A stretch of 64,000 bases of DNA from Gammaproteobacteria bacterium. Lineage in GTDB: Bacteria; Pseudomonadota; Gammaproteobacteria; Competibacterales; Competibacteraceae. How positions within the stretch are numbered: the first letter of the stretch is position 1; the number at the start of each line of letters is the position of its first letter. The stretch covers positions 1-64,000 of the forward strand of contig JADLEK010000052.1 of assembly GCA_020846135.1 (NCBI GenBank). Direction: 5' to 3'. Shown here piece by piece: positions 1-64,000 of the stretch. The notes beneath the pieces were generated by a model. That model had not been told where the DNA came from and searched no databases. It was given only the letters and a program-made list of their open reading frames with translations. The position numbers and the translations under genes were made by a program.

Positions 1-271
1 AACAAAAGTCAACCTGATAAAGCTGACAAACGCGGGGGCCAAACAGCTTGAGGATCTTGATCCGTAATGCAGTGAGTCCTTCAATCGTGATTCGTTTCAC
101 CCCTGCGAGAGAGGTGGTGACAACCCGATGAATACCATCAAGCATCTGAAAAATCCATCGCAGTGTAGGAGTCGCCGTCGGTTGATTAATTTGGTTAGGC
201 AGTGTCTCCTGTTGCTCTTTTAATTGTGGTTCATCGCGGGTTGTTGTGGAATTTGCCCTGTAAAGCCGGTT
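1..271 (-). pseudogene. C-terminal fragment of an IS1634-like (IS4 superfamily) transposase
   Basis: Read on the minus strand, one frame is open from about 271 to the window edge and gives a transposase-like tail with PTLRWIFQMLDGIH and, further on, LKLFGPRVCQLYQV. This resembles the C-terminus of IS1634-type transposases, where a conserved TLRWIFQ segment is followed by a short tail ending near an LRLFG motif. An in-frame stop lies at 272-274 and I see no start codon with a ribosome site, so the catalytic part is missing on this side. The fragment runs off the left end of the window. Its remaining upstream DNA was probably lost next to the CRISPR leader. The family assignment rests on remembered motif similarity and is moderate at best. 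Confidence 0.4.
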
Positions 272-646
272 TTACCCCATCAAGAGGGTTGAAATTCACA
301 CTTTGACATTGCCAATCAATAGGTTAGCTAGATCACCTCGCTGAGGTGGGACTGGTTCCACAACAAACCACGATGAACCCAAAAAGTTATATATATTGAA
401 AAAAGCTTGGTGGGGGGTTGCTCAATGTTAGTTTTATAAAAAGCTTACCCAATTTTCTTAACCCTCTTCCCAGTGAACGGGCGAGAGGGCACTGAACACT
501 GGGTTGGAAAGCGCGAAATAATGTGCCACGCAACACTTGCCCTCCTGGTTTTCTCCGCTACACTTCATCTCGTTGATGGCTTCGACGCTGCGTTTTTGCA
601 ATAAAACAACAGTTATTGCGATATGGCAAAAAAGATAACTTTTCAA
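272..646. other. Stretch without a convincing gene between transposase fragment and leader
   Basis: This block is more AT-rich than the rest of the window. It holds one open frame on the minus strand (458-646, 62 codons) with several cysteines and no recognisable domain. I do not recognise it and do not regard it as a proven gene. Around 361-440 the sequence is low in complexity with A and T runs. It may be debris of the element whose transposase tail lies to the left. Confidence 0.3.
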
Positions 647-711
647 ACAACAAAATTCCTGGTAATCACCCTTGCAACTAGTTGTTTTAAAAGATTTTAT
701 AGCGCCGAGGC
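647..711 (+). promoter_or_regulatory. Probable CRISPR leader (proximal part)
   Basis: This AT-rich segment lies directly before the first repeat. The repeat 3' end (GATTAAGAC) resembles the 5' handle of mature crRNAs read in the plus direction, so transcription should enter from this side. The true leader may extend further left. No promoter hexamers could be assigned with confidence. Confidence 0.5.
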
Positions 712-3700
712 TTTCAGCACCTTGCCCTGATTAAGAAGGGATTAAGACATCGTCGCAGGGTAGTATGCGAACGATAAGTTATTTTCAGCACCTTGCCCTG
801 ATTAAGAAGGGATTAAGACGCGGCAATCGTGTCATCAGGGATAGAGTCTTTATTCTTTCAGCACCTTGCCCTGATTAAGAAGGGATTAAGACCCTTATTG
901 CCGTTATAGTATTGATTCGCAATATCTTTCAGCACCTTGCCCTGATTAAGAAGGGATTAAGACTCAGGATAGTACTTAAGATGCAATGCAAAGAACGATT
1001 TCAGCACCTTGCCCTGATTAAGAAGGGATTAAGACGCAATAGCCGCAGCGGCCTTGCCGGTCAGCTTGCTTTCAGCACCTTGCCCTGATTAAGAAGGGAT
1101 TAAGACAACCAGCCCGGCATCTTTCAGGTAGCTGCCATGCATTTCAGCACCTTGCCCTGATTAAGAAGGGATTAAGACGGGCATCCTGCGGCCATGCCGC
1201 AGGATGCGTGTTTTCAGCACCTTGCCCTGATTAAGAAGGGATTAAGACCTGACATTCTTCAGGGAAGTCAGGCCGGCGGCGGTTTCAGCACCTTGCCCTG
1301 ATTAAGAAGGGATTAAGACAAAGCCTTTCGGCTCAAGAGGATTTTTTAGCATCGTTTCAGCACCTTGCCCTGATTAAGAAGGGATTAAGACCCGCGATCA
1401 TTTCCTCCTGTTCGACATAGGCTTCGTTTCAGCACCTTGCCCTGATTAAGAAGGGATTAAGACAGTCGGGAGGGCGTTTCATGCGGCTTGTTGATGGGTT
1501 TTCAGCACCTTGCCCTGATTAAGAAGGGATTAAGACCGCTAAAAAGAACCTGACGCTGCCCTGTATTGCTTTCAGCACCTTGCCCTGATTAAGAAGGGAT
1601 TAAGACGGCGGTGTGTTCGGGGATGCCCGGCGAACCGGGCACTTTCAGCACCTTGCCCTGATTAAGAAGGGATTAAGACGGCGGGCGTGAACTGCGGGTC
1701 CGGCTCCTGGTGGAGTTTCAGCACCTTGCCCTGATTAAGAAGGGATTAAGACCGGGGCGGTGTGTTCGGGGATGCCCGGCGAACCGGGCTTTCAGCACCT
1801 TGCCCTGATTAAGAAGGGATTAAGACCCTGTATTGCTCAGGGCGTTGCCGTTTTTTAATCCTTTCAGCACCTTGCCCTGATTAAGAAGGGATTAAGACCT
1901 CGCGCCCGGCCCCACTCCCGCTGGCCGGAAATTTCAGCACCTTGCCCTGATTAAGAAGGGATTAAGACGCACAGAGCGCGTTCAAGGTACGACTGGTTTC
2001 AGCTTTCAGCACCTTGCCCTGATTAAGAAGGGATTAAGACTCGGATTCCCAATCATAGAAATTTTCAGGACTGCTTTCAGCACCTTGCCCTGATTAAGAA
2101 GGGATTAAGACCCGTCCGGCTGCTCGTAGCGCTTGACCTCGACATGTTTCAGCACCTTGCCCTGATTAAGAAGGGATTAAGACAGGCAGCGAAGGTGGTT
2201 TTGCCGACCCCATGCGGGTTTCAGCACCTTGCCCTGATTAAGAAGGGATTAAGACCGAGTCCCAAAAGATAGAAATGCCGGGAGTAAATTTTCAGCACCT
2301 TGCCCTGATTAAGAAGGGATTAAGACTCTACTTCGTTGTGGGATTGATTTATTACAACTCTTTTTCAGCACCTTGCCCTGATTAAGAAGGGATTAAGACT
2401 CCAACTCCTCAACACAATTGAACAAATTTTTGTTTCAGCACCTTGCCCTGATTAAGAAGGGATTAAGACATCTTTCTTGGAGGTGAACTCCGTGTGATCA
2501 ATTTTCAGCACCTTGCCCTGATTAAGAAGGGATTAAGACGATATAGCAGGGCATTGGATGTTCTCCAGGTGTTTCAGCACCTTGCCCTGATTAAGAAGGG
2601 ATTAAGACACAAGGATTGAAACAGATGACCCGTGCCAAAGTTGTTTCAGCACCTTGCCCTGATTAAGAAGGGATTAAGACGGGCGAGTCGCCAACAAAAG
2701 AAAAAGCTCGGTGTGTTTCAGCACCTTGCCCTGATTAAGAAGGGATTAAGACGCCGCGTAAATCGGCGAGTCGAATACCGCTTCGGTTTCAGCACCTTGC
2801 CCTGATTAAGAAGGGATTAAGACGTGTTCCTCAATAGAGGTTATTAAGGATAAATCCATTTCAGCACCTTGCCCTGATTAAGAAGGGATTAAGACGGAGA
2901 ACTCATCTCCATATCGTTGTCGAGGATCCTTTCAGCACCTTGCCCTGATTAAGAAGGGATTAAGACACATGCCAATAATGGTGTTGTGCATCACAACCGC
3001 TTTCAGCACCTTGCCCTGATTAAGAAGGGATTAAGACATCATGCTGGCGTCGTGAATAGTGATGCTGCCGTCTTTTCAGCACCTTGCCCTGATTAAGAAG
3101 GGATTAAGACCGTTGCCGCCTGAGCATCCTTGCTCACTGTAACCAGTTTCAGCACCTTGCCCTGATTAAGAAGGGATTAAGACCCAAAAGAAAAATCTAG
3201 TCTTTCAGCTCCTGTAATTTCAGCACCTTGCCCTGATTAAGAAGGGATTAAGACCGTCCGTTTCGGGGTCTATTCCGCCGGAGGGTTCGGTTTCAGCACC
3301 TTGCCCTGATTAAGAAGGGATTAAGACCGTCCACATGGACGGCAATCTGCTCGCCCGCATGGTTTCAGCACCTTGCCCTGATTAAGAAGGGATTAAGACA
3401 ATACCGCTTCGGCCCAGCGGGAATGTTTTTTCACTTTCAGCACCTTGCCCTGATTAAGAAGGGATTAAGACATAGGGGAATTCGGACATTTAAAGATCCA
3501 AGTGGTTTCAGCACCTTGCCCTGATTAAGAAGGGATTAAGACCTAAATCCACCAAACCCATATTCCTCAATAGTTTCAGCACCTTGCCCTGATTAAGAAG
3601 GGATTAAGACCTACGATCGACGGTCCAGCTTTGGCGTTTCATTGGTTTCAGCACCTTGCCCTGATTAAGAAGGGATTAAGACGTGATTGGCGTCGCAACC

Positions 3701-5968
3701 GCCCCCACGGGGGCCCTTTCAGCACCTTGCCCTGATTAAGAAGGGATTAAGACACGCCGGACAGACCTACTGAAACCCCAGGGAAAGTTTCAGCACCTTG
3801 CCCTGATTAAGAAGGGATTAAGACATGTATAATAAAACACATGCCAACGGTGATGGGTATTTCAGCACCTTGCCCTGATTAAGAAGGGATTAAGACCCAG
3901 CCGTACTGCTCTCTCTCGTCCGTGAGCGGTTTCAGCACCTTGCCCTGATTAAGAAGGGATTAAGACTCGTTGTCGAGGGTCCGCTTGATGATCAGCAACG
4001 TTTCAGCACCTTGCCCTGATTAAGAAGGGATTAAGACACCACATCGACATCGCATTCTACAACGTCGATGGCTTTCAGCACCTTGCCCTGATTAAGAAGG
4101 GATTAAGACGGACGAATCCAGCGGAAAATCGAGACCCTCTTCATGTTTCAGCACCTTGCCCTGATTAAGAAGGGATTAAGACGCGACAAGCGCGGCTGCA
4201 TCTGTTTCAAAAAGGCCTTTCAGCACCTTGCCCTGATTAAGAAGGGATTAAGACATCTCGTGGATCTGTTACAAAGTTTGACCTGCCCTTTCAGCACCTT
4301 GCCCTGATTAAGAAGTGATTAAGACCAAGATTCAAATGGACATAACCAAAGATCACAGTTTCAGCACCTTGCCCTGATTAAGAAGGGATTAAGACGCCGG
4401 CCCTGCTCGACATGGGAGCACCTCGAGGTGTTTCAGCACCTTGCCCTGATTAAGAAGGGATTAAGACGCAACCCAAAAGTCATCATCTTTAACCCTCCTA
4501 CTGTTTCAGCACCTTGCCCTGATTAAGAAGGGATTAAGACGGGGTAAACGTCTGAGTGTTGATCTTGCTAACCATTTCAGCACCTTGCCCTGATTAAGAA
4601 GGGATTAAGACTCCCGCTATATCCCAAGCGTCAGCCAACGGCTGACTTTTCAGCACCTTGCCCTGATTAAGAAGGGATTAAGACGGTAACCGGCGTTGCG
4701 TACTCCTCGCCGAGTTCGGCTTTCAGCACCTTGCCCTGATTAAGAAGGGATTAAGACCGTGGCTCCTGCCAAGAAACGCCCACCCGGCAGTTTCAGCACC
4801 TTGCCCTGATTAAGAAGGGATTAAGACTACGGGGTTGAAGATCATTGTTTTCTCCAACAAAATTTCAGCACCTTGCCCTGATTAAGAAGGGATTAAGACG
4901 AAGTTCCCGTCTCCACCAACTACATCCTGTGTTTCAGCACCTTGCCCTGATTAAGAAGGGATTAAGACGGCTTGATTCGCGGGAAGGTTCAGCTTCCCGT
5001 CGGTTTCAGCACCTTGCCCTGATTAAGAAGGGATTAAGACGGGCGGCGATAACCTTGATCAGCGCGTTGTCGAACGTTTCAGCACCTTGCCCTGATTAAG
5101 AAGGGATTAAGACGTGCTGCCAGACAGTGATGTCCGGCGCGTTCGGCGTTTCAGCACCTTGCCCTGATTAAGAAGGGATTAAGACTGTTCAGCCGATTCC
5201 ACATTCACCACCGCGCCATTTCAGCACCTTGCCCTGATTAAGAAGGGATTAAGACGCCATCATGCTGCCGACTTGCGCGACGCTAAAGCCGTTTCAGCAC
5301 CTTGCCCTGATTAAGAAGGGATTAAGACCGGTAGTCTTTACGGCCATTGCAATTCTCCGGTTTTTTCAGCACCTTGCCCTGATTAAGAAGGGATTAAGAC
5401 GTGGCGGCACCTGGACGGTGCCGCGGTCCGGCTTTCAGCACCTTGCCCTGATTAAGAAGGGATTAAGACATTATGTCCTCCTTTTGTTAAAAATGCTCGC
5501 TTTCAGCACCTTGCCCTGATTAAGAAGGGATTAAGACCTTTGGGCATACTGTAACTGCCACCACGCATCATCTTTCAGCACCTTGCCCTGATTAAGAAGG
5601 GATTAAGACACTGATAGTCCCCTGCACCGCACCCCCTGCCTTGCTTTCAGCACCTTGCCCTGATTAAGAAGGGATTAAGACTTCTGGCATATTGCAGTTT
5701 ACCAGCCCAGTATTCCTTTCAGCACCTTGCCCTGATTAAGAAGGGATTAAGACACCCTTCAATCCTAAAGTCTTGCGGGCAGCGGCTTTTCAGCACCTTG
5801 CCCTGATTAAGAAGGGATTAAGACTGACCACCCTTGCTTCCAAGGTTGCGGTAAGACGTTTTTCAGCACCTTGCCCTGATTAAGAAGGGATTAAGACTCC
5901 ACGCCGGGAAGCAGCGGCCAGGGAAGGAATATTTCAGCACCTTGCCCTGATTAAGAAGGGATTAAGAC
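712..5968 (+). CRISPR. Large CRISPR array, 74 repeats and 73 spacers
   Basis: A 37-bp repeat beginning TTTCAGCACCTTGCCC and ending GGGATTAAGAC occurs 74 times, first at 712-748 and last at 5932-5968. I counted starts one by one. Spacers are 31 to 37 nt, mostly 34-36. All copies are identical except the one at 4289-4325, which has T for G at 4316. The repeat has a weak CCCT...AGGG stem. The ending ATTAAGAC resembles the ATTGAAAC-type handle of type I and type III crRNAs, which sets the reading direction to plus. No cas gene is present in the window, so the effector and adaptation genes lie left of position 1 or elsewhere and the subtype cannot be fixed. Several spacers overlap one another in sequence or contain perfect inverted repeats (see findings). 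The last spacer-proximal repeat is intact, so no decayed trailer end is visible. Open frames inside the array are only translations of the repeat. Confidence 0.98.
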
Positions 5969-5993
5969 TCTTTATGCTGCGTCATGAATAATC

Positions 5994-7526
5994 TTAATTA
6001 AGGCGAGTGGGATCGCTGGCGCTCACCCTATGACGGCGATCCCACAGCCATCGCCCGGCATTCGCTAGTTGCTCGCGGAGTAGAGGCCAGTTTTCCTGTT
6101 GCTTGCGCTGTTCCAGACAGCGCAGGAACCGCACCCGATACGCCTCGTCCTGCCGGGCGATGATGGCCGACCACAACACATCGTCCACATTGTAAATCCG
6201 CCCTTCCGCCAGACACACCGGAATCGCGTCCGCTGCGGGAACCGTCAAATCCGCCGCCACCGCTTCTACCGCCGCCCGGATGGTCGCCGCTTTGCCGCTC
6301 TGGGAATTGAGCAGATCATAGGGTGGTTGCCATTCCCGCTGCGGGCGCAACTGATCAATATGGCTGACTGCGACCAGAATCGGCGGCGGACGATGATCCG
6401 GACGAGCCGCGAACACTGCCCGTAACTGATCCAGCCGTTGCCGATCTGGTTGCCGATCAGCGCGATGCGCTGCGCACACCCAGAGGATCAAGTCCGCCTT
6501 AACCGCCACTTTCAGCAACGCCTTTTCACTCAACACGCCGGAATCGCAACCCGGCGCATCGAAAATCAGGGCGGCGGTCAACCCCTCGCGCTCTAGCGGA
6601 TAGGCGGTCAGGCCAGGCGTGGTCTCCGGCAACACATCAGTCACCGCCGTCAACCGGCCAAACAGCGCGTTAATCAGGCTCGATTTGCCCGCATTCGCCC
6701 GGCCCAGAATCAGAATTTGCAACGGTTCATTAAGCGGCGGCGTGGGAGTCTCAGGCATCGGTTCAACGAATTCGCCCTCGGTCAAAGTCAACCGGCCGCT
6801 GTACAACGCAATCGCGTAATAACCCACCTTGCGGACATATTCGCGCAACAGCCAGCGGTGCGTTTCGGTCCAGGCTGCGCCATAAGCCTGACCGCGCAAA
6901 TGCCCCCAGGCTTCGCTCAGCAGCGCATCCGCAGGATTGAACAACAGCCGCCCAGCCCGATAGACATTCAGCAACCGTTCGGCGGACGCTTTCCACTGCC
7001 AGACCCGGGTCAGATCGCCAATGGTCAGACGATGGCTGAATGGAATCTGCTGCGTGACCGTGGCCCGCAAATCGCGGCTGGCCCGTTCGATGATCAGCAG
7101 GGTATGCGGCACCGTCAGCTCCAGCAGCGGCCGATCCACTTTTGGATGGTAATACCGGGCGACGATTTCCAAGGTTTGCTGGCCAAGGGTCCACAATCGG
7201 CCACCCTCGTTCAGCGGCCAATCCTCCGGTTTCACCGCTTCGGCATACTGTGCAACCGCCGTCCAGGCCAGATCCGCTCGCACCGGCCAGTGCGGATCGG
7301 GACCGGTCGCCGCCTCGACCAGCAACCGCCGATCCCGGCGCAGCAGCAGGTATTGCAACCCGTAGCCGGCGGCGCTGCACACCACCATCGCCAGCAGCCA
7401 CCACGACAGCGCCCTGGCCTGCCACAGCCAGAACCCACCCAGCGGCAGCAGCGCGATCACCGGCAAGGCCCATAACAACAGCGCTATCAGTCGCCAGCGG
7501 TCAAGACGGGTGAAGATCGTGGTCAT
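5994..7526 (-). CDS. Membrane-anchored GTPase
   Basis: This 510-residue protein has two predicted membrane segments near the N-terminus (about residues 13-36 and 42-62), a helical middle region and a C-terminal G domain. The G1 motif GRANAGKSS is at about 275-283, the G3 motif DAPG at about 323-326 and a G4-like SHID at about 388-391. These mark a TRAFAC-class GTPase of the Era/YcjX-like kind, tethered to the inner membrane with the G domain facing the cytoplasm. Its ATG overlaps the stop of the upstream GTPase gene by four bases, so the two are translationally coupled and probably work together. The gene ends 26 bp from the last CRISPR repeat, on the opposite strand. The substrate or process is unknown. 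Membrane GTPase pairs of this kind are annotated only as hypothetical or DUF-type proteins. Confidence 0.85.
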   Translation of the reverse strand: MTTIFTRLDRWRLIALLLWALPVIALLPLGGFWLWQARALSWWLLAMVVCSAAGYGLQYLLLRRDRRLLVEAATGPDPHWPVRADLAWTAVAQYAEAVKPEDWPLNEGGRLWTLGQQTLEIVARYYHPKVDRPLLELTVPHTLLIIERASRDLRATVTQQIPFSHRLTIGDLTRVWQWKASAERLLNVYRAGRLLFNPADALLSEAWGHLRGQAYGAAWTETHRWLLREYVRKVGYYAIALYSGRLTLTEGEFVEPMPETPTPPLNEPLQILILGRANAGKSSLINALFGRLTAVTDVLPETTPGLTAYPLEREGLTAALIFDAPGCDSGVLSEKALLKVAVKADLILWVCAAHRADRQPDRQRLDQLRAVFAARPDHRPPPILVAVSHIDQLRPQREWQPPYDLLNSQSGKAATIRAAVEAVAADLTVPAADAIPVCLAEGRIYNVDDVLWSAIIARQDEAYRVRFLRCLEQRKQQENWPLLREQLANAGRWLWDRRHRVSASDPTRLN

Positions 7527-8740
7527 GGCTGCGGTGTTCCCGATGGTGTTTTCAGCAAATCCGCACCGCTGTTCAGCGCCTCGGCGTAAATCCGCCGCAG
7601 CGCCGCCGAATCGACTGAACCGCCCTGTTTAAGTCTCGCAAAGTAGTAAGCGGCGGACTTACCGAGGGCATAAGTCGTGACGCTGCCGGCGGTCGCGCCC
7701 CACATCGCCCCCAGTGTCTGGCCCCAGCCGGGAACCAGCTTGATCGCTTCCCGGCCTAGCAGTCGCGCCACATAGCCGACCCCGATGCCCGCGCCGAGCA
7801 GACCGAGAAACTCGGCCACCATCCGCCGATCCCAGTTCTGGCCGTACAGCGTCGCCAGACTGTGCAGCAGCTTGGCCTGCACCGCCGGCACCCCAACCAG
7901 ATCGATCAGCGGCATCGCGCCGATTCCTCCCGCGATCAGGGCATGACCAACGATATGCGGATGAGCGGCGCGGGCGTAGGCGTCGCGTACACCCGGATCG
8001 CCTTGCAGCAACGCCTGCAAGCCCAGGGTCGAGGCCGCGCTGATCGCCGCCCACAGCGCCTCCAGGCCATAATTCACCGGCTCCCAGCCGTCCTCCGGAA
8101 AGGTCAGGTCAATGGCGACCCAGAGTACCGGGGCTGAACCGGGCAAGGTGCCCAGCCGTTCCCGTTGCGCGATCAACGCCCGGTTCAAATCACCAGGAAC
8201 CTGTGGTGGCAGCGGTTGCTGGTGGTAGGGATAGGGTTGCAGATGGTCGGCATCAGACGGATAGGCTTCATGCAGACCGGTTTGGGCAATCAGCATCGGC
8301 CATTCGGGATGGCGCTTGCGGACCTGACGCAACACCGTGAACACCGCATCCTGGCGAATATCGGTCGCTTTCACCACCGCCAGCATCAGGTGCGCCTGTG
8401 CTTCGCAGTAGTGAATGTCCTCGGCGGGATCGTAGGCGACTTCGCCCAGTCCCCGGGTATCGAGAAACCGGACCACCGGCGCTTCAGCAGGAAAGTCGTA
8501 AAACCGGGCGGTGCGGGTGCAAGGCTGGAAACCATTGCCGATCTCGGCGGTTTCGCTGCCGGTCAGGGCGCGGATGATCGAGGTCTTGCCAGCCTGGGCC
8601 TTGCCGATTAGCCACAGCACCGGCAAGGGTTGCTGGTCCCGCGCCTCGCGCAACGCCTCATCCAGTTTGACCGGATCGATCTGTGGATTCAGCAACGCTT
8701 CGCGCAGTCGCCGCCAGTAATCCAGGTTCCAGAGCGCCAT
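7523..8740 (-). CDS. GTPase with C-terminal DUF697-like membrane domain
   Basis: From the ATG at 8740 the protein has 405 residues. A longer frame reaches 8827, but the ATG at 8740 has an AAGGA ribosome site about ten bases upstream, so I use it. The G domain carries a P-loop GKAQAGKTS at about 46-54 and a G3 motif DTRG at about 94-97. The C-terminal half (about 260-365) is glycine- and alanine-rich with several hydrophobic stretches, as in DUF697/YcjF-type proteins. No canonical NKxD is obvious. The gene is first in a coupled two-gene unit with the membrane GTPase that follows. The pairing of a soluble-type G domain with a DUF697 tail and a second anchored GTPase suggests a heteromeric membrane complex, but its role is unknown. 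Confidence 0.8.
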   Translation of the reverse strand: MALWNLDYWRRLREALLNPQIDPVKLDEALREARDQQPLPVLWLIGKAQAGKTSIIRALTGSETAEIGNGFQPCTRTARFYDFPAEAPVVRFLDTRGLGEVAYDPAEDIHYCEAQAHLMLAVVKATDIRQDAVFTVLRQVRKRHPEWPMLIAQTGLHEAYPSDADHLQPYPYHQQPLPPQVPGDLNRALIAQRERLGTLPGSAPVLWVAIDLTFPEDGWEPVNYGLEALWAAISAASTLGLQALLQGDPGVRDAYARAAHPHIVGHALIAGGIGAMPLIDLVGVPAVQAKLLHSLATLYGQNWDRRMVAEFLGLLGAGIGVGYVARLLGREAIKLVPGWGQTLGAMWGATAGSVTTYALGKSAAYYFARLKQGGSVDSAALRRIYAEALNSGADLLKTPSGTPQP

Positions 8741-8839
8741 GGGCGACGTCCTTAATAGTGCGTTTGGCAAAAAATCGCCCCCCTTGGATTTCAAGGAGGG
8801 CGATGGTTCAAACCGGATGATGAGCAAACCGCTACTGCT

Positions 8840-9697
8840 TTAGCGCCAGCTCTCACCCTGGTAAGGAGCAGAATGCGGTGGTGGTGGCGTGTAATCGTTA
8901 TTGTCATCCCAGAGCCGGTTGCCACGCGGTGGGCGAGGATTATCGCCACAATCAATCACACCCTGCCGGCAGAGCGTCTCGCGCCAGGCGTACTTGAGGA
9001 GAAACTTGGCAAACGGTTGCCGCTCGGCCTCAAACTCCACCTTGCGCGAGGGCGAGTATTCAGTCTCGCCGTAACCAGTACCGGGTGCGGGTGCGGATTG
9101 CATCCGTGGCGCTGCACCGGCAGACGGTGCGGCGGATTCAGCCGATGACTGAGGCTTGCGCAACCCACGTTGATCGCCATAACCGGGACCGTCCTGACTC
9201 CAGGATTGCTGCGGCCGATTTTCCCGGAACGCCGCCACCGCGACCACCCCCATCGCTGAATAATCGCCCCAGGCTCCGGCGTAGGAATCGCCCTCTTCGG
9301 TGAAGTAAAAGCGGTTAACCCGATCCTTGCCGGTGCGCCAGCCTTCATAAGTTTCCTGCTGATACGGCCCCAGCACATACATCCGCTCGCTGGAGCTAAG
9401 ATTGGAGCGGTCGCCACTGATGATGTTGCGCCCGTCCACTGCGATCACAACCCCGATCCGCTCACTGCTGCGGTTGCGAACCTGCACTGAATAATTACGG
9501 CCGCGGGTGGCTTCGACGTAAGCCTTGTAAACCGCGCCCCGGCTCTCGCCCCGCACCGGGTATTCCCGCAAGGCCCGGCCCCGGTCGTCGACGATATTGA
9601 CGTCCAGATTGCTGGTGTTATACCGCTGCGCCCAGACTGCGGTTGGCCCCAGCGCCATCAGCGCTACTATCAACCCCGCCTGCCATTTGCTTGTCAT
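8840..9697 (-). CDS. Secreted protein of unknown function
   Basis: This 285-residue protein starts with a typical signal peptide ending ...GPTAVWAQ, so it should be exported. The ATG at 9697 has a strong AGGAG ribosome site eight bases upstream. The first half (about 30-160) is a conserved-looking beta-rich region with RNRSSERIGVVIAVDGRN and a later GRTGKDRV-like stretch. The second half is rich in proline, serine and glutamine and probably disordered. It lies about 100 bp upstream of the GTPase pair on the same strand and could be co-transcribed with it. I do not recognise a named family with an assigned biochemical activity. Proteins with this N-terminal domain are usually annotated as hypothetical exported proteins. 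Confidence 0.75.
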   Translation of the reverse strand: MTSKWQAGLIVALMALGPTAVWAQRYNTSNLDVNIVDDRGRALREYPVRGESRGAVYKAYVEATRGRNYSVQVRNRSSERIGVVIAVDGRNIISGDRSNLSSSERMYVLGPYQQETYEGWRTGKDRVNRFYFTEEGDSYAGAWGDYSAMGVVAVAAFRENRPQQSWSQDGPGYGDQRGLRKPQSSAESAAPSAGAAPRMQSAPAPGTGYGETEYSPSRKVEFEAERQPFAKFLLKYAWRETLCRQGVIDCGDNPRPPRGNRLWDDNNDYTPPPPHSAPYQGESWR

Positions 9698-9906
9698 TGC
9701 CGCTGCTCCTGATGGATGATTGTGATCCGCGCTGATGAAATACGCGGTTTTAATTCTGCGATTCAGCCTATGAGCGACCGGCTGAATCCCTACTGAATCC
9801 CGGCTCCACCGTTGAATACCACAAAATACGCCATGATTCAGGACGGATTCATGCTCAATTCGATAGCTTGTATGCTTCTTTCATAGCCAAGCAGAACTTC
9901 CCCGTC

Positions 9907-10215
9907 ATGTCCCACAGCTTACAGCGATGGTGGCGATCGATAGCGGTGGCGCTGGCCGGGTTGCTGGTCGCCGCTGGCGTCGAAGCCCAGTCCGGGCGGC
10001 CACCCCGGGAGGGTGGCTATGCGCCGCCGCCTCGGCAGTTCGCCGATCCCGACCGGGCCGCCAACGCCGCCCGCGAAGCGACCGGCGGACGGGTGCTGGG
10101 GGTCCAGGGCGCGGATCAGAACGGCCAGCCCGGCTATCGGGTGCGGATTCTGGAGCAGAATGGCCGGGTGCGCAGTCTGCATTTTGACCCCGCCAGCGGC
10201 AAGATGCGGGATTAA
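9907..10215 (+). CDS. Small exported protein with PepSY-like C-terminus
   Basis: From the ATG at 9907 the product has 102 residues, with a signal peptide ending at GVEAQ. The frame opens at 9868, but the N-terminus from 9907 gives a normal charged-hydrophobic signal peptide. The C-terminal 50 residues contain GGRVLGVQGADQNGQPGYRV followed by a segment ending in FDPASGKM, the pattern of PepSY-type periplasmic domains. Such small proteins often sit directly before OmpR/PhoP-type regulator and sensor genes, as here, where the regulator follows after 30 bp. It may modulate the adjacent sensor kinase in the periplasm. That role is inference from context. Confidence 0.75.
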   Translation: MSHSLQRWWRSIAVALAGLLVAAGVEAQSGRPPREGGYAPPPRQFADPDRAANAAREATGGRVLGVQGADQNGQPGYRVRILEQNGRVRSLHFDPASGKMRD

Positions 10216-10245
10216 TCTCATCGCCTTCCGACCGGACCTCCGACC

Positions 10246-10929
10246 ATGCGTATTCTGATTATTGAAGATGAAGCCCCGTTGCGGGAACAGGTGGTTGCCC
10301 AGTTACGGGAGCAGGGCTACGCGGTGGACGCCGCCGCCGATGGCCGCACCGGCCTGTATCTCGGCCAGGAATACCCACTGGATGCCGCGATTGTCGATCT
10401 CGGCCTGCCCGATCTGCCGGGAATCGAGGTGATCCGGCGCTGGCGAACGGGGGGCCGCGCCTTTCCGATCCTGATTCTGACCGCCCGGGGGCGCTGGCAG
10501 GACAAGGTCGAAGGACTAGAGGCCGGGGCTGACGATTATCTGGTCAAGCCGTTTCATACCGAAGAGCTGCTGGCGCGATTGCGGGCGCTGATTCGCCGCA
10601 CCGGCGGCTGGACCCAGGCAGTGCTAGCCTGCGGACCCATCGCGCTGGACACCGGTGCGCAACAGGTCACTCTCGCCGGGCAAAAAGTCGAGCTGACCGC
10701 CTACGAATACAAGCTGCTGGAATATCTGATGCTGCGGGCCGGCACGGTCATTTCCAAGACCGAGTTGACCGAGCATCTCTATCAGGAAGATGAGGATCGG
10801 GACAGCAACGTGCTGGAGGTGCTGATTGGCCGGTTGCGCCGCAAACTCGATCCCGACCGGACCCTGAATCCCATCGAAACCCTGCGCGGGCGCGGCTACC
10901 GGATTGGTCTGGAGCGCTCTGCAAGCTGA
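10246..10929 (+). CDS. OmpR/PhoP-family response regulator
   Basis: This 227-residue protein has an N-terminal receiver domain (about 1-115) with the acidic pair in IIEDEAPLRE, the phosphoacceptor aspartate in AAIVDLGLPDLPG and the conserved lysine in DYLVKPF. A C-terminal winged-helix DNA-binding domain (about 125-222) ends with ETLRGRGYRI. It resembles PhoP/QseB-type regulators. The stop is followed after six bases by the sensor kinase gene, so the two form a cognate pair. The preceding PepSY-like gene is probably in the same operon. The signal is unknown; divalent cations or envelope conditions would be typical for the subfamily. Confidence 0.93.
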   Translation: MRILIIEDEAPLREQVVAQLREQGYAVDAAADGRTGLYLGQEYPLDAAIVDLGLPDLPGIEVIRRWRTGGRAFPILILTARGRWQDKVEGLEAGADDYLVKPFHTEELLARLRALIRRTGGWTQAVLACGPIALDTGAQQVTLAGQKVELTAYEYKLLEYLMLRAGTVISKTELTEHLYQEDEDRDSNVLEVLIGRLRRKLDPDRTLNPIETLRGRGYRIGLERSAS

Positions 10930-10935
10930 GCGCTC

Positions 10936-12309
10936 TTGGACTCTCTTAACCGTCGCCTGCTGATCGCCGCCAGTCTCGTCTTGGCCGCCTTTCTCGGCCT
11001 GACCGGTCTGACCCTGGATCGGGCGTTCCGCGACAGCGCAGTGGAAGCGGTGCAGGACCGGCTGCAAGCCCAGGTCTACATGCTGCTGGGCGCGGTCGAG
11101 GTAGACGGATTAAACCGGCTAACCTTGCCCCAGGCGCTGCCTGAAGTCCGCTTCTCTCTCCCCGACTCCGGCCTGTACGCCGATGTCATGGACAGTCAGG
11201 GCAATATCGTCTGGCATTCGTCATCCCTGCTGGGCTTGGCGCTGCCCTTTTTCCCTGCGGTCCGCACGTCCGGCGATACCCAGTTCGCCGCCCTGGAATC
11301 CGCTGACGACACGCCATTGTTCATGCTGGCGTTTACGGTCAGTTGGGAAATGGCCCCCAACCGCTATCAGCTCTACACCTTCCGGGTGGCCGAAACCCAG
11401 ACTGATTTCCGCGATCAGCTCTGGAGTTTCCGGCGCAGCCTGTGGGGCTGGCTGCTGGCGGCCAGTGCGGTGCTGCTGGCGGCACAGGGCTTGATCCTGC
11501 GCTGGAGTTTGAAGCCGCTGCGCCGGGTTGCGGCGGAAGTGACTGATATTGAAGCCGGTCGGCGCATTGAACTCGGTCATGACTACCCCGAAGAACTGCA
11601 ACCCCTGACCACTAATCTGAATGTGCTGATCCGCCAGGGTCACGCCCATCTGGAACGCTACCGGAACGCGTTGGGCGATCTGGCGCATAGTCTGAAAACG
11701 CCGCTGGCGGTGCTGCGCGGCGAACTGGACCGCCATGCGCCGCCGGAGGAATTACGCCAGACTCTGGCCGAGCAGGTGGAACGGATGAACCGCACCGTGG
11801 ACTATCAGTTGCAGCGGGCGGCGGCGGCTGGACGGATTGCCCTGAGCGCACCGCTGCCGGTCGCGCCTATCGCCCGCAAGATTCTCGATTCGCTGGCCAA
11901 GGTCTACGCCGATCGCGGCTTGCAACTGCATTGCGAAGTCGCGCCAGGCACGGTGTTTTATGGCGATGAAGGCGATCTGCTGGAAATTCTCGGTAATCTG
12001 GCCGACAACGCCTGCAAATGGAGTCGGTGGCAGGTGGTGGTGCGGGCCTATCCTGCCGAGCATGGCGGACGGGCTGAACTGGTGGTGGAAGTCGAAGATG
12101 ATGGCCCCGGCATTCCCCCCGAACAAGCGCCGCTGTTGCTGAATCGCGGTCAACGGGCCGATCCGACCGTGGCGGGTCACGGTATCGGTCTGGCTGTGGT
12201 GCGGGATCTGGTCGAGGAAGTTTACTATGGTCGGCTGGATCTCAGCCGGGGTAAACCGGGCGGAGCGCTGGTGCGGGCGCGGCTGCGGTTTCAGTCGGGC
12301 GGCGGCTAA
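10936..12309 (+). CDS. PhoQ-like sensor histidine kinase
   Basis: This 457-residue protein starts with TTG at 10936, seven bases after the regulator stop. It has an N-terminal membrane segment (about 8-28), a periplasmic sensor region to about 165, a second membrane segment (about 168-190) and a HAMP-like linker. The dimerisation/phosphoacceptor helix contains the active histidine in LGDLAHSLKTPLAVLRGE. The ATPase domain has N and G boxes (GNLADNACKWS, VEDDGPGIPP, GHGIGLAVV). Together these mark a complete PhoQ-type kinase that should phosphorylate the preceding OmpR-type regulator. A hairpin at 12347-12373 lies beyond the stop. Nothing in the sequence indicates a defect. Confidence 0.93.
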   Translation: MDSLNRRLLIAASLVLAAFLGLTGLTLDRAFRDSAVEAVQDRLQAQVYMLLGAVEVDGLNRLTLPQALPEVRFSLPDSGLYADVMDSQGNIVWHSSSLLGLALPFFPAVRTSGDTQFAALESADDTPLFMLAFTVSWEMAPNRYQLYTFRVAETQTDFRDQLWSFRRSLWGWLLAASAVLLAAQGLILRWSLKPLRRVAAEVTDIEAGRRIELGHDYPEELQPLTTNLNVLIRQGHAHLERYRNALGDLAHSLKTPLAVLRGELDRHAPPEELRQTLAEQVERMNRTVDYQLQRAAAAGRIALSAPLPVAPIARKILDSLAKVYADRGLQLHCEVAPGTVFYGDEGDLLEILGNLADNACKWSRWQVVVRAYPAEHGGRAELVVEVEDDGPGIPPEQAPLLLNRGQRADPTVAGHGIGLAVVRDLVEEVYYGRLDLSRGKPGGALVRARLRFQSGGG

Positions 12310-12346
12310 AATCCGCTGGAGAACGTTGTCGCTGCCTGGGTTGGAG

Positions 12347-12373
12347 GCATTACCGGCGATAAACCGGTAATGC
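12347..12373. terminator. 10-bp perfect inverted repeat between convergent genes
   Basis: GCATTACCGG at 12347-12356 pairs exactly with CCGGTAATGC at 12364-12373 around a 7-base loop. It lies between the convergent sensor kinase and the microprotein gene and could end transcription from both sides. No T-run follows on either strand, so intrinsic termination is uncertain. Confidence 0.45.
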
Positions 12374-12414
12374 GCGATGAGCGCCAAGGATTCGCGAGGA
12401 TGTACAACCTGGAT

Positions 12415-12522
12415 TCAGGCTCCTCTGGCTTCCTTCTTGACTTTCTTTTCGGCCTTCTTCTCCTTCATGGTCTTGGCCGGTTTTTTCTTGGGTTCCTTCT
12501 TGATATCCACGCTTTTGCTCAT
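12415..12522 (-). CDS. Lysine-rich 35-residue microprotein
   Basis: The frame runs from ATG at 12522 to TGA at 12415-12417 and encodes 35 residues, 15 of them lysine. It starts MSKSVDIKKEPKKKPAKT and ends KKEARGA. A strong AGAGGAG ribosome site lies about nine bases before the ATG, which supports real translation. The protein is highly basic and probably disordered, consistent with nucleic-acid or ribosome binding, but no function can be read from the sequence. It is convergent to the sensor kinase and separated from it by a hairpin. I recall similar short lysine-rich open frames in other gammaproteobacteria but cannot verify it here. Confidence 0.65.
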   Translation of the reverse strand: MSKSVDIKKEPKKKPAKTMKEKKAEKKVKKEARGA

Positions 12523-12757
12523 GGTTTGCACTCCTCTTTGGTTGTCCGGGTCAGTCCATGCTCAGGCGCGGCCTGTCGACGAAAAACCGGCGGTGAGCGA
12601 GTAGAAGAATAATCCAATCGGCTCTGTGGTGGCTATGTCTCGCCACCGATTAGCGACAACTCCCCATAGAGGGAAATAGCTCCTCGCCGTGCGCAGATGA
12701 GGAGCTGAATCACTTGCTTCTTGCAACACGGCAAATGATCGAGTATTTAGCCATGCT

Positions 12758-13093
12758 ATGGCTAGACAAAATAAATCAACATACCCGGATGCCTCCCAGC
12801 GCTTCGGAGAGTGGCTTCGAAGCATACGCGAGTCTCAACAGTTGCCATTGAGAGTCGTTGCCGCTGCCGCCGAGATGGACCAGGCACACCTCAGCAAGGT
12901 CGAGTTGGGGCAGCGTTTGTTGACTATCGCGCAGGCAAGCGCAATCGCGAGGTTTTTCGAAATCGATCCCATCGAGATCGAGGCGCGTCGAATTGTTGAG
13001 AAGTTTCGCCTTGAGTACGCTGATAACCCTGCCGCTGCACAAGCAATCAACATGCTTCATGAAAATCCAGTCATCTATGGAGTGAAGCAGTGA
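12758..13093 (+). CDS. Xre-family transcriptional regulator, probable controller of the restriction island
   Basis: This 111-residue protein has a helix-turn-helix of the Cro/CI type at about residues 15-70, with VVAAAAEMDQAHLSKVELGQ as the core. The C-terminal 40 residues are helical and of unknown role. It lies 63 bp upstream of the adenine methyltransferase on the same strand. In many restriction-modification loci a small Xre protein of this kind controls expression of the enzymes, and I infer that role here. An 8-bp inverted repeat (AGCTCCTC/GAGGAGCT at 12678-12685 and 12699-12706) lies upstream and could be its operator. Base composition is already lower in GC than the flanking genes. 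Confidence 0.85.
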   Translation: MARQNKSTYPDASQRFGEWLRSIRESQQLPLRVVAAAAEMDQAHLSKVELGQRLLTIAQASAIARFFEIDPIEIEARRIVEKFRLEYADNPAAAQAINMLHENPVIYGVKQ

Positions 13094-13156
13094 GCCTGCT
13101 AAAGTCAAAAGTTCACTCTCTTTCAAATGGCATCTCTCGAACAAAAGCAGGTTCTA

Positions 13157-14812
13157 ATGAACTTCATTGAATTTGAGTCTGAGCAAAAACTCCGTGGCGG
13201 TTTCTACACGGATCTTGCAATTGCCTCATTTTTGGCAAGATGGATCAAATCATCAGAGCCACAATCGCTTCTCGAACCCAGTTGTGGCGATGGCGCATTC
13301 CTTAAAGCCATTGAAGAAGCTCAGATCAGTAGCCTGAAACGAATTACGGCTTGCGAACTTAATGAACAGGAAGCCGATAAAGCAGCAAGCCGAACTCATC
13401 TTTCCGTTCAAATTCAGAATACCGATTTCCTGCGCTGGTCTCTTTTTTGTGGACAAAATGAGGAAGGTTTTGATGCCGTTGTCGGCAACCCTCCATTCAT
13501 CCGTTATCAGTATTTGCCGACCAAGCAGCAACTATTAGCAGAGAAGATATTCAGTCAGCTCAATTTACCTTTCACAAAACACACGAATGCATGGGTGCCC
13601 TTTGTTTTAGCCGCAATCCGATTGCTTAAACCCGGAGGACGGCTTGCGATGGTGATTCCATCGGAAATTTTTCATATTCCACATGCCCAGTCTTTGCGCC
13701 GTTACTTGACCGAACAATGTTCAAAAATCCTTATTCTTGATCCCGAAGAAATTTGGTTCGGTGATACCCTGCAGGGAACAGTGCTACTGATGACCGAGAA
13801 AAAACGGGCGGTATCTGAAAAGGGGATGGGCGTCGCTATTATTCCAGTTAAATCTCGACAAGCGCTAAATGATGACCCGGAGGATTACTTCCAGAGGGCC
13901 ACATATACCAATGGCGTCACGATTGAAGGAAAGTGGATGCCGGTGTTCCTTTCGCTCAATGAGCGAGAATTGCTTGCTAAACTTAAGGCTCGCGATGATA
14001 TTAAAAAATTTGGAGATATTGCTTCCGTGGACGTGGGAATCGTAACCGGAGCTAATAAATTTTTTCTTGTCCCTGACGCAATTGTTGAAAAATTCGCTTT
14101 GCAGCGCTGGGCGCACCCCATGTTTGGGCGAAGCGACCATGTGAAAGGACTGGTTTATTCCGACATAGACCACGAAGCGAATAAGGAAAACGGACTGCCA
14201 GCAAATTTCTTGTGGTTTGAAGAAGATCAAATAGAAAGTCTTCCAAAAAACGTGAGAAATTATCTGCAAATCGGCCTGAACCAACAACTTCACACCCGTT
14301 TTAAATGCCGGACGCGGAAAACGTGGTACAAGGTTCCCTCAGTTTATTCCGCACCGGTCGCGATGCTAAAAAGGGCGCACCATTATCCGCGACTGGTGCT
14401 GAACCATGCAGATGCGTACACGACGGATACGGCTTACCGGATTCAGCCACTGGGCATCAAGCCGGAGGCATTAGTACTGGGTTTTGTGAATAGCCTGACT
14501 TGTCTGACCGCAGAAATGGAAGGCAGGCACTACGGAGGCGGTGTTCTCGAACTGGTTCCTTCAGAAATTGAACGGCTCCTTATTCCGGTTATTCAGGCGA
14601 CTACCGCGGAGCTTAAAGCCGCAGACGGAAGATTTCGCAGCGCAAAAAGTGGCTCGGATTTTTTGCGTATGCAGGACGCTCTAGTATTGGGAAAGCTCGG
14701 CATCAGCCAAGAGGATCAGGAATCGCTGCATGGCGCTTGGCTGAAACTACGCGACCGCCGCCATCGTGTTTCGTCTTCGGATGAGGCGGAATTGATAGCT
14801 GACGCAATTTAA
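13157..14812 (+). CDS. N6-adenine DNA methyltransferase (class I, Eco57I/TaqI-like)
   Basis: From ATG 13157 the protein has 551 residues. A start at 13127 is also open but lacks a ribosome site, and the family usually begins close to EQKLRGGFYT. The SAM-binding motif I is LEPSCGDGAF, and the catalytic motif IV is NPPFIRYQY, an NPPF form typical of N6-adenine enzymes. The C-terminal part (about 270-540) should hold the target recognition domain. It is preceded by a Xre regulator and converges, with only 10 bp between, on a PLD-type nuclease gene. The three form a plausible restriction-modification unit. The gene is clearly more AT-rich than its surroundings, a sign of horizontal acquisition. 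Recognition sequence is unknown. Confidence 0.9.
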   Translation: MNFIEFESEQKLRGGFYTDLAIASFLARWIKSSEPQSLLEPSCGDGAFLKAIEEAQISSLKRITACELNEQEADKAASRTHLSVQIQNTDFLRWSLFCGQNEEGFDAVVGNPPFIRYQYLPTKQQLLAEKIFSQLNLPFTKHTNAWVPFVLAAIRLLKPGGRLAMVIPSEIFHIPHAQSLRRYLTEQCSKILILDPEEIWFGDTLQGTVLLMTEKKRAVSEKGMGVAIIPVKSRQALNDDPEDYFQRATYTNGVTIEGKWMPVFLSLNERELLAKLKARDDIKKFGDIASVDVGIVTGANKFFLVPDAIVEKFALQRWAHPMFGRSDHVKGLVYSDIDHEANKENGLPANFLWFEEDQIESLPKNVRNYLQIGLNQQLHTRFKCRTRKTWYKVPSVYSAPVAMLKRAHHYPRLVLNHADAYTTDTAYRIQPLGIKPEALVLGFVNSLTCLTAEMEGRHYGGGVLELVPSEIERLLIPVIQATTAELKAADGRFRSAKSGSDFLRMQDALVLGKLGISQEDQESLHGAWLKLRDRRHRVSSSDEAELIADAI

Positions 14813-14822
14813 GTGGTCCCTA

Positions 14823-16058
14823 TTAATCAGCATCAGTGATTTCTATTAGGAAGTCAGCATTGGGTTCCGCCGTCTCATAGAGAGATAGCACAGTTCCAGT
14901 CAGGTTCTCCACCAAGACCGTCGGACTAAACTCACGGCCCCATCTCAAGATGGTTGTGTAGTTTGCTTGGCCCGCTTCGCCAGAAGGTTTGTGGCTGATT
15001 TCAAAGTTCCGAATGCCGTAGTCATGGCCGCGGATGACGATCCGAATAGGCACAAAAGCGTGCTCTTGGTCATGATGGCGGCCCGATTCATGCTCCCACC
15101 GATAGTCAGCAAAGATTTGGCGAAAGTAAGTCGTCTGGTCTATTCGCTGACCGGAAGGGTTCTCGAACTGCGCCTGGGTCAACCGGACGCCCCCAACAGG
15201 ATGAGTACCCGGATTGACTTGCAATGCATCGGACTGACGAAGGGTTTTTCGCCACACTAATACGCCCGCAGGGCGTGGTGAAACAGGTCGCAAAGGCTGT
15301 TCTTCGGGTTGCGCGGGTTGTGGTTGCGCGTTTCCATCGGTCTGCGCGGGTAGTTGCCGTTCTTCACGCTCAGGTTCTTCTTTTCTTAAAACCTTGGATA
15401 GCAATGGCGGCAGCGGAACCGAGACAGGAGCAAATGGACTTGCGGGGACAGAAGCGCTACCGCGCCGCCGGGCTTGAACCTGATCCCGCTGACGTTGCCG
15501 AGCTTCTGCTTCCGAGGGTAATTCACCTCGATCCACGAGTGTTTGAATCAAGCACAAATCGAGTCTTCGAACGATCACTCCCTGTGGCTCGATCAGCGGC
15601 GTTAGCGGCTCTAACAGTCGTTTGTACTCATCCGCATCGGCGGGCAATTCAAAATCGCAGTGCGTAGCTGCTTCGTAGTTCGTGTAAAAGCCGCCATCCG
15701 TAAGGTTGTTTGAACCCACGAAAAGGTTTGCCGTCGTTGCGCTCTCGAAGAGGTAAATTTTGGGGTGGAAAGTAGCTCGTGGAATGGTGTTATGAAACAC
15801 AAAGGTCTCGCAATTCCATCGCAAAAGTTCTTCCAAAACTTCACGGCTGGTTCCTCCAAGATCAATCCCGATGGTGAAGCACAGATATGCCCCGGCTTCC
15901 ATCTGCGCCAAAAGACGCTCACGCAGACGCAGGATCGTTCGCAAAGCAACGAACGCTGACACAAAAACGATCCGCAGATAGACAACGTCCTCGTTCAGGA
16001 GTCTGTCGATTTGACTGCCAAGCTGTACTTCAGGCTGCGAGATAGCGCTAATCTTCAT
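14823..16058 (-). CDS. PLD-superfamily nuclease, probable restriction endonuclease
   Basis: This 411-residue protein has one clear HKD-type active site at about residues 97-125: HPKIYLF followed by GSNNLTDGGFYTNYE. This matches PLD-fold nucleases such as BfiI- and NgoFVII-type restriction enzymes, which act as dimers with one HKD motif per chain. A variable region rich in Q, R and P follows (about 190-275), and a C-terminal domain (about 275-411) could bind DNA. The gene converges with the N6-adenine methyltransferase, which would protect host DNA. A role as the cutting partner is inferred from fold and adjacency, not shown. A PLD-type helicase-associated protein is an alternative, but no helicase gene is present. 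Confidence 0.75.
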   Translation of the reverse strand: MKISAISQPEVQLGSQIDRLLNEDVVYLRIVFVSAFVALRTILRLRERLLAQMEAGAYLCFTIGIDLGGTSREVLEELLRWNCETFVFHNTIPRATFHPKIYLFESATTANLFVGSNNLTDGGFYTNYEAATHCDFELPADADEYKRLLEPLTPLIEPQGVIVRRLDLCLIQTLVDRGELPSEAEARQRQRDQVQARRRGSASVPASPFAPVSVPLPPLLSKVLRKEEPEREERQLPAQTDGNAQPQPAQPEEQPLRPVSPRPAGVLVWRKTLRQSDALQVNPGTHPVGGVRLTQAQFENPSGQRIDQTTYFRQIFADYRWEHESGRHHDQEHAFVPIRIVIRGHDYGIRNFEISHKPSGEAGQANYTTILRWGREFSPTVLVENLTGTVLSLYETAEPNADFLIEITDAD

Positions 16059-16157
16059 GTGAGGCCATTTGCAGTAAAAAACGCGAAGGATATAGCACTG
16101 TTAGCAGGCGTCGCTACACGTTATGAATGGATAAGGACGCCCGCTTTCAATACATGC

Positions 16158-17936
16158 TCACGGCCCCGCCAACTGCCCCTGCATTTCCGCTGCATACTGA
16201 TCGGCATTCAGGCCAACGATCAGATGCAGAGTCTGATTGTCCAGCCGCATCACGCCGGTCACGCCCGCCGCCTGTAATGCGCCCTCATCGACCGAACCTT
16301 CATTCCCGACCACCAGCCGCAACCGGGTCTCGGCGCAGGCATCGACCCGCTGAATGTTGCCCACTCCACCCAACGCCGCGATCACCTGCCGCGCCTTGTC
16401 CGCCGCCTCCGGGTCGCGCAGTTTCGACACGATGCCGGCAGGCGGCGGCGCGGTCACCGGCGACGGTTCTTCCACGGCATCGGCTTCCGGCCCGGCAGTG
16501 CGCAGATATTCCTCCATGTCGGTCTTCAGGTTCTCCGACTGGGTGCCGAAAATCGCCTGCATGTTATTGCCGACTACGATCACGCCCGCTGCGCCCAGCG
16601 TCTTGAGCTTGGCGGCGCTGGCTTTGCCTACATCGCCCAATTCCACCCGCAATCGGGTAATGCAGGCATCGAGATTTTTGATGTTACTGCGTCCGCCAAA
16701 GGCCAGCGTCAGTTGTTTGGCGAAGCTGAACGCGACATCGGATTGGGCGTCGGCCAGCGAAACCGCTTCTTCCACTTCCCGACCGGGGGTCTTGAGGTCG
16801 AATTTCAGAATCACGATGCGAAACACCGTGTAATACAGCAGCGCCCACAACGGCCCCAGCACCAGCAGCCACAGGGCATGAGTCGATTGGGGGAACAGCA
16901 GGATGTAGTCAATCGTGCCGTGCGAGAAGGTCATGCCGTGCTTGATGCCGACCTCAATGCACAGGAAATAGGCCACCCCGGCCAACAATGCATGAATCAG
17001 ATACAGCACCGGTGCGACGAACATGAAGGCGAATTCAATCGGTTCGGTGATCCCGGTCAGCCACGCGGTCAGGGCGGCGGAAATCATGATCCCGCCGATT
17101 TTGGCGCGGTTTTCGGGCAGGGCGCAGTGCCAGATCGCAATCGCCGCCGCCGGTAAACCCCACATCTTGAACAGATAGCCGCCAGCCATATTGCCTGCGG
17201 TCGGATCGCCAGCAATGTAGCGCTGAATCTCGCCGGTGATGACCTTGCCGGTATTCGGGTCCAGATAGTTGCCGACCTCGAAAAAGAACGGCACATTCCA
17301 GATATGGTGCAGGCCAAACGGGATCAGCAACCGTTCAATCACCCCGTAAATGCTGAACGCCAGCGCCGGATTGCTTTCCGCCGCCCAGTGCGAGAAGGCT
17401 TTGATCCCGGCGCCAATCGGCGGCCATAAAAAGCTGAGGACGATCCCAGTCCCGATGGCGGCAAAGGCGGTAATGATTGGCACGAAGCGTTTGCCAGCGA
17501 AAAAACCGAGATACGACGGCAATTCGATCCGGTAATAGCGGTTGAACAGCGCCGCCGCGATCCCGCCGATCACAATGCCGCCGAATACCCCGGTATCGAT
17601 GGACATAATGCCCATCAGGTTTTTCGATTCAACGCCCAGCGCCTTGGCCATGACGCCCAGGGTCGCCAGCAGCACCACATAGCCGACTACTGCCGCCAGG
17701 GCTGAAACCCCGTCGTTGTGGGTCAGACCCAGCGCGACGCCAATGGCGAAGATGATCGCCAGACTGCCGAAAATCGCTCCGCCGGACTGGGCCATGATGT
17801 CGGAGGCCAGCTCGGGAATCAGGCCAAAGTGGGCGCTGCCGATGCCCAGCAGAATGCCGGCGACCGGCAACACCGACACTGGCAGCATCAGCGCCTTACC
17901 GATTTTTTGCAGGAAAGTGAACATGGATTGCCACAT
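16158..17936 (-). CDS. PTS permease EIIC-EIIB-EIIB, glucose/N-acetylglucosamine family
   Basis: This 592-residue protein has an N-terminal EIIC channel domain of the glucose-glucoside family (about 1-380; [19 protein letters not shown] is the family signature). Two EIIB domains follow. The first (about 400-475) has the canonical phospho-cysteine motif [13 protein letters not shown]. The second (about 510-590) has [13 protein letters not shown], in which one residue is inserted between the cysteine and the TRL motif. The protein should take up and phosphorylate glucose or N-acetylglucosamine using phosphate from the EIIA-HPr-EI fusion encoded five bases upstream in the same operon. The start at 17936 has a GGAG site. 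Tandem EIIB domains occur in some NagE/PtsG relatives, but the altered second motif is unusual. Confidence 0.92.
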
Positions 17937-17941
17937 GACGG

Positions 17942-20521
17942 TTAGCTCCGGGCCGGTTCAGCAGATTCGGTGAAAGGATCGGGACACAGCGCCCGCACTT
18001 CAGCGCCGGTTTCCAGGGTCAGCGCCCGTTGCGCCAGTGCCTGACACTCGCTCAGGCGCAGGTTGCGAATCTGGGCCTTGATGCCGGGAATGGTCGGCAG
18101 GCTGGCGCTCAGTTCGTCAACGCCCATCCCGATCAGCAAGGGCACGGCTTGCGGGTCGCTGGCAATCCCGCCGCAGACCCCGACCCATTTACCCTCGGCG
18201 TGAGCGGCTTGCACCGTCCAGGCGATCAGCCGCAATACCCCCGGATTCAGCCCATCGACTTTCGGCGCGAGTTTGGGATGACCGCGATCCATCGCCAGGG
18301 TGTACTGGGTCAGGTCATTGGTGCCAATGGAGAAAAAGTCGGCTTCGCGGGCGAACTGCGCCGCCATCACCGCCGCGACCGGAATCTCCACCATGATCCC
18401 AATCGGGATCGGAGCGACGTTCAACTGTTGCCGCTCCTCCTCCAGCATCGCCTTGGCGTCGCGCAATTCCGACAGCAGCCCGACCATCGGGAACATGATC
18501 AGCACCTTGCCAAAGGCGGCGGCGCGGAGAATCGCCCGCAACTGGGTCCGCAGCATCTCAGGGCGATCCAGCCCGACCCGCAGGCCGCGCTCGCCCAGAA
18601 ACGGGTTGTCCTCTTTGGGAATCGGCAGATAGGACAAGGGTTTGTCGCCGCCCACATCCAGAGTGCGGATGATCAGCGGCCGCTCCGGTCCCAGCGCCTC
18701 GGCAATGGCTTTGTAGGCTTCAAACTGCTCGTCTTCACTGGGCGCGGTGTTGCGTTCCATGAACAAAAACTCGGAACGCAACAGCCCGACGCCTTCGCCG
18801 CCCAGCGCCGGAATCTGCTCGGCATCGGCCAGCCCGCCGATATTACCGACCACTTCGACCCGCTGTCCGTCGAGGGTGATCGCCGGTTGATGGGCCGCCG
18901 CCAGATCGATTTGCCGCCGATCCGCCCACTGGTCCTGAGTCTGGCGAATCCGGGCGATTTCTTCCGGGCTGGGGTTCAACCGCAGCGTCCCCTTGCCGCC
19001 GTCGAGGATGACCGGAGTGCCGTTGGGTAATTCCAGCGCCCGTGGCTCAATCCCGGCCACGGCGGGAATATCCAGCGACCGGGCCAGAATCGCGACATGG
19101 GACGTTGCGCCGCCGAGGGTGGTGCAAAAGCCGCGCACCCGGTTGCGATCCAGACTGGCGGTATCGGAGGGCGTCAGTTCTTCCGCGACCAGAATGGCGT
19201 TGATCGATGGTTCCTGGCGTTCCGGTTCCGCGCCGGTCAACAGGGTCAACACCCGCCGACCCACATCGCGCAGATCATTGGCCCGCGCTGCCAGCAACTC
19301 ATTGCGCAGACTGGCCAGCCGGTCGGCGTGGGTACTGAACGCCCGTTGCCAGGCAAACGCCGCGCTCTTGCCTTTGGCCAGCGCCGAATAAGCGATGTCC
19401 AGCAGGTCGGGATCGTCGAGCAATTCCTGATGCGCGGCGAAAATCGCGGCCTTGTCCGCCGCCCGTTCGCCGTGCAAGCGCGCCTGCAACGCCTCCAACT
19501 GGCTGCGGGCCTGTCCGACCGCTTCCTCCAGCCGGGCGCGTTCCTGTTGTGGATCGCCCTCGGCGGCTTCAGTGACCTGCAGCTCGGTATGGCGCACCTG
19601 AAACACTTCGCCGACCGCCAGTCCGGGCGAAGCCGCCACGCCAATCACCAGATTGGGATCATCGGAACGGGGTTTAGGGGCAGGCGCGGCGCTGGCGGCA
19701 GTCACAAAGCTGGCCGGAGCCGGAGCCGGGGCGTAACCCTCATCGCCCAAGCCTTCCCACAGCAACGGGGTCAGGGTGCTAATCGCGGCGTCGGCGTCCT
19801 CGCCTTTGGCGATTAGCACCACCTTGTCGCTGCATCCCACTTCCAACCCCATGATCGCCACCACACTCTTGGCGTTGGCCTGATCGTCGCCCTTTTGCAA
19901 ACGAATTTCGGCCTTGAACTTCTTGGCGAGATTGGCCAGCACCGCCGCCGGTCGGGCGTGCAGTCCGGTCGGATTGGGAATCAGGATCGCCTCGGAGGTC
20001 ACGGTTTTCACCGAGTCAGTCGCCGCCGCCGCAGTTTGGCCATCGATCAGCGTCAGTTCCAGAATCACATCCTGCCCGGCGATCACTGAGCCGGAGTGGG
20101 GGGTGAAAACCGCGACCCGCTCACTGTTGGTAATCACAATCTGGGTCAGCAGACTTTTGGCGTGAGTGGCGATGTAATCGGCGTCGAATTCGATCAGCGC
20201 CTCGCCGGTTTGCACGGTATCGCCAACCTTGACCTTGGGGGTGAAGCCCGCGCCTTTGAGGCCCACGGTATCGAGGCCGATGTGCATCAGCACTTCAATC
20301 CCTTGCGGGGTGGCGATGGTGACGGCGTGTCCGGCGGGATGCAGTTGCACGATCTGGCCGGCGCAAGGCGCAAGCAGGCATTGATCCAGCGGGTCAATGG
20401 AAATGCCGTCGCCGACCATTTTCTGGGCGAAAACCGGATCGGGAACCCGCTCAATCGGCAGCAACGGGCCGGAGAGCGGCGCGGTCAGGACAAGTTTCGG
20501 GGAAGCAGAGGAAGGGTTCAT
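17942..20521 (-). CDS. PTS multiphosphoryl transfer protein EIIA(Glc)-HPr-EI
   Basis: From the ATG at 20521 the protein has 859 residues. The frame extends to 20641, but homology to EIIA(Glc) only begins after 20521. Domain order is EIIA of the Crr type (active histidine in [14 protein letters not shown]), HPr ([20 protein letters not shown]) and enzyme I (phospho-histidine in [13 protein letters not shown], then [14 protein letters not shown] and [17 protein letters not shown]). It carries phosphate from PEP to its own EIIA and then to the EIIC-EIIB-EIIB permease encoded directly downstream. Together the two proteins make a complete sugar PTS. The architecture resembles NagF-like fusions, which favours N-acetylglucosamine, but glucose cannot be excluded. 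Confidence 0.93.
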
Positions 20522-20676
20522 TGCTATACTCGGACGCTCGGGAGTTTGAGTTAAAGCATAGGCGATATTGACTGGAGCGGCTCTTCCCGGAGCATGAACA
20601 GGACTTCCGATCGCCTCATCACCGGAATCCGGTTTCATCAAACGTTATCAGCATCGTTCCCGTTCTCATCCCACCG

Positions 20677-21298
20677 TTACCACACCAGCCGTTCCAGACC
20701 GATACACACTATCGCATGAGTCCGTAGCTTCAATGTCCCGCCCGCCTCCTGCTCCAGCGTCGCTCGGTAGACGCTCAGTTGCGTTTCTGCTTCTGCCAGT
20801 TGCTCCGCAATCACCGGCAAGGCCCGCAATTCCGCCTAGGTCTTTTCTTGCAGCGCTTAGCTGGTCAGCCCAACCGCTTTATGACTCACGGCCTTGAATT
20901 CCAGCAGGTGATCCCACAGCGCGTATTGGCGCATATCCGGACGCACCTGCAGCAGTAAATCCGCATAGCGCCGCCCCAGCGCCGGTTCCGAGTCCATCAG
21001 GTAAAACGCATCGTTGAACAGCGTCACCAGAAATGCGGTCTTGACCACCAACTCATTGCTCCAGCGCAGATCCCGGTTGTCGAACACTTTGAAATAATGC
21101 TGTTCCAGAAACGCGCACAGCGGCCCCAGTTCGCCGGTCGCGTAGGATGTTTCAGCCAGGGAGCGTAACGTGCGACCACGGTTTCCAGTTGGGTATTGAA
21201 TCGGCAATGCCGTAGGGAAAGCGCATGGGGATGACCTTGTAGAACAAACAGAACGCAGTTTTCTCTTTTCCACGCTGCGGGGCGCCAGTTCATTGTTA
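20677..21298 (-). pseudogene. Broken AAA-ATPase/PD-(D/E)XK nuclease-family gene
   Basis: The readable part (minus strand from about 21273) contains a nuclease-like core with a conserved RPDMR and an E-x-K motif in DHLLEFKAVS, as in DUF1703-type proteins with an N-terminal ATPase. In the same frame, TAA at 20857-20859 and TAG at 20836-20838 interrupt it. The frame then continues to a family-like end (LKLRTHAIVCIGLERLVW) and a TAA at 20677-20679. Near the 5' side the frame has to be changed at least once (LFYKVIPMRFPYGIA lies in another frame), so frameshifts are also present. It is dead. Only the C-terminal part of the protein is represented. Confidence 0.8.
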
Positions 21299-21338
21299 AT
21301 GAGTCTCTCAGCGGTTAGTTCCCTCCCCTCACCGCCAC

Positions 21339-21369
21339 GAAAAAAGCCCCGCCGAAGCGGGGCTTTTTC
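21339..21369 (-). terminator. Intrinsic terminator of groES-groEL
   Basis: On the minus strand AGCCCCGC and GCGGGGCT form an 8-bp stem with a TTCG loop, followed by a run of T. It lies 30 bp after the groEL stop codon. The plus strand also shows a T-run, so it can act for the opposite direction as well. Confidence 0.9.
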
Positions 21370-21398
21370 ATTCAGAACTCAGCAGGCGCGGGCTGCGC

Positions 21399-23123
<1,725 letters not shown>

Positions 23124-23411
23124 TTAGTCGATGATCGCCATGATCTCGTCTTCGCGCATCACGATCAGCTCATCGCCATCGACCTTGACTTCGCTGCCCG
23201 AATACTTGCCGAACAGGACCTGATCGCCGACCTTGACATCCAGGGGCCGCACATCGCCGTTTTCCAGCAACTTGCCGCGTCCTACCGCTTTCACGGTGCC
23301 GCGCGAAGGCTTCTCGGCAGCAGCGCCCGGCAGCACGATGCCGCCCGGGCTTTTGGTTTCTTCTTCAACACGCTTGACCAGCACGCGATCATGCAGGGGT
23401 CGAATACTCAT
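23124..23411 (-). CDS. groS: Co-chaperonin GroES
   Basis: This 95-residue protein matches GroES over its whole length. It starts [18 protein letters not shown], has the mobile-loop region [18 protein letters not shown] and ends [20 protein letters not shown]. It forms the seven-membered lid of the GroEL chamber. An AAGGAG site lies eight bases before the ATG. It is the promoter-proximal gene of the operon, with a CIRCE operator and sigma70 promoter 60-115 bp upstream. Confidence 0.99.
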
Positions 23412-23472
23412 GGGTAAAACTCCTTAAAGTGAATGGCTTAGGTTGGTTGACCTGAGGTTAGCGCTGGTGGTG

Positions 23473-23499
23473 TTAGCACTCGCCGTTAGTGAGTGCCAA
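23473..23499 (-). promoter_or_regulatory. CIRCE operator (HrcA-binding site)
   Basis: The sequence TTAGCACTC, a 9-base spacer and GAGTGCCAA matches the CIRCE consensus (TTAGCACTC-N9-GAGTGCTAA) with a single mismatch in the last arm. It overlaps the -10 box and the likely transcription start of groES. HrcA bound here would repress the operon until heat stress. CIRCE control of groE is uncommon in enteric bacteria but known in other gammaproteobacteria. Confidence 0.92.
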
Positions 23500-23526
23500 T
23501 CATAGTCAGCGGCAACACCCTGTCAA
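23499..23526 (-). promoter_or_regulatory. sigma70 promoter of groES-groEL
   Basis: On the minus strand TTGACA (23526-23521) and TATGAT (23504-23499) are separated by 16 bases. This is a near-perfect vegetative promoter. Its -10 box touches the CIRCE operator, which fits repression by HrcA at a housekeeping promoter, rather than reliance only on a heat-shock sigma factor. Confidence 0.82.
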
Positions 23527-23664
23527 GGGCTGACCACGAAGTAGGGGACGATGGGGAAATTTCAAGGGGCGGCGCAAGAAAAAGGGCAAGGCAGGGTCTA
23601 TGGTCTGTCCGCAACCACACGGTCGAAATTCGCCCAATGTCACCTACTGCAAGAGGAATCGGTC

Positions 23665-23994
23665 ATGGAGAGTCAAGCACTGGCGGTGTATTGCACCTGC
23701 CCGGATCAGGTCGTCGCCGAGCGCATCGCCGAGGCCGTGGTGAGTGAACGGTTGGCGGCCTGCGTCAACCTGGTTCCCGACGTGACCTCTATTTATCGCT
23801 GGCAGGGCGAAATCCAGCGCGATGCCGAACTGCTGCTAATCATCAAGACCCGCCGCACGGTTTATCCGCAACTGGAAGCCCGGATCATTGAACTGCATCC
23901 GTATCAGGTCCCGGAAATCATTGCTCTGCCGATTCAGGCCGGATCGGCGGCTTATCTGGCCTGGATTGCCGACAATACGGGAAGTGTGGAATGA
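23665..23994 (+). CDS. cutA: Divalent cation tolerance protein CutA
   Basis: From the ATG at 23665 the protein has 109 residues, the normal CutA length. The frame is open from 23551, but the AGAGGA site eight bases before 23665 fixes the start. Signature parts are CTCPDQVVAERIAEAVV, ACVNLVPDVTSIYRWQGEI and the C-terminal HPYQVPEIIALPI. CutA is a small trimeric ferredoxin-fold protein linked to copper tolerance and regulation. The gene overlaps dsbD by four bases (ATGA). The cutA-dsbD pair is conserved in proteobacteria, where copper sensitivity and periplasmic thiol reduction are connected. Confidence 0.96.
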   Translation: MESQALAVYCTCPDQVVAERIAEAVVSERLAACVNLVPDVTSIYRWQGEIQRDAELLLIIKTRRTVYPQLEARIIELHPYQVPEIIALPIQAGSAAYLAWIADNTGSVE

Positions 23995-25904
23995 AGAGTT
24001 ATAGGCAGGTATGGCTGTGGCTACTGTTGGCGCTGGCGACGGGAACGGCGACGGGCGGGTTGTTCGACCGGTTCGGCGATTCCGGAAAGCAACACATTCT
24101 CGATGCCGATCAGGCGTTTCAAGTCATCGTCAATGTGCTGGATCCGCTGACGCTGGAGGTGCGCTGGACCATTGCGCCCGGCTATTACCTGTACCGCGAC
24201 AAGTTCCGATTAAGCGTTCTCGATGCGCCGGGCGTTAGTATTACCAGTCTGGAGATTCCGCCCGGCGAACCGAAGGATGATCCCTACTTTGGCCCGCAGC
24301 AGGTGTTCCATCAGACTGCGGTGATCGCGGCCTGGCTGAATCGCGAATCGTTCGCCGAACAGGAAGTGCGGATCAAGGTGGACTATCAGGGTTGCGCCGA
24401 GATCGGGGTCTGCTATCCGCCGCTGAGTCAGACTGTGCCGGTGACCTTGCCGGTTTCTTCTCCGTCTAGGGAATCTCAAATCACCCCGGCGCTTCGCGCA
24501 GTCCCGGCTGATTCAAAGCCTGGCGAGCTTCAAACCACCCCGGCGCTTCGCGCCACCCCTCCTTATCCAAATCCAAGGAGGGGAGAAGGACAAATTGAAC
24601 CGGAACAGGATCGGTTGGCCCGGTTGCTCGGCGAACAACAATTTTGGGCGATTCCGGCCTTTTTCGGCTTCGGCTTGCTGCTGGCGTTTACCCCGTGCGT
24701 GTTTCCGATGATCCCGATCCTGTCGAGCCTGATCGCCGGTCAGGGCGCTAATCTGACCCGGCGGCGGGCGCTGCTGTTGTCGCTAACCTATGTGCTGGCG
24801 ATGGCCGCGACCTACACCATTGTCGGGATGCTGGCGGCGCTGCTGGGGCAGAACCTGCAAATCTGGTTTCAAAATTCCTGGGTACTGGCGGCGTTCAGCG
24901 CGCTGTTCGTGGCGCTGTCACTGTCGATGTTCGGCCTGTATGAGTTGCAATTGCCGTCCGCCTTGCAAAACCGGCTGGTGGACTGGAGCAATCGCCAACG
25001 GGGCGGCCATCATATTGGCGTCGCGGTAATGGGCTTGTTGTCGGCGCTGATCGTGGGTCCCTGCGTTGCCCCGCCGCTGATCGGCGTTCTGACCTTCATT
25101 GCGGTCACCGGCGATCTGACGCTGGGCGCAGCGGCGCTCTTCGCGTTAAGTCTGGGCATGGGCGCACCGCTGTTGCTGATTGGCGCGTCTGCCGGTCACT
25201 GGCTACCCCATGCCGGGCACTGGATGGAGCGCGTTAAAGCGGTGTTCGGGGTATTGCTCTTGGCTGTGGCGCTGTGGCTGCTGGATCGGATTCTGCCGGC
25301 GGCGGCGAGCATGGCGTTGTGGGCGACGCTGCTGATTGTGACCGCAACCTATATGGGCGTACTGCAGCCGGTGGCGCATGGCGCGCCCGCCTGGCGCACG
25401 CTGGTCAAGGGCCTGGGTTTGGTGTTGCTGATTTACGGGATTCTATTGCTGGTTGGAGTCGCAGCGGGTGGGCGCGATCCGTGGCAGCCCTTGCGCGGAA
25501 TCCGGTTGGTTGCGGCGGCGGCGACTGAACTTCCTGAGTCCGGGTTTCGCCCGGTAAAAACGGTGGCTGATGTTAAGCAGGCGGTGCAAGCGGCGAATGG
25601 GCAGCCAGTGGTGCTGGATTTTTATGCTGACTGGTGCGTGACCTGCCGGGAACTGGAGCGCGAGACTTTCGCTGATTCGTCGGTGCGGGCGACCTTGGCG
25701 CAGATCACGGCATTGCAGGCGGATGTGACCGCTAATAATGACGATGATCAGGCGTTATTGCGGCAGTTCGGGATTGTTGGTCCGCCAGCTTTGCTATTTT
25801 TCGGCCCGGATGGGAAAGAGCGCAGCGAATACCGGATCGTCGGTTTTGTTGATGCGGCGCAGTTTAATCAGCAGGTGCAGCGGTTGCGGCAAGTACGGAA
25901 TTGA
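23991..25904 (+). CDS. dsbD: Thiol:disulfide interchange protein DsbD
   Basis: This 637-residue protein has a signal peptide, a periplasmic alpha domain with redox cysteines (VDYQGCAEIGVCYPP), an eight-helix membrane beta domain with its cysteine pair (FTPCVFPMIPIL and VGPCVAPPLIG) and a C-terminal thioredoxin-like gamma domain with DFYADWCVTCRELE. It moves electrons from cytoplasmic thioredoxin to periplasmic partners such as DsbC. The linker between the alpha and beta domains (about residues 155-202) contains an in-frame repetitive insert not expected in the family (separate entry). All redox cysteines remain, so the enzyme is probably active. It is translationally coupled to cutA. Confidence 0.96.
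   Translation: MKSYRQVWLWLLLALATGTATGGLFDRFGDSGKQHILDADQAFQVIVNVLDPLTLEVRWTIAPGYYLYRDKFRLSVLDAPGVSITSLEIPPGEPKDDPYFGPQQVFHQTAVIAAWLNRESFAEQEVRIKVDYQGCAEIGVCYPPLSQTVPVTLPVSSPSRESQITPALRAVPADSKPGELQTTPALRATPPYPNPRRGEGQIEPEQDRLARLLGEQQFWAIPAFFGFGLLLAFTPCVFPMIPILSSLIAGQGANLTRRRALLLSLTYVLAMAATYTIVGMLAALLGQNLQIWFQNSWVLAAFSALFVALSLSMFGLYELQLPSALQNRLVDWSNRQRGGHHIGVAVMGLLSALIVGPCVAPPLIGVLTFIAVTGDLTLGAAALFALSLGMGAPLLLIGASAGHWLPHAGHWMERVKAVFGVLLLAVALWLLDRILPAAASMALWATLLIVTATYMGVLQPVAHGAPAWRTLVKGLGLVLLIYGILLLVGVAAGGRDPWQPLRGIRLVAAAATELPESGFRPVKTVADVKQAVQAANGQPVVLDFYADWCVTCRELERETFADSSVRATLAQITALQADVTANNDDDQALLRQFGIVGPPALLFFGPDGKERSEYRIVGFVDAAQFNQQVQRLRQVRN
24451..24597 (+). repeat. Repetitive insert inside the dsbD coding frame
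   Basis: The 18-mer CACCCCGGCGCTTCGCGC occurs at 24482-24499 and again at 24536-24553, exactly 54 nt apart, so the reading frame is kept. It is followed by a palindrome-like CCTCCTT...AAGGAGG. A related palindrome core lies at about 8777-8805. The insert lies in the flexible linker of DsbD, where extra residues are tolerated. Confidence 0.7.
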
Positions 25905-25953
25905 TGTACCTGTTCACTCCCCTCGCCCGCTGGCCGGAGAGGGGACGAAACGC

Positions 25954-26346
25954 TTAAACCGGCACCCCCAATACCAGCACCGCATCCATTTCGATCTGTG
26001 CCCCGCGTGGCAATGCCGCAACGCCAATCGCCGCCCGGGCCGGATAGGGTTCCTTGAAATACTCCGCCATGACCTGATTCAGCAAGGCGAAATGGCCGAG
26101 ATCGATCAGAAACACATGGAGCTTGACCGTATCGGCCAGACTGCCGCCGGCAGCGCAAGCCACCGCCGCCAGGTTGTCGAACACCCGGCGAATCTGGATC
26201 TCCATCCCGCCTTCAACCATCTGCATGGTGGCCGGGTCCAGCGGAATCTGGCCGGACAGATAGACGGTATCGCCGACCTTGACGGCCTGGGAATAAGCGC
26301 CAATCGCGGCGGGGGCTTGATCGGTGCTGATGATCTCACGAGGCAT
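25954..26346 (-). CDS. RidA/YjgF-family enamine/imine deaminase
   Basis: This 130-residue protein matches the RidA family over its length: [20 protein letters not shown] near the N-terminus and the signature [20 protein letters not shown] near the end. RidA hydrolyses reactive enamine/imine intermediates from PLP enzymes such as threonine dehydratase, protecting other PLP enzymes. The arginine in YPARAAIGV corresponds to the substrate-binding residue of active members. A perfect AAGGAGT-type site precedes the ATG at 26346. The next gene on the same strand lies 48 bp upstream. Confidence 0.94.
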
Positions 26347-26394
26347 CTTGAATACTCCTTGGCTAAATTTTCCAGAGATAAGGAGGGGGAAAGA

Positions 26395-27264
26395 CTACCG
26401 CGCCCGCTGCAAGCTGTTGACTGCCGGGCAGTCCGCTGATCCAGCCTGGGTAATAAAATCTGGATCGAGCGGATCGTTTTCGCGCCCGGCGTAAGGCTCC
26501 ACCCGGATGCACCGGCATTCACCCTGAGCCAGGGTCGTATTTTTGACCAGGTACTCCGGGACCACTGAATGATCCAGCACTACTTTGGCCGACATCGGCG
26601 CGTAGTTGTCATACGTCTTGACTGACAGACCCAATCCGCTGAACTCCTGATAAATCCCGTAACGGTTCTTGAGAACATTGACCACGTCGGGATTGGCAAA
26701 CAGTTGCACCGCGACTTCCAGCGCCGGATAAATGCTGTCGACTGAAACCGTGGATGGCGTGTCCTGATAATTACTGATCAGACAGTACAGCGCATTTTCC
26801 CCGGATCCCGGCGGCGCGGGACAGGCATAACCATGATTGCCGAAGTCGGTTTTGATCAGCGCATAGACATTTGGCCAACTCGCCAGAACGGGTTCCAGCG
26901 CGGCGCTATCACGGGGCTGGCAGCGGATCGCATACAGCGTTTTGTCAGCGCGGTAGGTGAGTCCCGGATACTGGGGAACCTGGCTGACCGGCAATGGCGG
27001 CTGGTAAAACCGGGTTGGTCCCGCCAGAGCATAGACCGCCGCCGGCTGGCCTAACAGACCGCTGAATGGTTGATTGGGAAACAGAAAAATCAGGCGCAGA
27101 AAATCATTGAACCGATCCGGTCGCTTGGCGACATCGTTGATGATCGCCGGCGGCTCGGCGCTTACGCCGCAATCCTGGCAGTCATCCTCGTTATTGCACC
27201 CGACCATCGTCAGCAATCCAGTGAACAACACCAACAAGGCGGCTATTCTTGAACGGTCGGGCAT
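26395..27264 (-). CDS. Putative lipoprotein of unknown function
   Basis: This 289-residue protein has a lipoprotein signal peptide with the lipobox LLTMVGC at about residues 17-23, so it should be lipid-anchored after cleavage. A second cluster of cysteines (CQDCG) follows close to the anchor. The remainder has no motif that I recognise. A very strong AAGGAGG ribosome site supports the start at 27264. It is divergent from the AI-2E-type permease gene and may be co-transcribed with ridA downstream. No function is assigned. Confidence 0.75.
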   Translation of the reverse strand: MPDRSRIAALLVLFTGLLTMVGCNNEDDCQDCGVSAEPPAIINDVAKRPDRFNDFLRLIFLFPNQPFSGLLGQPAAVYALAGPTRFYQPPLPVSQVPQYPGLTYRADKTLYAIRCQPRDSAALEPVLASWPNVYALIKTDFGNHGYACPAPPGSGENALYCLISNYQDTPSTVSVDSIYPALEVAVQLFANPDVVNVLKNRYGIYQEFSGLGLSVKTYDNYAPMSAKVVLDHSVVPEYLVKNTTLAQGECRCIRVEPYAGRENDPLDPDFITQAGSADCPAVNSLQRAR

Positions 27265-27349
27265 AATGACGCCTCCTTAAATTGCGCGTTGAAAGTGGTG
27301 GTTCATTCAAACCCCGCCAAGCATAGCCTTTTCCCGGAGCCTTCGCTGC

Positions 27350-28447
27350 ATGAGCGACCCCCCTGTTTCCCCGAACCCGTTATCCGAACCGGTCCGCACC
27401 GCTTTACGGTTGCTGCTGGTAGGCGTCCTGCTGATCGCCGTCCTCCAACTGTTGCGGCCGTTCTTGGCCAGCATGTTGTGGAGCGCCTTCATCGTGATCA
27501 CCGCCTGGCCGGGTTTGGCCTGGCTGCAACAACGGTGGCGCTGGACCCGGACCGCCTGCGCCCTGCTGCTGGTCGTGGCGCTGGGCGGCTTCGTGATCGG
27601 GCCGTTGCTGGCTGGCGTCTCCACTCTGGCCGCGCATGGCGATAACCTGTTTCAGGATGCCCGGGCGGCGATCGAACGGATTCCCGCCGAACCGCCGGCC
27701 TGGTTGGAAAACCTGCCGCTGATCGGAACCAGCCTGACCGAAACCTGGCGGGATGCAGTCAGCGACGGCGATAGTTTTCGGGCGCGCCTGGGGCCGGCGA
27801 TCCAGGCCGGTGGGCGCTGGCTGCTTTATCAGGCCGGGGCCATCGGTGAGCTGTTCCTGCAATTTCTGATGGTGATCGTATTTTCGCTGGTGTTCTACCT
27901 GAATGGCGAAGCGATCAACGACCTGATCCGGAGACTGGCGGATCGGATCGGCGGCGAGCGGGTGCTGGAAGCCCGCGCTCAGGCGCAGCAGGCGATTCGC
28001 GCCGTGGCGCTGGGTGTGGTGCTGACCGCGCTATTGCAAGCTGGTCTGGCGCTGGCCGGGCTGCTGATCGCTAAGGTCCCGCTGGCGACCCTGCTGACCT
28101 TTGTCTGCTTCCTGCTGGCTATCGCGCAAGTGGGGGCGGCGTTTCCGATCCTGGGTGCAGCGGTCTGGCTGTACTGGCAGGATCAAACCGGCTGGGCGAT
28201 CTTTCTGGCGATCTGGGGTCTGCTGGTGGTCGGCGGCGTGGACAACATCGTGCGACCCATGCTGATCACCCGGGGCATGAGTATGCCGCTGGTGGTGGTC
28301 TTCGCCGGGGTGATCGGCGGGTTGTTGGCCTATGGCCTGATAGGGGTGTTCCTTGGCCCGACCCTGATGGCGATTGCCTACACCCTGCTGCTGACCTGGC
28401 TCAAGGAAGTCGAGCCGGTTGATCCGCCTGTGGCTGGTTCCGGATGA
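27350..28447 (+). CDS. AI-2E-family (PerM/YdiK-like) membrane permease
   Basis: This 365-residue protein has about eight predicted membrane segments arranged as in the AI-2 exporter-like family: paired helices at the N-terminus, a soluble loop (about 85-155) and helices from about 160 to 345. Typical parts are FLASMLWSAFIVITAWPGLAWL and the late IVRPMLITRGMSMPLVVVF. Members are proposed to transport small molecules; some act in sodium/proton exchange and most have no known substrate. It overlaps the next gene by four bases (ATGA), so the two are coupled. Confidence 0.93.
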   Translation: MSDPPVSPNPLSEPVRTALRLLLVGVLLIAVLQLLRPFLASMLWSAFIVITAWPGLAWLQQRWRWTRTACALLLVVALGGFVIGPLLAGVSTLAAHGDNLFQDARAAIERIPAEPPAWLENLPLIGTSLTETWRDAVSDGDSFRARLGPAIQAGGRWLLYQAGAIGELFLQFLMVIVFSLVFYLNGEAINDLIRRLADRIGGERVLEARAQAQQAIRAVALGVVLTALLQAGLALAGLLIAKVPLATLLTFVCFLLAIAQVGAAFPILGAAVWLYWQDQTGWAIFLAIWGLLVVGGVDNIVRPMLITRGMSMPLVVVFAGVIGGLLAYGLIGVFLGPTLMAIAYTLLLTWLKEVEPVDPPVAGSG

Positions 28448-29346
28448 GCCGGCTCGATCGGCAGCCAGCGCTGACCGAGGAGCCGGTCTGGGCGCTGCTC
28501 CTGGCCCTCCGGCAGATACGGCGACAGTGGGAAGTTATGCCGGATCGGCTGGGTCTGGGATTTGATGCCGAGGGGCAACCGCTGATGGTTGCAGCGACCG
28601 ATCCCGCAACCTGGATCGAGGTCGCCGCTAGCGGTCGCTGGATCGCCAAAGCGCCGATCAACGCCGCCGGTACGAAACTGCTGGATTTGTATCTGCCGAT
28701 GGCGCTGGCTTGCCGCGCCCAGCCGCTGATCATTGCCCATCTCGGGCAAAGCCTGGACGGGCGGATCGCGACCTTGTCCGGCGCATCCCGCACCCTCAAC
28801 GGTCCCGAAAACCTGACCCATCTGCACCGGATTCGGGCGCTGTGCGACGCCATTGTGGTCGGTGCGAATACAGTGGAATGCGATAATCCGCAATTGACCA
28901 CGCGGTTGGTTGTCGGTACGAATCCGGCGCGGGTCATTCTCGATCCTCGCCGCCGGCTGGCCGCTGACTACCAGATCTTTCAGGATCAGGCCGCGCCAAC
29001 CTGGCTGGCGTGCGTTGAGGAACGGGTTGGTGAACCGGGACCGGGTCACGCCCAAACCATGGGCGTTCCTGGCGTGGCTGGACAGCTCGATTTAGCAGCG
29101 CTGGCGCAGCGATTGCGCGACCATGGTCTGTTCGGGATTTTCGTCGAGGGCGGCGGTTTGACCGTGTCGGCTTTTCTGGAGCAGGGGCTGCTGGATCGGT
29201 TGCAAATCGCCATTGCGCCACTGATCATCGGTTCCGGGCGGATGGGCGTCAGCTTGCCGCCGCTGTGCGATCTGTCCCAGAGCTTGCGTCCCCGATGCCG
29301 TCGTTATGTGATGGGTGAGGATGTGCTGTTTGATTGTTGGTTATGA
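28444..29346 (+). CDS. RibD C-terminal-domain reductase (dihydrofolate-reductase fold)
   Basis: This 300-residue protein has the RibD reductase domain from about residue 95 to 295: AQPLIIAHLGQSLDGRIAT opens the NADPH-binding fold, and CDAIVVGANTVECDNPQLT and FGIFVEGGGLTVSAFLE are conserved blocks. It lacks the N-terminal zinc deaminase domain of bifunctional RibD and has instead about 95 residues of unknown nature. It may reduce a pyrimidine intermediate of flavin synthesis or an unrelated pteridine-like compound. It is translationally coupled to the upstream AI-2E-type permease. Beyond its stop the DNA is a foreign-looking fragment. Confidence 0.88.
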   Translation: MSRLDRQPALTEEPVWALLLALRQIRRQWEVMPDRLGLGFDAEGQPLMVAATDPATWIEVAASGRWIAKAPINAAGTKLLDLYLPMALACRAQPLIIAHLGQSLDGRIATLSGASRTLNGPENLTHLHRIRALCDAIVVGANTVECDNPQLTTRLVVGTNPARVILDPRRRLAADYQIFQDQAAPTWLACVEERVGEPGPGHAQTMGVPGVAGQLDLAALAQRLRDHGLFGIFVEGGGLTVSAFLEQGLLDRLQIAIAPLIIGSGRMGVSLPPLCDLSQSLRPRCRRYVMGEDVLFDCWL

Positions 29347-30049
29347 ACAATGCAATCACCTTTGCGGTTTCGCCGATGACCCCACCACTCAGTCCTTCAC
29401 GTCCTTGTGAGAGGACGCCGGCGCTGCCGGGCGTACCACTGTCGTAAGTGTCGTAGTCGTTGCCGTTCCACACCCAGTAGCCGGGGTCGATGTAAACATT
29501 GTCGGGGGTGTCCAAGGCGACCCCGCTGAGGTCCTGGGTCGTGCCGGAAGCGCGGGCGGTCCAGGTTGTGCCGTTGGGGCTGGTCAAGATGGCACCGCTT
29601 ACGCCGACCGCAACCAGTTGATCGCCCGACCATGCGACGCCAAGCAGGTCTTGGGTTCCGACCGTGGCCGCAGTCCAGGCCGCGCCGGTGGGGCTGGTCA
29701 GAATCCCGCTGCCGACCGCAACCCACTGGCTGCCGGCCCAGGTGACCGCGAACAGGGTTGCGCTGCTCTGGGCGGTCCAGTTCAGCCCATCCGCGCTGGT
29801 GAGAATCACTCCGTCGCCCACCGCGACGAACTGAGCGCCTGACCAGGCAATGCCGGCTCGAACGATCGCGGTATCCAGATTAAATCCGGCGTTGACGGTG
29901 CAGTTGGCGGTAATCGCATTCGTCGTGAAAGCGGTTCCGACCAGCGTCCCGCCGCAGGTGCCGCCGACGCTGAGCGTCGCCGGTTGCGGGGTGGCCGGGC
30001 TGATGTCACTCGCGCCGGCGCTACATATTGCGGCGCTAGATGCCGCTCA
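29249..30049 (-). pseudogene. Fragment of a BNR/beta-propeller-like extracellular protein
   Basis: The minus-strand frame is open from 30046 down to a stop at 29249 but has no ATG at its upstream end (a TGA lies at 30047-30049). It encodes a cysteine-paired segment (GGTCGG...ANCTV) and then three repeats of about 40 residues with the pattern W-G-x-Q-hydrophobic-VAVG, then ILTSP-x-G-x-x-W. This is typical of BNR/Ycf48-like propeller blades. The open frame overlaps the 3' end of the RibD-like gene and the start of the LutC fragment on the other strand; the true fragment is probably about 29350-30020. I read it as a piece of a larger surface protein inserted here. Confidence 0.65.
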
Positions 30050-30230
30050 AATCCATGATTCCCTGGCTCAGGCCATCACCCGCGAGCATTGGCAGGAGCA
30101 AATGCCGACTAATGCCCTGCTGATTTCAGGCCCGTCCAAAACCGCCGATATTGAATTGGTATTAACCTTCGGCGTGCATGGCCCTAAGGAATTGATTGTG
30201 CTGATTCTGGATGATTCATTTCCGCAGTAG
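30018..30230 (+). pseudogene. C-terminal remnant of a LutC/YkgG-type LUD-domain protein
   Basis: About 70 codons on the plus strand encode the end of a LUD domain: LDAAQIHDSLAQAI, MPTNALLISGPSKTADIE and FGVHGPKELIVLI. These are the C-terminal signature blocks of LutC, a partner in lactate oxidation. The N-terminal part is missing, and the DNA before it belongs to an unrelated propeller protein on the other strand. It lies 62 bp before a D-lactate dehydrogenase gene, so the original order was probably lutC followed by the dehydrogenase. The remaining piece should not be functional. Confidence 0.82.
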
Positions 30231-30292
30231 CGCAAAAAATAGCGCACCGCTTTATCCGGTGTGCGCACCACCAAACTGAGGATTAATGACCC

Positions 30293-33136
30293 ATGCTATC
30301 GAAAATGCATGAACAACTACACCGTGATCTCCAGCAATTCATTCCTGGATCACGACTGGTGAGCGATCCACTGCGGACGCTCGCTTATGGCACTGATGCC
30401 AGTCTGTACCGGCTGATTCCGCAATTGGTAGTGCGGGTCGAGAATGAAGCAGAGATGCAGCGGATTCTGGGCCTAGCGCATACTCACAGTACGCCGGTGA
30501 CGTTTCGCGCTGCCGGCACCAGCCTGTCCGGGCAAGCCGTCACCGACTCGGTGTTGCTGCAATTGGGCGAGGGCTGGCGCAATTGGCGAATCGGTGATGA
30601 GGCAGCAACGATTAGCTTGCAGCCGGGAATCATTGGCGGTCATGCCAACGGTTATCTGGCGCCTTATCAGCGCAAGATTGGCCCTGATCCGGCCTCAATT
30701 AATACCTGCTGGATCGGCGGGATCGCGGCCAATAACGCCAGCGGGATGTGTTGCGGCATCGCTCAGAACAGCTATCAGACGCTGAAAACCATGCGAGTCA
30801 TGCTGGCCGATGGCGCAGTGTTGGACACCGGCGATCCCGCCAGTCGGGAAGCCTTCCGCGCCAGTCACGGCCCCTTGCTGGCTCAACTCGCCCAACTCGG
30901 TCAGCGCACCCGTACTGATGCCGTATTGGCCGAGCGGATTCGCACCAAGTTCAAAATCAAGAACACCTGTGGTTATAGCCTCAATGCGTTGGTGGATTAC
31001 GAAGATCCCTTTGAAATTCTCCAGCACTTGATGATCGGCTCTGAGGGTACGCTTGGTTTTATCGCCGAGATTACTTATCACACGGTCGAAGAGCATAGCC
31101 ACAAAGCCACGGCCTTGATGATTTTCCCGGAGATTAAAACCGCCTGCGAAGCGGTCGCAGTGCTGAAAAATCAGCCCGTCGCCGCAGTAGAACTGATGGA
31201 TCGGGCATCGATCCGTTCGGTGGAAAACAAGGCGGGAATGCCGGCCTATTTCAAGGAACTGCCGGAAGCTGCTACTGCGCTGCTGGTAGAAACCCGGGCG
31301 CAAAATCCGGTGAATCTGACGGCTCAGGTTGCAGTGATTACTGACTCCATCGCGGCAATGCCAACCCTGTTTCCCTTTCAATTCACCGACCGGCCTGAAG
31401 AATTTACCCAGTTATGGGCGATCCGCCAAGGCTTGTTCCCCTCGGTGGGTTCAGCGCGAGCCACCGGCACCACCGTGATCATTGAAGATGTCGCAGTTCC
31501 AGTACCCCAACTGGCGGCGATGGCCTTGGATTTACAACGATTATTCGACAAACACGGCTATACCGGATCGATCATTTTCGGCCATGCGCTGGAAGGCAAT
31601 CTGCATTTCGTGATTACCCCAGACTTTTCCAAACCGGCGGAAACCCAGCGCTATAAACAGTTCATGGCTGACGTGTGCGGTATGATCGTCCATCAATACG
31701 ACGGTTCGCTGAAAGCCGAACATGGCACGGGCCGCAATATCGCGCCGTTCGTCGAACTGGAATGGGGCCGGCAGGCGTATCAACTGATGCAGGAGATTAA
31801 GGCGCTGTTCGATCCGCGCCATTTGCTCAATCCTGGCGTTATTCTCAATGACGATCCGGAGGCGCATCTTAAACATATCAAGCCGATGGCCGCGGTTGAT
31901 CCGCTGATAGACAAGTGCGTCGAGTGCGGCTTTTGCGAGCCGAATTGTCCCTCACGCGCGCTGACGCTATCGCCGCGCCAGCGCATTGTCGGGTTGCGGG
32001 AAATCGCCCGATTACAAGCGGCGGGCGAAGACGCCAGCCGCTTGCAAGTTATTCACGAAGCGTATCAATACCAGGGAGTGGAAACCTGCGCCGCGGACAG
32101 CTTGTGTTCTCTGACTTGTCCGGTCGGCATTAATACCAGCGCGATGATGCTGAAGGTTCGTAGCCAGCAGCGCGGTAAAACCGCGCAATGGATCGGCGGT
32201 CTGGCGGCGAATCATTTTACCGGCGTCACTGCCGCGACCCGGTTTAGTCTGAGTGCCGCGCATCTTGGTCAAAAGATATTGGGCAACACGCTACAAGGCG
32301 GCATTGCCAACGGTCTTCGCAAACTGTCCGGCGCCCGGATTCCGCTATGGAATCGCTATATGCCCGGCGCCGGCGCCATGCCCAAGCCGGAGGCGAACGG
32401 CACCCCGGATCGGCCACGGGTGGTTTATTTCCCCAGTTGCGCCAGTCGCACCATGGGACCGGCCCAGGGTGATCCGGAAACCGAGGCGTTGCCGGTGAAA
32501 ACCGCAGCGTTGCTGCGCAAGGCCGGTTTTGAAGTGATCCTGCCTGACGCCAGCGCCGCCCTGTGTTGCGGTCAACCGTTTGAGAGTAAGGGCCTGCCGG
32601 AACAGGCTGACGCCAAGCGGCGGGAAGTCGAACAGGCGTTGCTCAAGGCCAGCCGCAACGGCCAGGCTCCCATTGTGTTCGATACCACACCCTGCGCGTT
32701 GCGGGTCAGGAAAGGCCAGGAGCCGACGTCGCACAACCCGCTCAAGCTGTATGACATCACTGAATTTCTGCACGACGTGGTGCTGGAACGGCTGACGATT
32801 CACCGGCAACCAGAAACCGTCGCCATTCATCCGACCTGCAGCAATATCAACATGGGTTTGCAGGCTAAGCTCAAAGCCATTGCCGAGGCCTGTGTAGAAA
32901 AGGTCATCGTTCCCGACCGGGTATCCTGCTGTGGCTGGGCCGGCGATAAAGGCTTTACCCACCCGGAATTGAATGCCAGCGCCTTGCGGGAGTTAAAAGC
33001 GGCGCTGCCGGAGGAGTGCCAGACCGGTTATTCCACCAGCCGCACCTGCGAAATCGGTTTGTCGCTACACAGCGGTCGTTATTACCGCTCCATCGTCTAT
33101 CTGGTGGATCGCTGCTCGCAGGCTAAAACCGGCTGA
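30293..33136 (+). CDS. FAD/Fe-S D-lactate dehydrogenase (large, with CCG domains)
   Basis: This 947-residue protein joins an FAD-binding PCMH domain (about 35-270; VTFRAAGTSLSGQAVTDSV), an FAD-linked oxidase C-terminal domain (about 275-535, with IIFGHALEGNLHFV), a ferredoxin-like segment with two clusters (CVECGFCEPNCPS at about 542-554 and CAADSLCSLTCPVG at about 600-615) and two CCG domains (CCGQPFESKG; CSNINMG; CCGWAGDKG). It fits the large membrane-associated D-lactate dehydrogenase/YdiJ-like family, which oxidises D-lactate or a related 2-hydroxyacid and feeds the respiratory chain. Neighbouring LutC- and lactate-permease-like remnants support lactate as substrate. The gene itself appears intact. 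Confidence 0.92.
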   Translation: MLSKMHEQLHRDLQQFIPGSRLVSDPLRTLAYGTDASLYRLIPQLVVRVENEAEMQRILGLAHTHSTPVTFRAAGTSLSGQAVTDSVLLQLGEGWRNWRIGDEAATISLQPGIIGGHANGYLAPYQRKIGPDPASINTCWIGGIAANNASGMCCGIAQNSYQTLKTMRVMLADGAVLDTGDPASREAFRASHGPLLAQLAQLGQRTRTDAVLAERIRTKFKIKNTCGYSLNALVDYEDPFEILQHLMIGSEGTLGFIAEITYHTVEEHSHKATALMIFPEIKTACEAVAVLKNQPVAAVELMDRASIRSVENKAGMPAYFKELPEAATALLVETRAQNPVNLTAQVAVITDSIAAMPTLFPFQFTDRPEEFTQLWAIRQGLFPSVGSARATGTTVIIEDVAVPVPQLAAMALDLQRLFDKHGYTGSIIFGHALEGNLHFVITPDFSKPAETQRYKQFMADVCGMIVHQYDGSLKAEHGTGRNIAPFVELEWGRQAYQLMQEIKALFDPRHLLNPGVILNDDPEAHLKHIKPMAAVDPLIDKCVECGFCEPNCPSRALTLSPRQRIVGLREIARLQAAGEDASRLQVIHEAYQYQGVETCAADSLCSLTCPVGINTSAMMLKVRSQQRGKTAQWIGGLAANHFTGVTAATRFSLSAAHLGQKILGNTLQGGIANGLRKLSGARIPLWNRYMPGAGAMPKPEANGTPDRPRVVYFPSCASRTMGPAQGDPETEALPVKTAALLRKAGFEVILPDASAALCCGQPFESKGLPEQADAKRREVEQALLKASRNGQAPIVFDTTPCALRVRKGQEPTSHNPLKLYDITEFLHDVVLERLTIHRQPETVAIHPTCSNINMGLQAKLKAIAEACVEKVIVPDRVSCCGWAGDKGFTHPELNASALRELKAALPEECQTGYSTSRTCEIGLSLHSGRYYRSIVYLVDRCSQAKTG

Positions 33137-33291
33137 CGCCCATCATAAAATAAGTTGCCCAATTGATGGAGGTCCACGTCGCGTGTTGGGCGGATACCCA
33201 CTGTGTGGCCGGATCTTCAGGGAAGAAGTTTTCGTGAGCAACCCTGGGCGGGTCTCCTGACGATTCCGGTTTCGAGGTTGTTCATTCCCCT

Positions 33292-33435
33292 TTGTCTCAC
33301 TTCCACCTGAGCCAGTTCAAAGCCTGGCTACCCTACAGCCGGATCGGCCTGATTCTGGTCGCGACGCGCATTCCCGAATTGAGCCTCAAGAGCTCCCTGG
33401 CCGCGCAAACGCTGGTTTTCAAAAATATCCTCGGC
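33292..33435 (+). pseudogene. Possible fragment of an L-lactate permease gene
   Basis: About 48 codons read FKAWLPYSRIGLILVATRIP and end FKNILG, which resembles the central part of LctP/LldP-type lactate permeases (AWLPYxLIxLILVxTR ... NILG). The frame then runs into palindromic repeat DNA (33465-33500) and stops. No start or further permease sequence is present nearby. Its position just after the D-lactate dehydrogenase strengthens the reading as a decayed lactate-uptake gene. The match is short, so confidence is moderate. The 155 bp before it contain nothing recognisable. Confidence 0.5.
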
Positions 33436-33522
33436 TATCAGTCGGTTATTCCGTTTTTCAGCGGCTGCCTGGATTCCCGCATTCGCAGGAATAACGAAAC
33501 TGGTGGTGGTGTGACGGCAGGC

Positions 33523-33562
33523 AAAAAAACGGCGGAGCCAGCGATGAGCTGACCCCGCCGTA
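33523..33562 (-). terminator. Terminator after ompW
   Basis: On the minus strand a hairpin with a perfect ACGGCGG/CCGCCGT base and a partly wobble-paired upper stem is followed by seven T. It begins about 15 bp beyond the ompW stop codon. Confidence 0.82.
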
Positions 33563-33576
33563 GTAATGGCTAAGGA

Positions 33577-34200
33577 TTAGAAGCGCATCCCGACGTTCAG
33601 ACCAAATACCCACGGGTCAATGGCGACGGTGCCGAGGTTGCCAAGGCCGCTCACGCTGGCTTTGCTGTCAATATCGATGTAGCTGAGATCCGCATTCACG
33701 AACCAGTTAGGTGCAACGTCGAAGTCGATACCCGCCTGCCCGGCAACGCCCCAGGATGAATCCAGACTCAAGTTGGCTCCGGACAACGGACCGGTGGTGT
33801 CCTCGCTGAAGAAAAAGGTGTAGTTCAGACCCACCCCGACATAGGGGTGAATCGTGCCTTGCGGCATGAAGTGATACTGCACAAAAACCGTCGGCGGCAA
33901 CTGATAGGTGCTGGCGACCTTGGTGCCACCCAGCTCAATGTTATGTTTGAACGGCAGGGCGCCGAGCAACTCGATGCCAATGTTGGAGGTCGCCATGTAG
34001 GTGATGTTGAACCCCAGGCTGTAGCCGTCCTCAACATTGATCATCCCCAGTGGAGTGCCGAGATTGTCGGATTTGGGGAATACACCCCACGCGCCGATTC
34101 GCCCGATCCAGTTGCCGGCCTCATACGCCTGGGCGGTTCCAGCCAGCAGACCGGCAGCCAGCGCCGCAGCCACCGCACTTTTCAGCATCTTTGAAGACAT
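33577..34200 (-). CDS. ompW: OmpW-family outer membrane protein
   Basis: From the ATG at 34200 the protein has 207 residues. An AAGGAGT site seven bases upstream fixes this start over the longer frame to 34257. A signal peptide ends at GTAQA, and the mature part is an eight-stranded barrel with typical blocks: GNWIGRIGAWGVFPKSDN, a central PPTVFVQYHFMPQG-like strand, YVGVGLNYTFFF and a terminal ending in phenylalanine (VGMRF). OmpW forms a narrow hydrophobic channel in the outer membrane. An FNR-like site upstream suggests induction when oxygen is low, as known for E. coli ompW. Confidence 0.95.
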   Translation of the reverse strand: MSSKMLKSAVAAALAAGLLAGTAQAYEAGNWIGRIGAWGVFPKSDNLGTPLGMINVEDGYSLGFNITYMATSNIGIELLGALPFKHNIELGGTKVASTYQLPPTVFVQYHFMPQGTIHPYVGVGLNYTFFFSEDTTGPLSGANLSLDSSWGVAGQAGIDFDVAPNWFVNADLSYIDIDSKASVSGLGNLGTVAIDPWVFGLNVGMRF

Positions 34201-34299
34201 CGCGCACTCCTTAAACCAGTAGATTGTGTTGATCGTTGGGACAGTGAATAACTGCATAAAATTTATTGTATATCAAGCACAACAAATTAGTCAAAAACC

Positions 34300-34313
34300 A
34301 TGATCTGTATCAA
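34300..34313 (-). promoter_or_regulatory. FNR/ANR-like binding site upstream of ompW
   Basis: Minus-strand sequence TTGAT-ACAG-ATCAT matches the FNR consensus TTGAT-N4-ATCAA with one mismatch. A TATACA-like -10 box lies about 28 bp downstream (34272-34267), so the site would be roughly 41-46 bases upstream of the start, the class II activating position. E. coli ompW is a known FNR target. Confidence 0.65.
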
Positions 34314-34332
34314 TAAAACAAAATTCCGGCTA

Positions 34333-36222
34333 TCAAGAAGCTAACGGAGGCAAAATCGGCGCTACCTCCTCGAAGGTGGTTAAGCCGGCGGCGATTTGCA
34401 GGGCCGCACTGACCCGCAGTGGCCGCATCCCCTGGTCAAAGGCGGCGCGGCGCAAGCGCTCCTCGTCCATGTCGGCCTGAAACAGGCGACGCAGTTCCGG
34501 CGTCACCGTCAGCAACTCATACAATCCGACCCGGCCCAGGTAGCCGGTGTTGCGGCACTCCGGGCAACCCTGCGCCGCGCCGACCCGTTGCGGTTTTGGT
34601 AGCGACAGCGGTTGAATCAGCGCTGTCCACAGCGCCTCATCCATCGGTTCCCAACCCTTGCAATGCGGACACAGGGTGCGCACCAGCCGTTGCGCCATCA
34701 CCCCAATCAGCACATTCTGGATCAGATAATGGGGAACGCCGAGATCGAGCAACCGGGTAATCGCTGAAGCGGCATCGTTGGTGTGCAGGGTCGATAACAC
34801 CAGATGGCCGGTTAGCGCCGCCTGCACTGCCATCTGTGCGGTTTCCAGATCACGGATTTCGCCGACCATGATGATGTCCGGGTCTTGCCGCAACAGGGTG
34901 CGAATTCCCTGGGCGAAGGTGAGATCAATCGCCAGTTGCACCTGCATCTGGTTGAGTTCCGGCACCACCATTTCAATCGGATCCTCAACCGTGCAGACGT
35001 TGACTTCCGGGGTCGCCAGATGCTTGAGGGTGGTGTACAGCGTGGTGGTCTTGCCGGAGCCGGTCGGGCCGGTGACCAGCACAATGCCATGCGGCTGGGT
35101 GATCATCGCCCGCCAGATCGCTTCCTCAGCGGGGGCAAAACCGAGCTGGCTGAAATTCTTGGCGACAGTGTCCGGGTCGAAAATCCGCAGGACGCATTTC
35201 TCGCCGAAAGCGGTCGGCATGGTGGACAAGCGCAGCTCAATTTCCCGGCCGGCCGGGGTGCGGGTCTTGATCCGGCCATCCTGCGGACGGCGTTTCTCGG
35301 CTACATCCATTCGCCCCAGAATCTTGATCCGGCTGGTGACCGCGCTCATCACCGACGGCGGTAACTGGTAGATCGCGTTCAACACCCCATCAATGCGGAA
35401 GCGGATCTGACCTTGGTCGCGGCGCGGCTCCAGATGGATGTCGCTGGCCCGCTGGGAAAAGGCGTATTGCAGCAGCCAGTCCACGATTTGGACGATCGGC
35501 CGTTCGTCGGCGCTCAACTCGCCGCGCCGGCCCAGTTCCAGCAGTTGCTCGAAATTGAGTATTCCGGAAACCGGCTCCACCGTCCCTTTCAGCGCCCCGC
35601 GCACTGAGCGCGATACCCCGTAGAACTCCAGTTGATAGCGGCTGATATCGAGAGGATTGGCAATGACCCGCTCGATCTCGCGATGCAGGGTCTGGCGCAA
35701 CACCTCCTGCCACTCGCTCAGATACGGCTCAGTCGTGGCGAACACGACGCGAACCCCGTCCGTAGCAACCGGCAGAATCTGGTAGCGGGCGGCGTAATCG
35801 TAGGAGACGAAAGGCAACAGGCGTTCGACGGCGGCGATGTCGAGCTTGAGTGGATCGATGCGCAGGTACGGTAACCCGGCCTTGCCTGCCAGCCATTCGG
35901 TCAGCAATTCTAGGCTCAGAACCTGATGCGGTGGATGCAAGCGGCGCAATTGCTTGTTGGCGATGACCACCAGGGGATGCAATTCGCCGCGTTCGGGCCG
36001 AAATCCTGCCAGCGCCCGCTCCGCCTCGCCCGGGTCGATCCAGCCGTCGGCAGTGAGTTCATCCAGAACTTCCTTGACGGTCAGCCGGTGTTCGGGCAGG
36101 CGCGGTCGGGTGGAGGGGATGGAACGGGGATTGCCGTTGTTCAGGTTGATTCGGATCAGGGACGCCGCTGGAATCGCTGGAATCACAGTTTTTCCAGTTT
36201 GGCGTAAGCGACCACCAGCCAT
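34333..36222 (-). CDS. GspE/PilB-type secretion ATPase
   Basis: This 629-residue protein has an N-terminal MshEN-like domain (about 85-230) and a C-terminal AAA-type motor. The Walker A motif GPTGSGKTTTLYTTLKHL, the Asp box around VEDPIEMVVPELNQMQV, the Walker B DPDIIMVGEIRD, the His box HLVLSTLHTNDA and a zinc-binding tetracysteine module (CPHCKGW ... CPECRNTGY) mark the GspE/PilB family. These hexameric ATPases drive pilus or type II secretion assembly. No gspF/pilC or prepilin gene is nearby, so its machine is encoded elsewhere. The first 13 codons overlap the end of uvrD; the start lacks a ribosome site and a later one is possible. Confidence 0.92.
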   Translation of the reverse strand: MAGGRLRQTGKTVIPAIPAASLIRINLNNGNPRSIPSTRPRLPEHRLTVKEVLDELTADGWIDPGEAERALAGFRPERGELHPLVVIANKQLRRLHPPHQVLSLELLTEWLAGKAGLPYLRIDPLKLDIAAVERLLPFVSYDYAARYQILPVATDGVRVVFATTEPYLSEWQEVLRQTLHREIERVIANPLDISRYQLEFYGVSRSVRGALKGTVEPVSGILNFEQLLELGRRGELSADERPIVQIVDWLLQYAFSQRASDIHLEPRRDQGQIRFRIDGVLNAIYQLPPSVMSAVTSRIKILGRMDVAEKRRPQDGRIKTRTPAGREIELRLSTMPTAFGEKCVLRIFDPDTVAKNFSQLGFAPAEEAIWRAMITQPHGIVLVTGPTGSGKTTTLYTTLKHLATPEVNVCTVEDPIEMVVPELNQMQVQLAIDLTFAQGIRTLLRQDPDIIMVGEIRDLETAQMAVQAALTGHLVLSTLHTNDAASAITRLLDLGVPHYLIQNVLIGVMAQRLVRTLCPHCKGWEPMDEALWTALIQPLSLPKPQRVGAAQGCPECRNTGYLGRVGLYELLTVTPELRRLFQADMDEERLRRAAFDQGMRPLRVSAALQIAAGLTTFEEVAPILPPLAS

Positions 36223-38372
36223 TTGGAACCGCCCGCTTGCGGGAATTCAACCCGCGCCCGCAACTGATAACCGACGCCTTCCACCTCCAGCACCACGCCT
36301 TCGCCGAATTGGGGATGACGCACCCGCTGACGGGGCTTCAAACCGGTCGGTGCAGCAGGCGTTGGAACCACGGCGGATCGGGTTGAAGCCGGCGGCTTGG
36401 GGCGCTTGACCTTGGCGCGGACCTCGTGGGTCAGCTCTTCGGGGATTTCGCCGACAAAGCGGGACGGTGACGGGTTATTTTCGCGGCCGTACAGGGTGCG
36501 TTTTTCGGCATGGCAAAGATACAGTTGCCGGCGGGCGCGGGTGACGCCGACATAGGCCAGCCGCCGTTCTTCTTCCAGTTGCTTCGGTTCCAGCGTCGAG
36601 CGGCTGTGCGGGAACAGGCCTTCTTCCAGCCCGACCAGGAACACCACCGGGAACTCCAGCCCCTTGGCCATGTGCATGGTCATCAGTTGTACGCAATCAT
36701 CGCCGGGCGATCCCTGGCCCTGGCCGGATTCCAGCACCGCGTGGGCGAGAAAGGCGTTCAGCCAGTCCGGTTCATCGGGATCGGTTCCCACCACGACCGG
36801 ATCGGTGTGAGTGATGAAGTCGCCGCAGGCGCTGACCAGTTCCTCCAGATTCTCGACCCGCATCTCGCCCTTGTCGTCCTTGGCCTGTTCGTACATGGCG
36901 CGCAAGCCGCTGTGGACGATGACGTGATCGGCCCGACCCGGCAACGGTTGCTCGCGGCTGTTGTGGTCCAGCCCCTCGATCAGGTTCAGGAACCCTCGGA
37001 CCGCCGCCGCCGATCGCCCACTCAATCCGCCGGTGGTCAGCAATTGCACGGCGGCCTGCCACAGTGAACCGCCTTGGGTGCGGGCAGTTTCGCGCAAAAT
37101 GTCGACCGTGCGTTCACCGATGGCCCGAGGCGGATTGTTCACCACCCGCTCGAAGGAAGGATCGTCGTCGCGGTTGGCGACCAGCCGTAAATAGGCCAGG
37201 GCATCCTTAATTTCGGCGCGTTCGAAGAAGCGCAGCCCGCCGTAAATCCGGTAGCGGATCGCCGCACCGATCAGGATTTCCTCGAAAAGCCGCGACTGGG
37301 CATTAGAACGGTACAGAATCGCGGCATCGCGGCGCTGCCCGCCCGCCTCCACCCATTGCCGGATCCGCTCAATCACGAAGCGGGCTTCATCGCTTTCGTT
37401 AAAGGCGCGGTAAATCTGAATCGGTTCACCATCGCCGGCGTCCGTCCACAGGTTCTTGCCCAAGCGGGCAGTGTTGTTGGCAATCAGCGCATTGGCGGCC
37501 TTGAGAATAGCGCCGGTGGAGCGGTAGTTCTGTTCGAGGCGGATGGTTTCCGTACCGGGGAAGTCATCAGCGAATTTCTGAATGTTTTCGACCTTCGATC
37601 CGCGCCACCCGTACACGCATTGATCGTCATCTCCAACAATGAACACATCGCCACCGCCCCCGGCCAGCAGCCGCACCCACTGATATTGAATGGTGTTGGT
37701 ATCCTGAAATTCATCGACCAGGACGTGCTGGAACCGCTCGTGGTAATGAGCTAGCAAATCAGGATGATCGCGCCACAGTTCATAGGCGCGCAGCAACAGT
37801 TCGCCGAAGTCGACCAGTCCGCCGCGCTCGCATTCCTGCTGATAGGCGGCGTAAATGCGCTGGTTCTGGCGTTTGACCGGATTGCCGTCGTCGCTCAGAT
37901 CGGCGGGGCGCTGGCCCTCATCCTTGCAGCGGTTAATGAAGCTGGCGCACTGGGCGGGCGGCCATTTTTTCTCGTCGATATTCAGCCTGCGCAACACCCG
38001 TTTCAGCAGTCGGGCCTGATCGTCACTGTCGAGAATCTGGAAAGAGCGGGGCAAGCGGGCTTCCTGCCAGTGTTGGCGCAACAGGCGGTGAGCGATGCCG
38101 TGAAAGGTGCCGATCCACAGTCCGCCCAGCGGTTGATCCATCTGCGCTTCGACCCGGCTGCGCATTTCAGCGGCGGCCTTGTTGGTGAAGGTGACGGCCA
38201 GAATCGACCAGGGCGAGGTGCGTTCGACCGCCAGCAGCCAGGCGATGCGCCGGGTCAGCACCTTGGTTTTGCCGCTGCCAGCCCCGGCTAATACCCGTAA
38301 AGGCCCCAAAGGCGCAGTGACGGCAGCGCGTTGGGGATCGTTGAGATCATTGAGAATCCAGGAAATGTCCAT
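36183..38372 (-). CDS. uvrD: DNA helicase II UvrD
   Basis: This 729-residue protein is a full-length superfamily 1A helicase. Walker A GAGSGKTKVLTRRIAWLL is near residue 30, motif Ia/Ic FTNKAAAEMRSRV follows, motif II is VDEFQDTN, motif III includes GDDDQCVYGWRGS, motif IV is EQNYRST and motif V is MTMHMAKGLEFPVVFLVGLE. The C-terminal end has the UvrD-type tail ending in YAKLEKL. It unwinds DNA in mismatch and nucleotide excision repair. The gene's 3' end overlaps the GspE-like gene by 40 bp in a different frame. Confidence 0.97.
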   Translation of the reverse strand: MDISWILNDLNDPQRAAVTAPLGPLRVLAGAGSGKTKVLTRRIAWLLAVERTSPWSILAVTFTNKAAAEMRSRVEAQMDQPLGGLWIGTFHGIAHRLLRQHWQEARLPRSFQILDSDDQARLLKRVLRRLNIDEKKWPPAQCASFINRCKDEGQRPADLSDDGNPVKRQNQRIYAAYQQECERGGLVDFGELLLRAYELWRDHPDLLAHYHERFQHVLVDEFQDTNTIQYQWVRLLAGGGGDVFIVGDDDQCVYGWRGSKVENIQKFADDFPGTETIRLEQNYRSTGAILKAANALIANNTARLGKNLWTDAGDGEPIQIYRAFNESDEARFVIERIRQWVEAGGQRRDAAILYRSNAQSRLFEEILIGAAIRYRIYGGLRFFERAEIKDALAYLRLVANRDDDPSFERVVNNPPRAIGERTVDILRETARTQGGSLWQAAVQLLTTGGLSGRSAAAVRGFLNLIEGLDHNSREQPLPGRADHVIVHSGLRAMYEQAKDDKGEMRVENLEELVSACGDFITHTDPVVVGTDPDEPDWLNAFLAHAVLESGQGQGSPGDDCVQLMTMHMAKGLEFPVVFLVGLEEGLFPHSRSTLEPKQLEEERRLAYVGVTRARRQLYLCHAEKRTLYGRENNPSPSRFVGEIPEELTHEVRAKVKRPKPPASTRSAVVPTPAAPTGLKPRQRVRHPQFGEGVVLEVEGVGYQLRARVEFPQAGGSKWLVVAYAKLEKL

Positions 38373-38412
38373 AGCCGGCGATTCTAGCAGAATCGCGGGC
38401 GTTCACCCGTGG

Positions 38413-38907
38413 TCAGCGTCCGTTCAACTTGGGCCGCAACTGGTCGAGGACGCCCCGGAACGCCTCCTGGTTACGGGGGTTGAGGTCGCTCAGGGTTTGA
38501 TGGGCGTCAAAGACGATCCGGGTCAATTCATCCTTACAGGGGCCATCGGTAGCCAGGGGCTGCAAGGTCGCGGTGATCGCCGCCCTGGTGTCGCAGACGG
38601 CGAAGACCTCGTAAAACCCCATCGTCTCCAGGATTTGATTGACATCAGGGTTGGTCGATAACAGGGTGGTCTGGCGAGCGAAGCGGCGATGGTTGAAGTT
38701 GGCGATCTTGGCCAGCAGCCCCAGACTGGTGCTGTCGATGGAGTGGACTTCGGTCAGATCGACCATGATGTCGTCGTAGTCGGTGCGGGCGAACAGACTA
38801 TCCAGAAAATCCCCCAGCGCACAGCCCATGGTGTAGCGGATCTCGCCCACCAGCTTGAGAATGTAGACATTCCCCTGCTTGACATAGAACGCCGCGCCGC
38901 TGTCCAT
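38413..38907 (-). CDS. STAS-domain anti-sigma factor antagonist-like protein
   Basis: From the ATG at 38907 (GGAG site five bases upstream) the protein has 164 residues. An STAS domain covers about residues 8-105, with the conserved phosphorylatable serine region in VHSIDSTSLGLLAKIANF. A further 60 residues of helical character follow. The gene starts two bases after the stop of the receiver-PP2C phosphatase gene, so the phosphatase probably dephosphorylates this STAS protein in a partner-switch circuit. No anti-sigma kinase of the RsbW type is adjacent. Confidence 0.9.
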   Translation of the reverse strand: MDSGAAFYVKQGNVYILKLVGEIRYTMGCALGDFLDSLFARTDYDDIMVDLTEVHSIDSTSLGLLAKIANFNHRRFARQTTLLSTNPDVNQILETMGFYEVFAVCDTRAAITATLQPLATDGPCKDELTRIVFDAHQTLSDLNPRNQEAFRGVLDQLRPKLNGR

Positions 38908-38908
38908 C

Positions 38909-40090
38909 TCACTCCGCCTTCTGGACCAGCAACAAGGTGATGTCATCCGGCAACAGGCCGGTTTGGTCCAAACCCAGTTCCTGGATCAGGTTCTCAATGG
39001 TCAAATCAATGCCGCCGGTCAGGTCGAGCAGAAACGCCTGCTTATCGCGGAGCGTGGTCTGCGGCAAGGTTTCCAGAATCCCGTCCGAAATCAGCGCCAG
39101 CGTAAAGCGCGGCGGTAACTGGAGGGTTTCGGTCTGATAGCTGGCGAAGTCGAACAGGCCAATCGGCAGGCTTTTCTTGCCGACATAGCAGGACTGCTCG
39201 CCATCGAACAGAATCGGGAACGGGAACTGGCCGCCGCTGCTATACCGCAACAGGTTGCTCGGCCAGTGGATCACCCCGTAAAACATGGTCAGGTACTTGT
39301 CCATGTGGCAACTGAAGATTTCCCGGTTCAGCCGGCCCAGCGTTTCCGCCGGATTTAGAATGCCCCGGTCGCGGTTCTGCCGGTGCAACTCGCGGTAACG
39401 CCCGATATAGCTCTTAAGCATTACCGTGACGAAGGCTGACGACACGCCGTGGCCGGACACGTCGGCGATGTAAAAGCCAAGATGATCGCCGTCAATGGCG
39501 AAGTAATCGACGAAATCGCCGCTCAGGTATTGCGAGGTCAGCAGATGGCGGCTGAACCGGTACTGGCGAAACTGCTTGTCGTTTTCCGGCAGCAACTGGA
39601 ACTGGATGCGTCGCGCCGCCGCCTCGTCTTCCTGCAACCGCCGCACGGTTTGCTGGAGCTGTTCGTTGACCACTTCCAGATGTTCGCGATGTTCACGGTT
39701 TTCCCGCAACAACCGGGCGCGCTCCAAGGCATTGGCGATCGCGTGCTCCAGCACCGCCATGTCTTCAATCGGCTTGGTCACATAGTCCCAGGCCCCCAGT
39801 TTGAGCGCCTGGATCGCGTCGCTGATCCCGCCCATCCCAGAGACCACCAGAATCGGCAGATCCGGGAATTCACGGGTCACCGCCGCCAGCACCTGCAAGC
39901 CGTCCATGCCTGGCATTCGTAAATCGCACAGCACCAAATCCGGTTGCTCGCTGCGAATCAGCCCGATACCGGTCCGGCCATCGCCGGCCTGAATCACCTC
40001 AAAGCCGCTGTCTTCCATGTAGGCAGTCAGAATCTCGCGGACCATCGGTTCATCTTCGATGGTCAGGATCCGGGCCGGAGTGGCGCTCAT
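38909..40090 (-). CDS. Response regulator with PP2C (SpoIIE/RsbU-like) phosphatase output
   Basis: This 393-residue protein has an N-terminal receiver (about 1-125; phospho-aspartate in LVLCDLRMPGMDGL, lysine in DYVTKPIED), a coiled-coil linker (about 125-170) and a PP2C-type phosphatase domain (about 180-390; metal-binding aspartates around LSGDFVDYF and FYIADVSGHGVSSAFVT). Such proteins dephosphorylate STAS antagonists when the receiver is phosphorylated. It is the third gene of a four-gene operon and overlaps the upstream receiver gene by four bases. Confidence 0.94.
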   Translation of the reverse strand: MSATPARILTIEDEPMVREILTAYMEDSGFEVIQAGDGRTGIGLIRSEQPDLVLCDLRMPGMDGLQVLAAVTREFPDLPILVVSGMGGISDAIQALKLGAWDYVTKPIEDMAVLEHAIANALERARLLRENREHREHLEVVNEQLQQTVRRLQEDEAAARRIQFQLLPENDKQFRQYRFSRHLLTSQYLSGDFVDYFAIDGDHLGFYIADVSGHGVSSAFVTVMLKSYIGRYRELHRQNRDRGILNPAETLGRLNREIFSCHMDKYLTMFYGVIHWPSNLLRYSSGGQFPFPILFDGEQSCYVGKKSLPIGLFDFASYQTETLQLPPRFTLALISDGILETLPQTTLRDKQAFLLDLTGGIDLTIENLIQELGLDQTGLLPDDITLLLVQKAE

Positions 40091-40485
40091 GGCTGGCCCT
40101 CCCCCGGCAACAGCCGCGCCCGCACCGCCGTCGCCAGCGGTCCCATATCGGTGAGCGGTTTATGGTAGACGCAGCGCTCGTCCAGACCCATCGCCCGCAA
40201 ATCATCCGGCAGGCTGTAGCTGGACGATCCGGTATGAATCAGGAATGCCATCTGCGGGTAGCGCTGGTGCAGGATCCGAATGGCGGAGTTGCCGTCCATG
40301 TCCGGCAGGCGCATGTCCATGATGCACACCCGGCAAGGGCTGCGCTCGCCCAGCCAGTCCAGCGCCGGGGTCACCGCCTCGAACGCTGCGACCCGCAGGC
40401 CCTCGTCTTCCAGATACGCCTTGAGGTTTTCCCGAATCATGGCTTCGTCATCAACGATCAACACCCAGTCCAGCATGGTCACCAT
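40087..40485 (-). CDS. Stand-alone receiver-domain response regulator
   Basis: From ATG 40485 the protein has 132 residues, one CheY-like receiver domain. The acidic pair lies in LIVDDEAMIRENLKAYL, the phospho-aspartate in VCIMDMRLPDMDGNS and the lysine in VYHKPLTD. There is no output domain. A GTG three bases earlier is possible. The gene touches the stop of the PAS kinase upstream (TGATG overlap) and overlaps the receiver-phosphatase gene downstream, so it is firmly in one operon with both. It may act as a phosphate shuttle between the kinase and the second regulator. Confidence 0.93.
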   Translation of the reverse strand: MVTMLDWVLIVDDEAMIRENLKAYLEDEGLRVAAFEAVTPALDWLGERSPCRVCIMDMRLPDMDGNSAIRILHQRYPQMAFLIHTGSSSYSLPDDLRAMGLDERCVYHKPLTDMGPLATAVRARLLPGEGQP

Positions 40486-42731
40486 CACGATAACGCCTCC
40501 CGCCGCGAAGGCAGGCGAATGCTGAAGCGGGTGCCCTGGCCCGGCTTCGAGGTTGCGGCCAACCGGCCATGATGCTGTTCGGTCACAATGAAATAGGAGA
40601 CCGACAGTCCCAGGCCCGTCCCGGCGCCAACATCCTTGGTGGTGAAAAACGGCTCGAAAATCCGCTTGAGGGTTTTTTCGTCCATGCCGGGGCCGTTGTC
40701 AATCACTTCAATCAGAATAAAGTCCGTTTCGCGATGGGTGCGCAAGGTAATCGCCGGGGCCAAAGTCTCGTCATCGGTCATGGCCTGGGCTGCATTTTTG
40801 AGCAGGTTCAGGATCACCTGCTCGATTTCAGTCTTGTCGCAGTAGATCAGGCGCAGCGCCGGGTCATAGTCGCGGTTAATCTGGATCCGCTTGAAATCGT
40901 ATTTCTTTTTCAAATCATAGTCACTGGCGGCCAGGCGCAGCACCGTTTCCAGCATGTCCTCCAGGTCGACCGGCGCGAAATGCGATTCGCTGCCCCGGCT
41001 GAACGACAGCATATCGGCGACGATTTTAGCCGCCCGCACCCCGGCTTCCCGAATCCCTTCCAGAAAATGGCGAATGCCGCGCTGTTCCAGATAGCGGTTG
41101 AGGCGCTCCAGATCGATGCCGATCGCCGCCGCGACGGCGAGATTCTGCGGCATGTCCAGAGCGATGCGCCGCTGGATGTTCTGGCTGCCTTGCAAAATCG
41201 CACCGAGCGGGTTGTTGATTTCATGGGCCATCCCGGCGGCCAGCCCACCGACGGAGAGCATTTTTTCGGTCTGCACCATCATCGATTCAATTCGGACCCG
41301 GGCGGTGACGTCGTCCAGCCGGATCACCGCTCCGCTCGCCCCGTCCGCCATCAAAGGATAGACCATGACATCGGCATAATGCAGTTCGCTGTCGACTTCA
41401 AGGGTCATGCGCGGGGTCTTGATCGGCTGACCGAGGCGGATGGCCTGCCGCACCTGCTCGAACTGGCCTTCCAGTTGCGGGAACACATCGCCGAAAAACC
41501 GGCCCTGTGCGACTTCCCAGCTCAGATTGCCGACCTGTTCCGCAGGTTGATTCAGGACGGTGATGTAGCCCCAGGGATCGACGCCGATCAGCACCGAAGG
41601 CATGGAGTCGATAATGTTCTTGAGATAAAGCCGCATCCGCGCCACTTCTTCCTTGGCGAGTTTCTGCTCGGTGATGTTGATCGATACCCCCAGCACCGCA
41701 GTTTCGCTGAGGCCGGGGGCGGTGAAGGGGATCTTGATGGTCTGCATGGTGTGGGTATGGCCGTTGTGGTCGGTGAAGGTCTCCTCAGCGATGAACTTGG
41801 AGGCCCCGCTTTCAATCACGGCCAGGTTATCCGCCCGCATTCGTTCGGCCTCCTCATCCACGCCATGCGTGACGCGATGCGAACCGTTGACCAGTTCAGC
41901 CACGGTCAGGCCAAACGCCTCGGCGGTCGCCTGGTTGGCCAGCAGAAAGTGGCCGTAGCGGTCTTTGGCGAAAATCATGTGCGGGACCAGATCAATGATC
42001 TGGCGCAACCGCAATTCGCTTTCCTGCAGCGCGGTTTCCGCCTTGACCTGTTCGGTGATGTCGGTGCCGATCCCGCGATAACCCTGGAACTGGCCGGCGC
42101 TGTCGAGAATCGGTTTGCCGCTCACTTTCAGGTAACGGCCCTCGCCGTGGTGGTCGCCAATCCCGGTCTGGTAGACAAAGTCGCGGAAGGGCAGTCGCTG
42201 CTCCAAGACTTCCCGATGCTGACGCCATTTTTCCCGTTCGGCGGGCGAGGCGTTGCCCACCAGCTCCCAGCGAGTGCGGCCCAGGACATGCTGCGGGGCG
42301 ATCCCGGTCAGGGCGTAAAACCGCTCCGACAGATAGGTGAAGCGCAGGTTTTCATCCATCTCCCAGATCCAGTCGCTGGCCGCCTCGGTGACGTCGCGAA
42401 ACCGCGCTTCGCTTTCCCGCAGCGCCAGTTCCACCTGGCGGCGTTCGCTCAGCTCGCGCCGCAACTGCCGAGTGCGCTGCGCCACTCGCCGCCCTAGCAG
42501 CCAGGACCATAACAGGGCGGCAACGGCAATTACGGTGACGGCGATCAGCGCCCAGAACACATAGCGCACCATCACCGTAAATCCGGCAGTTTCCGGCGGC
42601 GCTGGGCTGAATCCGTCGGAATGAGCGCTGGCGAGGCTAACCGTCAGCGCCGACAGCATCAACCACGCCACCCACCCCAGGCGGCGAAACCAGGAGTGAT
42701 GGGGACTGAATCGGGGCAATGGCGGACGCAT
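40485..42731 (-). CDS. Multi-PAS membrane sensor histidine kinase
   Basis: This 748-residue protein has an N-terminal hydrophobic segment (about 18-37), a second membrane helix (about 53-78), three PAS/PAC domains between about 105 and 480, and a kinase core. The phosphoacceptor site is [16 protein letters not shown], and the ATPase domain shows [22 protein letters not shown] and [15 protein letters not shown]. The HisKA type resembles NtrB-like kinases. It starts a tightly overlapping operon with two receiver proteins and an STAS protein, which together suggest a phosphorelay that controls a partner switch. Confidence 0.94.
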
Positions 42732-42829
42732 GATGATTTTTTCAACTGGCGATTAGCGGATGAGTGGCTATCATAGTCATTTTCAATGTAAACCGATTGA
42801 ATCCAAATCGACTGAGGCAGGAGCGAATC

Positions 42830-43876
42830 ATGACGCTGGGACCGGTGATGCTGGGGCTGGATGGCGGGGAACTGACTGCAGCCGAGCGCGAGTTGTTGCG
42901 CCATCCACTGGTGGGGGGCGTCATTCTGTTTGCCCGCAACTACCACTCGCCGCAGCAGATTACGGCGCTCGCCAGTGCGATTCACGCGCTGCGTCAGCCG
43001 CGTCTGCTGATTGCCGTGGATCACGAGGGCGGACGGGTACAGCGGTTCCGCGACGGGTTTACCCGATTGCCGGCCGTGCGACAGCTTGGCGAGGTTTATG
43101 ACCAGGATCGGATGCGGGCCAAGCAGTTGGCGCGGGTCAGCGGCTGGCTGATGGCGGCTGAATTGCGGGCGGTCGGGGTCGATCTGAGCTTTGCGCCGGT
43201 GCTGGATCTGGATCACGGGGTTAGCGGAATCATCGGCGACCGGGCGTTTCATCACCATCCTGAAGTCGTGGCGGATCTGGCCCACGCCTATATGAGCGGG
43301 ATGCAGAAGGCCGGGATGGAAGCAGTGGGCAAGCATTTTCCCGGGCACGGCGGGATTGCTGCGGATTCCCATCTGGAGTTGCCCATCGATCCACGCTCTT
43401 ACGATGAACTGGCTGGAACGGATCTGCTGGCGTTTGAGCGGATGATTCATTACGGGCTGGCGGCGCTGATGCCGGCCCATGTCGTTTATCCGCAAGTCGA
43501 TGTCCACCCGGCCGGGTTTTCGGCCCGCTGGCTGAAAGAGATTCTGCGCCGGCGTCTGGAGTTTCAGGGGGTGATTTTCAGCGATGATCTGGACATGGCC
43601 GGCGCTCAGCAAGCCGGATCGCCGCCGGATCGGGCGCTGGCGGCTCTGGCGGCCGGTTGCGACATGGTGCTGGCCTGCAATGACCGCCAGGCCGCAGTGG
43701 CGATCCTGGACCACTTGCGCTATACCCCGGACCCGGTCTCGCAAGTGCGATTGATTCGCCTGCACGGGCGCGGTCATCTGACCCTGGATCGCTTGCAGCG
43801 CAGTCCCAACTGGCAGCGCGCCAGTCAACTGGTTCACGATTACGACGCCTTTCCCCTGCTGGAAATGGATATCTGA
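42830..43876 (+). CDS. nagZ: Beta-N-acetylhexosaminidase NagZ
   Basis: From the ATG at 42830 the protein has 348 residues, the usual NagZ length. An AGGAG site seven bases upstream fixes the start (the frame is open from 42764). GH3 signatures include LLIAVDHEGGRVQRFRDGFT, the KHFPGHGGIAADSH block with catalytic histidine and the nucleophile region in FSDDLDMAGA. NagZ removes N-acetylglucosamine from muropeptides during cell-wall recycling in the cytoplasm. The following phosphoribosyltransferase gene is 32 bp downstream; nagZ-hpt pairing is seen in several gammaproteobacteria. Confidence 0.96.
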   Translation: MTLGPVMLGLDGGELTAAERELLRHPLVGGVILFARNYHSPQQITALASAIHALRQPRLLIAVDHEGGRVQRFRDGFTRLPAVRQLGEVYDQDRMRAKQLARVSGWLMAAELRAVGVDLSFAPVLDLDHGVSGIIGDRAFHHHPEVVADLAHAYMSGMQKAGMEAVGKHFPGHGGIAADSHLELPIDPRSYDELAGTDLLAFERMIHYGLAALMPAHVVYPQVDVHPAGFSARWLKEILRRRLEFQGVIFSDDLDMAGAQQAGSPPDRALAALAAGCDMVLACNDRQAAVAILDHLRYTPDPVSQVRLIRLHGRGHLTLDRLQRSPNWQRASQLVHDYDAFPLLEMDI

Positions 43877-43908
43877 ACAGCGTTATTTCATTTGAGGAAA
43901 TCGCCTGA

Positions 43909-44463
43909 ATGTCCGCCATCACTGCCGAGCAGGCCCTCACCGTCCTGCGCCAGGCCGAATTGCTTTGCACCCCGGCGCAGATTGCCGCCGCTTACGATCA
44001 ACTGGCGACCGCCATCACCGCTGAGCTGGAACACCGCGATCCGCTGGCGCTGATCGTGATGAACGGGGCGTTTATTCCCGCCGCGCAACTGCTCTCCCGC
44101 CTGAAGTTCCCGCTGCGGGTTGGCTATCTGCACGCGACCCGTTATCGCAGCGGCACCCGGGGCGGCGACCTGGACTGGATCGCGCTGCCCTGCCCGGATG
44201 TCGCCGACCGGGTGGTGCTGGTCATCGATGATATTTTCGATGAGGGCGACACTCTGAAAGCAATCCTGGCCGAGGTGCGCCGGCAGGGCGCAGCGGCGGT
44301 CTACAGCGCGGTGCTGGTCAACAAGCGTCATGACCGCAAAGTTGCTGGGTTCAGCGTGGATTTTGTCGGTCTTGAAGTGCCGGATCGCTACGTCTTTGGC
44401 TGCGGCATGGATTACTGCGAATACTGGCGCAATCTGCCGGCCATCTACGCGGCTGCGGACTGA
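43909..44463 (+). CDS. hpt: Hypoxanthine-guanine phosphoribosyltransferase
   Basis: This 184-residue protein has the type I phosphoribosyltransferase signature VVLVIDDIFDEGDTLKAIL, which binds the ribose-phosphate, and a purine-binding YVFGCGMDYCEYWRNLP near the C-terminus. It salvages hypoxanthine and/or guanine with PRPP. A GAGGAA site precedes the ATG. It probably shares a transcript with nagZ. Its last 19 bases overlap the end of the convergent TerC gene. Confidence 0.92.
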   Translation: MSAITAEQALTVLRQAELLCTPAQIAAAYDQLATAITAELEHRDPLALIVMNGAFIPAAQLLSRLKFPLRVGYLHATRYRSGTRGGDLDWIALPCPDVADRVVLVIDDIFDEGDTLKAILAEVRRQGAAAVYSAVLVNKRHDRKVAGFSVDFVGLEVPDRYVFGCGMDYCEYWRNLPAIYAAAD

Positions 44464-45179
44464 TTCCGCGCCGCCCGTCGCCGCCGGGTTGCCGCCAGGT
44501 TCAGCGCCTCGACCCCGACTGAGAAGGCGATAGCGAAGTAGAGATAGCCCTTGGGAATATGGAAGCCCGCGCCATCGGCCAGTAGCGCCACCCCGACCAG
44601 GATCAGGAAGCTCAGCGCCAGCATCTTCACCGACACATGGGTGTTGATGAAATGGCTGAGCGGTTCAGCGGCGAACATCATGATCCCGACCGCGATGATG
44701 ATGGCGGCGGCCATGACCGACAGATGCTGGGCCATGCCGACTGCGGTAATCACGCTGTCGAGTGAAAACACGATATCCAGAATCATGATCTGGAGGATCA
44801 CCGCGACGAAACTGGCGGCCTTGGCCTGTTTCATTTCCTCTTCCACGCCGTCCACCGTGGCGTGAATTTCGGTGGTGCCTTTGGCCAGCAGGAACAGACC
44901 GCCGCTCAGCAGGATCAGATCGCGTATCGACACCGGATGGTCGAAGAGGCTGAACAGCGGCGCGGTGGCCTTGGCCAGCCAGAAGATGCTGGCCAGCAGC
45001 AGCAGGCGGGTAATCACCGCCAGCGCCAGCCCGCTGCGCCGCGCCGCCTTCTGCTGATGTTCGGGCAGTTTGTTGGACAGGATCGCGATGAACAGCAGAT
45101 TATCGATGCCCAGCACCACTTCCAGGGCGGTCAGGGTCAGCAGGCTGGCCCAGGTTTGCGGGTCGAGAAGAAAATCCAT
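44445..45179 (-). CDS. TerC-family integral membrane protein
   Basis: This 244-residue protein has seven predicted membrane helices and two TerC signature blocks with acidic residues inside the membrane: EVVLGIDNLLFIAILSNKLP and DIVFSLDSVITAVGM. Members such as Alx/YgdQ/YoaE are linked to manganese export or metal resistance. The C-terminal tail is arginine-rich. The gene is convergent with hpt and overlaps its last 19 bases. A GGAG site supports the start at 45179. Confidence 0.95.
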   Translation of the reverse strand: MDFLLDPQTWASLLTLTALEVVLGIDNLLFIAILSNKLPEHQQKAARRSGLALAVITRLLLLASIFWLAKATAPLFSLFDHPVSIRDLILLSGGLFLLAKGTTEIHATVDGVEEEMKQAKAASFVAVILQIMILDIVFSLDSVITAVGMAQHLSVMAAAIIIAVGIMMFAAEPLSHFINTHVSVKMLALSFLILVGVALLADGAGFHIPKGYLYFAIAFSVGVEALNLAATRRRRAARNQSAAA

Positions 45180-45573
45180 GCGCTGGAACTCCGGTCGAGG
45201 TTAAGGGGATCGTCCAATGAGGAGTGTAGCCAAGGGCAGGCCGGGGGACTACGGGGGCGTGGTCAGTTTCTCGTTTGGCAGCAGACGCAATAGAAAAACG
45301 ATGAGTTTGCGCCTATCACAGAAACCACATTGGCATCGCGAACTACGCATGAAGATCAGTCCAATGCTTGTTATTGGTCAGCGTTGGGCGAAAGGCAGCC
45401 GATGGCTAACCCGCTAATGCGCTGGGCGGCAACTCCCACGCTGGTCGAGCCTTGGCTGCGGCGTATCGTTACCGCGCTCCAGCTTGTTATGCATCTGCGG
45501 CGCAGCAGCGATGCTGCATAACCGATTTTTGGAGTTATGGAGCCTGCCTGCATTACGTTGCATCACACCATGG
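45180..45573. other. Intergenic stretch without a supported gene
   Basis: Short open frames on both strands show no recognisable motif and no good ribosome sites. The main structure is an inverted repeat: GTTATGCA at 45486-45493 and TGCATAAC at 45515-45522, with an extra ATC/GAT pairing inside. I looked for an integron attC site because of the GTTATGC/GCATAAC ends, but their order is wrong for that. Nothing else is assigned. Confidence 0.35.
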
Positions 45574-46038
45574 TCAGGACGCTCCCGGAAAGCCCTGTTG
45601 CCGCCAGGCCTCATAAACCGCAATAGCGACCGTATTGGCCAGATTCAGGCTGCGGCCAGCGGTGAGCATCGGGATCCGCACTTGCCGCTCTTGTGGAATC
45701 TCAGCCAGCACTCGCGCCGGTAAGCCCCGGGTTTCCGGGCCGAACAGCAGGACATCATCGGGTTGATAAGTGACGGTGTGATAGCCGCGCTGGCCTTTGG
45801 TGGTGAACGCGAACAGCCGGGCCGGATGGATTTCAGCGAGGAAAGCGGCCAGATCGGCGTGCAGTTGCACCGTGGCCCAATCGTGATAATCCAGCCCGGC
45901 CCGGCGCAAGCGCCGGTCGTCGATCTGGAAACCCAGCGGGTGGATTAGATGTAGCCGTGCGTCGGTATTGGCGCACAGCCGGATGATGTTGCCGGTATTG
46001 GGCGGAATTTCCGGCTCGTATAAAGCGACGTGAAACAT
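45574..46038 (-). CDS. trmL: tRNA (cytidine/uridine-34-2'-O)-methyltransferase TrmL
   Basis: This 154-residue protein is a full-length minimal SPOUT enzyme. It starts MFHVALYEPEIPPNTGNIIR, and the knotted SAM-binding part includes LLFGPETRGLP, RIPM and RSLNLANTVAIAVYEA. TrmL methylates the wobble ribose of tRNA-Leu isoacceptors. Length and motifs match the family exactly. It is monocistronic as far as can be seen. Confidence 0.96.
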   Translation of the reverse strand: MFHVALYEPEIPPNTGNIIRLCANTDARLHLIHPLGFQIDDRRLRRAGLDYHDWATVQLHADLAAFLAEIHPARLFAFTTKGQRGYHTVTYQPDDVLLFGPETRGLPARVLAEIPQERQVRIPMLTAGRSLNLANTVAIAVYEAWRQQGFPGAS

Positions 46039-46508
46039 TAATCCGTTATCCTGCCTCTGTTGCTACTTTTTGTGGGACTGTGCTGGAATTTGTGCGAACC
46101 AGTCTCTGTAGTTCCAAACCCACCAAAACGCACATGGCGAAGTCAGTGAATGATGCCGGTTGGGCCATTTTTATATTTCCCCCTTACACGCCCGTTTCAG
46201 CAATAGAGGCCGCCATCAAAATGAAGGCTTCTCCGGCTATTCAAAGCGCAGGATTAAGCGAGCGGGACGACATCAATTTGCTGGTTTTTATGAATGCGGA
46301 GAACATTCAGATTGTCGTAGCGGTTCCGCGCCAAGTGATCGACTTTTCTGTGGACAAGGCGGTTCAGCCGCTCACTCGAGCAGTGCGGTGTTTAAAAAAG
46401 GGGGCGTCGGCCAGCCGTTGGTCATGGCCAGCGGTTGACGGGCTGTCGCCTGGCGGGTATCTCCCTACAGTTAATGGCATAATTCCGCTAAAGAGACTAT
46501 CCCGATGA
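46039..46508 (+). other. Gene-poor stretch with a possible IS605 OrfB fragment
   Basis: Around 46117-46165 the plus strand encodes TKTHMAKSVNDAGWA, which resembles a short conserved block of IS605-type OrfB/TnpB proteins (MAKSxxDAGW). The remainder of the open frame to 46508 does not continue that family and is not recognised. No terminal repeats are visible. I treat the block as debris; the match is too short to call a gene. Confidence 0.3.
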
Positions 46509-46540
46509 GCCGATGAGTTCTACCAATTCTCAATAGATTT

Positions 46541-46611
46541 TCGTCATTCCCGCGAAGGCGGGAATTTAGGCAGCTGCTGAAAAACTGGATACCCGCATTC
46601 GCGGGTATGAC
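46541..46611. repeat. Pair of REP-like palindromes
   Basis: Two palindromes lie close together: ATTCCCGC-GAAG-GCGGGAAT at 46546-46565 and TACCCGC-ATTC-GCGGGTA at 46590-46607. Both carry the GTCATTCCCGC-like core common in dispersed intergenic repeats. A degraded relative is at about 33472-33497. Confidence 0.8.
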
Positions 46612-46670
46612 GAACCAGGCAACTTTTGATCTGAATAAAGATAAAATCCATCGGGAAACGGTATGACACC

Positions 46671-47453
46671 ATGTGTCTGATTTTAATTGCCTATCGTTGT
46701 TATCCCGGCATTGCGTTGCTGGTCGCGGCCAACCGTGATGAGTTTCATGATCGGCCTACCGCGCCACTGGCGTTCTGGGACGATGCGCCGCAGGTGCTGG
46801 CCGGACGCGATCTCCAGCACGGCGGGACCTGGCTAGGCGTGACGCAATCCGGCCGGTTTGCCGCGTTGACCAACTACCGCGATCCCCGGCAAGTGCGTCC
46901 GGATGCGCCATCGCGGGGGCAGTTGGTCAGCGCCTACCTGCAAGGCGCAGAGCCGGCGCTGGATTACCTCGCCCGACTGGCTACACAGTCCAGCGCTTAC
47001 AATGGCTTTAACCTGTTGCTGGGCGATGCGGCGGGTCTGCATTACTACTCGAATCGCGGCGCGGCGCCTCAAACTCTGTCGCCCGGCTGGTATGGCCTCA
47101 GCAATCATTTGTTGAATACGCCCTGGCCGAAGTTGCAGCGTGGCCTGGCGCTGGCTCAAGACGTCCTCGCGCGGCAACCCGATCCGGTTCCCGATGATTG
47201 GCTGCAAGCCTTGGCGGACCGCGTTCCCGTGCCTGACGCCGACTTGCCTAATACCGGCGTTCCGCTGGAGTGGGAGCGCTGGTTGTCGCCGATCTTCATT
47301 GATGCGCCGGGCTACGGCACCCGTTCCTCAACCGTGCTGTTGGCGAAAGAGAGCGGTCCGGCTTCCCTGGTTGAGACCACATGGGGTGACGGTGGACGGT
47401 GTGAGTTCACCCTGAACGGGTGGACAAAACCCGGTGGCGGCGACTGGCCTTGA
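46671..47453 (+). CDS. NRDE-family (TANGO2-like) protein
   Basis: This 260-residue protein begins MCLILIAYRCYPGIALLVAA and carries the family-naming NRDE motif at about residues 24-27 with FHDRP following. GGTWLGVTQSGRFAALTNYRD and the later GLSNHLLNTPWPK are also typical. The N-terminal cysteine at position 2 suggests an Ntn-hydrolase-like arrangement in which the initiator methionine is removed. TANGO2 relatives have been linked to haem handling and lipid metabolism, but the enzymatic activity is not settled. A tRNA gene follows after about 90 bp. Confidence 0.93.
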   Translation: MCLILIAYRCYPGIALLVAANRDEFHDRPTAPLAFWDDAPQVLAGRDLQHGGTWLGVTQSGRFAALTNYRDPRQVRPDAPSRGQLVSAYLQGAEPALDYLARLATQSSAYNGFNLLLGDAAGLHYYSNRGAAPQTLSPGWYGLSNHLLNTPWPKLQRGLALAQDVLARQPDPVPDDWLQALADRVPVPDADLPNTGVPLEWERWLSPIFIDAPGYGTRSSTVLLAKESGPASLVETTWGDGGRCEFTLNGWTKPGGGDWP

Positions 47454-47544
47454 GTGAACCAGCCGTCATCCGCTATGCTTGATGGCGATGCTCAGGGAAT
47501 CGGTCGTCGGCTGTTGGTTTTCCTGGCAACTCCCGCCTTGTTTA

Positions 47545-47618
47545 GCCCCGATAGCTCAGTTGGATAGAGCGCACCCCTCCTAAGGGTGAGGTCACAGGTT
47601 CAACTCCTGTTCGGGGCG
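47545..47618 (+). tRNA. tRNA-Arg (anticodon CCU)
   Basis: The 74-nt sequence folds into a complete cloverleaf: acceptor GCCCCGA/TCGGGGC with discriminator G, D stem GCTC/GAGC, anticodon stem CACCC/GGGTG with loop CTCCTAA (anticodon CCT), and T stem ACAGG/CCTGT with loop TTCAACT. It reads AGG codons. CCA is not encoded. Such tRNA genes are common integration sites, and a broken ATPase gene follows at once. Confidence 0.96.
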
Positions 47619-47779
47619 CTCCCTAAGACTTACGCGCTCATATCGGCAAATGGATGAAGTTCCAAGGAGGGTGAGACGAACCTCATAGAGGTTGCGATAC
47701 CCTTCCAAAATCCAGAGCACCGTAGGGAGCAAATGTCTTTACGGGTACCGTCTGGGCCGGTACCTACGACTCCTGCGCA

Positions 47780-47941
47780 AAAATCATTCTGATTCTGCGA
47801 GGATTTACCCAAGGGATCCGCCCGGAACCAATGGCGTATTCCCGCTCCAGAGCGCGGTCGCCATTGACCACTCGATGCAGGGGCGGCAAACAATAAATGA
47901 CGGTCGGACTGAACCGGGTCTTCAGTGTTGAAAAAGCGCAT
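47780..47941 (-). pseudogene. N-terminal fragment of an AAA-like ATPase (same family type as the 20.7-kb remnant)
   Basis: The minus strand begins MRFFNTEDPVQSDRH, the usual start of AAA-like proteins with a C-terminal PD-(D/E)XK domain. After about 15 codons the frame shifts: the family-like continuation YCLPPLHRVVNGDRALERE and GSGRIPW lies in another frame. The sequence then ends without a P-loop. A start codon and about 50 codons survive. It sits between the tRNA-Arg gene and homoserine dehydrogenase; the DNA from 47619 to 47780 shows nothing further. Confidence 0.65.
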
Positions 47942-47967
47942 GGCGGGACTCCAAATTAAAATACTGA

Positions 47968-49299
47968 TTAATCAACTGCATCCAGAGGTTCCAGCCGAAT
48001 CCGCGTCACCGGGGCGCGAATGCTGTCCAGCGCCTCAATCGCTGCGATCGCGTCGTTCATGCGCTGTTCCTGAACCTCATGCGTCAGCAGAATGATCGGG
48101 ACATCGCCGGCGCCGGGCAGCGGCTCCTTTTGCAAGATCGCTTCGATGCTGATGGCGCGGTCGGCCAGAATCCGGGTCACGTCGGCTAATACGCCAGGCC
48201 GATCCTGCGCTTGCAAGCGCAGGTAACAGGCGGTTTCGACTTCGGTCATCGGCAATACCGGCAGGTCGGAGAGCGCATCGGGCTGGAAGGCCAGATGCGG
48301 CACCCGGTTTTCCGGGTCGGCGGTCAAGGTTCGCACCACGTCGATAATGTCCGCCACCACCGCTGAAGCGGTCGGTTCCGCGCCCGCCCCCGCGCCGTAA
48401 AACAGGCTTTGCCCGACCGCATCGCCCTTGACCAGCACCGCGTTCATCACCCCATTCACATTGGCCAGCAGATGCCGTTGCGGAATCAGGGTCGGATGGA
48501 CGCGCAACTGCACACCGTTTACCCCGCGGCGGGCAATGCCCAGATGCTTGACCCGGTAGCCGAGTTGTTCGGCATAGGCCACGTCTTCACGGGTAATCCG
48601 GCTAATCCCCTCGATGTAGACCTGATCGAATTGCAGCGGAATCCCGAAGGTGATCGAGGCGAGAATGGTCAGCTTGTGGGCGGCGTCAATGCCTTCCACG
48701 TCAAAGGTCGGATCGGCCTCGGCATAGCCCAGCGCCTGCGCCTCGGCCAGCACTTCGGGAAAGTCGCGGCACTTGTCGCGCATTTCGCTCAGGATGAAAT
48801 TGGCGGTGCCATTGATGATGCCGGCCACCCATGCCAGTCGGTTACCGGCCAGCCCTTCGCGGATCGCCTTGATGATTGGAATCCCGCCCGCGACCGCCGC
48901 TTCAAACCCGACCATCCTTGCCGCTGCGCTGGCGGCGGCGAAAATTTCGTTGCCGTGCCGGGCGATCAGCGCCTTGTTGGCGGTGACGACATGCTTGCCA
49001 TTAGCTAGGGCGCGTAAAACCAGACTCCGCGCCGGTTCGTAGCCGCCCATCAGCTCGACGAGGATCGAGACTTCGGGATCGTCCACGACCTCCAGCGCCT
49101 CGCCGGTCAGTTTCAATCCGGCCAGATCCGCAGTGGTGGTATCAAGATTGCGGGCGGCGGCATGGGTAATCACGATTTCGCGGCCGGCGCGCCGGCTGAT
49201 TTCTTCAGCGTTGCGGGTGAGTACCCGGGTCACGCCACCGCCGACCGTGCCCAGACCAAGCAGGCCGATTTTGACCGGAGGATAAGCGTTGGCGCTCAT
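47968..49299 (-). CDS. hom: Homoserine dehydrogenase
   Basis: From the ATG at 49299 the protein has 443 residues, normal for the monofunctional enzyme. The NAD(P)-binding motif KIGLLGLGTVGGGV is at the N-terminus, the catalytic part includes GIINGTANFILSEM and YAEADPTFDVEGIDAAHKL, and a C-terminal ACT domain (about 355-430; LRLQAQDRPGVLADVTRIL) binds the regulatory amino acid, usually threonine. It reduces aspartate semialdehyde to homoserine for threonine and methionine synthesis. The open frame extends to 49413, but the extra residues are not family-like. Confidence 0.96.
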   Translation of the reverse strand: MSANAYPPVKIGLLGLGTVGGGVTRVLTRNAEEISRRAGREIVITHAAARNLDTTTADLAGLKLTGEALEVVDDPEVSILVELMGGYEPARSLVLRALANGKHVVTANKALIARHGNEIFAAASAAARMVGFEAAVAGGIPIIKAIREGLAGNRLAWVAGIINGTANFILSEMRDKCRDFPEVLAEAQALGYAEADPTFDVEGIDAAHKLTILASITFGIPLQFDQVYIEGISRITREDVAYAEQLGYRVKHLGIARRGVNGVQLRVHPTLIPQRHLLANVNGVMNAVLVKGDAVGQSLFYGAGAGAEPTASAVVADIIDVVRTLTADPENRVPHLAFQPDALSDLPVLPMTEVETACYLRLQAQDRPGVLADVTRILADRAISIEAILQKEPLPGAGDVPIILLTHEVQEQRMNDAIAAIEALDSIRAPVTRIRLEPLDAVD

Positions 49300-49608
49300 G
49301 ACGCTACCGCCAGCATGATGATCTTGAAGATATAGAGCGGCAGACGTTTGATGCATTGAAAGTCGGTGTTCACGGTGGGTTTTCCAAAGGCTGAGGCAGA
49401 GTTGCGCGGACAAGCATGGTTCAGTCAGTCTAGCGACAAGCGCCGCAATCGTTCAACCCGTAATCAAGGCCCACCTTCCGACCCGCCGGACCAGGTTATT
49501 ACCCGCTGGAAAATCATGCCTATTGCTGTGCTATTTTGTCTTTGATCCGGCCGCCTGTGTGCGCCATCCGTCCGGTAGACGCTCCCATCGATTGAGGAGT
49601 AGCCGCTG

Positions 49609-50122
49609 GTGTACATCGCCAATCCGAATCTATGACACCATATTCAAATTTCTGCTGGAAGATAACGCGCTGGCTTATACCGAAGCGCCGATGATCCGAG
49701 TGCAGCGACAGTGTACCGATCTGGCGACCGGGGAACCGCTGGCGCAGAAGGAGCCGTTCATTGAAAGCTTGACTCATGACAGCTACATCATCCAGATTCC
49801 GCAGTTGCATGGACAGCATCGGACCGAGGTCGAGGCGATGTTGCAGCTCTTTGATCAGAATCGGATTAGCGGAGATCGGTATCGGCTGGTGATTGAGGAA
49901 GCCGAGATTCCCGAACGCTATCGGCCGCTGTTGCGGCGCTTGCAACGGGTGGTAGCCGAACCTGCGATTGCCGATGCGATGGATCTGGAGGACGAGGTGT
50001 TGCAGGAACTGCAGGATAGGGAACGCACGATAGAGCGCGAGCGGGCAGAAAAGGAAAAGGAACGGGAGCAGGCGGACCAGGGACGGGCCGAGAAGGAGCG
50101 CCTGTTAGTCTTGCTCAAATAG
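49609..50122 (+). pseudogene. PD-(D/E)XK nuclease-family transposase-like gene, internally deleted
   Basis: A GTG at 49609 preceded by GAGGAG opens the family-like start VYIANP, but one base shift is needed to continue into YDTIFKFLLEDN. The sequence then jumps to the C-terminal half (MIRVQRQCTDLATGEPLAQK, FIESLTHDSYIIQIPQLHGQ) and a charged coiled-coil tail rich in E, R and K. The nuclease core of about 120 residues normally between these parts is missing. The gene therefore carries a frameshift and a large internal deletion. The long open frame 49523-50122 starts out of frame with the family start. Confidence 0.72.
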
Positions 50123-50171
50123 GCGGGCATCGATCCTGGGGCGTGATCTCCTCTGGTTTCAGCGATCGATC

Positions 50172-51221
50172 CTACTCGGTTGGATCAACGGGATCGGCAG
50201 CCAGCATCACCGCCTGTACCTGGTTGCGTCCCAGGCGTTTAGCCTGGTACAGACATTCATCCGCCTGTTTAATCAGAGTATTCGGATCGGTTCCAGGGCT
50301 GGGAATCATCTCGGCGACTCCCAAGCTAACGGTGACATAGGGGCTGATGTCGCTCACTTCGTGGGGAATCGCCTGTTTTTCCACCTCGATCCGAATTTTT
50401 TCCGCCAGGTACGCGGCGCTATTGAGAGAGGTATCAGGCAGGGCGACAATGAACTCTTCACCGCCGTAGCGCGCCACAATATCGCCGGGCCGAGCCATCA
50501 TCTTCTTGATCGCCGCCGCAATTTGCTTCAGGCAATCATCGCCGCCCAAGTGTCCGTAGTGGTCATTGAAGGTTTTGAACCGATCCACATCCAGCATGAG
50601 CAGGGCGATCGGTTTTTTACCCCGCACCGCCCTGGCCCATTCTTCGTGATACCGCTCGTTGAAATAGCGCCGGTTGGCCAAGCCGGTGAGTCCGTCCAGA
50701 TTGGCTAACTGCAACAATTCCATATTGAGTTCTTCAAGCCGAATCTGGCTGGCCCGCAGCGCCCGATAAGCTTCATCGCGCTGCAACTTGTTGATATATG
50801 AGCTGGAGTGGTAGCGCAACCGGGCGATGAGTTCGAGTTTCTCCGGGGGCTTGACCAGATAGTCATTAGCGCCAGCCGCGAAGGCCTGGGCCTTGACCGC
50901 CGCGTCTTCGGTGCTGGACAGCATGACGATCGGCAGATCGCGCACGGTAGGTTGATTGCGGAACAGCCGGCACAGCATCAACCCGTCAATGTCGGGCATG
51001 ACCAGATCGAGCAGCACCACGGTAGGGCCGATTTTTTCAGCGGTGCTGATCGCCTCAGCCGGATTGATGCAGTAATGAAAGTTGATGTCGTGTTCGCTGA
51101 TCAACTGGCGGCGAATAATCTCGGCCACAAACGGTTGGTCGTCCACCAGCATCACCATGAGCAGACGCTCGGGGTAAGGCGATAGGACCGAGTCATGGGC
51201 GGTGCTAAGAGGTGTGGTCAT
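50172..51221 (-). CDS. Receiver-GGDEF diguanylate cyclase (PleD/WspR-like)
   Basis: From the ATG at 51221 the protein has 349 residues (a TTG at 51251 is less likely). The receiver domain (about 20-150) has VDDQPFVAEIIRRQL, phospho-aspartate in VVLLDLVMPDIDGL and lysine in DYLVKPPEKLEL. The GGDEF domain (about 185-345) has DVDRFKTFNDHYGH and the catalytic RYGGEEF. An I-site RPGD lies just before it, so product inhibition is likely. It makes cyclic di-GMP in response to phosphorylation. It lies about 240 bp from the giant kinase-GGDEF gene, divergently oriented. Confidence 0.94.
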   Translation of the reverse strand: MTTPLSTAHDSVLSPYPERLLMVMLVDDQPFVAEIIRRQLISEHDINFHYCINPAEAISTAEKIGPTVVLLDLVMPDIDGLMLCRLFRNQPTVRDLPIVMLSSTEDAAVKAQAFAAGANDYLVKPPEKLELIARLRYHSSSYINKLQRDEAYRALRASQIRLEELNMELLQLANLDGLTGLANRRYFNERYHEEWARAVRGKKPIALLMLDVDRFKTFNDHYGHLGGDDCLKQIAAAIKKMMARPGDIVARYGGEEFIVALPDTSLNSAAYLAEKIRIEVEKQAIPHEVSDISPYVTVSLGVAEMIPSPGTDPNTLIKQADECLYQAKRLGRNQVQAVMLAADPVDPTE

Positions 51222-51461
51222 GTTTGCCTGCGTATGCTCAACTTGCGCCAATGGAATGTTATAGGAGTCCGCGCCGGGATTAGCAGCATCAGTAAATTTT
51301 CCGGCGATAAGGGAGCCGCAGCGTGGACACCGGATCGTGCTTCTTGATCCAAGAAGCTGTTTTTGCCTTGATAAGCGCCATTTTTCATCCAGCCCACGAT
51401 TCCGGTCACAGGAAAGGTTTATTCTGGCGCTCTGGCCTCGATTTTACAGGATCATACCGAA

Positions 51462-54400
51462 ATGCTTTCCCTTAACGGATATATGGCGCTCGAGATGATT
51501 TACGAGAGCGATCACAGCCAAGTGTTCCGTGGCCAGCGCGAGTGTGATGGACTACCAGTTATCATCAAAACTCCGACGTCCCGAACCTTTTCCGTGCGGG
51601 AAAACCTGCGCTATCAAAACGAATACAACCTGCTCGCTGCTCTGTCGTTGAGCCGGATCATCCGGGTGTATGACCTGGTGCAGTACCACGCCGGGTTTGC
51701 CATTATTGAGGAGGATTATGGCGCTTGCGATCTGGCCGAGTGGCTGAATGGGAATCCTATGACCGTTGCCGGGTTCCTGCCGGTGGCGATCCAGATGGCG
51801 GAAGGTTTGGCGCAGATGCACGGGCAGCGCATCATCCACAAGGATTTGAACCCGGCCAATGTGTTGATCCATCCGGAAACAGTAGTGGTAAAACTGACCG
51901 ATTTCGGGTTGTCCACCCTGATCGGCGTCGAAACCCCGGAGGTCTGCGTCCCGGAACTCATTGAAGGCACATTGCCCTATGTGTCGCCCGAACAGACCGG
52001 GCGGATGAACCGAATGCTGGATTACCGCACCGATCTCTACTCGCTGGGGGTGTGCTACTACCAGATGCTGACCGGAACGCTACCTTTTGTCACCGCGGAC
52101 CCGCTGGAGATGGTGCATTGCCATATCGCCCGGTTGCCGGTGCCGCCGCAGGTGCTGAACGCGGCGATTCCCCCGTTGCTGTCCGATCTGGTGATGAAGC
52201 TGCTGGAAAAGAAAGCCGAGGATCGTTACCAGAGCGCGGGCGGGGTGCAATGCGACCTGGAAGCGCTCCAGTCTGGTGCCGCTGCGCCATCATTTACCCT
52301 GAAGTTGGGGCAACAGGACGTGTCCAATCATTTTCAGGTGGCCTACCGGCTCTATGGCCGGGACCCGGAAATCGCTCAGTTGTTGGAAGCCTTTGACCGA
52401 GCCGCGGCCGGGCGTTCCGAGTTGTTGCTGGTGGCAGGTTATTCCGGCATCGGTAAAACGTCGCTGGTCAACGAAGTGCAAAAGTCGCTGGTGCGCCAGC
52501 GCGGCTATTTCATCGCCGGTAAACACGATCAATTTCAGCGGGATATTCCATTTTCCGCGCTGATTCAGGCCTTTCGTCGCTTGGTTAATCAGTTGCTGAC
52601 CGAGCAGGAAACCCGGATTCAACACTGGCGGCAGGCGTTGCTGGACGCTCTGGGTCCCAATATCCGGGTCATTATCGACATGATTCCCGAAGTAGCCTGG
52701 ATAACTGGCCCCCAACCGCCGGTGCCGGAACTGGGGGCGACCGAAGCGCAGAATCGCTTCAGCCGGTCGTTTCAGCACTTCATCGCGGTCTTTGCCCGTC
52801 CCGAGCATCCGCTGGTGGTGTTTGTCGATGACCTGCAATGGGCTGACACGCCATCACTGGCGCTGATGGAAGTGCTGTGCGCGGACCCGGACAGCCGCAG
52901 TTTGCTGATGATCGGCGCTTATCGGGATAACGAAGTTTCCGCCTCGCACCCGCTGATCTTGACGCTCCACCGGCTCCGCGAGGCTGGTGCCCGGCTCCAC
53001 ACCGTACTGTTGGGGCCGCTGACGCTGGACGATTTGAATCGACTGGTTGCTGACACGCTCCATCAATCCACCGAGGCAACCGGGGAACTGGCGGGCCTGC
53101 TGCTGGAGAAAACCGGCGGCAATCCGTTTTTCGTCACCCAGTTCCTCCGCGAACTCCATGCCCGGGGGCTGTTCCGGCTGGACTCCACCCGACGGCGCTG
53201 GCAGTGGGATTTGGCGCAGATTCAGGCCGTCGGTATGACCGATAATGTGGTGGACCTCATGGTCGGCAAAATCAGCCGCCTGAGTCCCACCACCCAGCAG
53301 GCGCTGCAACTGGCCGCCTGTCTAGGCAATCGCTTCGCCCTGACGGTGCTGGCGACCATTTATGGCAAAAGCGCCCGTGACACCGGCAGCGATCTGTGGG
53401 AGGCGATTCAGGAAGGGTTGGTGGTGACCGCCCAAACCGAATTTCGCTTTCTGCATGACCGGGTGCAACAGGCGGCCTATTCGCTGATTGCCCCGGAAGC
53501 GCTCGGGCGGTTGCACCGGCAAATCGGTCGGCAACTCTGGCATCACGCCAGTCCCGCCGAACTGGAGGACCGCATTTTCGACATTACCGGGCATTTGAAT
53601 GCGGCGCTGGGACTGCTCGATGACCCGGATGAGCGCTTCCAGTTGTCCCTGCTCAATCTTCAGGCTGGACGCAAGGCCAAGGCGTCGACCGCCTATGAAC
53701 CGGCCCTGCGACATTTTCAGGCGGCCGCCGATCTGCTGACCGCTGACGCCTGGACCGCGCACTACCGGCATACCCTCGATATTTACCGGGAACGGGCGGA
53801 TGCCGCCTATCTGCTCGGTCAGTTTGCCGCCGCCGAAGCGGATATTGACGAAGCCCTGGCTCATGCCGCCGACCGCTATGATCAGGCGGAAATCTATCTG
53901 CAAAAAATCATCCAGTACAACAAGTTGGGCAAATACAACGAACTGGTGGACGTGGCCCGCGCCGCTCTGCAACTGTTTGGCGCAACCCTGCCGGACGCCC
54001 ATGACGCCGCCGGGTTGGAGGCGCATCTGGTCGAACATCTAGCCGACTACGACCGACTGCTCAACGGTCGCCCGATTGGCGAGTTGATTGCCCTGGCGGA
54101 TGTCGCGGATCGGGACCAGGATCAGATCATTCGGCTGATGGCCATTCTGACCGATGGGACCTACATCGCCATTCCCAGTCTGTTTCCCTATATCGTCATG
54201 GAAGTGGTCAACCGTTCGATGCGCTATGGCCACAACGCCATGTCGGCCATTGGTTTCGCCTGGGCCACGGTCATCATCGTCCAGCAATTCCGCAACTACC
54301 AGGATGCCTATGCGCTGGGTGGATTAGCGATGCGCCTGAATGAACGCTATCCCAATCCCCGCATTCGCGCCCAGGTCACGTTCCTGTACGCGGTCTGCGC

Positions 54401-56438
54401 CCTGCACTGGGTGGAACCGCTGACCGGGCAGATTGCCGTCTACCAGCAGGCATATCAGTACGGGATCGAGAATGGCAATCGGGTATTCGCCGGCTACGCC
54501 CGCACCATGATTCCCAAAACCACGCTGGCGGCGCAGACCGTGGACAAGGCGCTGGACGAGTGCGCGATCAGCCTGGCTTTTTACGCCCCGACCGGTTCGC
54601 CGTTTCTGATGAGCGAACGGTTCTGCTACCTGTTTTTGCAACGGCTCAAGGGTGAAGGTGCGGACCTGACCTCGCTCAGTACCCCGGACATTGACGAACA
54701 CGCCTGGCTGGAGCGCTGGCAGCAACCCGAAACCCGGTTTGGCCACGGCTTGGCCTATTTCCTCAACTTCAAGCTGCAACTGCTCTATCTGTTTGGCCAG
54801 TGGCGGGCGGCCTGGGATTTCGCCACCGCCCACGCCGACTGGATGCAATACATTCCAATTCTGTACGAAACCACCGTGTTTAGCTTTTACCGGGCGCTGG
54901 CCGGCGCTACGGTTCATGCCCAGGCGAATGGGGCAGAGCAGGCTGTCATCGTCGCGACCCTGCGCGAGGCCATTGCCAACTTTGCCCAATGGACCGCGCA
55001 CTGTCCCGACAACTTTGCCTGGCAGGAGCAACTGCTCCGGGCCGAGGCGGCGCGGTTGGAGCAGCGCCTGGACGACGCTTTCAGCCGGTACGATCAAGCG
55101 GCCGCCCTGGCCGACCAGTATCACTGTCCGCAGGGTATTGCCCTCAGCCGGGAACGGGCCGGGCGTCTTCATTTGGCACAAGACGCCCGGACGCCCGCCA
55201 AGCCGGTGCTGGAAGAAGCGGTCTTCCACTATTACCAGTGGGGCGCGACGGGCAAGGCCCAAGCGCTGAATCAGGAATTTTCCCGACTGTTGACTGAGGT
55301 GCGGATACCCTCGAACCGCCCTTCCAGTAACCTGTCCACAGCCACCCTCTCCACGCACAAGCTGGACCTGGATACCGTGCTCAAGGCGTCATTGGCGCTG
55401 TCCAGCGAGATTCAACTGGACAGCCTGTTGCAGAAACTGATGGCGATTGTGATTGAAAACGCCGGCGCTGATCGGGGCTATCTACTGCTGCCCGGCCCGG
55501 AGGACTGGCTGATCGTGGCCCAGGCCAGTGTTCTAAACGCCGAAGCCCGTCTGGAGCAGGTTCCGCTGGCGTCAGCCACCACGGTGGGCGCGACCCTGAT
55601 CCGCTACGTCATTCGTACCCGGCTGGCGCTGGCGCTGGACGACGCCTGCCAGGACCCGGTATTTGGCCGCGACCCCGAAGTGACACGACGCGAGGTGCAT
55701 TCGGTGTTGTGTTTGCCGTTGCTGACGCAGAGCCGTCTGAGCGGGGTGCTGTATCTGGAAAATGATCTGCTGGCCGGGGCGTTTGCGCCGGAGCGCATTC
55801 AGATTCTGCAAATGCTCCTGGCGCAGGCCGCGATTTCCATCGAAAACGCCCGGCTCTATGAAAATCTGGAGCGGCAGGTAGCGGAGCGCACCCAGGAATT
55901 GTCCGAGGCTAATCGCCAGTTGCAACAACTCAGCGAATGCGATGGACTAACCGGCATCGCTAACCGGCGCAAATTCGACACGGTCTGGGCCGCTGAATGG
56001 AAACGGGCATCGCGTCAGGGATTGTCGCTGGCCGTCGCCATGCTGGATGTCGATCATTTCAAGGCCTACAACGATCACTATGGGCATCAGGCCGGGGATG
56101 ACTGTCTGCGGCAGGTCGCCCAAGCCCTGGCCGGGGTGGTGCAACGGGCTGGCGATCTGGTCGCCCGTTATGGCGGTGAGGAATTCGTGGTGGTGTTGCC
56201 CGGATTAACCGGGCCAGAAGGGGTCGAGGTTGCGGAGAAACTCCGGGCAGCGGTGGCAGCCTGCCGGATTCCCCATGCCCATAACACCGCCGCCTCGGTC
56301 GTGACCGTCAGTATTGGCGTCGCCGCTATGCCGCCGGAACCGGAGGCTTCGCTGGAACGGTTGCTGGCGGCCGCCGACGCCGGTCTCTATGAAGCCAAAA
56401 ATGCCGGTCGCAACCGGATCAGGCTGGCGGGCGTTTGA
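51462..56438 (+). CDS. Giant Ser/Thr protein kinase-ATPase-GAF-GGDEF sensor
   Basis: This 1658-residue protein combines a eukaryotic-type Ser/Thr kinase domain (about 5-265; catalytic HKDLNPANVLI, DFG in LTDFGLST), an AAA_16-type ATPase (P-loop GYSGIGKTSLV at about 325), a long helical TPR-like region (about 600-1280), a GAF domain (about 1300-1470), a short coiled coil and a C-terminal GGDEF domain (RYGGEEF at about 1570 with an RAGD inhibitory site before it). It probably senses a ligand through GAF/TPR parts and makes cyclic di-GMP. The kinase HKD replaces the usual HRD, which still permits activity. It is the largest protein in the window. No cognate receiver is adjacent in the same direction. 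Confidence 0.92.
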   Translation: MLSLNGYMALEMIYESDHSQVFRGQRECDGLPVIIKTPTSRTFSVRENLRYQNEYNLLAALSLSRIIRVYDLVQYHAGFAIIEEDYGACDLAEWLNGNPMTVAGFLPVAIQMAEGLAQMHGQRIIHKDLNPANVLIHPETVVVKLTDFGLSTLIGVETPEVCVPELIEGTLPYVSPEQTGRMNRMLDYRTDLYSLGVCYYQMLTGTLPFVTADPLEMVHCHIARLPVPPQVLNAAIPPLLSDLVMKLLEKKAEDRYQSAGGVQCDLEALQSGAAAPSFTLKLGQQDVSNHFQVAYRLYGRDPEIAQLLEAFDRAAAGRSELLLVAGYSGIGKTSLVNEVQKSLVRQRGYFIAGKHDQFQRDIPFSALIQAFRRLVNQLLTEQETRIQHWRQALLDALGPNIRVIIDMIPEVAWITGPQPPVPELGATEAQNRFSRSFQHFIAVFARPEHPLVVFVDDLQWADTPSLALMEVLCADPDSRSLLMIGAYRDNEVSASHPLILTLHRLREAGARLHTVLLGPLTLDDLNRLVADTLHQSTEATGELAGLLLEKTGGNPFFVTQFLRELHARGLFRLDSTRRRWQWDLAQIQAVGMTDNVVDLMVGKISRLSPTTQQALQLAACLGNRFALTVLATIYGKSARDTGSDLWEAIQEGLVVTAQTEFRFLHDRVQQAAYSLIAPEALGRLHRQIGRQLWHHASPAELEDRIFDITGHLNAALGLLDDPDERFQLSLLNLQAGRKAKASTAYEPALRHFQAAADLLTADAWTAHYRHTLDIYRERADAAYLLGQFAAAEADIDEALAHAADRYDQAEIYLQKIIQYNKLGKYNELVDVARAALQLFGATLPDAHDAAGLEAHLVEHLADYDRLLNGRPIGELIALADVADRDQDQIIRLMAILTDGTYIAIPSLFPYIVMEVVNRSMRYGHNAMSAIGFAWATVIIVQQFRNYQDAYALGGLAMRLNERYPNPRIRAQVTFLYAVCALHWVEPLTGQIAVYQQAYQYGIENGNRVFAGYARTMIPKTTLAAQTVDKALDECAISLAFYAPTGSPFLMSERFCYLFLQRLKGEGADLTSLSTPDIDEHAWLERWQQPETRFGHGLAYFLNFKLQLLYLFGQWRAAWDFATAHADWMQYIPILYETTVFSFYRALAGATVHAQANGAEQAVIVATLREAIANFAQWTAHCPDNFAWQEQLLRAEAARLEQRLDDAFSRYDQAAALADQYHCPQGIALSRERAGRLHLAQDARTPAKPVLEEAVFHYYQWGATGKAQALNQEFSRLLTEVRIPSNRPSSNLSTATLSTHKLDLDTVLKASLALSSEIQLDSLLQKLMAIVIENAGADRGYLLLPGPEDWLIVAQASVLNAEARLEQVPLASATTVGATLIRYVIRTRLALALDDACQDPVFGRDPEVTRREVHSVLCLPLLTQSRLSGVLYLENDLLAGAFAPERIQILQMLLAQAAISIENARLYENLERQVAERTQELSEANRQLQQLSECDGLTGIANRRKFDTVWAAEWKRASRQGLSLAVAMLDVDHFKAYNDHYGHQAGDDCLRQVAQALAGVVQRAGDLVARYGGEEFVVVLPGLTGPEGVEVAEKLRAAVAACRIPHAHNTAASVVTVSIGVAAMPPEPEASLERLLAAADAGLYEAKNAGRNRIRLAGV

Positions 56439-56453
56439 GCAAACGGTTGGTGT

Positions 56454-57311
56454 CTACGTCTGCAGCAAAGTCGGCTTGCGGCGATAAAACACCGTCCGCA
56501 GATAACGGTGTGGTTCAAATTCCGGACACAGGTTGGCGATGGATTCGGTCGCGCCAATGATCAAGGCCCCCTCCCGGTCCAGCGTGCGCCCCAGGTTTTT
56601 GAACAGCCGAATCTTGTCCGCTTCAGTGAAGTAAATGGCGACATTGCGGCAGAAGATCAGGTCGAAGGGCGCTGGAAATGAGAACGGCTCCAGCAGATTC
56701 AGCCGGCGAAAGGAGGCGATGGCCCGTAATTCATCGCGGATCTTCCAGCGATCCCCGACCGGTTCAAAATACCGGCTCCATTGACTCAGCGTCAAGCCGC
56801 GCTCCAGGTCCAGGCGGTTGAAATGGGCATAGCTGGCCTGGGCAATCGCCTGATCGGAGATGTCGGTGCCGAGGATGCGGATGTCATAGCCGCTAAAGTC
56901 GCCCAGCATTTCCTTGAGAACGATGACCGTGCTGTAGGCTTCCTGGCCGGTCGAACAGGCAGCGCTCCAGATCCGGATCGGGGCCGGGCGCACGTTGCTC
57001 CGGCGACGGCGTTCGAGCAGTTCGGGAAGCAGCTTGTTGCGCAACAGGTCAAACGGCGCGGCATCCCGGAAAAAGGAGGTTTCGTTGGTGGTGATGGCGT
57101 CAATGACCTTACAGCGCAAGGCTTGGCTGAGGTCGGACCGGACCTTGACCAGCAATTCGCTAAACCCGACCGAGCAGGTCTCGCGCAGCAACTCGCCCAG
57201 GCGGGCCTCGATCAGGTAGCCCTTGGAGTCATCCAGGAACACCCCGCAGATTTCATGAATGTAGCGACTCCAGTCGGTTAATTCGTTACGGCTGAGGATC
57301 GGTCCGCTCAT
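56454..57311 (-). CDS. cheR: Chemotaxis-type protein methyltransferase CheR
   Basis: This 285-residue protein has the CheR N-terminal helical domain (about 10-70) and the SAM-dependent methyltransferase domain. Conserved parts are ITTNETSFFRDAAPFDLL, the SAM-binding IRIWSAACSTGQEAYS and FDLIFCRNVAIYFTEADK. It adds methyl groups to glutamates of chemoreceptors. It is the last gene of cheW-cheB-cheR; its ATG overlaps the cheB stop by four bases. Confidence 0.95.
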   Translation of the reverse strand: MSGPILSRNELTDWSRYIHEICGVFLDDSKGYLIEARLGELLRETCSVGFSELLVKVRSDLSQALRCKVIDAITTNETSFFRDAAPFDLLRNKLLPELLERRRRSNVRPAPIRIWSAACSTGQEAYSTVIVLKEMLGDFSGYDIRILGTDISDQAIAQASYAHFNRLDLERGLTLSQWSRYFEPVGDRWKIRDELRAIASFRRLNLLEPFSFPAPFDLIFCRNVAIYFTEADKIRLFKNLGRTLDREGALIIGATESIANLCPEFEPHRYLRTVFYRRKPTLLQT

Positions 57312-58405
57312 CGGGTTCCGCCCTGGACCGCCGCGATAATCCGTGCGGCAATCGCCTCCAGCGGCAACACTTCGTCCACGACCCCGGCATCAACCGCCGC
57401 CTTGGGCATGCCGTAGACGACGCAGCTGAGTTCGTGTTGCGCGATCACAAAACAGCCGTGTCGCTTCAACAGACGCAAGCCGATCGTCCCGTCATTGCCC
57501 ATGCCGGTCAAAATAACCGCCATCGCCTTCCCGGCAAACTGGTTGGCGACCGAGCGGAACAAGTAGTCCACCGCTGGCCGACAGTTATTTTCCGGCGGGT
57601 CGTCGGTAATCTGAATGATCCTGCGCCTGTCGCGCTCCGGGGCCAGCCGCATGTGCCGGCCGCCGGGGGCGATGTAAATCATGTTGGGTTCCAGACTGAC
57701 GCCGTGGGTTGCCTCACAGACCCGCAACGCACATTTGCCGGCCAGGTTTTCCGCCAGCGACTGGGTGAACAGCGGCGGCATGTGCTGGACGATGAGGACC
57801 GGAACGCCCAGATTGCCCGGCAGCGCCGGCAGCAGCCCGGCCAGCGCGTTCGGCCCGCCGGTGGAGACCCCGATCAGGACCATTTCCGGTTTAATCGTCC
57901 CCACCGGGCGGGGTGTGCAGGTACTGATCGCCACCGGTGGGGCGGGGCGGGGCGGGGCTGCTGCCGGGCTGGGCGGTAGCGCAGGATGCAGAATGTTGCG
58001 GACTTTGCAGCGCAGCAACTGGGCCTTGATCCGGGGAGCCAGCGCGACGCGCAACGCCTCGTAGCTTTGCTCAAAGCTGCTCAGGTCCGGCTTGGTGATG
58101 AAATCAAAGGCCCCCTTTTGCAAGGCCTGGATGGTCAGCCGTCCGCCCTGACTGGTGAAGGCGCTGACCACCAGCACCGCGACCGATTCCCTGGATTTTT
58201 GCAGGGCGTCCAGCACCTCCAGACCACTCAGTTCCGGCATCTCCATATCGAGGGTCAGCAGGTCAGGGGTCAATTCCCGCACCCGTTGCAACGCCTGTCT
58301 GCCGTTGACCGCCTGGCCGACCACTTCGACCTCGGGCAATGACGCCAAGGCTTCGGCAATCAGGCGGCGGAACACCACCGAATCATCAGCGACCACAACC
58401 CGCAT
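57308..58405 (-). CDS. cheB: Chemotaxis response regulator methylesterase CheB
   Basis: This 365-residue protein has an N-terminal receiver (about 1-125; VVADDSVVFRRLIAEAL, phospho-aspartate in LLTLDMEMPELSGL) and a C-terminal methylesterase domain (about 175-360) with catalytic serine in LIGVSTGGPNAL, histidine in IVQHMPPLFT and aspartate in ILTGMGNDGTIGL. A proline-rich linker joins them. It removes receptor methyl groups and counteracts CheR, with which it is translationally coupled. No receptor or CheA gene is in the window. Confidence 0.96.
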   Translation of the reverse strand: MRVVVADDSVVFRRLIAEALASLPEVEVVGQAVNGRQALQRVRELTPDLLTLDMEMPELSGLEVLDALQKSRESVAVLVVSAFTSQGGRLTIQALQKGAFDFITKPDLSSFEQSYEALRVALAPRIKAQLLRCKVRNILHPALPPSPAAAPPRPAPPVAISTCTPRPVGTIKPEMVLIGVSTGGPNALAGLLPALPGNLGVPVLIVQHMPPLFTQSLAENLAGKCALRVCEATHGVSLEPNMIYIAPGGRHMRLAPERDRRRIIQITDDPPENNCRPAVDYLFRSVANQFAGKAMAVILTGMGNDGTIGLRLLKRHGCFVIAQHELSCVVYGMPKAAVDAGVVDEVLPLEAIAARIIAAVQGGTR

Positions 58406-58420
58406 GTCGCGCTCCTGGTC

Positions 58421-58891
58421 TCATGGTTTTGCGCCGATCCCGGTCTCGTCCCAGCGGAACAGCGCTGACGGGTCGAGGATGGCGATCAGCCGGTCGCCTT
58501 CGCGCCAGATGCCATGCAGATTGGCCCGCAGCGCCGGATCAATGCTGGCCGGCGGCGGGGCGATCCGGTCTTCGCTGACCACCATCGCGTCGGTCACGGC
58601 ATCCACCAGAAACCCAATCGGTTCGCCTTGCCATTCCATGATCAGCAGCCGGGCATCGGGACTCAGAGTAGCGCAGCCCAGCTCCAGCCGCACCGCCAGA
58701 TCGACCACCGTCACGATCCGGCCGCGCAGGTTGCGAATCCCGGCTACTGCCGCCGGCGCATGATGAACGCAGGTGAGGTTGCCGACCTTCACCACTTCCT
58801 GCACCAGTCGGGCGTTCACCCCAAAGGTGGCGTCACCCAGCATGAACGCGGTGATCAGCAGCCCTTCATCGAGGTCTTCATCATCGTGCAT
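58421..58891 (-). CDS. cheW: CheW-like chemosensory coupling protein
   Basis: From the ATG at 58891 the protein has 156 residues. An AGGAG site eight bases upstream fixes the start; the longer frame to 59020 runs into the restriction-enzyme fragment. The CheW domain shows LITAFMLGDATFGVNARLVQ, VAGIRNLRGRIVTVVDLAV and GFLVDAVTDAMVVSE. It should connect a chemoreceptor to a CheA-type kinase. It opens the cheW-cheB-cheR operon. Confidence 0.94.
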   Translation of the reverse strand: MHDDEDLDEGLLITAFMLGDATFGVNARLVQEVVKVGNLTCVHHAPAAVAGIRNLRGRIVTVVDLAVRLELGCATLSPDARLLIMEWQGEPIGFLVDAVTDAMVVSEDRIAPPPASIDPALRANLHGIWREGDRLIAILDPSALFRWDETGIGAKP

Positions 58892-58894
58892 CAC

Positions 58895-59227
58895 AGTTCT
58901 CCTGGATCTTCTCCGAAAATGCCTCCGGCCACCCGCCATATCACCAGATGACTGAGAATCCGCCGCAACACCACCATCGGCAGTGTCTTCTTCTCGAACT
59001 CGATAAAGAAAATCCCCCACGGCTGACCACTGGACAAGGGCCGGAGTTGATAAATCGCCCGCACCTTGGCCGCTTCCTTAATCCAGCAATCCCAGTTCCT
59101 CCAGCGCATACTCAAACGTCAAATCTTTAAAGCCGTATTACTCCAGCGGCCGATCAAGCTCAGCCTCCAGATACCGCACCAGTTGCTCGAAGGTTTTAAT
59201 CTGACACAGATTTTCAGCGGTAGGCAT
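58895..59227 (-). pseudogene. N-terminal fragment of an Eco57I-like restriction-modification enzyme
   Basis: The minus strand starts MPTAENLCQIKTFEQLVRYL and continues, in part in a shifted frame, with DLTFEYALEELGL, AAKVRAIYQLRPLSSGQPWG and IFFIEFEKKTLPMVVLRRIL. This is the N-terminus of large fused restriction-methyltransferase proteins. There is an in-frame TAA after LDRPLE, a stop after EELGLLD and a frame change. The remainder of the gene is missing, and the cheW ribosome site follows directly. It is a clear dead fragment of a second restriction system. Confidence 0.75.
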
Positions 59228-59298
59228 GGTGGATTTTCCAAAGGGGGTGGGAGGAATTGAACTATAAATCTCAAATCTCGTTCCTATCCTGGAACATC

Positions 59299-59359
59299 CA
59301 CTGCCATTAAGTCAGGGCGAGCAACGCTAGCTACATGGCACCCAAACTTAATGGCAGTG
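59299..59359. repeat. 14-bp perfect inverted repeat
   Basis: CACTGCCATTAAGT at 59299-59312 and ACTTAATGGCAGTG at 59346-59359 are exact reverse complements, separated by 33 bases. It could be the end of a lost insertion sequence or a small non-autonomous element. Confidence 0.7.
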
Positions 59360-59835
59360 ATGCCGGAACATGGGAGCGAGACAAAAATAAAATGTATCGT
59401 CTTCCCAATAGTGATTCGGACATGGTCGCCGACCACTTTTAGCTTATTTGTTTAAAAACAAGTTGTTATTGATTGGATGTGTCCGGCTCTGTATTGGGAC
59501 CACGATAACTAAGGCTCCATAATAGAAATATCAAACTCTCAATTGGATTAAGGGGCTATACGGAAATAACCTAATCAAAACTTAATTGCATTAATTGTAA
59601 AATACAGACACTTGCAATTTAGTAGACACATGGGTTATTTGCAAACGAGTCCTTACAGTTTTTGTCATGTACGGAGCTAAAACGCTAAAACCTTAAATCA
59701 AGGTCAGAAAACTACTTTTCATAATACCTTGTTTAAAAGGAACTTTTCAAGAGACCGGGAATTGCTGCTTCCTTACCCGACTCGCCGCTGGACCTGCATC
59801 CTTCCGGGCCTCTCGCAGGTGAGTCCAGACCTGAC
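59360..59835. other. AT-rich block without genes, ending in a hairpin before pabB-pabC
   Basis: The stretch from about 59380 to 59760 is much more AT-rich than the rest of the window and has no long open frame on either strand. Just before the next gene a stem forms from CTGGAC-CTGC (59788-59797) and GCAG-gtga-GTCCAG (59815-59828). The AGGTGAG in its descending arm is the only ribosome-site-like sequence before the ATG at 59836. Possible functions are a small RNA, a leader that controls translation, or simply foreign DNA. Confidence 0.45.
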
Positions 59836-61626
59836 ATGATGACAAATACCATAGTGATTCAGCAGGGCCAGGGCGGCTTTCAGCTAAGCCAGCCAGTCAC
59901 CATCGTCATCGCCCATCAGGCGGATGAGGTCATTCCGGCGCTGCAGGCGATTGAAGCGGCGGTGAATCAGCACCGCCTGTACGCGGCCGGGTTCCTCTGT
60001 TACGAAGCTGCTGCAGCCTATGATCTGGCCGGCCATGCTCCGTTCCCGGAAGTGCCGCTGCTCTGGTTTGGCCTGTATGAGCAGGCAACGCCGATCCGCG
60101 ATTGGCCGGCGTTAATCGCGCAGGCGGCGCAGCGCCCGGTGGGTGCAATCAGTGACTGGCATCCGACCATCAGTCTGGCCGACTACGAGCAAGCGTTTGA
60201 TCGTATTAAGCATTATCTGGCAGCGGGTCACAGCTATCAGGTCAACTACACTTTTCCGCTCCACGCTGATTTTAGCGGTGACCCGTGGGTTTTATTCGCA
60301 AGACTGGCGACGGCGCAACAGGCCGAATACGCCGCCTTTATCGACACCGGCCGGCTGGTGATCGGCTCGGCCTCGCCAGAACTGTTTTTCCAGATCGATG
60401 GCGAGCGCCTGACCGCGAAACCGATGAAAGGCACGGCGCTACGCGGCTGCACCCTGGTTGAAGACCAGGCGCAGATCGCCGGTTTGCAGCAGTCGGCAAA
60501 AAACCGGGCAGAAAATCTGATGGTTGTGGACATGCTCCGCAATGATCTGGGGCGAGTCGCGCACATTGGCAGCGTCGCTGTCCCGCAGTTGTTTGCCGTG
60601 GAGCGCTATCCGACCCTGCTGCAAATGACCTCCACCGTCACGGCCCGAACTCGCGTTCCGATTGCCGAGATTCTGGCCCACCTGTTTCCCTGCGCTTCCA
60701 TCACCGGCGCACCCAAGGTTCGCACCATGCAGATTATCCGCGAACTGGAGCCGGGGCCGCGTGGCGTTTACACCGGCGCGGTCGGCTTTATCGGGCCAAA
60801 TCGGCAAGCGCGGTTCAATGTCGCCATTCGCACCGTACTGATCGATCAGCAGCGACAACAGGCCCGGTATGGTGTGGGCAGTGGTCTGGTGTGGGATTCC
60901 AACGCCGCTGACGAATATGCGGAATGCCGGTTAAAAGCGCGGGTGTTAACCACGCAGCGTCCGTCGTTTCAATTGCTGGAAGCCTTGTTATGGGAACCGG
61001 ATCATGGCTATTTCCTGCGGGCGGCGCATGGGCGGCGATTGGCGGAAACTGCCGCTTATTTTGGTGTTGCCCTCGATCAATCAGCGATTGAAACCGGCTT
61101 GACGGATCTGGCCCAGACTTTGAGTGAAACCAGCAAAATCCGGGTGTGCGTGGCGATGGATGGCCGCTTTACCCTGGAGGCGGAACCACTGGCGCAGGCG
61201 GCGGCGCTGCTACCACTGCGGGTCGGTTTGGCGCGAGATCCGGTCAATTCCAGCACGGTCTGGCTATATCATAAAACCACCCGGCGCGAGATTTATGCCG
61301 CTGCCCGTGCGACCCGTCCGGAGTGTGATGAAGTGATTTTGTGGAATGAGCGCGGCGAACTGACCGAGGCCAGTAGCGCCAATCTGGTGCTGGATTTAGC
61401 CGGCGACTGGGTGACGCCCTCGGTAACGAGTGGGTTGCTAGCGGGTACTTTTCGCGGCGAGTTGCTGGCCCAAGGCCGAATTAGGGAACAGGCGCTGACC
61501 GGCGCCGACTTGCGCCGGGCAGACCACATTTTTCTGATTAACTCGGTGCGGCGATGGCAGAACACCATTCTGGTGAACGAGAGTCCGAACCGGGATATGA
61601 AACAGGGCCAATCCCCCGGTGGCTAA
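59836..61626 (+). CDS. pabB: Fused aminodeoxychorismate synthase I and aminodeoxychorismate lyase (PabB-PabC)
   Basis: This 596-residue protein has a chorismate-binding PabB domain (about 1-370; SYQVNYTFPL, KPMKGTALRGC, RAENLMVVDMLRNDLGR and CASITGAPKVRTMQII are signatures) and a class IV aminotransferase domain like PabC (about 385-590; DEVILWNERGELTEASSANL). It should convert chorismate plus ammonia from PabA to aminodeoxychorismate and then to p-aminobenzoate and pyruvate for folate synthesis. The fusion is known in various bacteria. The start is ATG 59836 or the adjacent ATG 59839. The C-terminus overlaps the convergent ligase gene by four bases. Confidence 0.94.
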   Translation: MMTNTIVIQQGQGGFQLSQPVTIVIAHQADEVIPALQAIEAAVNQHRLYAAGFLCYEAAAAYDLAGHAPFPEVPLLWFGLYEQATPIRDWPALIAQAAQRPVGAISDWHPTISLADYEQAFDRIKHYLAAGHSYQVNYTFPLHADFSGDPWVLFARLATAQQAEYAAFIDTGRLVIGSASPELFFQIDGERLTAKPMKGTALRGCTLVEDQAQIAGLQQSAKNRAENLMVVDMLRNDLGRVAHIGSVAVPQLFAVERYPTLLQMTSTVTARTRVPIAEILAHLFPCASITGAPKVRTMQIIRELEPGPRGVYTGAVGFIGPNRQARFNVAIRTVLIDQQRQQARYGVGSGLVWDSNAADEYAECRLKARVLTTQRPSFQLLEALLWEPDHGYFLRAAHGRRLAETAAYFGVALDQSAIETGLTDLAQTLSETSKIRVCVAMDGRFTLEAEPLAQAAALLPLRVGLARDPVNSSTVWLYHKTTRREIYAAARATRPECDEVILWNERGELTEASSANLVLDLAGDWVTPSVTSGLLAGTFRGELLAQGRIREQALTGADLRRADHIFLINSVRRWQNTILVNESPNRDMKQGQSPGG

Positions 61627-63176
61627 TGCGGCTGTCCTTGCGCCAGATCGCGGCGACGCACCTTGCCGTTGGCAGTGCGTGGCAGGCTGTCAATAAAGAT
61701 GATTTCACGCGGGCATTTATAGGCCGCCAGATGCTCATGGGCGTAGGCCAATAGCGGCGCAGCATCCATCTCGTCGGGATCGCGGGGCACTACAAACGCC
61801 GCGATCACCGTCACTCCTTCCCGCACCGGCATTTCGGTCACGGCCGCCTCGACCACAGCCGGATGCCGACTCAGGCACTGCTCCACCTCCAGTGGCGACA
61901 CCCGATAGCCCATCGCATTCATCACGTCATCATTGCGGCCGTGGTAATGCAGATAACCGTCGGCATCGAGATGGGCCAGATCGCCGCCAATAAACCAGTC
62001 GCCCCGGTAAACCAGTTCTTCCTCATCTGGCCGGTTCCAGTAGCCGAGCATCAACCCTGGATCGCTGCGATGCACCGCCAGCAGGCCAATTTCACCCGGC
62101 GGCAAGGGTTGAACGCCGCTCTCGACCGGCAAAATCGCCACACAGCGGCCCGGTTGCGCCTGACCAGGACTGCCTGGCCGGATTGGCTGACCGGGCGGCG
62201 AGGAAATGTAGGTCGAGCATTCACTCATTCCCAGCGCCTCATACAGTTCCTTGCCGGTCGTGGTCCGCCATTGCTCCAGCAACGCCACATTGAGCGCCTC
62301 GCCGGCAGTCAGGCCATGCCGCAGACTGGACAGGTCGAAGGCTCGTAGATCGTTGTATTTCAGCATCTGCCGGTACAACCCCGGCACTGCGGCAAACAGG
62401 GTCGCCCGGAATTTCTCCAGCAGCGTCGGCCAGACCGTGATGTCGCGGGGGCCGTTATACAGCACGGCGGTCGCGCCATTGGCCCAGGGATCGGTCAGGC
62501 CAACGCCGAGGGTATAGGTCCAGTTAAATGCGCCGGCATGAAGAATCACGTCATCGGGGCGGATTCCATACCAGCCCTGGTACATCGGACGACGGCCCCA
62601 GGCCGAGCGCTGGGCATGGAGTACGCCCTTGGGTTGGCCGGTGGTGCCGGAGGTGTAGACCAGGAATGCCGGATCATCAGCGGCGGTGTCGGCGTAATCC
62701 AGCGGTGCATATTCAGCCCGCCAGTTCGCTAGATCGGACGGACCGAGCGCAATCACGCCCGGCGGCGATTCCATGACCAGATCATCCGACATCGCGATCA
62801 CCCGCGCCCCGGAATTAGCCAGCAGAAAATCCGCTTCTTCGCTAGTCAATTGCGCTGATGAGGGCAACGGGACATAACCTGCTGCAACCGCACCGAAAAA
62901 CAGCAGCGCATAATCGCTGGTGTTGCCCATCCTGATCATGATCCGCGCCCTCGGATCCAGACCGAGTTGCCGCAATCCCGCCGCCACCCGCCGCACCGCT
63001 TCATTTAACCGGGCATAACTCCACTGTTCCGCCGTTCGCACTGGAGCCTGAGCATCGGAAACGACGATCAGCGCCACTTTATCGGGCGTAGTCTGCGCCG
63101 CCATGTCGAGACAATAGCGCGCCATATTAAAGCGGGTCGGTGGCAACTCGCTGGAATAGCCTTGACTGTGTTTCAT
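61623..63176 (-). CDS. Acyl-CoA synthetase/ligase (AMP-binding, benzoate-CoA-ligase-like)
   Basis: This 517-residue protein is a member of the adenylate-forming family. The AMP-binding signature LVYTSGTTGQPKGVLHAQRS lies near residue 170, GMSECSTY near 325, the GDLAHLDADGYLHYHGRNDD hinge near 405 and the catalytic lysine in RTANGKVRRRDL near the end. It activates an organic acid to its CoA thioester. The closest remembered relatives are benzoate-CoA-ligase and acetyl-CoA-synthetase-like enzymes; the substrate cannot be deduced. It is convergent with pabB-pabC. Confidence 0.9.
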   Translation of the reverse strand: MKHSQGYSSELPPTRFNMARYCLDMAAQTTPDKVALIVVSDAQAPVRTAEQWSYARLNEAVRRVAAGLRQLGLDPRARIMIRMGNTSDYALLFFGAVAAGYVPLPSSAQLTSEEADFLLANSGARVIAMSDDLVMESPPGVIALGPSDLANWRAEYAPLDYADTAADDPAFLVYTSGTTGQPKGVLHAQRSAWGRRPMYQGWYGIRPDDVILHAGAFNWTYTLGVGLTDPWANGATAVLYNGPRDITVWPTLLEKFRATLFAAVPGLYRQMLKYNDLRAFDLSSLRHGLTAGEALNVALLEQWRTTTGKELYEALGMSECSTYISSPPGQPIRPGSPGQAQPGRCVAILPVESGVQPLPPGEIGLLAVHRSDPGLMLGYWNRPDEEELVYRGDWFIGGDLAHLDADGYLHYHGRNDDVMNAMGYRVSPLEVEQCLSRHPAVVEAAVTEMPVREGVTVIAAFVVPRDPDEMDAAPLLAYAHEHLAAYKCPREIIFIDSLPRTANGKVRRRDLAQGQPH

Positions 63177-63689
63177 GATCAGCCCCTCATTCAGGTGTCG
63201 ATATGATTACCGACGAAGACTGGCTACCGCATTACAAGATTTTCGCCGGCTGGTTTAAGGTCGAGGGTTAGGGGGCGCGGTAATAACGACACTTTGGTTG
63301 ATGCGTCCTTCCGTATACCTTCCCGGTCTCGAAGTCTCGATAAACAGAGCATCTGGCAGTTTGTTTTGTGATCTTTTCACACAGCGCCTGCGTGGCTGAT
63401 TTCGTTTTCCTTTTCGTTGTCCGCTGGCTAGGCGTCGCCTGGCCGATACCTTGACCAGGCTCCAAATCAATGTAGTCCTCGCCGTAACTTTCCCCATCAC
63501 GGTACTCGACCGTAACCCGAAAAACTCCATCAGGGCAACCCCCACCCTCTTCCACTGATACAGCTCATTCTTGCCCTCACAGAACGGAAGTGGGCCGACA
63601 TTCGCGATAAACTTGCCCTCGTTCCTTCACTCCTTACCCCAACCCATCTCCCGCCAGGAGAGAGGGGCGTTTAAAAGCAGAGGCCCTGC
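63177..63689. other. Intergenic stretch with doubtful small frames
   Basis: On the minus strand the frame 63268-63555 (GTG start, 95 codons) encodes DGVFRVTVEYRDGESYGEDY and a basic, cysteine-containing tail. A second frame overlaps it. Neither is recognised, and the sequence before the GTG continues in a different frame, so this may be a broken gene. A short plus-strand frame (63203-63271, 22 codons, AGGTG site) is also open. A CCCGCCAGGAGA-type palindrome lies near 63640. Confidence 0.35.
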
Positions 63690-64000
63690 GTGAAACCCGA
63701 TCCGCAACACCCACTGTATCTGCCTTTCGCCACCGCGCTGCGCGACAAACTGCGCGGCGGCTATAGCCTGAGCAAACTGCGGGCGGATCTGCTGGCGGCG
63801 GTCACGGTCGGGATTGTCGCGGTGCCGCTGACCATGGCTCTGGCGATTGGCAGCGGCGTCCCTCCGCAATATGGGTTGTATACCGCGATCGTCGCTGGCC
63901 TGCTGATCGCGCTGACCGGTGGTTCCCGGTTCAGTGTCTCCGGGCCGACCGCCGCCTTCATCGTGATTCTCCATCCCATTGCCGAACAATACGGCCTCGG
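63690..64000 (+). CDS. SulP-family anion transporter (N-terminal part)
   Basis: A GTG at 63690 with a GAGG site seven bases upstream opens a frame that runs to the window end (103 complete codons). It starts [13 protein letters not shown] and contains [39 protein letters not shown] and [14 protein letters not shown]. These are the first membrane segments and the signature of SulP/DauA-type transporters for sulfate, bicarbonate or dicarboxylates. The rest, including any STAS domain, is beyond the window. Confidence 0.92.

What the first reader, a model, noticed from the sequence alone, without database searches (positions are those of the whole stretch)
50172..56438. Protein kinase fused to ATPase, GAF and GGDEF next to a receiver-GGDEF protein
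One chain links a eukaryotic-type kinase, a STAND-like ATPase region, TPR-like repeats, GAF and a diguanylate cyclase with inhibitory site. The divergent neighbour is a second cyclase with a receiver. This concentrates c-di-GMP control in one spot and suggests that protein phosphorylation and c-di-GMP are coupled in one molecule.
Basis: partly seen in the sequence, partly recalled or inferred. Interest (0 to 1): 0.52.

Follow-up and report, generated by a model that had tools for sequence, protein, structure and literature searches.

The report
Kinase-fused c-di-GMP enzyme beside WspR
A bacterium carries one very long signalling protein that joins a protein kinase, an ATP-driven switch, a sensor and a c-di-GMP-making enzyme, next to a second c-di-GMP enzyme of a known kind; the design is real but already known, and the more telling point is that the same front half occurs elsewhere with other enzymes at its end.

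Summary
Kinase catalytic residues, GGEEF and RxxD are present. The architecture is not new: a kinase-TPR-GGDEF chain was described in 2005 (PMC1262709, passages), and the front half is that of cyanobacterial HstK-type dual kinases. It is a new member of a known kind. The neighbour is a WspR (best PDB match 3bre, E 3.6e-106) of a split chemosensory cluster: in family relative G016, MCP-CheW-CheB-CheR-REC-GGDEF are collinear without the kinase gene. The pairing is local: none of 11 loci of the kinase's own clade has it or shares a neighbour gene with another. The kinase gene was not found in 3 congeners, its nearest kin (65-78%) are scattered over several classes, and a family clade is rejected (p-AU 2.35e-12). 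Output domains on this chassis were swapped often (20 changes on a 68-row quick tree), once inside the window's own clade; 21 of 84 kinases lack a catalytic residue.

The parts
51462..56438 (+). Kinase-STAND-like ATPase-TPR-like-GAF-GGDEF protein, 1658 aa
51513..52232 (+). Ser/Thr protein kinase domain (residues 18-257); K36, E54, H126-D128, N133, D147-G149 present, Gly-loop degenerate
52347..52913 (+). AAA_16 / STAND-like NTPase (residues 296-484), Walker A GYSGIGKTS and Walker B LVVFVDD
52914..55391 (+). Mixed helix-strand start, then TPR-like alpha-solenoid (residues 485-1310)
   Evidence: AlphaFold model pLDDT 87.8; best PDB fold 6mfv, STAND-TPR
55416..55841 (+). GAF sensor domain (residues 1319-1460)
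55938..56417 (+). GGDEF diguanylate cyclase (residues 1493-1652), GGEEF 1571-1575, RxxD inhibitory site R1562-D1565
50172..51251 (-). WspR-type response regulator: REC (res 33-145) and GGDEF (res 183-344), GGEEF and RxxD present
51252..51461 (.). 210-bp divergent intergenic region; no sigma-70-like match in it, one terminator-like match at 51339-51357
56454..57311 (-). CheR methyltransferase without TPR match; convergent with the kinase gene, 15 bp apart
57308..58405 (-). CheB methylesterase (REC-CheB)
58421..59020 (-). CheW coupling protein

Best explanation
The long protein is a cytoplasmic multi-input diguanylate cyclase on the HstK-type chassis (kinase, STAND-like ATPase, TPR solenoid, GAF). 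Most likely, ligand binding at GAF and/or the solenoid and ATP exchange in the ATPase change its oligomeric state, and this brings the C-terminal GGDEF domains, joined to GAF by a helical linker, into the catalytic dimer; product binding at RxxD shuts it off. The kinase domain is probably active here and tunes the switch in cis or signals in parallel. The gene arrived by horizontal transfer and landed between cheR and the WspR gene of a chemosensory cluster; WspR itself should be driven by the CheA (now on another contig), so the two cyclases most likely answer different inputs. Shown: domains, residues, gene order, phylogeny. Inferred: all activities, oligomerisation, ligand, direction of control.
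For: Domains and motifs; helical solenoid with a STAND-TPR protein as best fold; chassis 37-40% identical to cyanobacterial AAA / Ser-Thr / histidine-kinase proteins over about residues 1-1480; WspR identity (the other chemosensory REC-GGDEF of the genome is PleD-like); collinear MCP-CheW-CheB-CheR-REC-GGDEF without the kinase in G016, and CheA-MCP-CheW-REC-GGDEF in G028; own CheA on C10 82% identical to the G028 CheA, followed by three MCP-like frames (Pfam confirms CheA and the first MCP); patchy kin and rejected family clade.
Against: No activity, ligand or oligomer was tested. The fold match to 6mfv is partial (TM 0.32/0.38). The STAND assignment rests on AAA_16 plus nSTAND hits below their cut-offs. 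The kinase's role is unclear because a quarter of relatives have lost catalytic residues. 'Insertion' rests on one clean collinear genome (G016, whose CheA is broken in the assembly); in G026 the WspR gene lies elsewhere, so the ancestral order is not certain, and old duplication with many losses could mimic transfer.
Confidence: 0.55

Rival explanations
1. One reading: the kinase phosphorylates its own chain (GAF, linker or GGDEF), and this phosphorylation is the switch for c-di-GMP synthesis.
For: Catalytic residues intact in the window; in clade members with both ends readable in one frame, kinase and GGDEF go together except in L004.
Against: 4 of 17 family kinases with a GGDEF output, and 21 of 84 overall, lack K, D(HxD) or D(DFG); L007 in the same clade reads HKN; the same kinase half sits before unrelated outputs.
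Confidence: 0.2
2. The kinase protein and the WspR/CheW-CheB-CheR genes form one functional module, the kinase feeding into WspR or the chemosensory proteins.
For: Gene proximity: 210 bp head to head with WspR, 15 bp tail to tail with CheR.
Against: None of the other clade loci carries these neighbours; relatives keep che-wspR genes without the kinase; 39 GGDEF matches in the genome make chance adjacency likely.
Confidence: 0.12
3. The long protein is a degenerate or silent passenger gene.
For: Horizontal, isolated gene; no sigma-70-like match in the 210-bp gap, which is weak evidence.
Against: Uninterrupted 1658-codon frame; all five segments are about equally conserved, 74-79% to the G013 copy; catalytic motifs kept.
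Confidence: 0.08

Closest known systems
Kinase + 6 TPR + GGDEF protein of Clostridium thermocellum (PMC1262709, 2005; passages read)
   Same: N-terminal Ser/Thr kinase, TPR-type middle, C-terminal GGDEF, 1826 aa; the paper already infers a role in c-di-GMP production
   Different: The passages name no AAA/STAND or GAF in it; its sequence was not compared here
HstK (Anabaena alr2258) and the cyanobacterial cbSTKIII dual kinases (PMC2176072, passages read)
   Same: Kinase and GAF in one chain; plasmid-borne cyanobacterial relatives are 37-40% identical to the window over about residues 1-1480
   Different: Output is a histidine kinase, not GGDEF; HstK itself was not aligned
Fungal Mak2/Mak3 (PMC5383687, passages read)
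   Same: N-terminal Ser/Thr kinase-like domain and GAF before a signalling output
   Different: Histidine kinase plus receiver output, eukaryote; no sequence compared here
WspR of Pseudomonas (PDB 3bre, 3i5a)
   Same: REC-GGDEF over the full length with the receiver Asp, GGEEF and RxxD region aligned
   Different: Sits with CheW-CheB-CheR (no TPR match on CheR), CheA and MCPs on another contig; not the wspA-F order
STAND proteins with TPR sensors (PDB 6mfv)
   Same: ATPase followed by a TPR solenoid; best fold match
   Different: The entry title names no kinase, GAF or cyclase; match partial

Membership tests
HstK-type dual-kinase chassis | N-terminal Ser/Thr kinase, AAA ATPase and GAF in one chain with homology over the whole front half | tested here: met
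HstK-type dual kinase proper | C-terminal histidine kinase (HisKA/HATPase) | tested here: not met
   C-terminus is GGDEF, no HATPase hit; it shares the chassis but is not a dual kinase
Kinase-TPR-GGDEF proteins | Kinase at N-terminus, TPR-type repeats, GGDEF at C-terminus | tested here: met
   TPR by fold only, no Pfam TPR hit
Ser/Thr kinase, active form | beta3 Lys, HxD Asp, Asn, DFG Asp | tested here: met
   activity itself not testable here
Diguanylate cyclase, active form | GG(D/E)EF and RxxD I-site | tested here: met
   GGEEF and RAGD; activity not testable here
STAND NTPase | P-loop NTPase, winged helix, helical sensor | tested here: inconclusive
   AAA_16 strong, nSTAND1/6 below cut-off; fold match partial
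WspR | Full-length REC-GGDEF much closer to WspR than to PleD | tested here: met
   3bre E 3.6e-106 against PleD about 1.5e-55
Wsp system | Conserved wspA-wspF synteny with wspR (as stated in PMC8552884, passages) | tested here: not met
   Only CheW-CheB-CheR and WspR here, kinase between; CheA and MCPs on C10

The most novel reading that the evidence does not exclude
The kinase-STAND-TPR-GAF front half is a general-purpose input machine on to which evolution has repeatedly plugged different enzymes (diguanylate cyclase, histidine kinase, class III cyclase, phosphatase), and it drives whichever enzyme it carries by a common oligomerisation step in which the kinase domain serves mainly as a nucleotide-sensing or docking part, so that its catalysis is optional.
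Probability: 0.35. Interest if true: 0.55.

Novelty: new member of a known kind. Interest (0 to 1): 0.36.

Why it matters
One chain with a Ser/Thr kinase and a diguanylate cyclase is a natural test object for whether eukaryote-type phosphorylation and c-di-GMP are coupled. The clade offers built-in controls: a 70%-identical chassis with a histidine kinase output (L004), a copy with HKN in place of HKD (L007), and copies whose RxxD is altered (L006, L030). More broadly, the repeated swapping of outputs suggests a common mode of activation that could be tested by comparing natural proteins with the same front half and different ends.

Tried and rejected
Considered and rejected: (1) a conserved two-gene module of kinase-GGDEF and REC-GGDEF: no clade locus has the pair. 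(2) A complete Wsp operon at this place: order and CheR-TPR missing; a PleD-like REC-GGDEF chemosensory operon with CheR-TPR lies on C77 instead. (3) Remnants of MCP or CheA in the window beside CheW: none found with tblastn of G028 and G016 proteins. (4) Pseudokinase in the window: rejected. (5) Profile search of the TPR-like middle against PDB sequences: nothing useful (one hit at E 0.31). (6) Literature on the exact architecture: searches returned no paper, one unrelated paper (listing only), fourteen papers of which none was opened; so no claim is made that the kinase-AAA-GAF-GGDEF order is unpublished. (7) DNA at the supposed insertion edges was printed and looked at by eye only, without result.

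Limits: the 32-row tree was a quick one in place of an unfinished careful one; the 68-row tree was quick and without the mixture model, with several long branches, so its counts of changes are approximate. Counts score two candidates per genome, so they are lower bounds. In one search the duplicates L003, L041 and L040 and places with under 400 query residues were dropped; output classes come from small HMMs made from these loci (the seeds match by construction), 14 of 92 rows stayed unclassified ('none') and 10 were truncated; one search used the 68 classified rows. In one search, 8 rows without an alignable kinase were excluded. L010 (Methylococcaceae MAG) is nearly identical to betaproteobacterial MAG copies and may be mis-binned.
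Full report
What is there. The two frames named in the finding exist at the stated coordinates. The + strand frame 51462-56438 encodes 1658 aa with Pkinase (18-257), AAA_16 (296-484), GAF (1319-1460) and GGDEF (1493-1652); the - strand frame 50172-51251 encodes REC-GGDEF. The middle of the long chain gives no Pfam TPR hit, but an AlphaFold model made from an alignment of 31 sequences (residues 485-1310, mean pLDDT 87.8) has a short helix-strand part first and then a helical solenoid; its best PDB match is a STAND protein with TPRs (6mfv, E 1.7e-6, TM 0.32/0.38).

Residues. In a kinase alignment of 84 family members the window has K36, E54, H126, D128, N133, D147, G149 and E177; the glycine loop reads YESDHSQVFRG without the usual glycines, much as in its close kin. 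The cyclase has GGEEF and, five residues before it, RxxD. In the family as a whole, 21 of 84 kinases lack the beta3 lysine, the HxD aspartate or the DFG aspartate (4 of 17 with GGDEF output, 9 of 30 with histidine-kinase output, 2 of 12 with a class III cyclase, 0 of 3 with SpoIIE, 6 of 22 unclassified or truncated; one of these, L009, has a gap there and not a substitution). Within the window's clade L007 has HKN and L004 DFW.

The neighbour. phmmer against PDB chains puts the REC-GGDEF at WspR (3bre, E 3.6e-106; PleD about 1.5e-55). CheR, CheB and CheW follow on the same strand as WspR, beyond the kinase gene. In family member G016 (L046) MCP, CheW, CheB, CheR and REC-GGDEF lie collinear and close together, with no gene between CheR and REC-GGDEF, and a CheA, broken in that assembly, lies upstream. 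In congener G028 (L050) the order is CheA-REC, NIT-HAMP-MCP, CheW, REC-GGDEF; in G026 (L047) CheW-CheB-CheR run into an aminotransferase and homoserine dehydrogenase, and the WspR gene is elsewhere beside a class II tRNA synthetase (L048). In G006 (L051) a 69%-identical REC-GGDEF ends a cluster with CheR-TPR, CheA-REC and a CheB match. In the window's own genome the matching CheA (82% to G028's) and three MCP-like frames lie on contig C10 (CheA and the first MCP confirmed by Pfam). The simplest reading is a chemosensory cluster with WspR as output that has been split, with the kinase gene placed in reverse between CheR and WspR. A second, PleD-like REC-GGDEF ends another chemosensory operon on C77.

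Origin of the long gene. 0 of 3 congeners and 6 of 39 family genomes (the own one included) have a match at E 1e-100 or better, of which, besides the own one, only G013 is close (78%). The G013 copy lies on a contig of the same length (23386) as the Candidatus Contendobacter odensis contig of L003 and gives the same match, so I take G013 for that species. Close kin (65-78%) occur in Thiobaca trueperi and in MAGs named Rhodocyclaceae, Rhodoferax, Nitrosomonadales, Methylococcaceae, Geobacteraceae, delta- and betaproteobacterium; more distant ones (56-58%) in Solidesulfovibrio and a Helicobacteraceae MAG. On a careful tree the G013 copy groups with Thiobaca, not with the window (100/99), and a clade of the two copies from this family is rejected (p-AU 2.35e-12). 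Of the 15 loci compared (11 of the clade, the window, and three more distant ones; L005 shows no neighbour at all), no neighbouring gene is shared by two; the only cross matches involve kinase or GGDEF parts. Horizontal transfer of a single gene explains this best; old duplication and loss is not excluded.

How common the architecture is. In 398 genomes sampled over the phylum, 28 (own included) have the chassis at E 1e-150, and 2 of 30 further places run to the end of GGDEF. In 369 genomes of the class, 14 (own included) have it, and 6 of 20 further places run to the end. The two samples overlap in part. On plasmids, at least 5000 records match some part and 209 hold a place covering 80% or more, all under 60% identity; a Legionella lytica plasmid matches over residues 4-1658 under a protein annotated as EAL-containing. 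A kinase-TPR-GGDEF protein was described in 2005 (PMC1262709, passages).

Swapped outputs. Of 92 chassis proteins (window included), 32 were classed as ending in a histidine kinase, 21 in GGDEF, 12 in a class III cyclase, 3 in SpoIIE, 14 unclassified and 10 truncated. Pfam on the ends of 10 chosen proteins agrees for 8: L004 and L025 histidine kinase; L012, L015, L022 and L063 guanylate cyclase; L014 SpoIIE; L006 GGDEF; L017 and L028 showed GAF only, and L028 had been classed as cyclase on a weak partial match. On a 68-row tree without the output columns the four labels need 20 changes (least possible 3; shuffled mean 30.5), and GGDEF alone 11, of which starred branches force 7 (quick tree). 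One swap lies inside the window's own clade: L004, 70% identical in the front half, ends in a histidine kinase and has no GGDEF.

Mechanism. I favour a STAND-type switch: signal at GAF and solenoid, nucleotide exchange in the ATPase, assembly, dimerised GGDEF, product inhibition at RxxD. That STAND proteins assemble on ATP and that GGDEF works as a dimer is recalled knowledge of these families, not a result here. The frequent exchange of outputs and the frequent loss of kinase residues fit a mode of control that does not depend on phosphorylating the particular output; this is inference. WspR next door should answer to its CheA. Whether the two inputs meet beyond the common c-di-GMP pool is unknown, and gene proximity is weak evidence for it.

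Verdict. The useful additions are the WspR identity of the neighbour, the local nature of the pairing, the horizontal history and the swapped outputs.

Noticed in passing
window 711-5969: Large CRISPR-like array: a repeat of about 37 bases at about 72-base spacing with differing spacers, tens of copies; it explains the ORF-poor, lower-GC start of the window. Calling it CRISPR is my reading of the pattern.
   Followed up: partly
L055 3986-12636 (own genome C77): A second chemosensory operon with CheR-TPR, MCP, CheA-REC, CheB match and a PleD-like REC-GGDEF, followed by KdpD.
   Followed up: partly
L004 491-5644: Geobacteraceae MAG copy, 70% identical in the front half, whose GGDEF is replaced by a histidine kinase and whose DFG reads DFW.
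   Followed up: yes
L006, L030: Close clade members in which the inhibitory RxxD reads RAGE or RSSE.
   Followed up: no
window 49523-50122: 199-codon frame between WspR and homoserine dehydrogenase without any Pfam match at E 0.001.
   Followed up: no
window 21410-21458: Nine-base tandem repeat at the 3' end of the - strand cpn60 frame, likely a Gly-Met-rich chaperonin tail (tail reading recalled).
   Followed up: no
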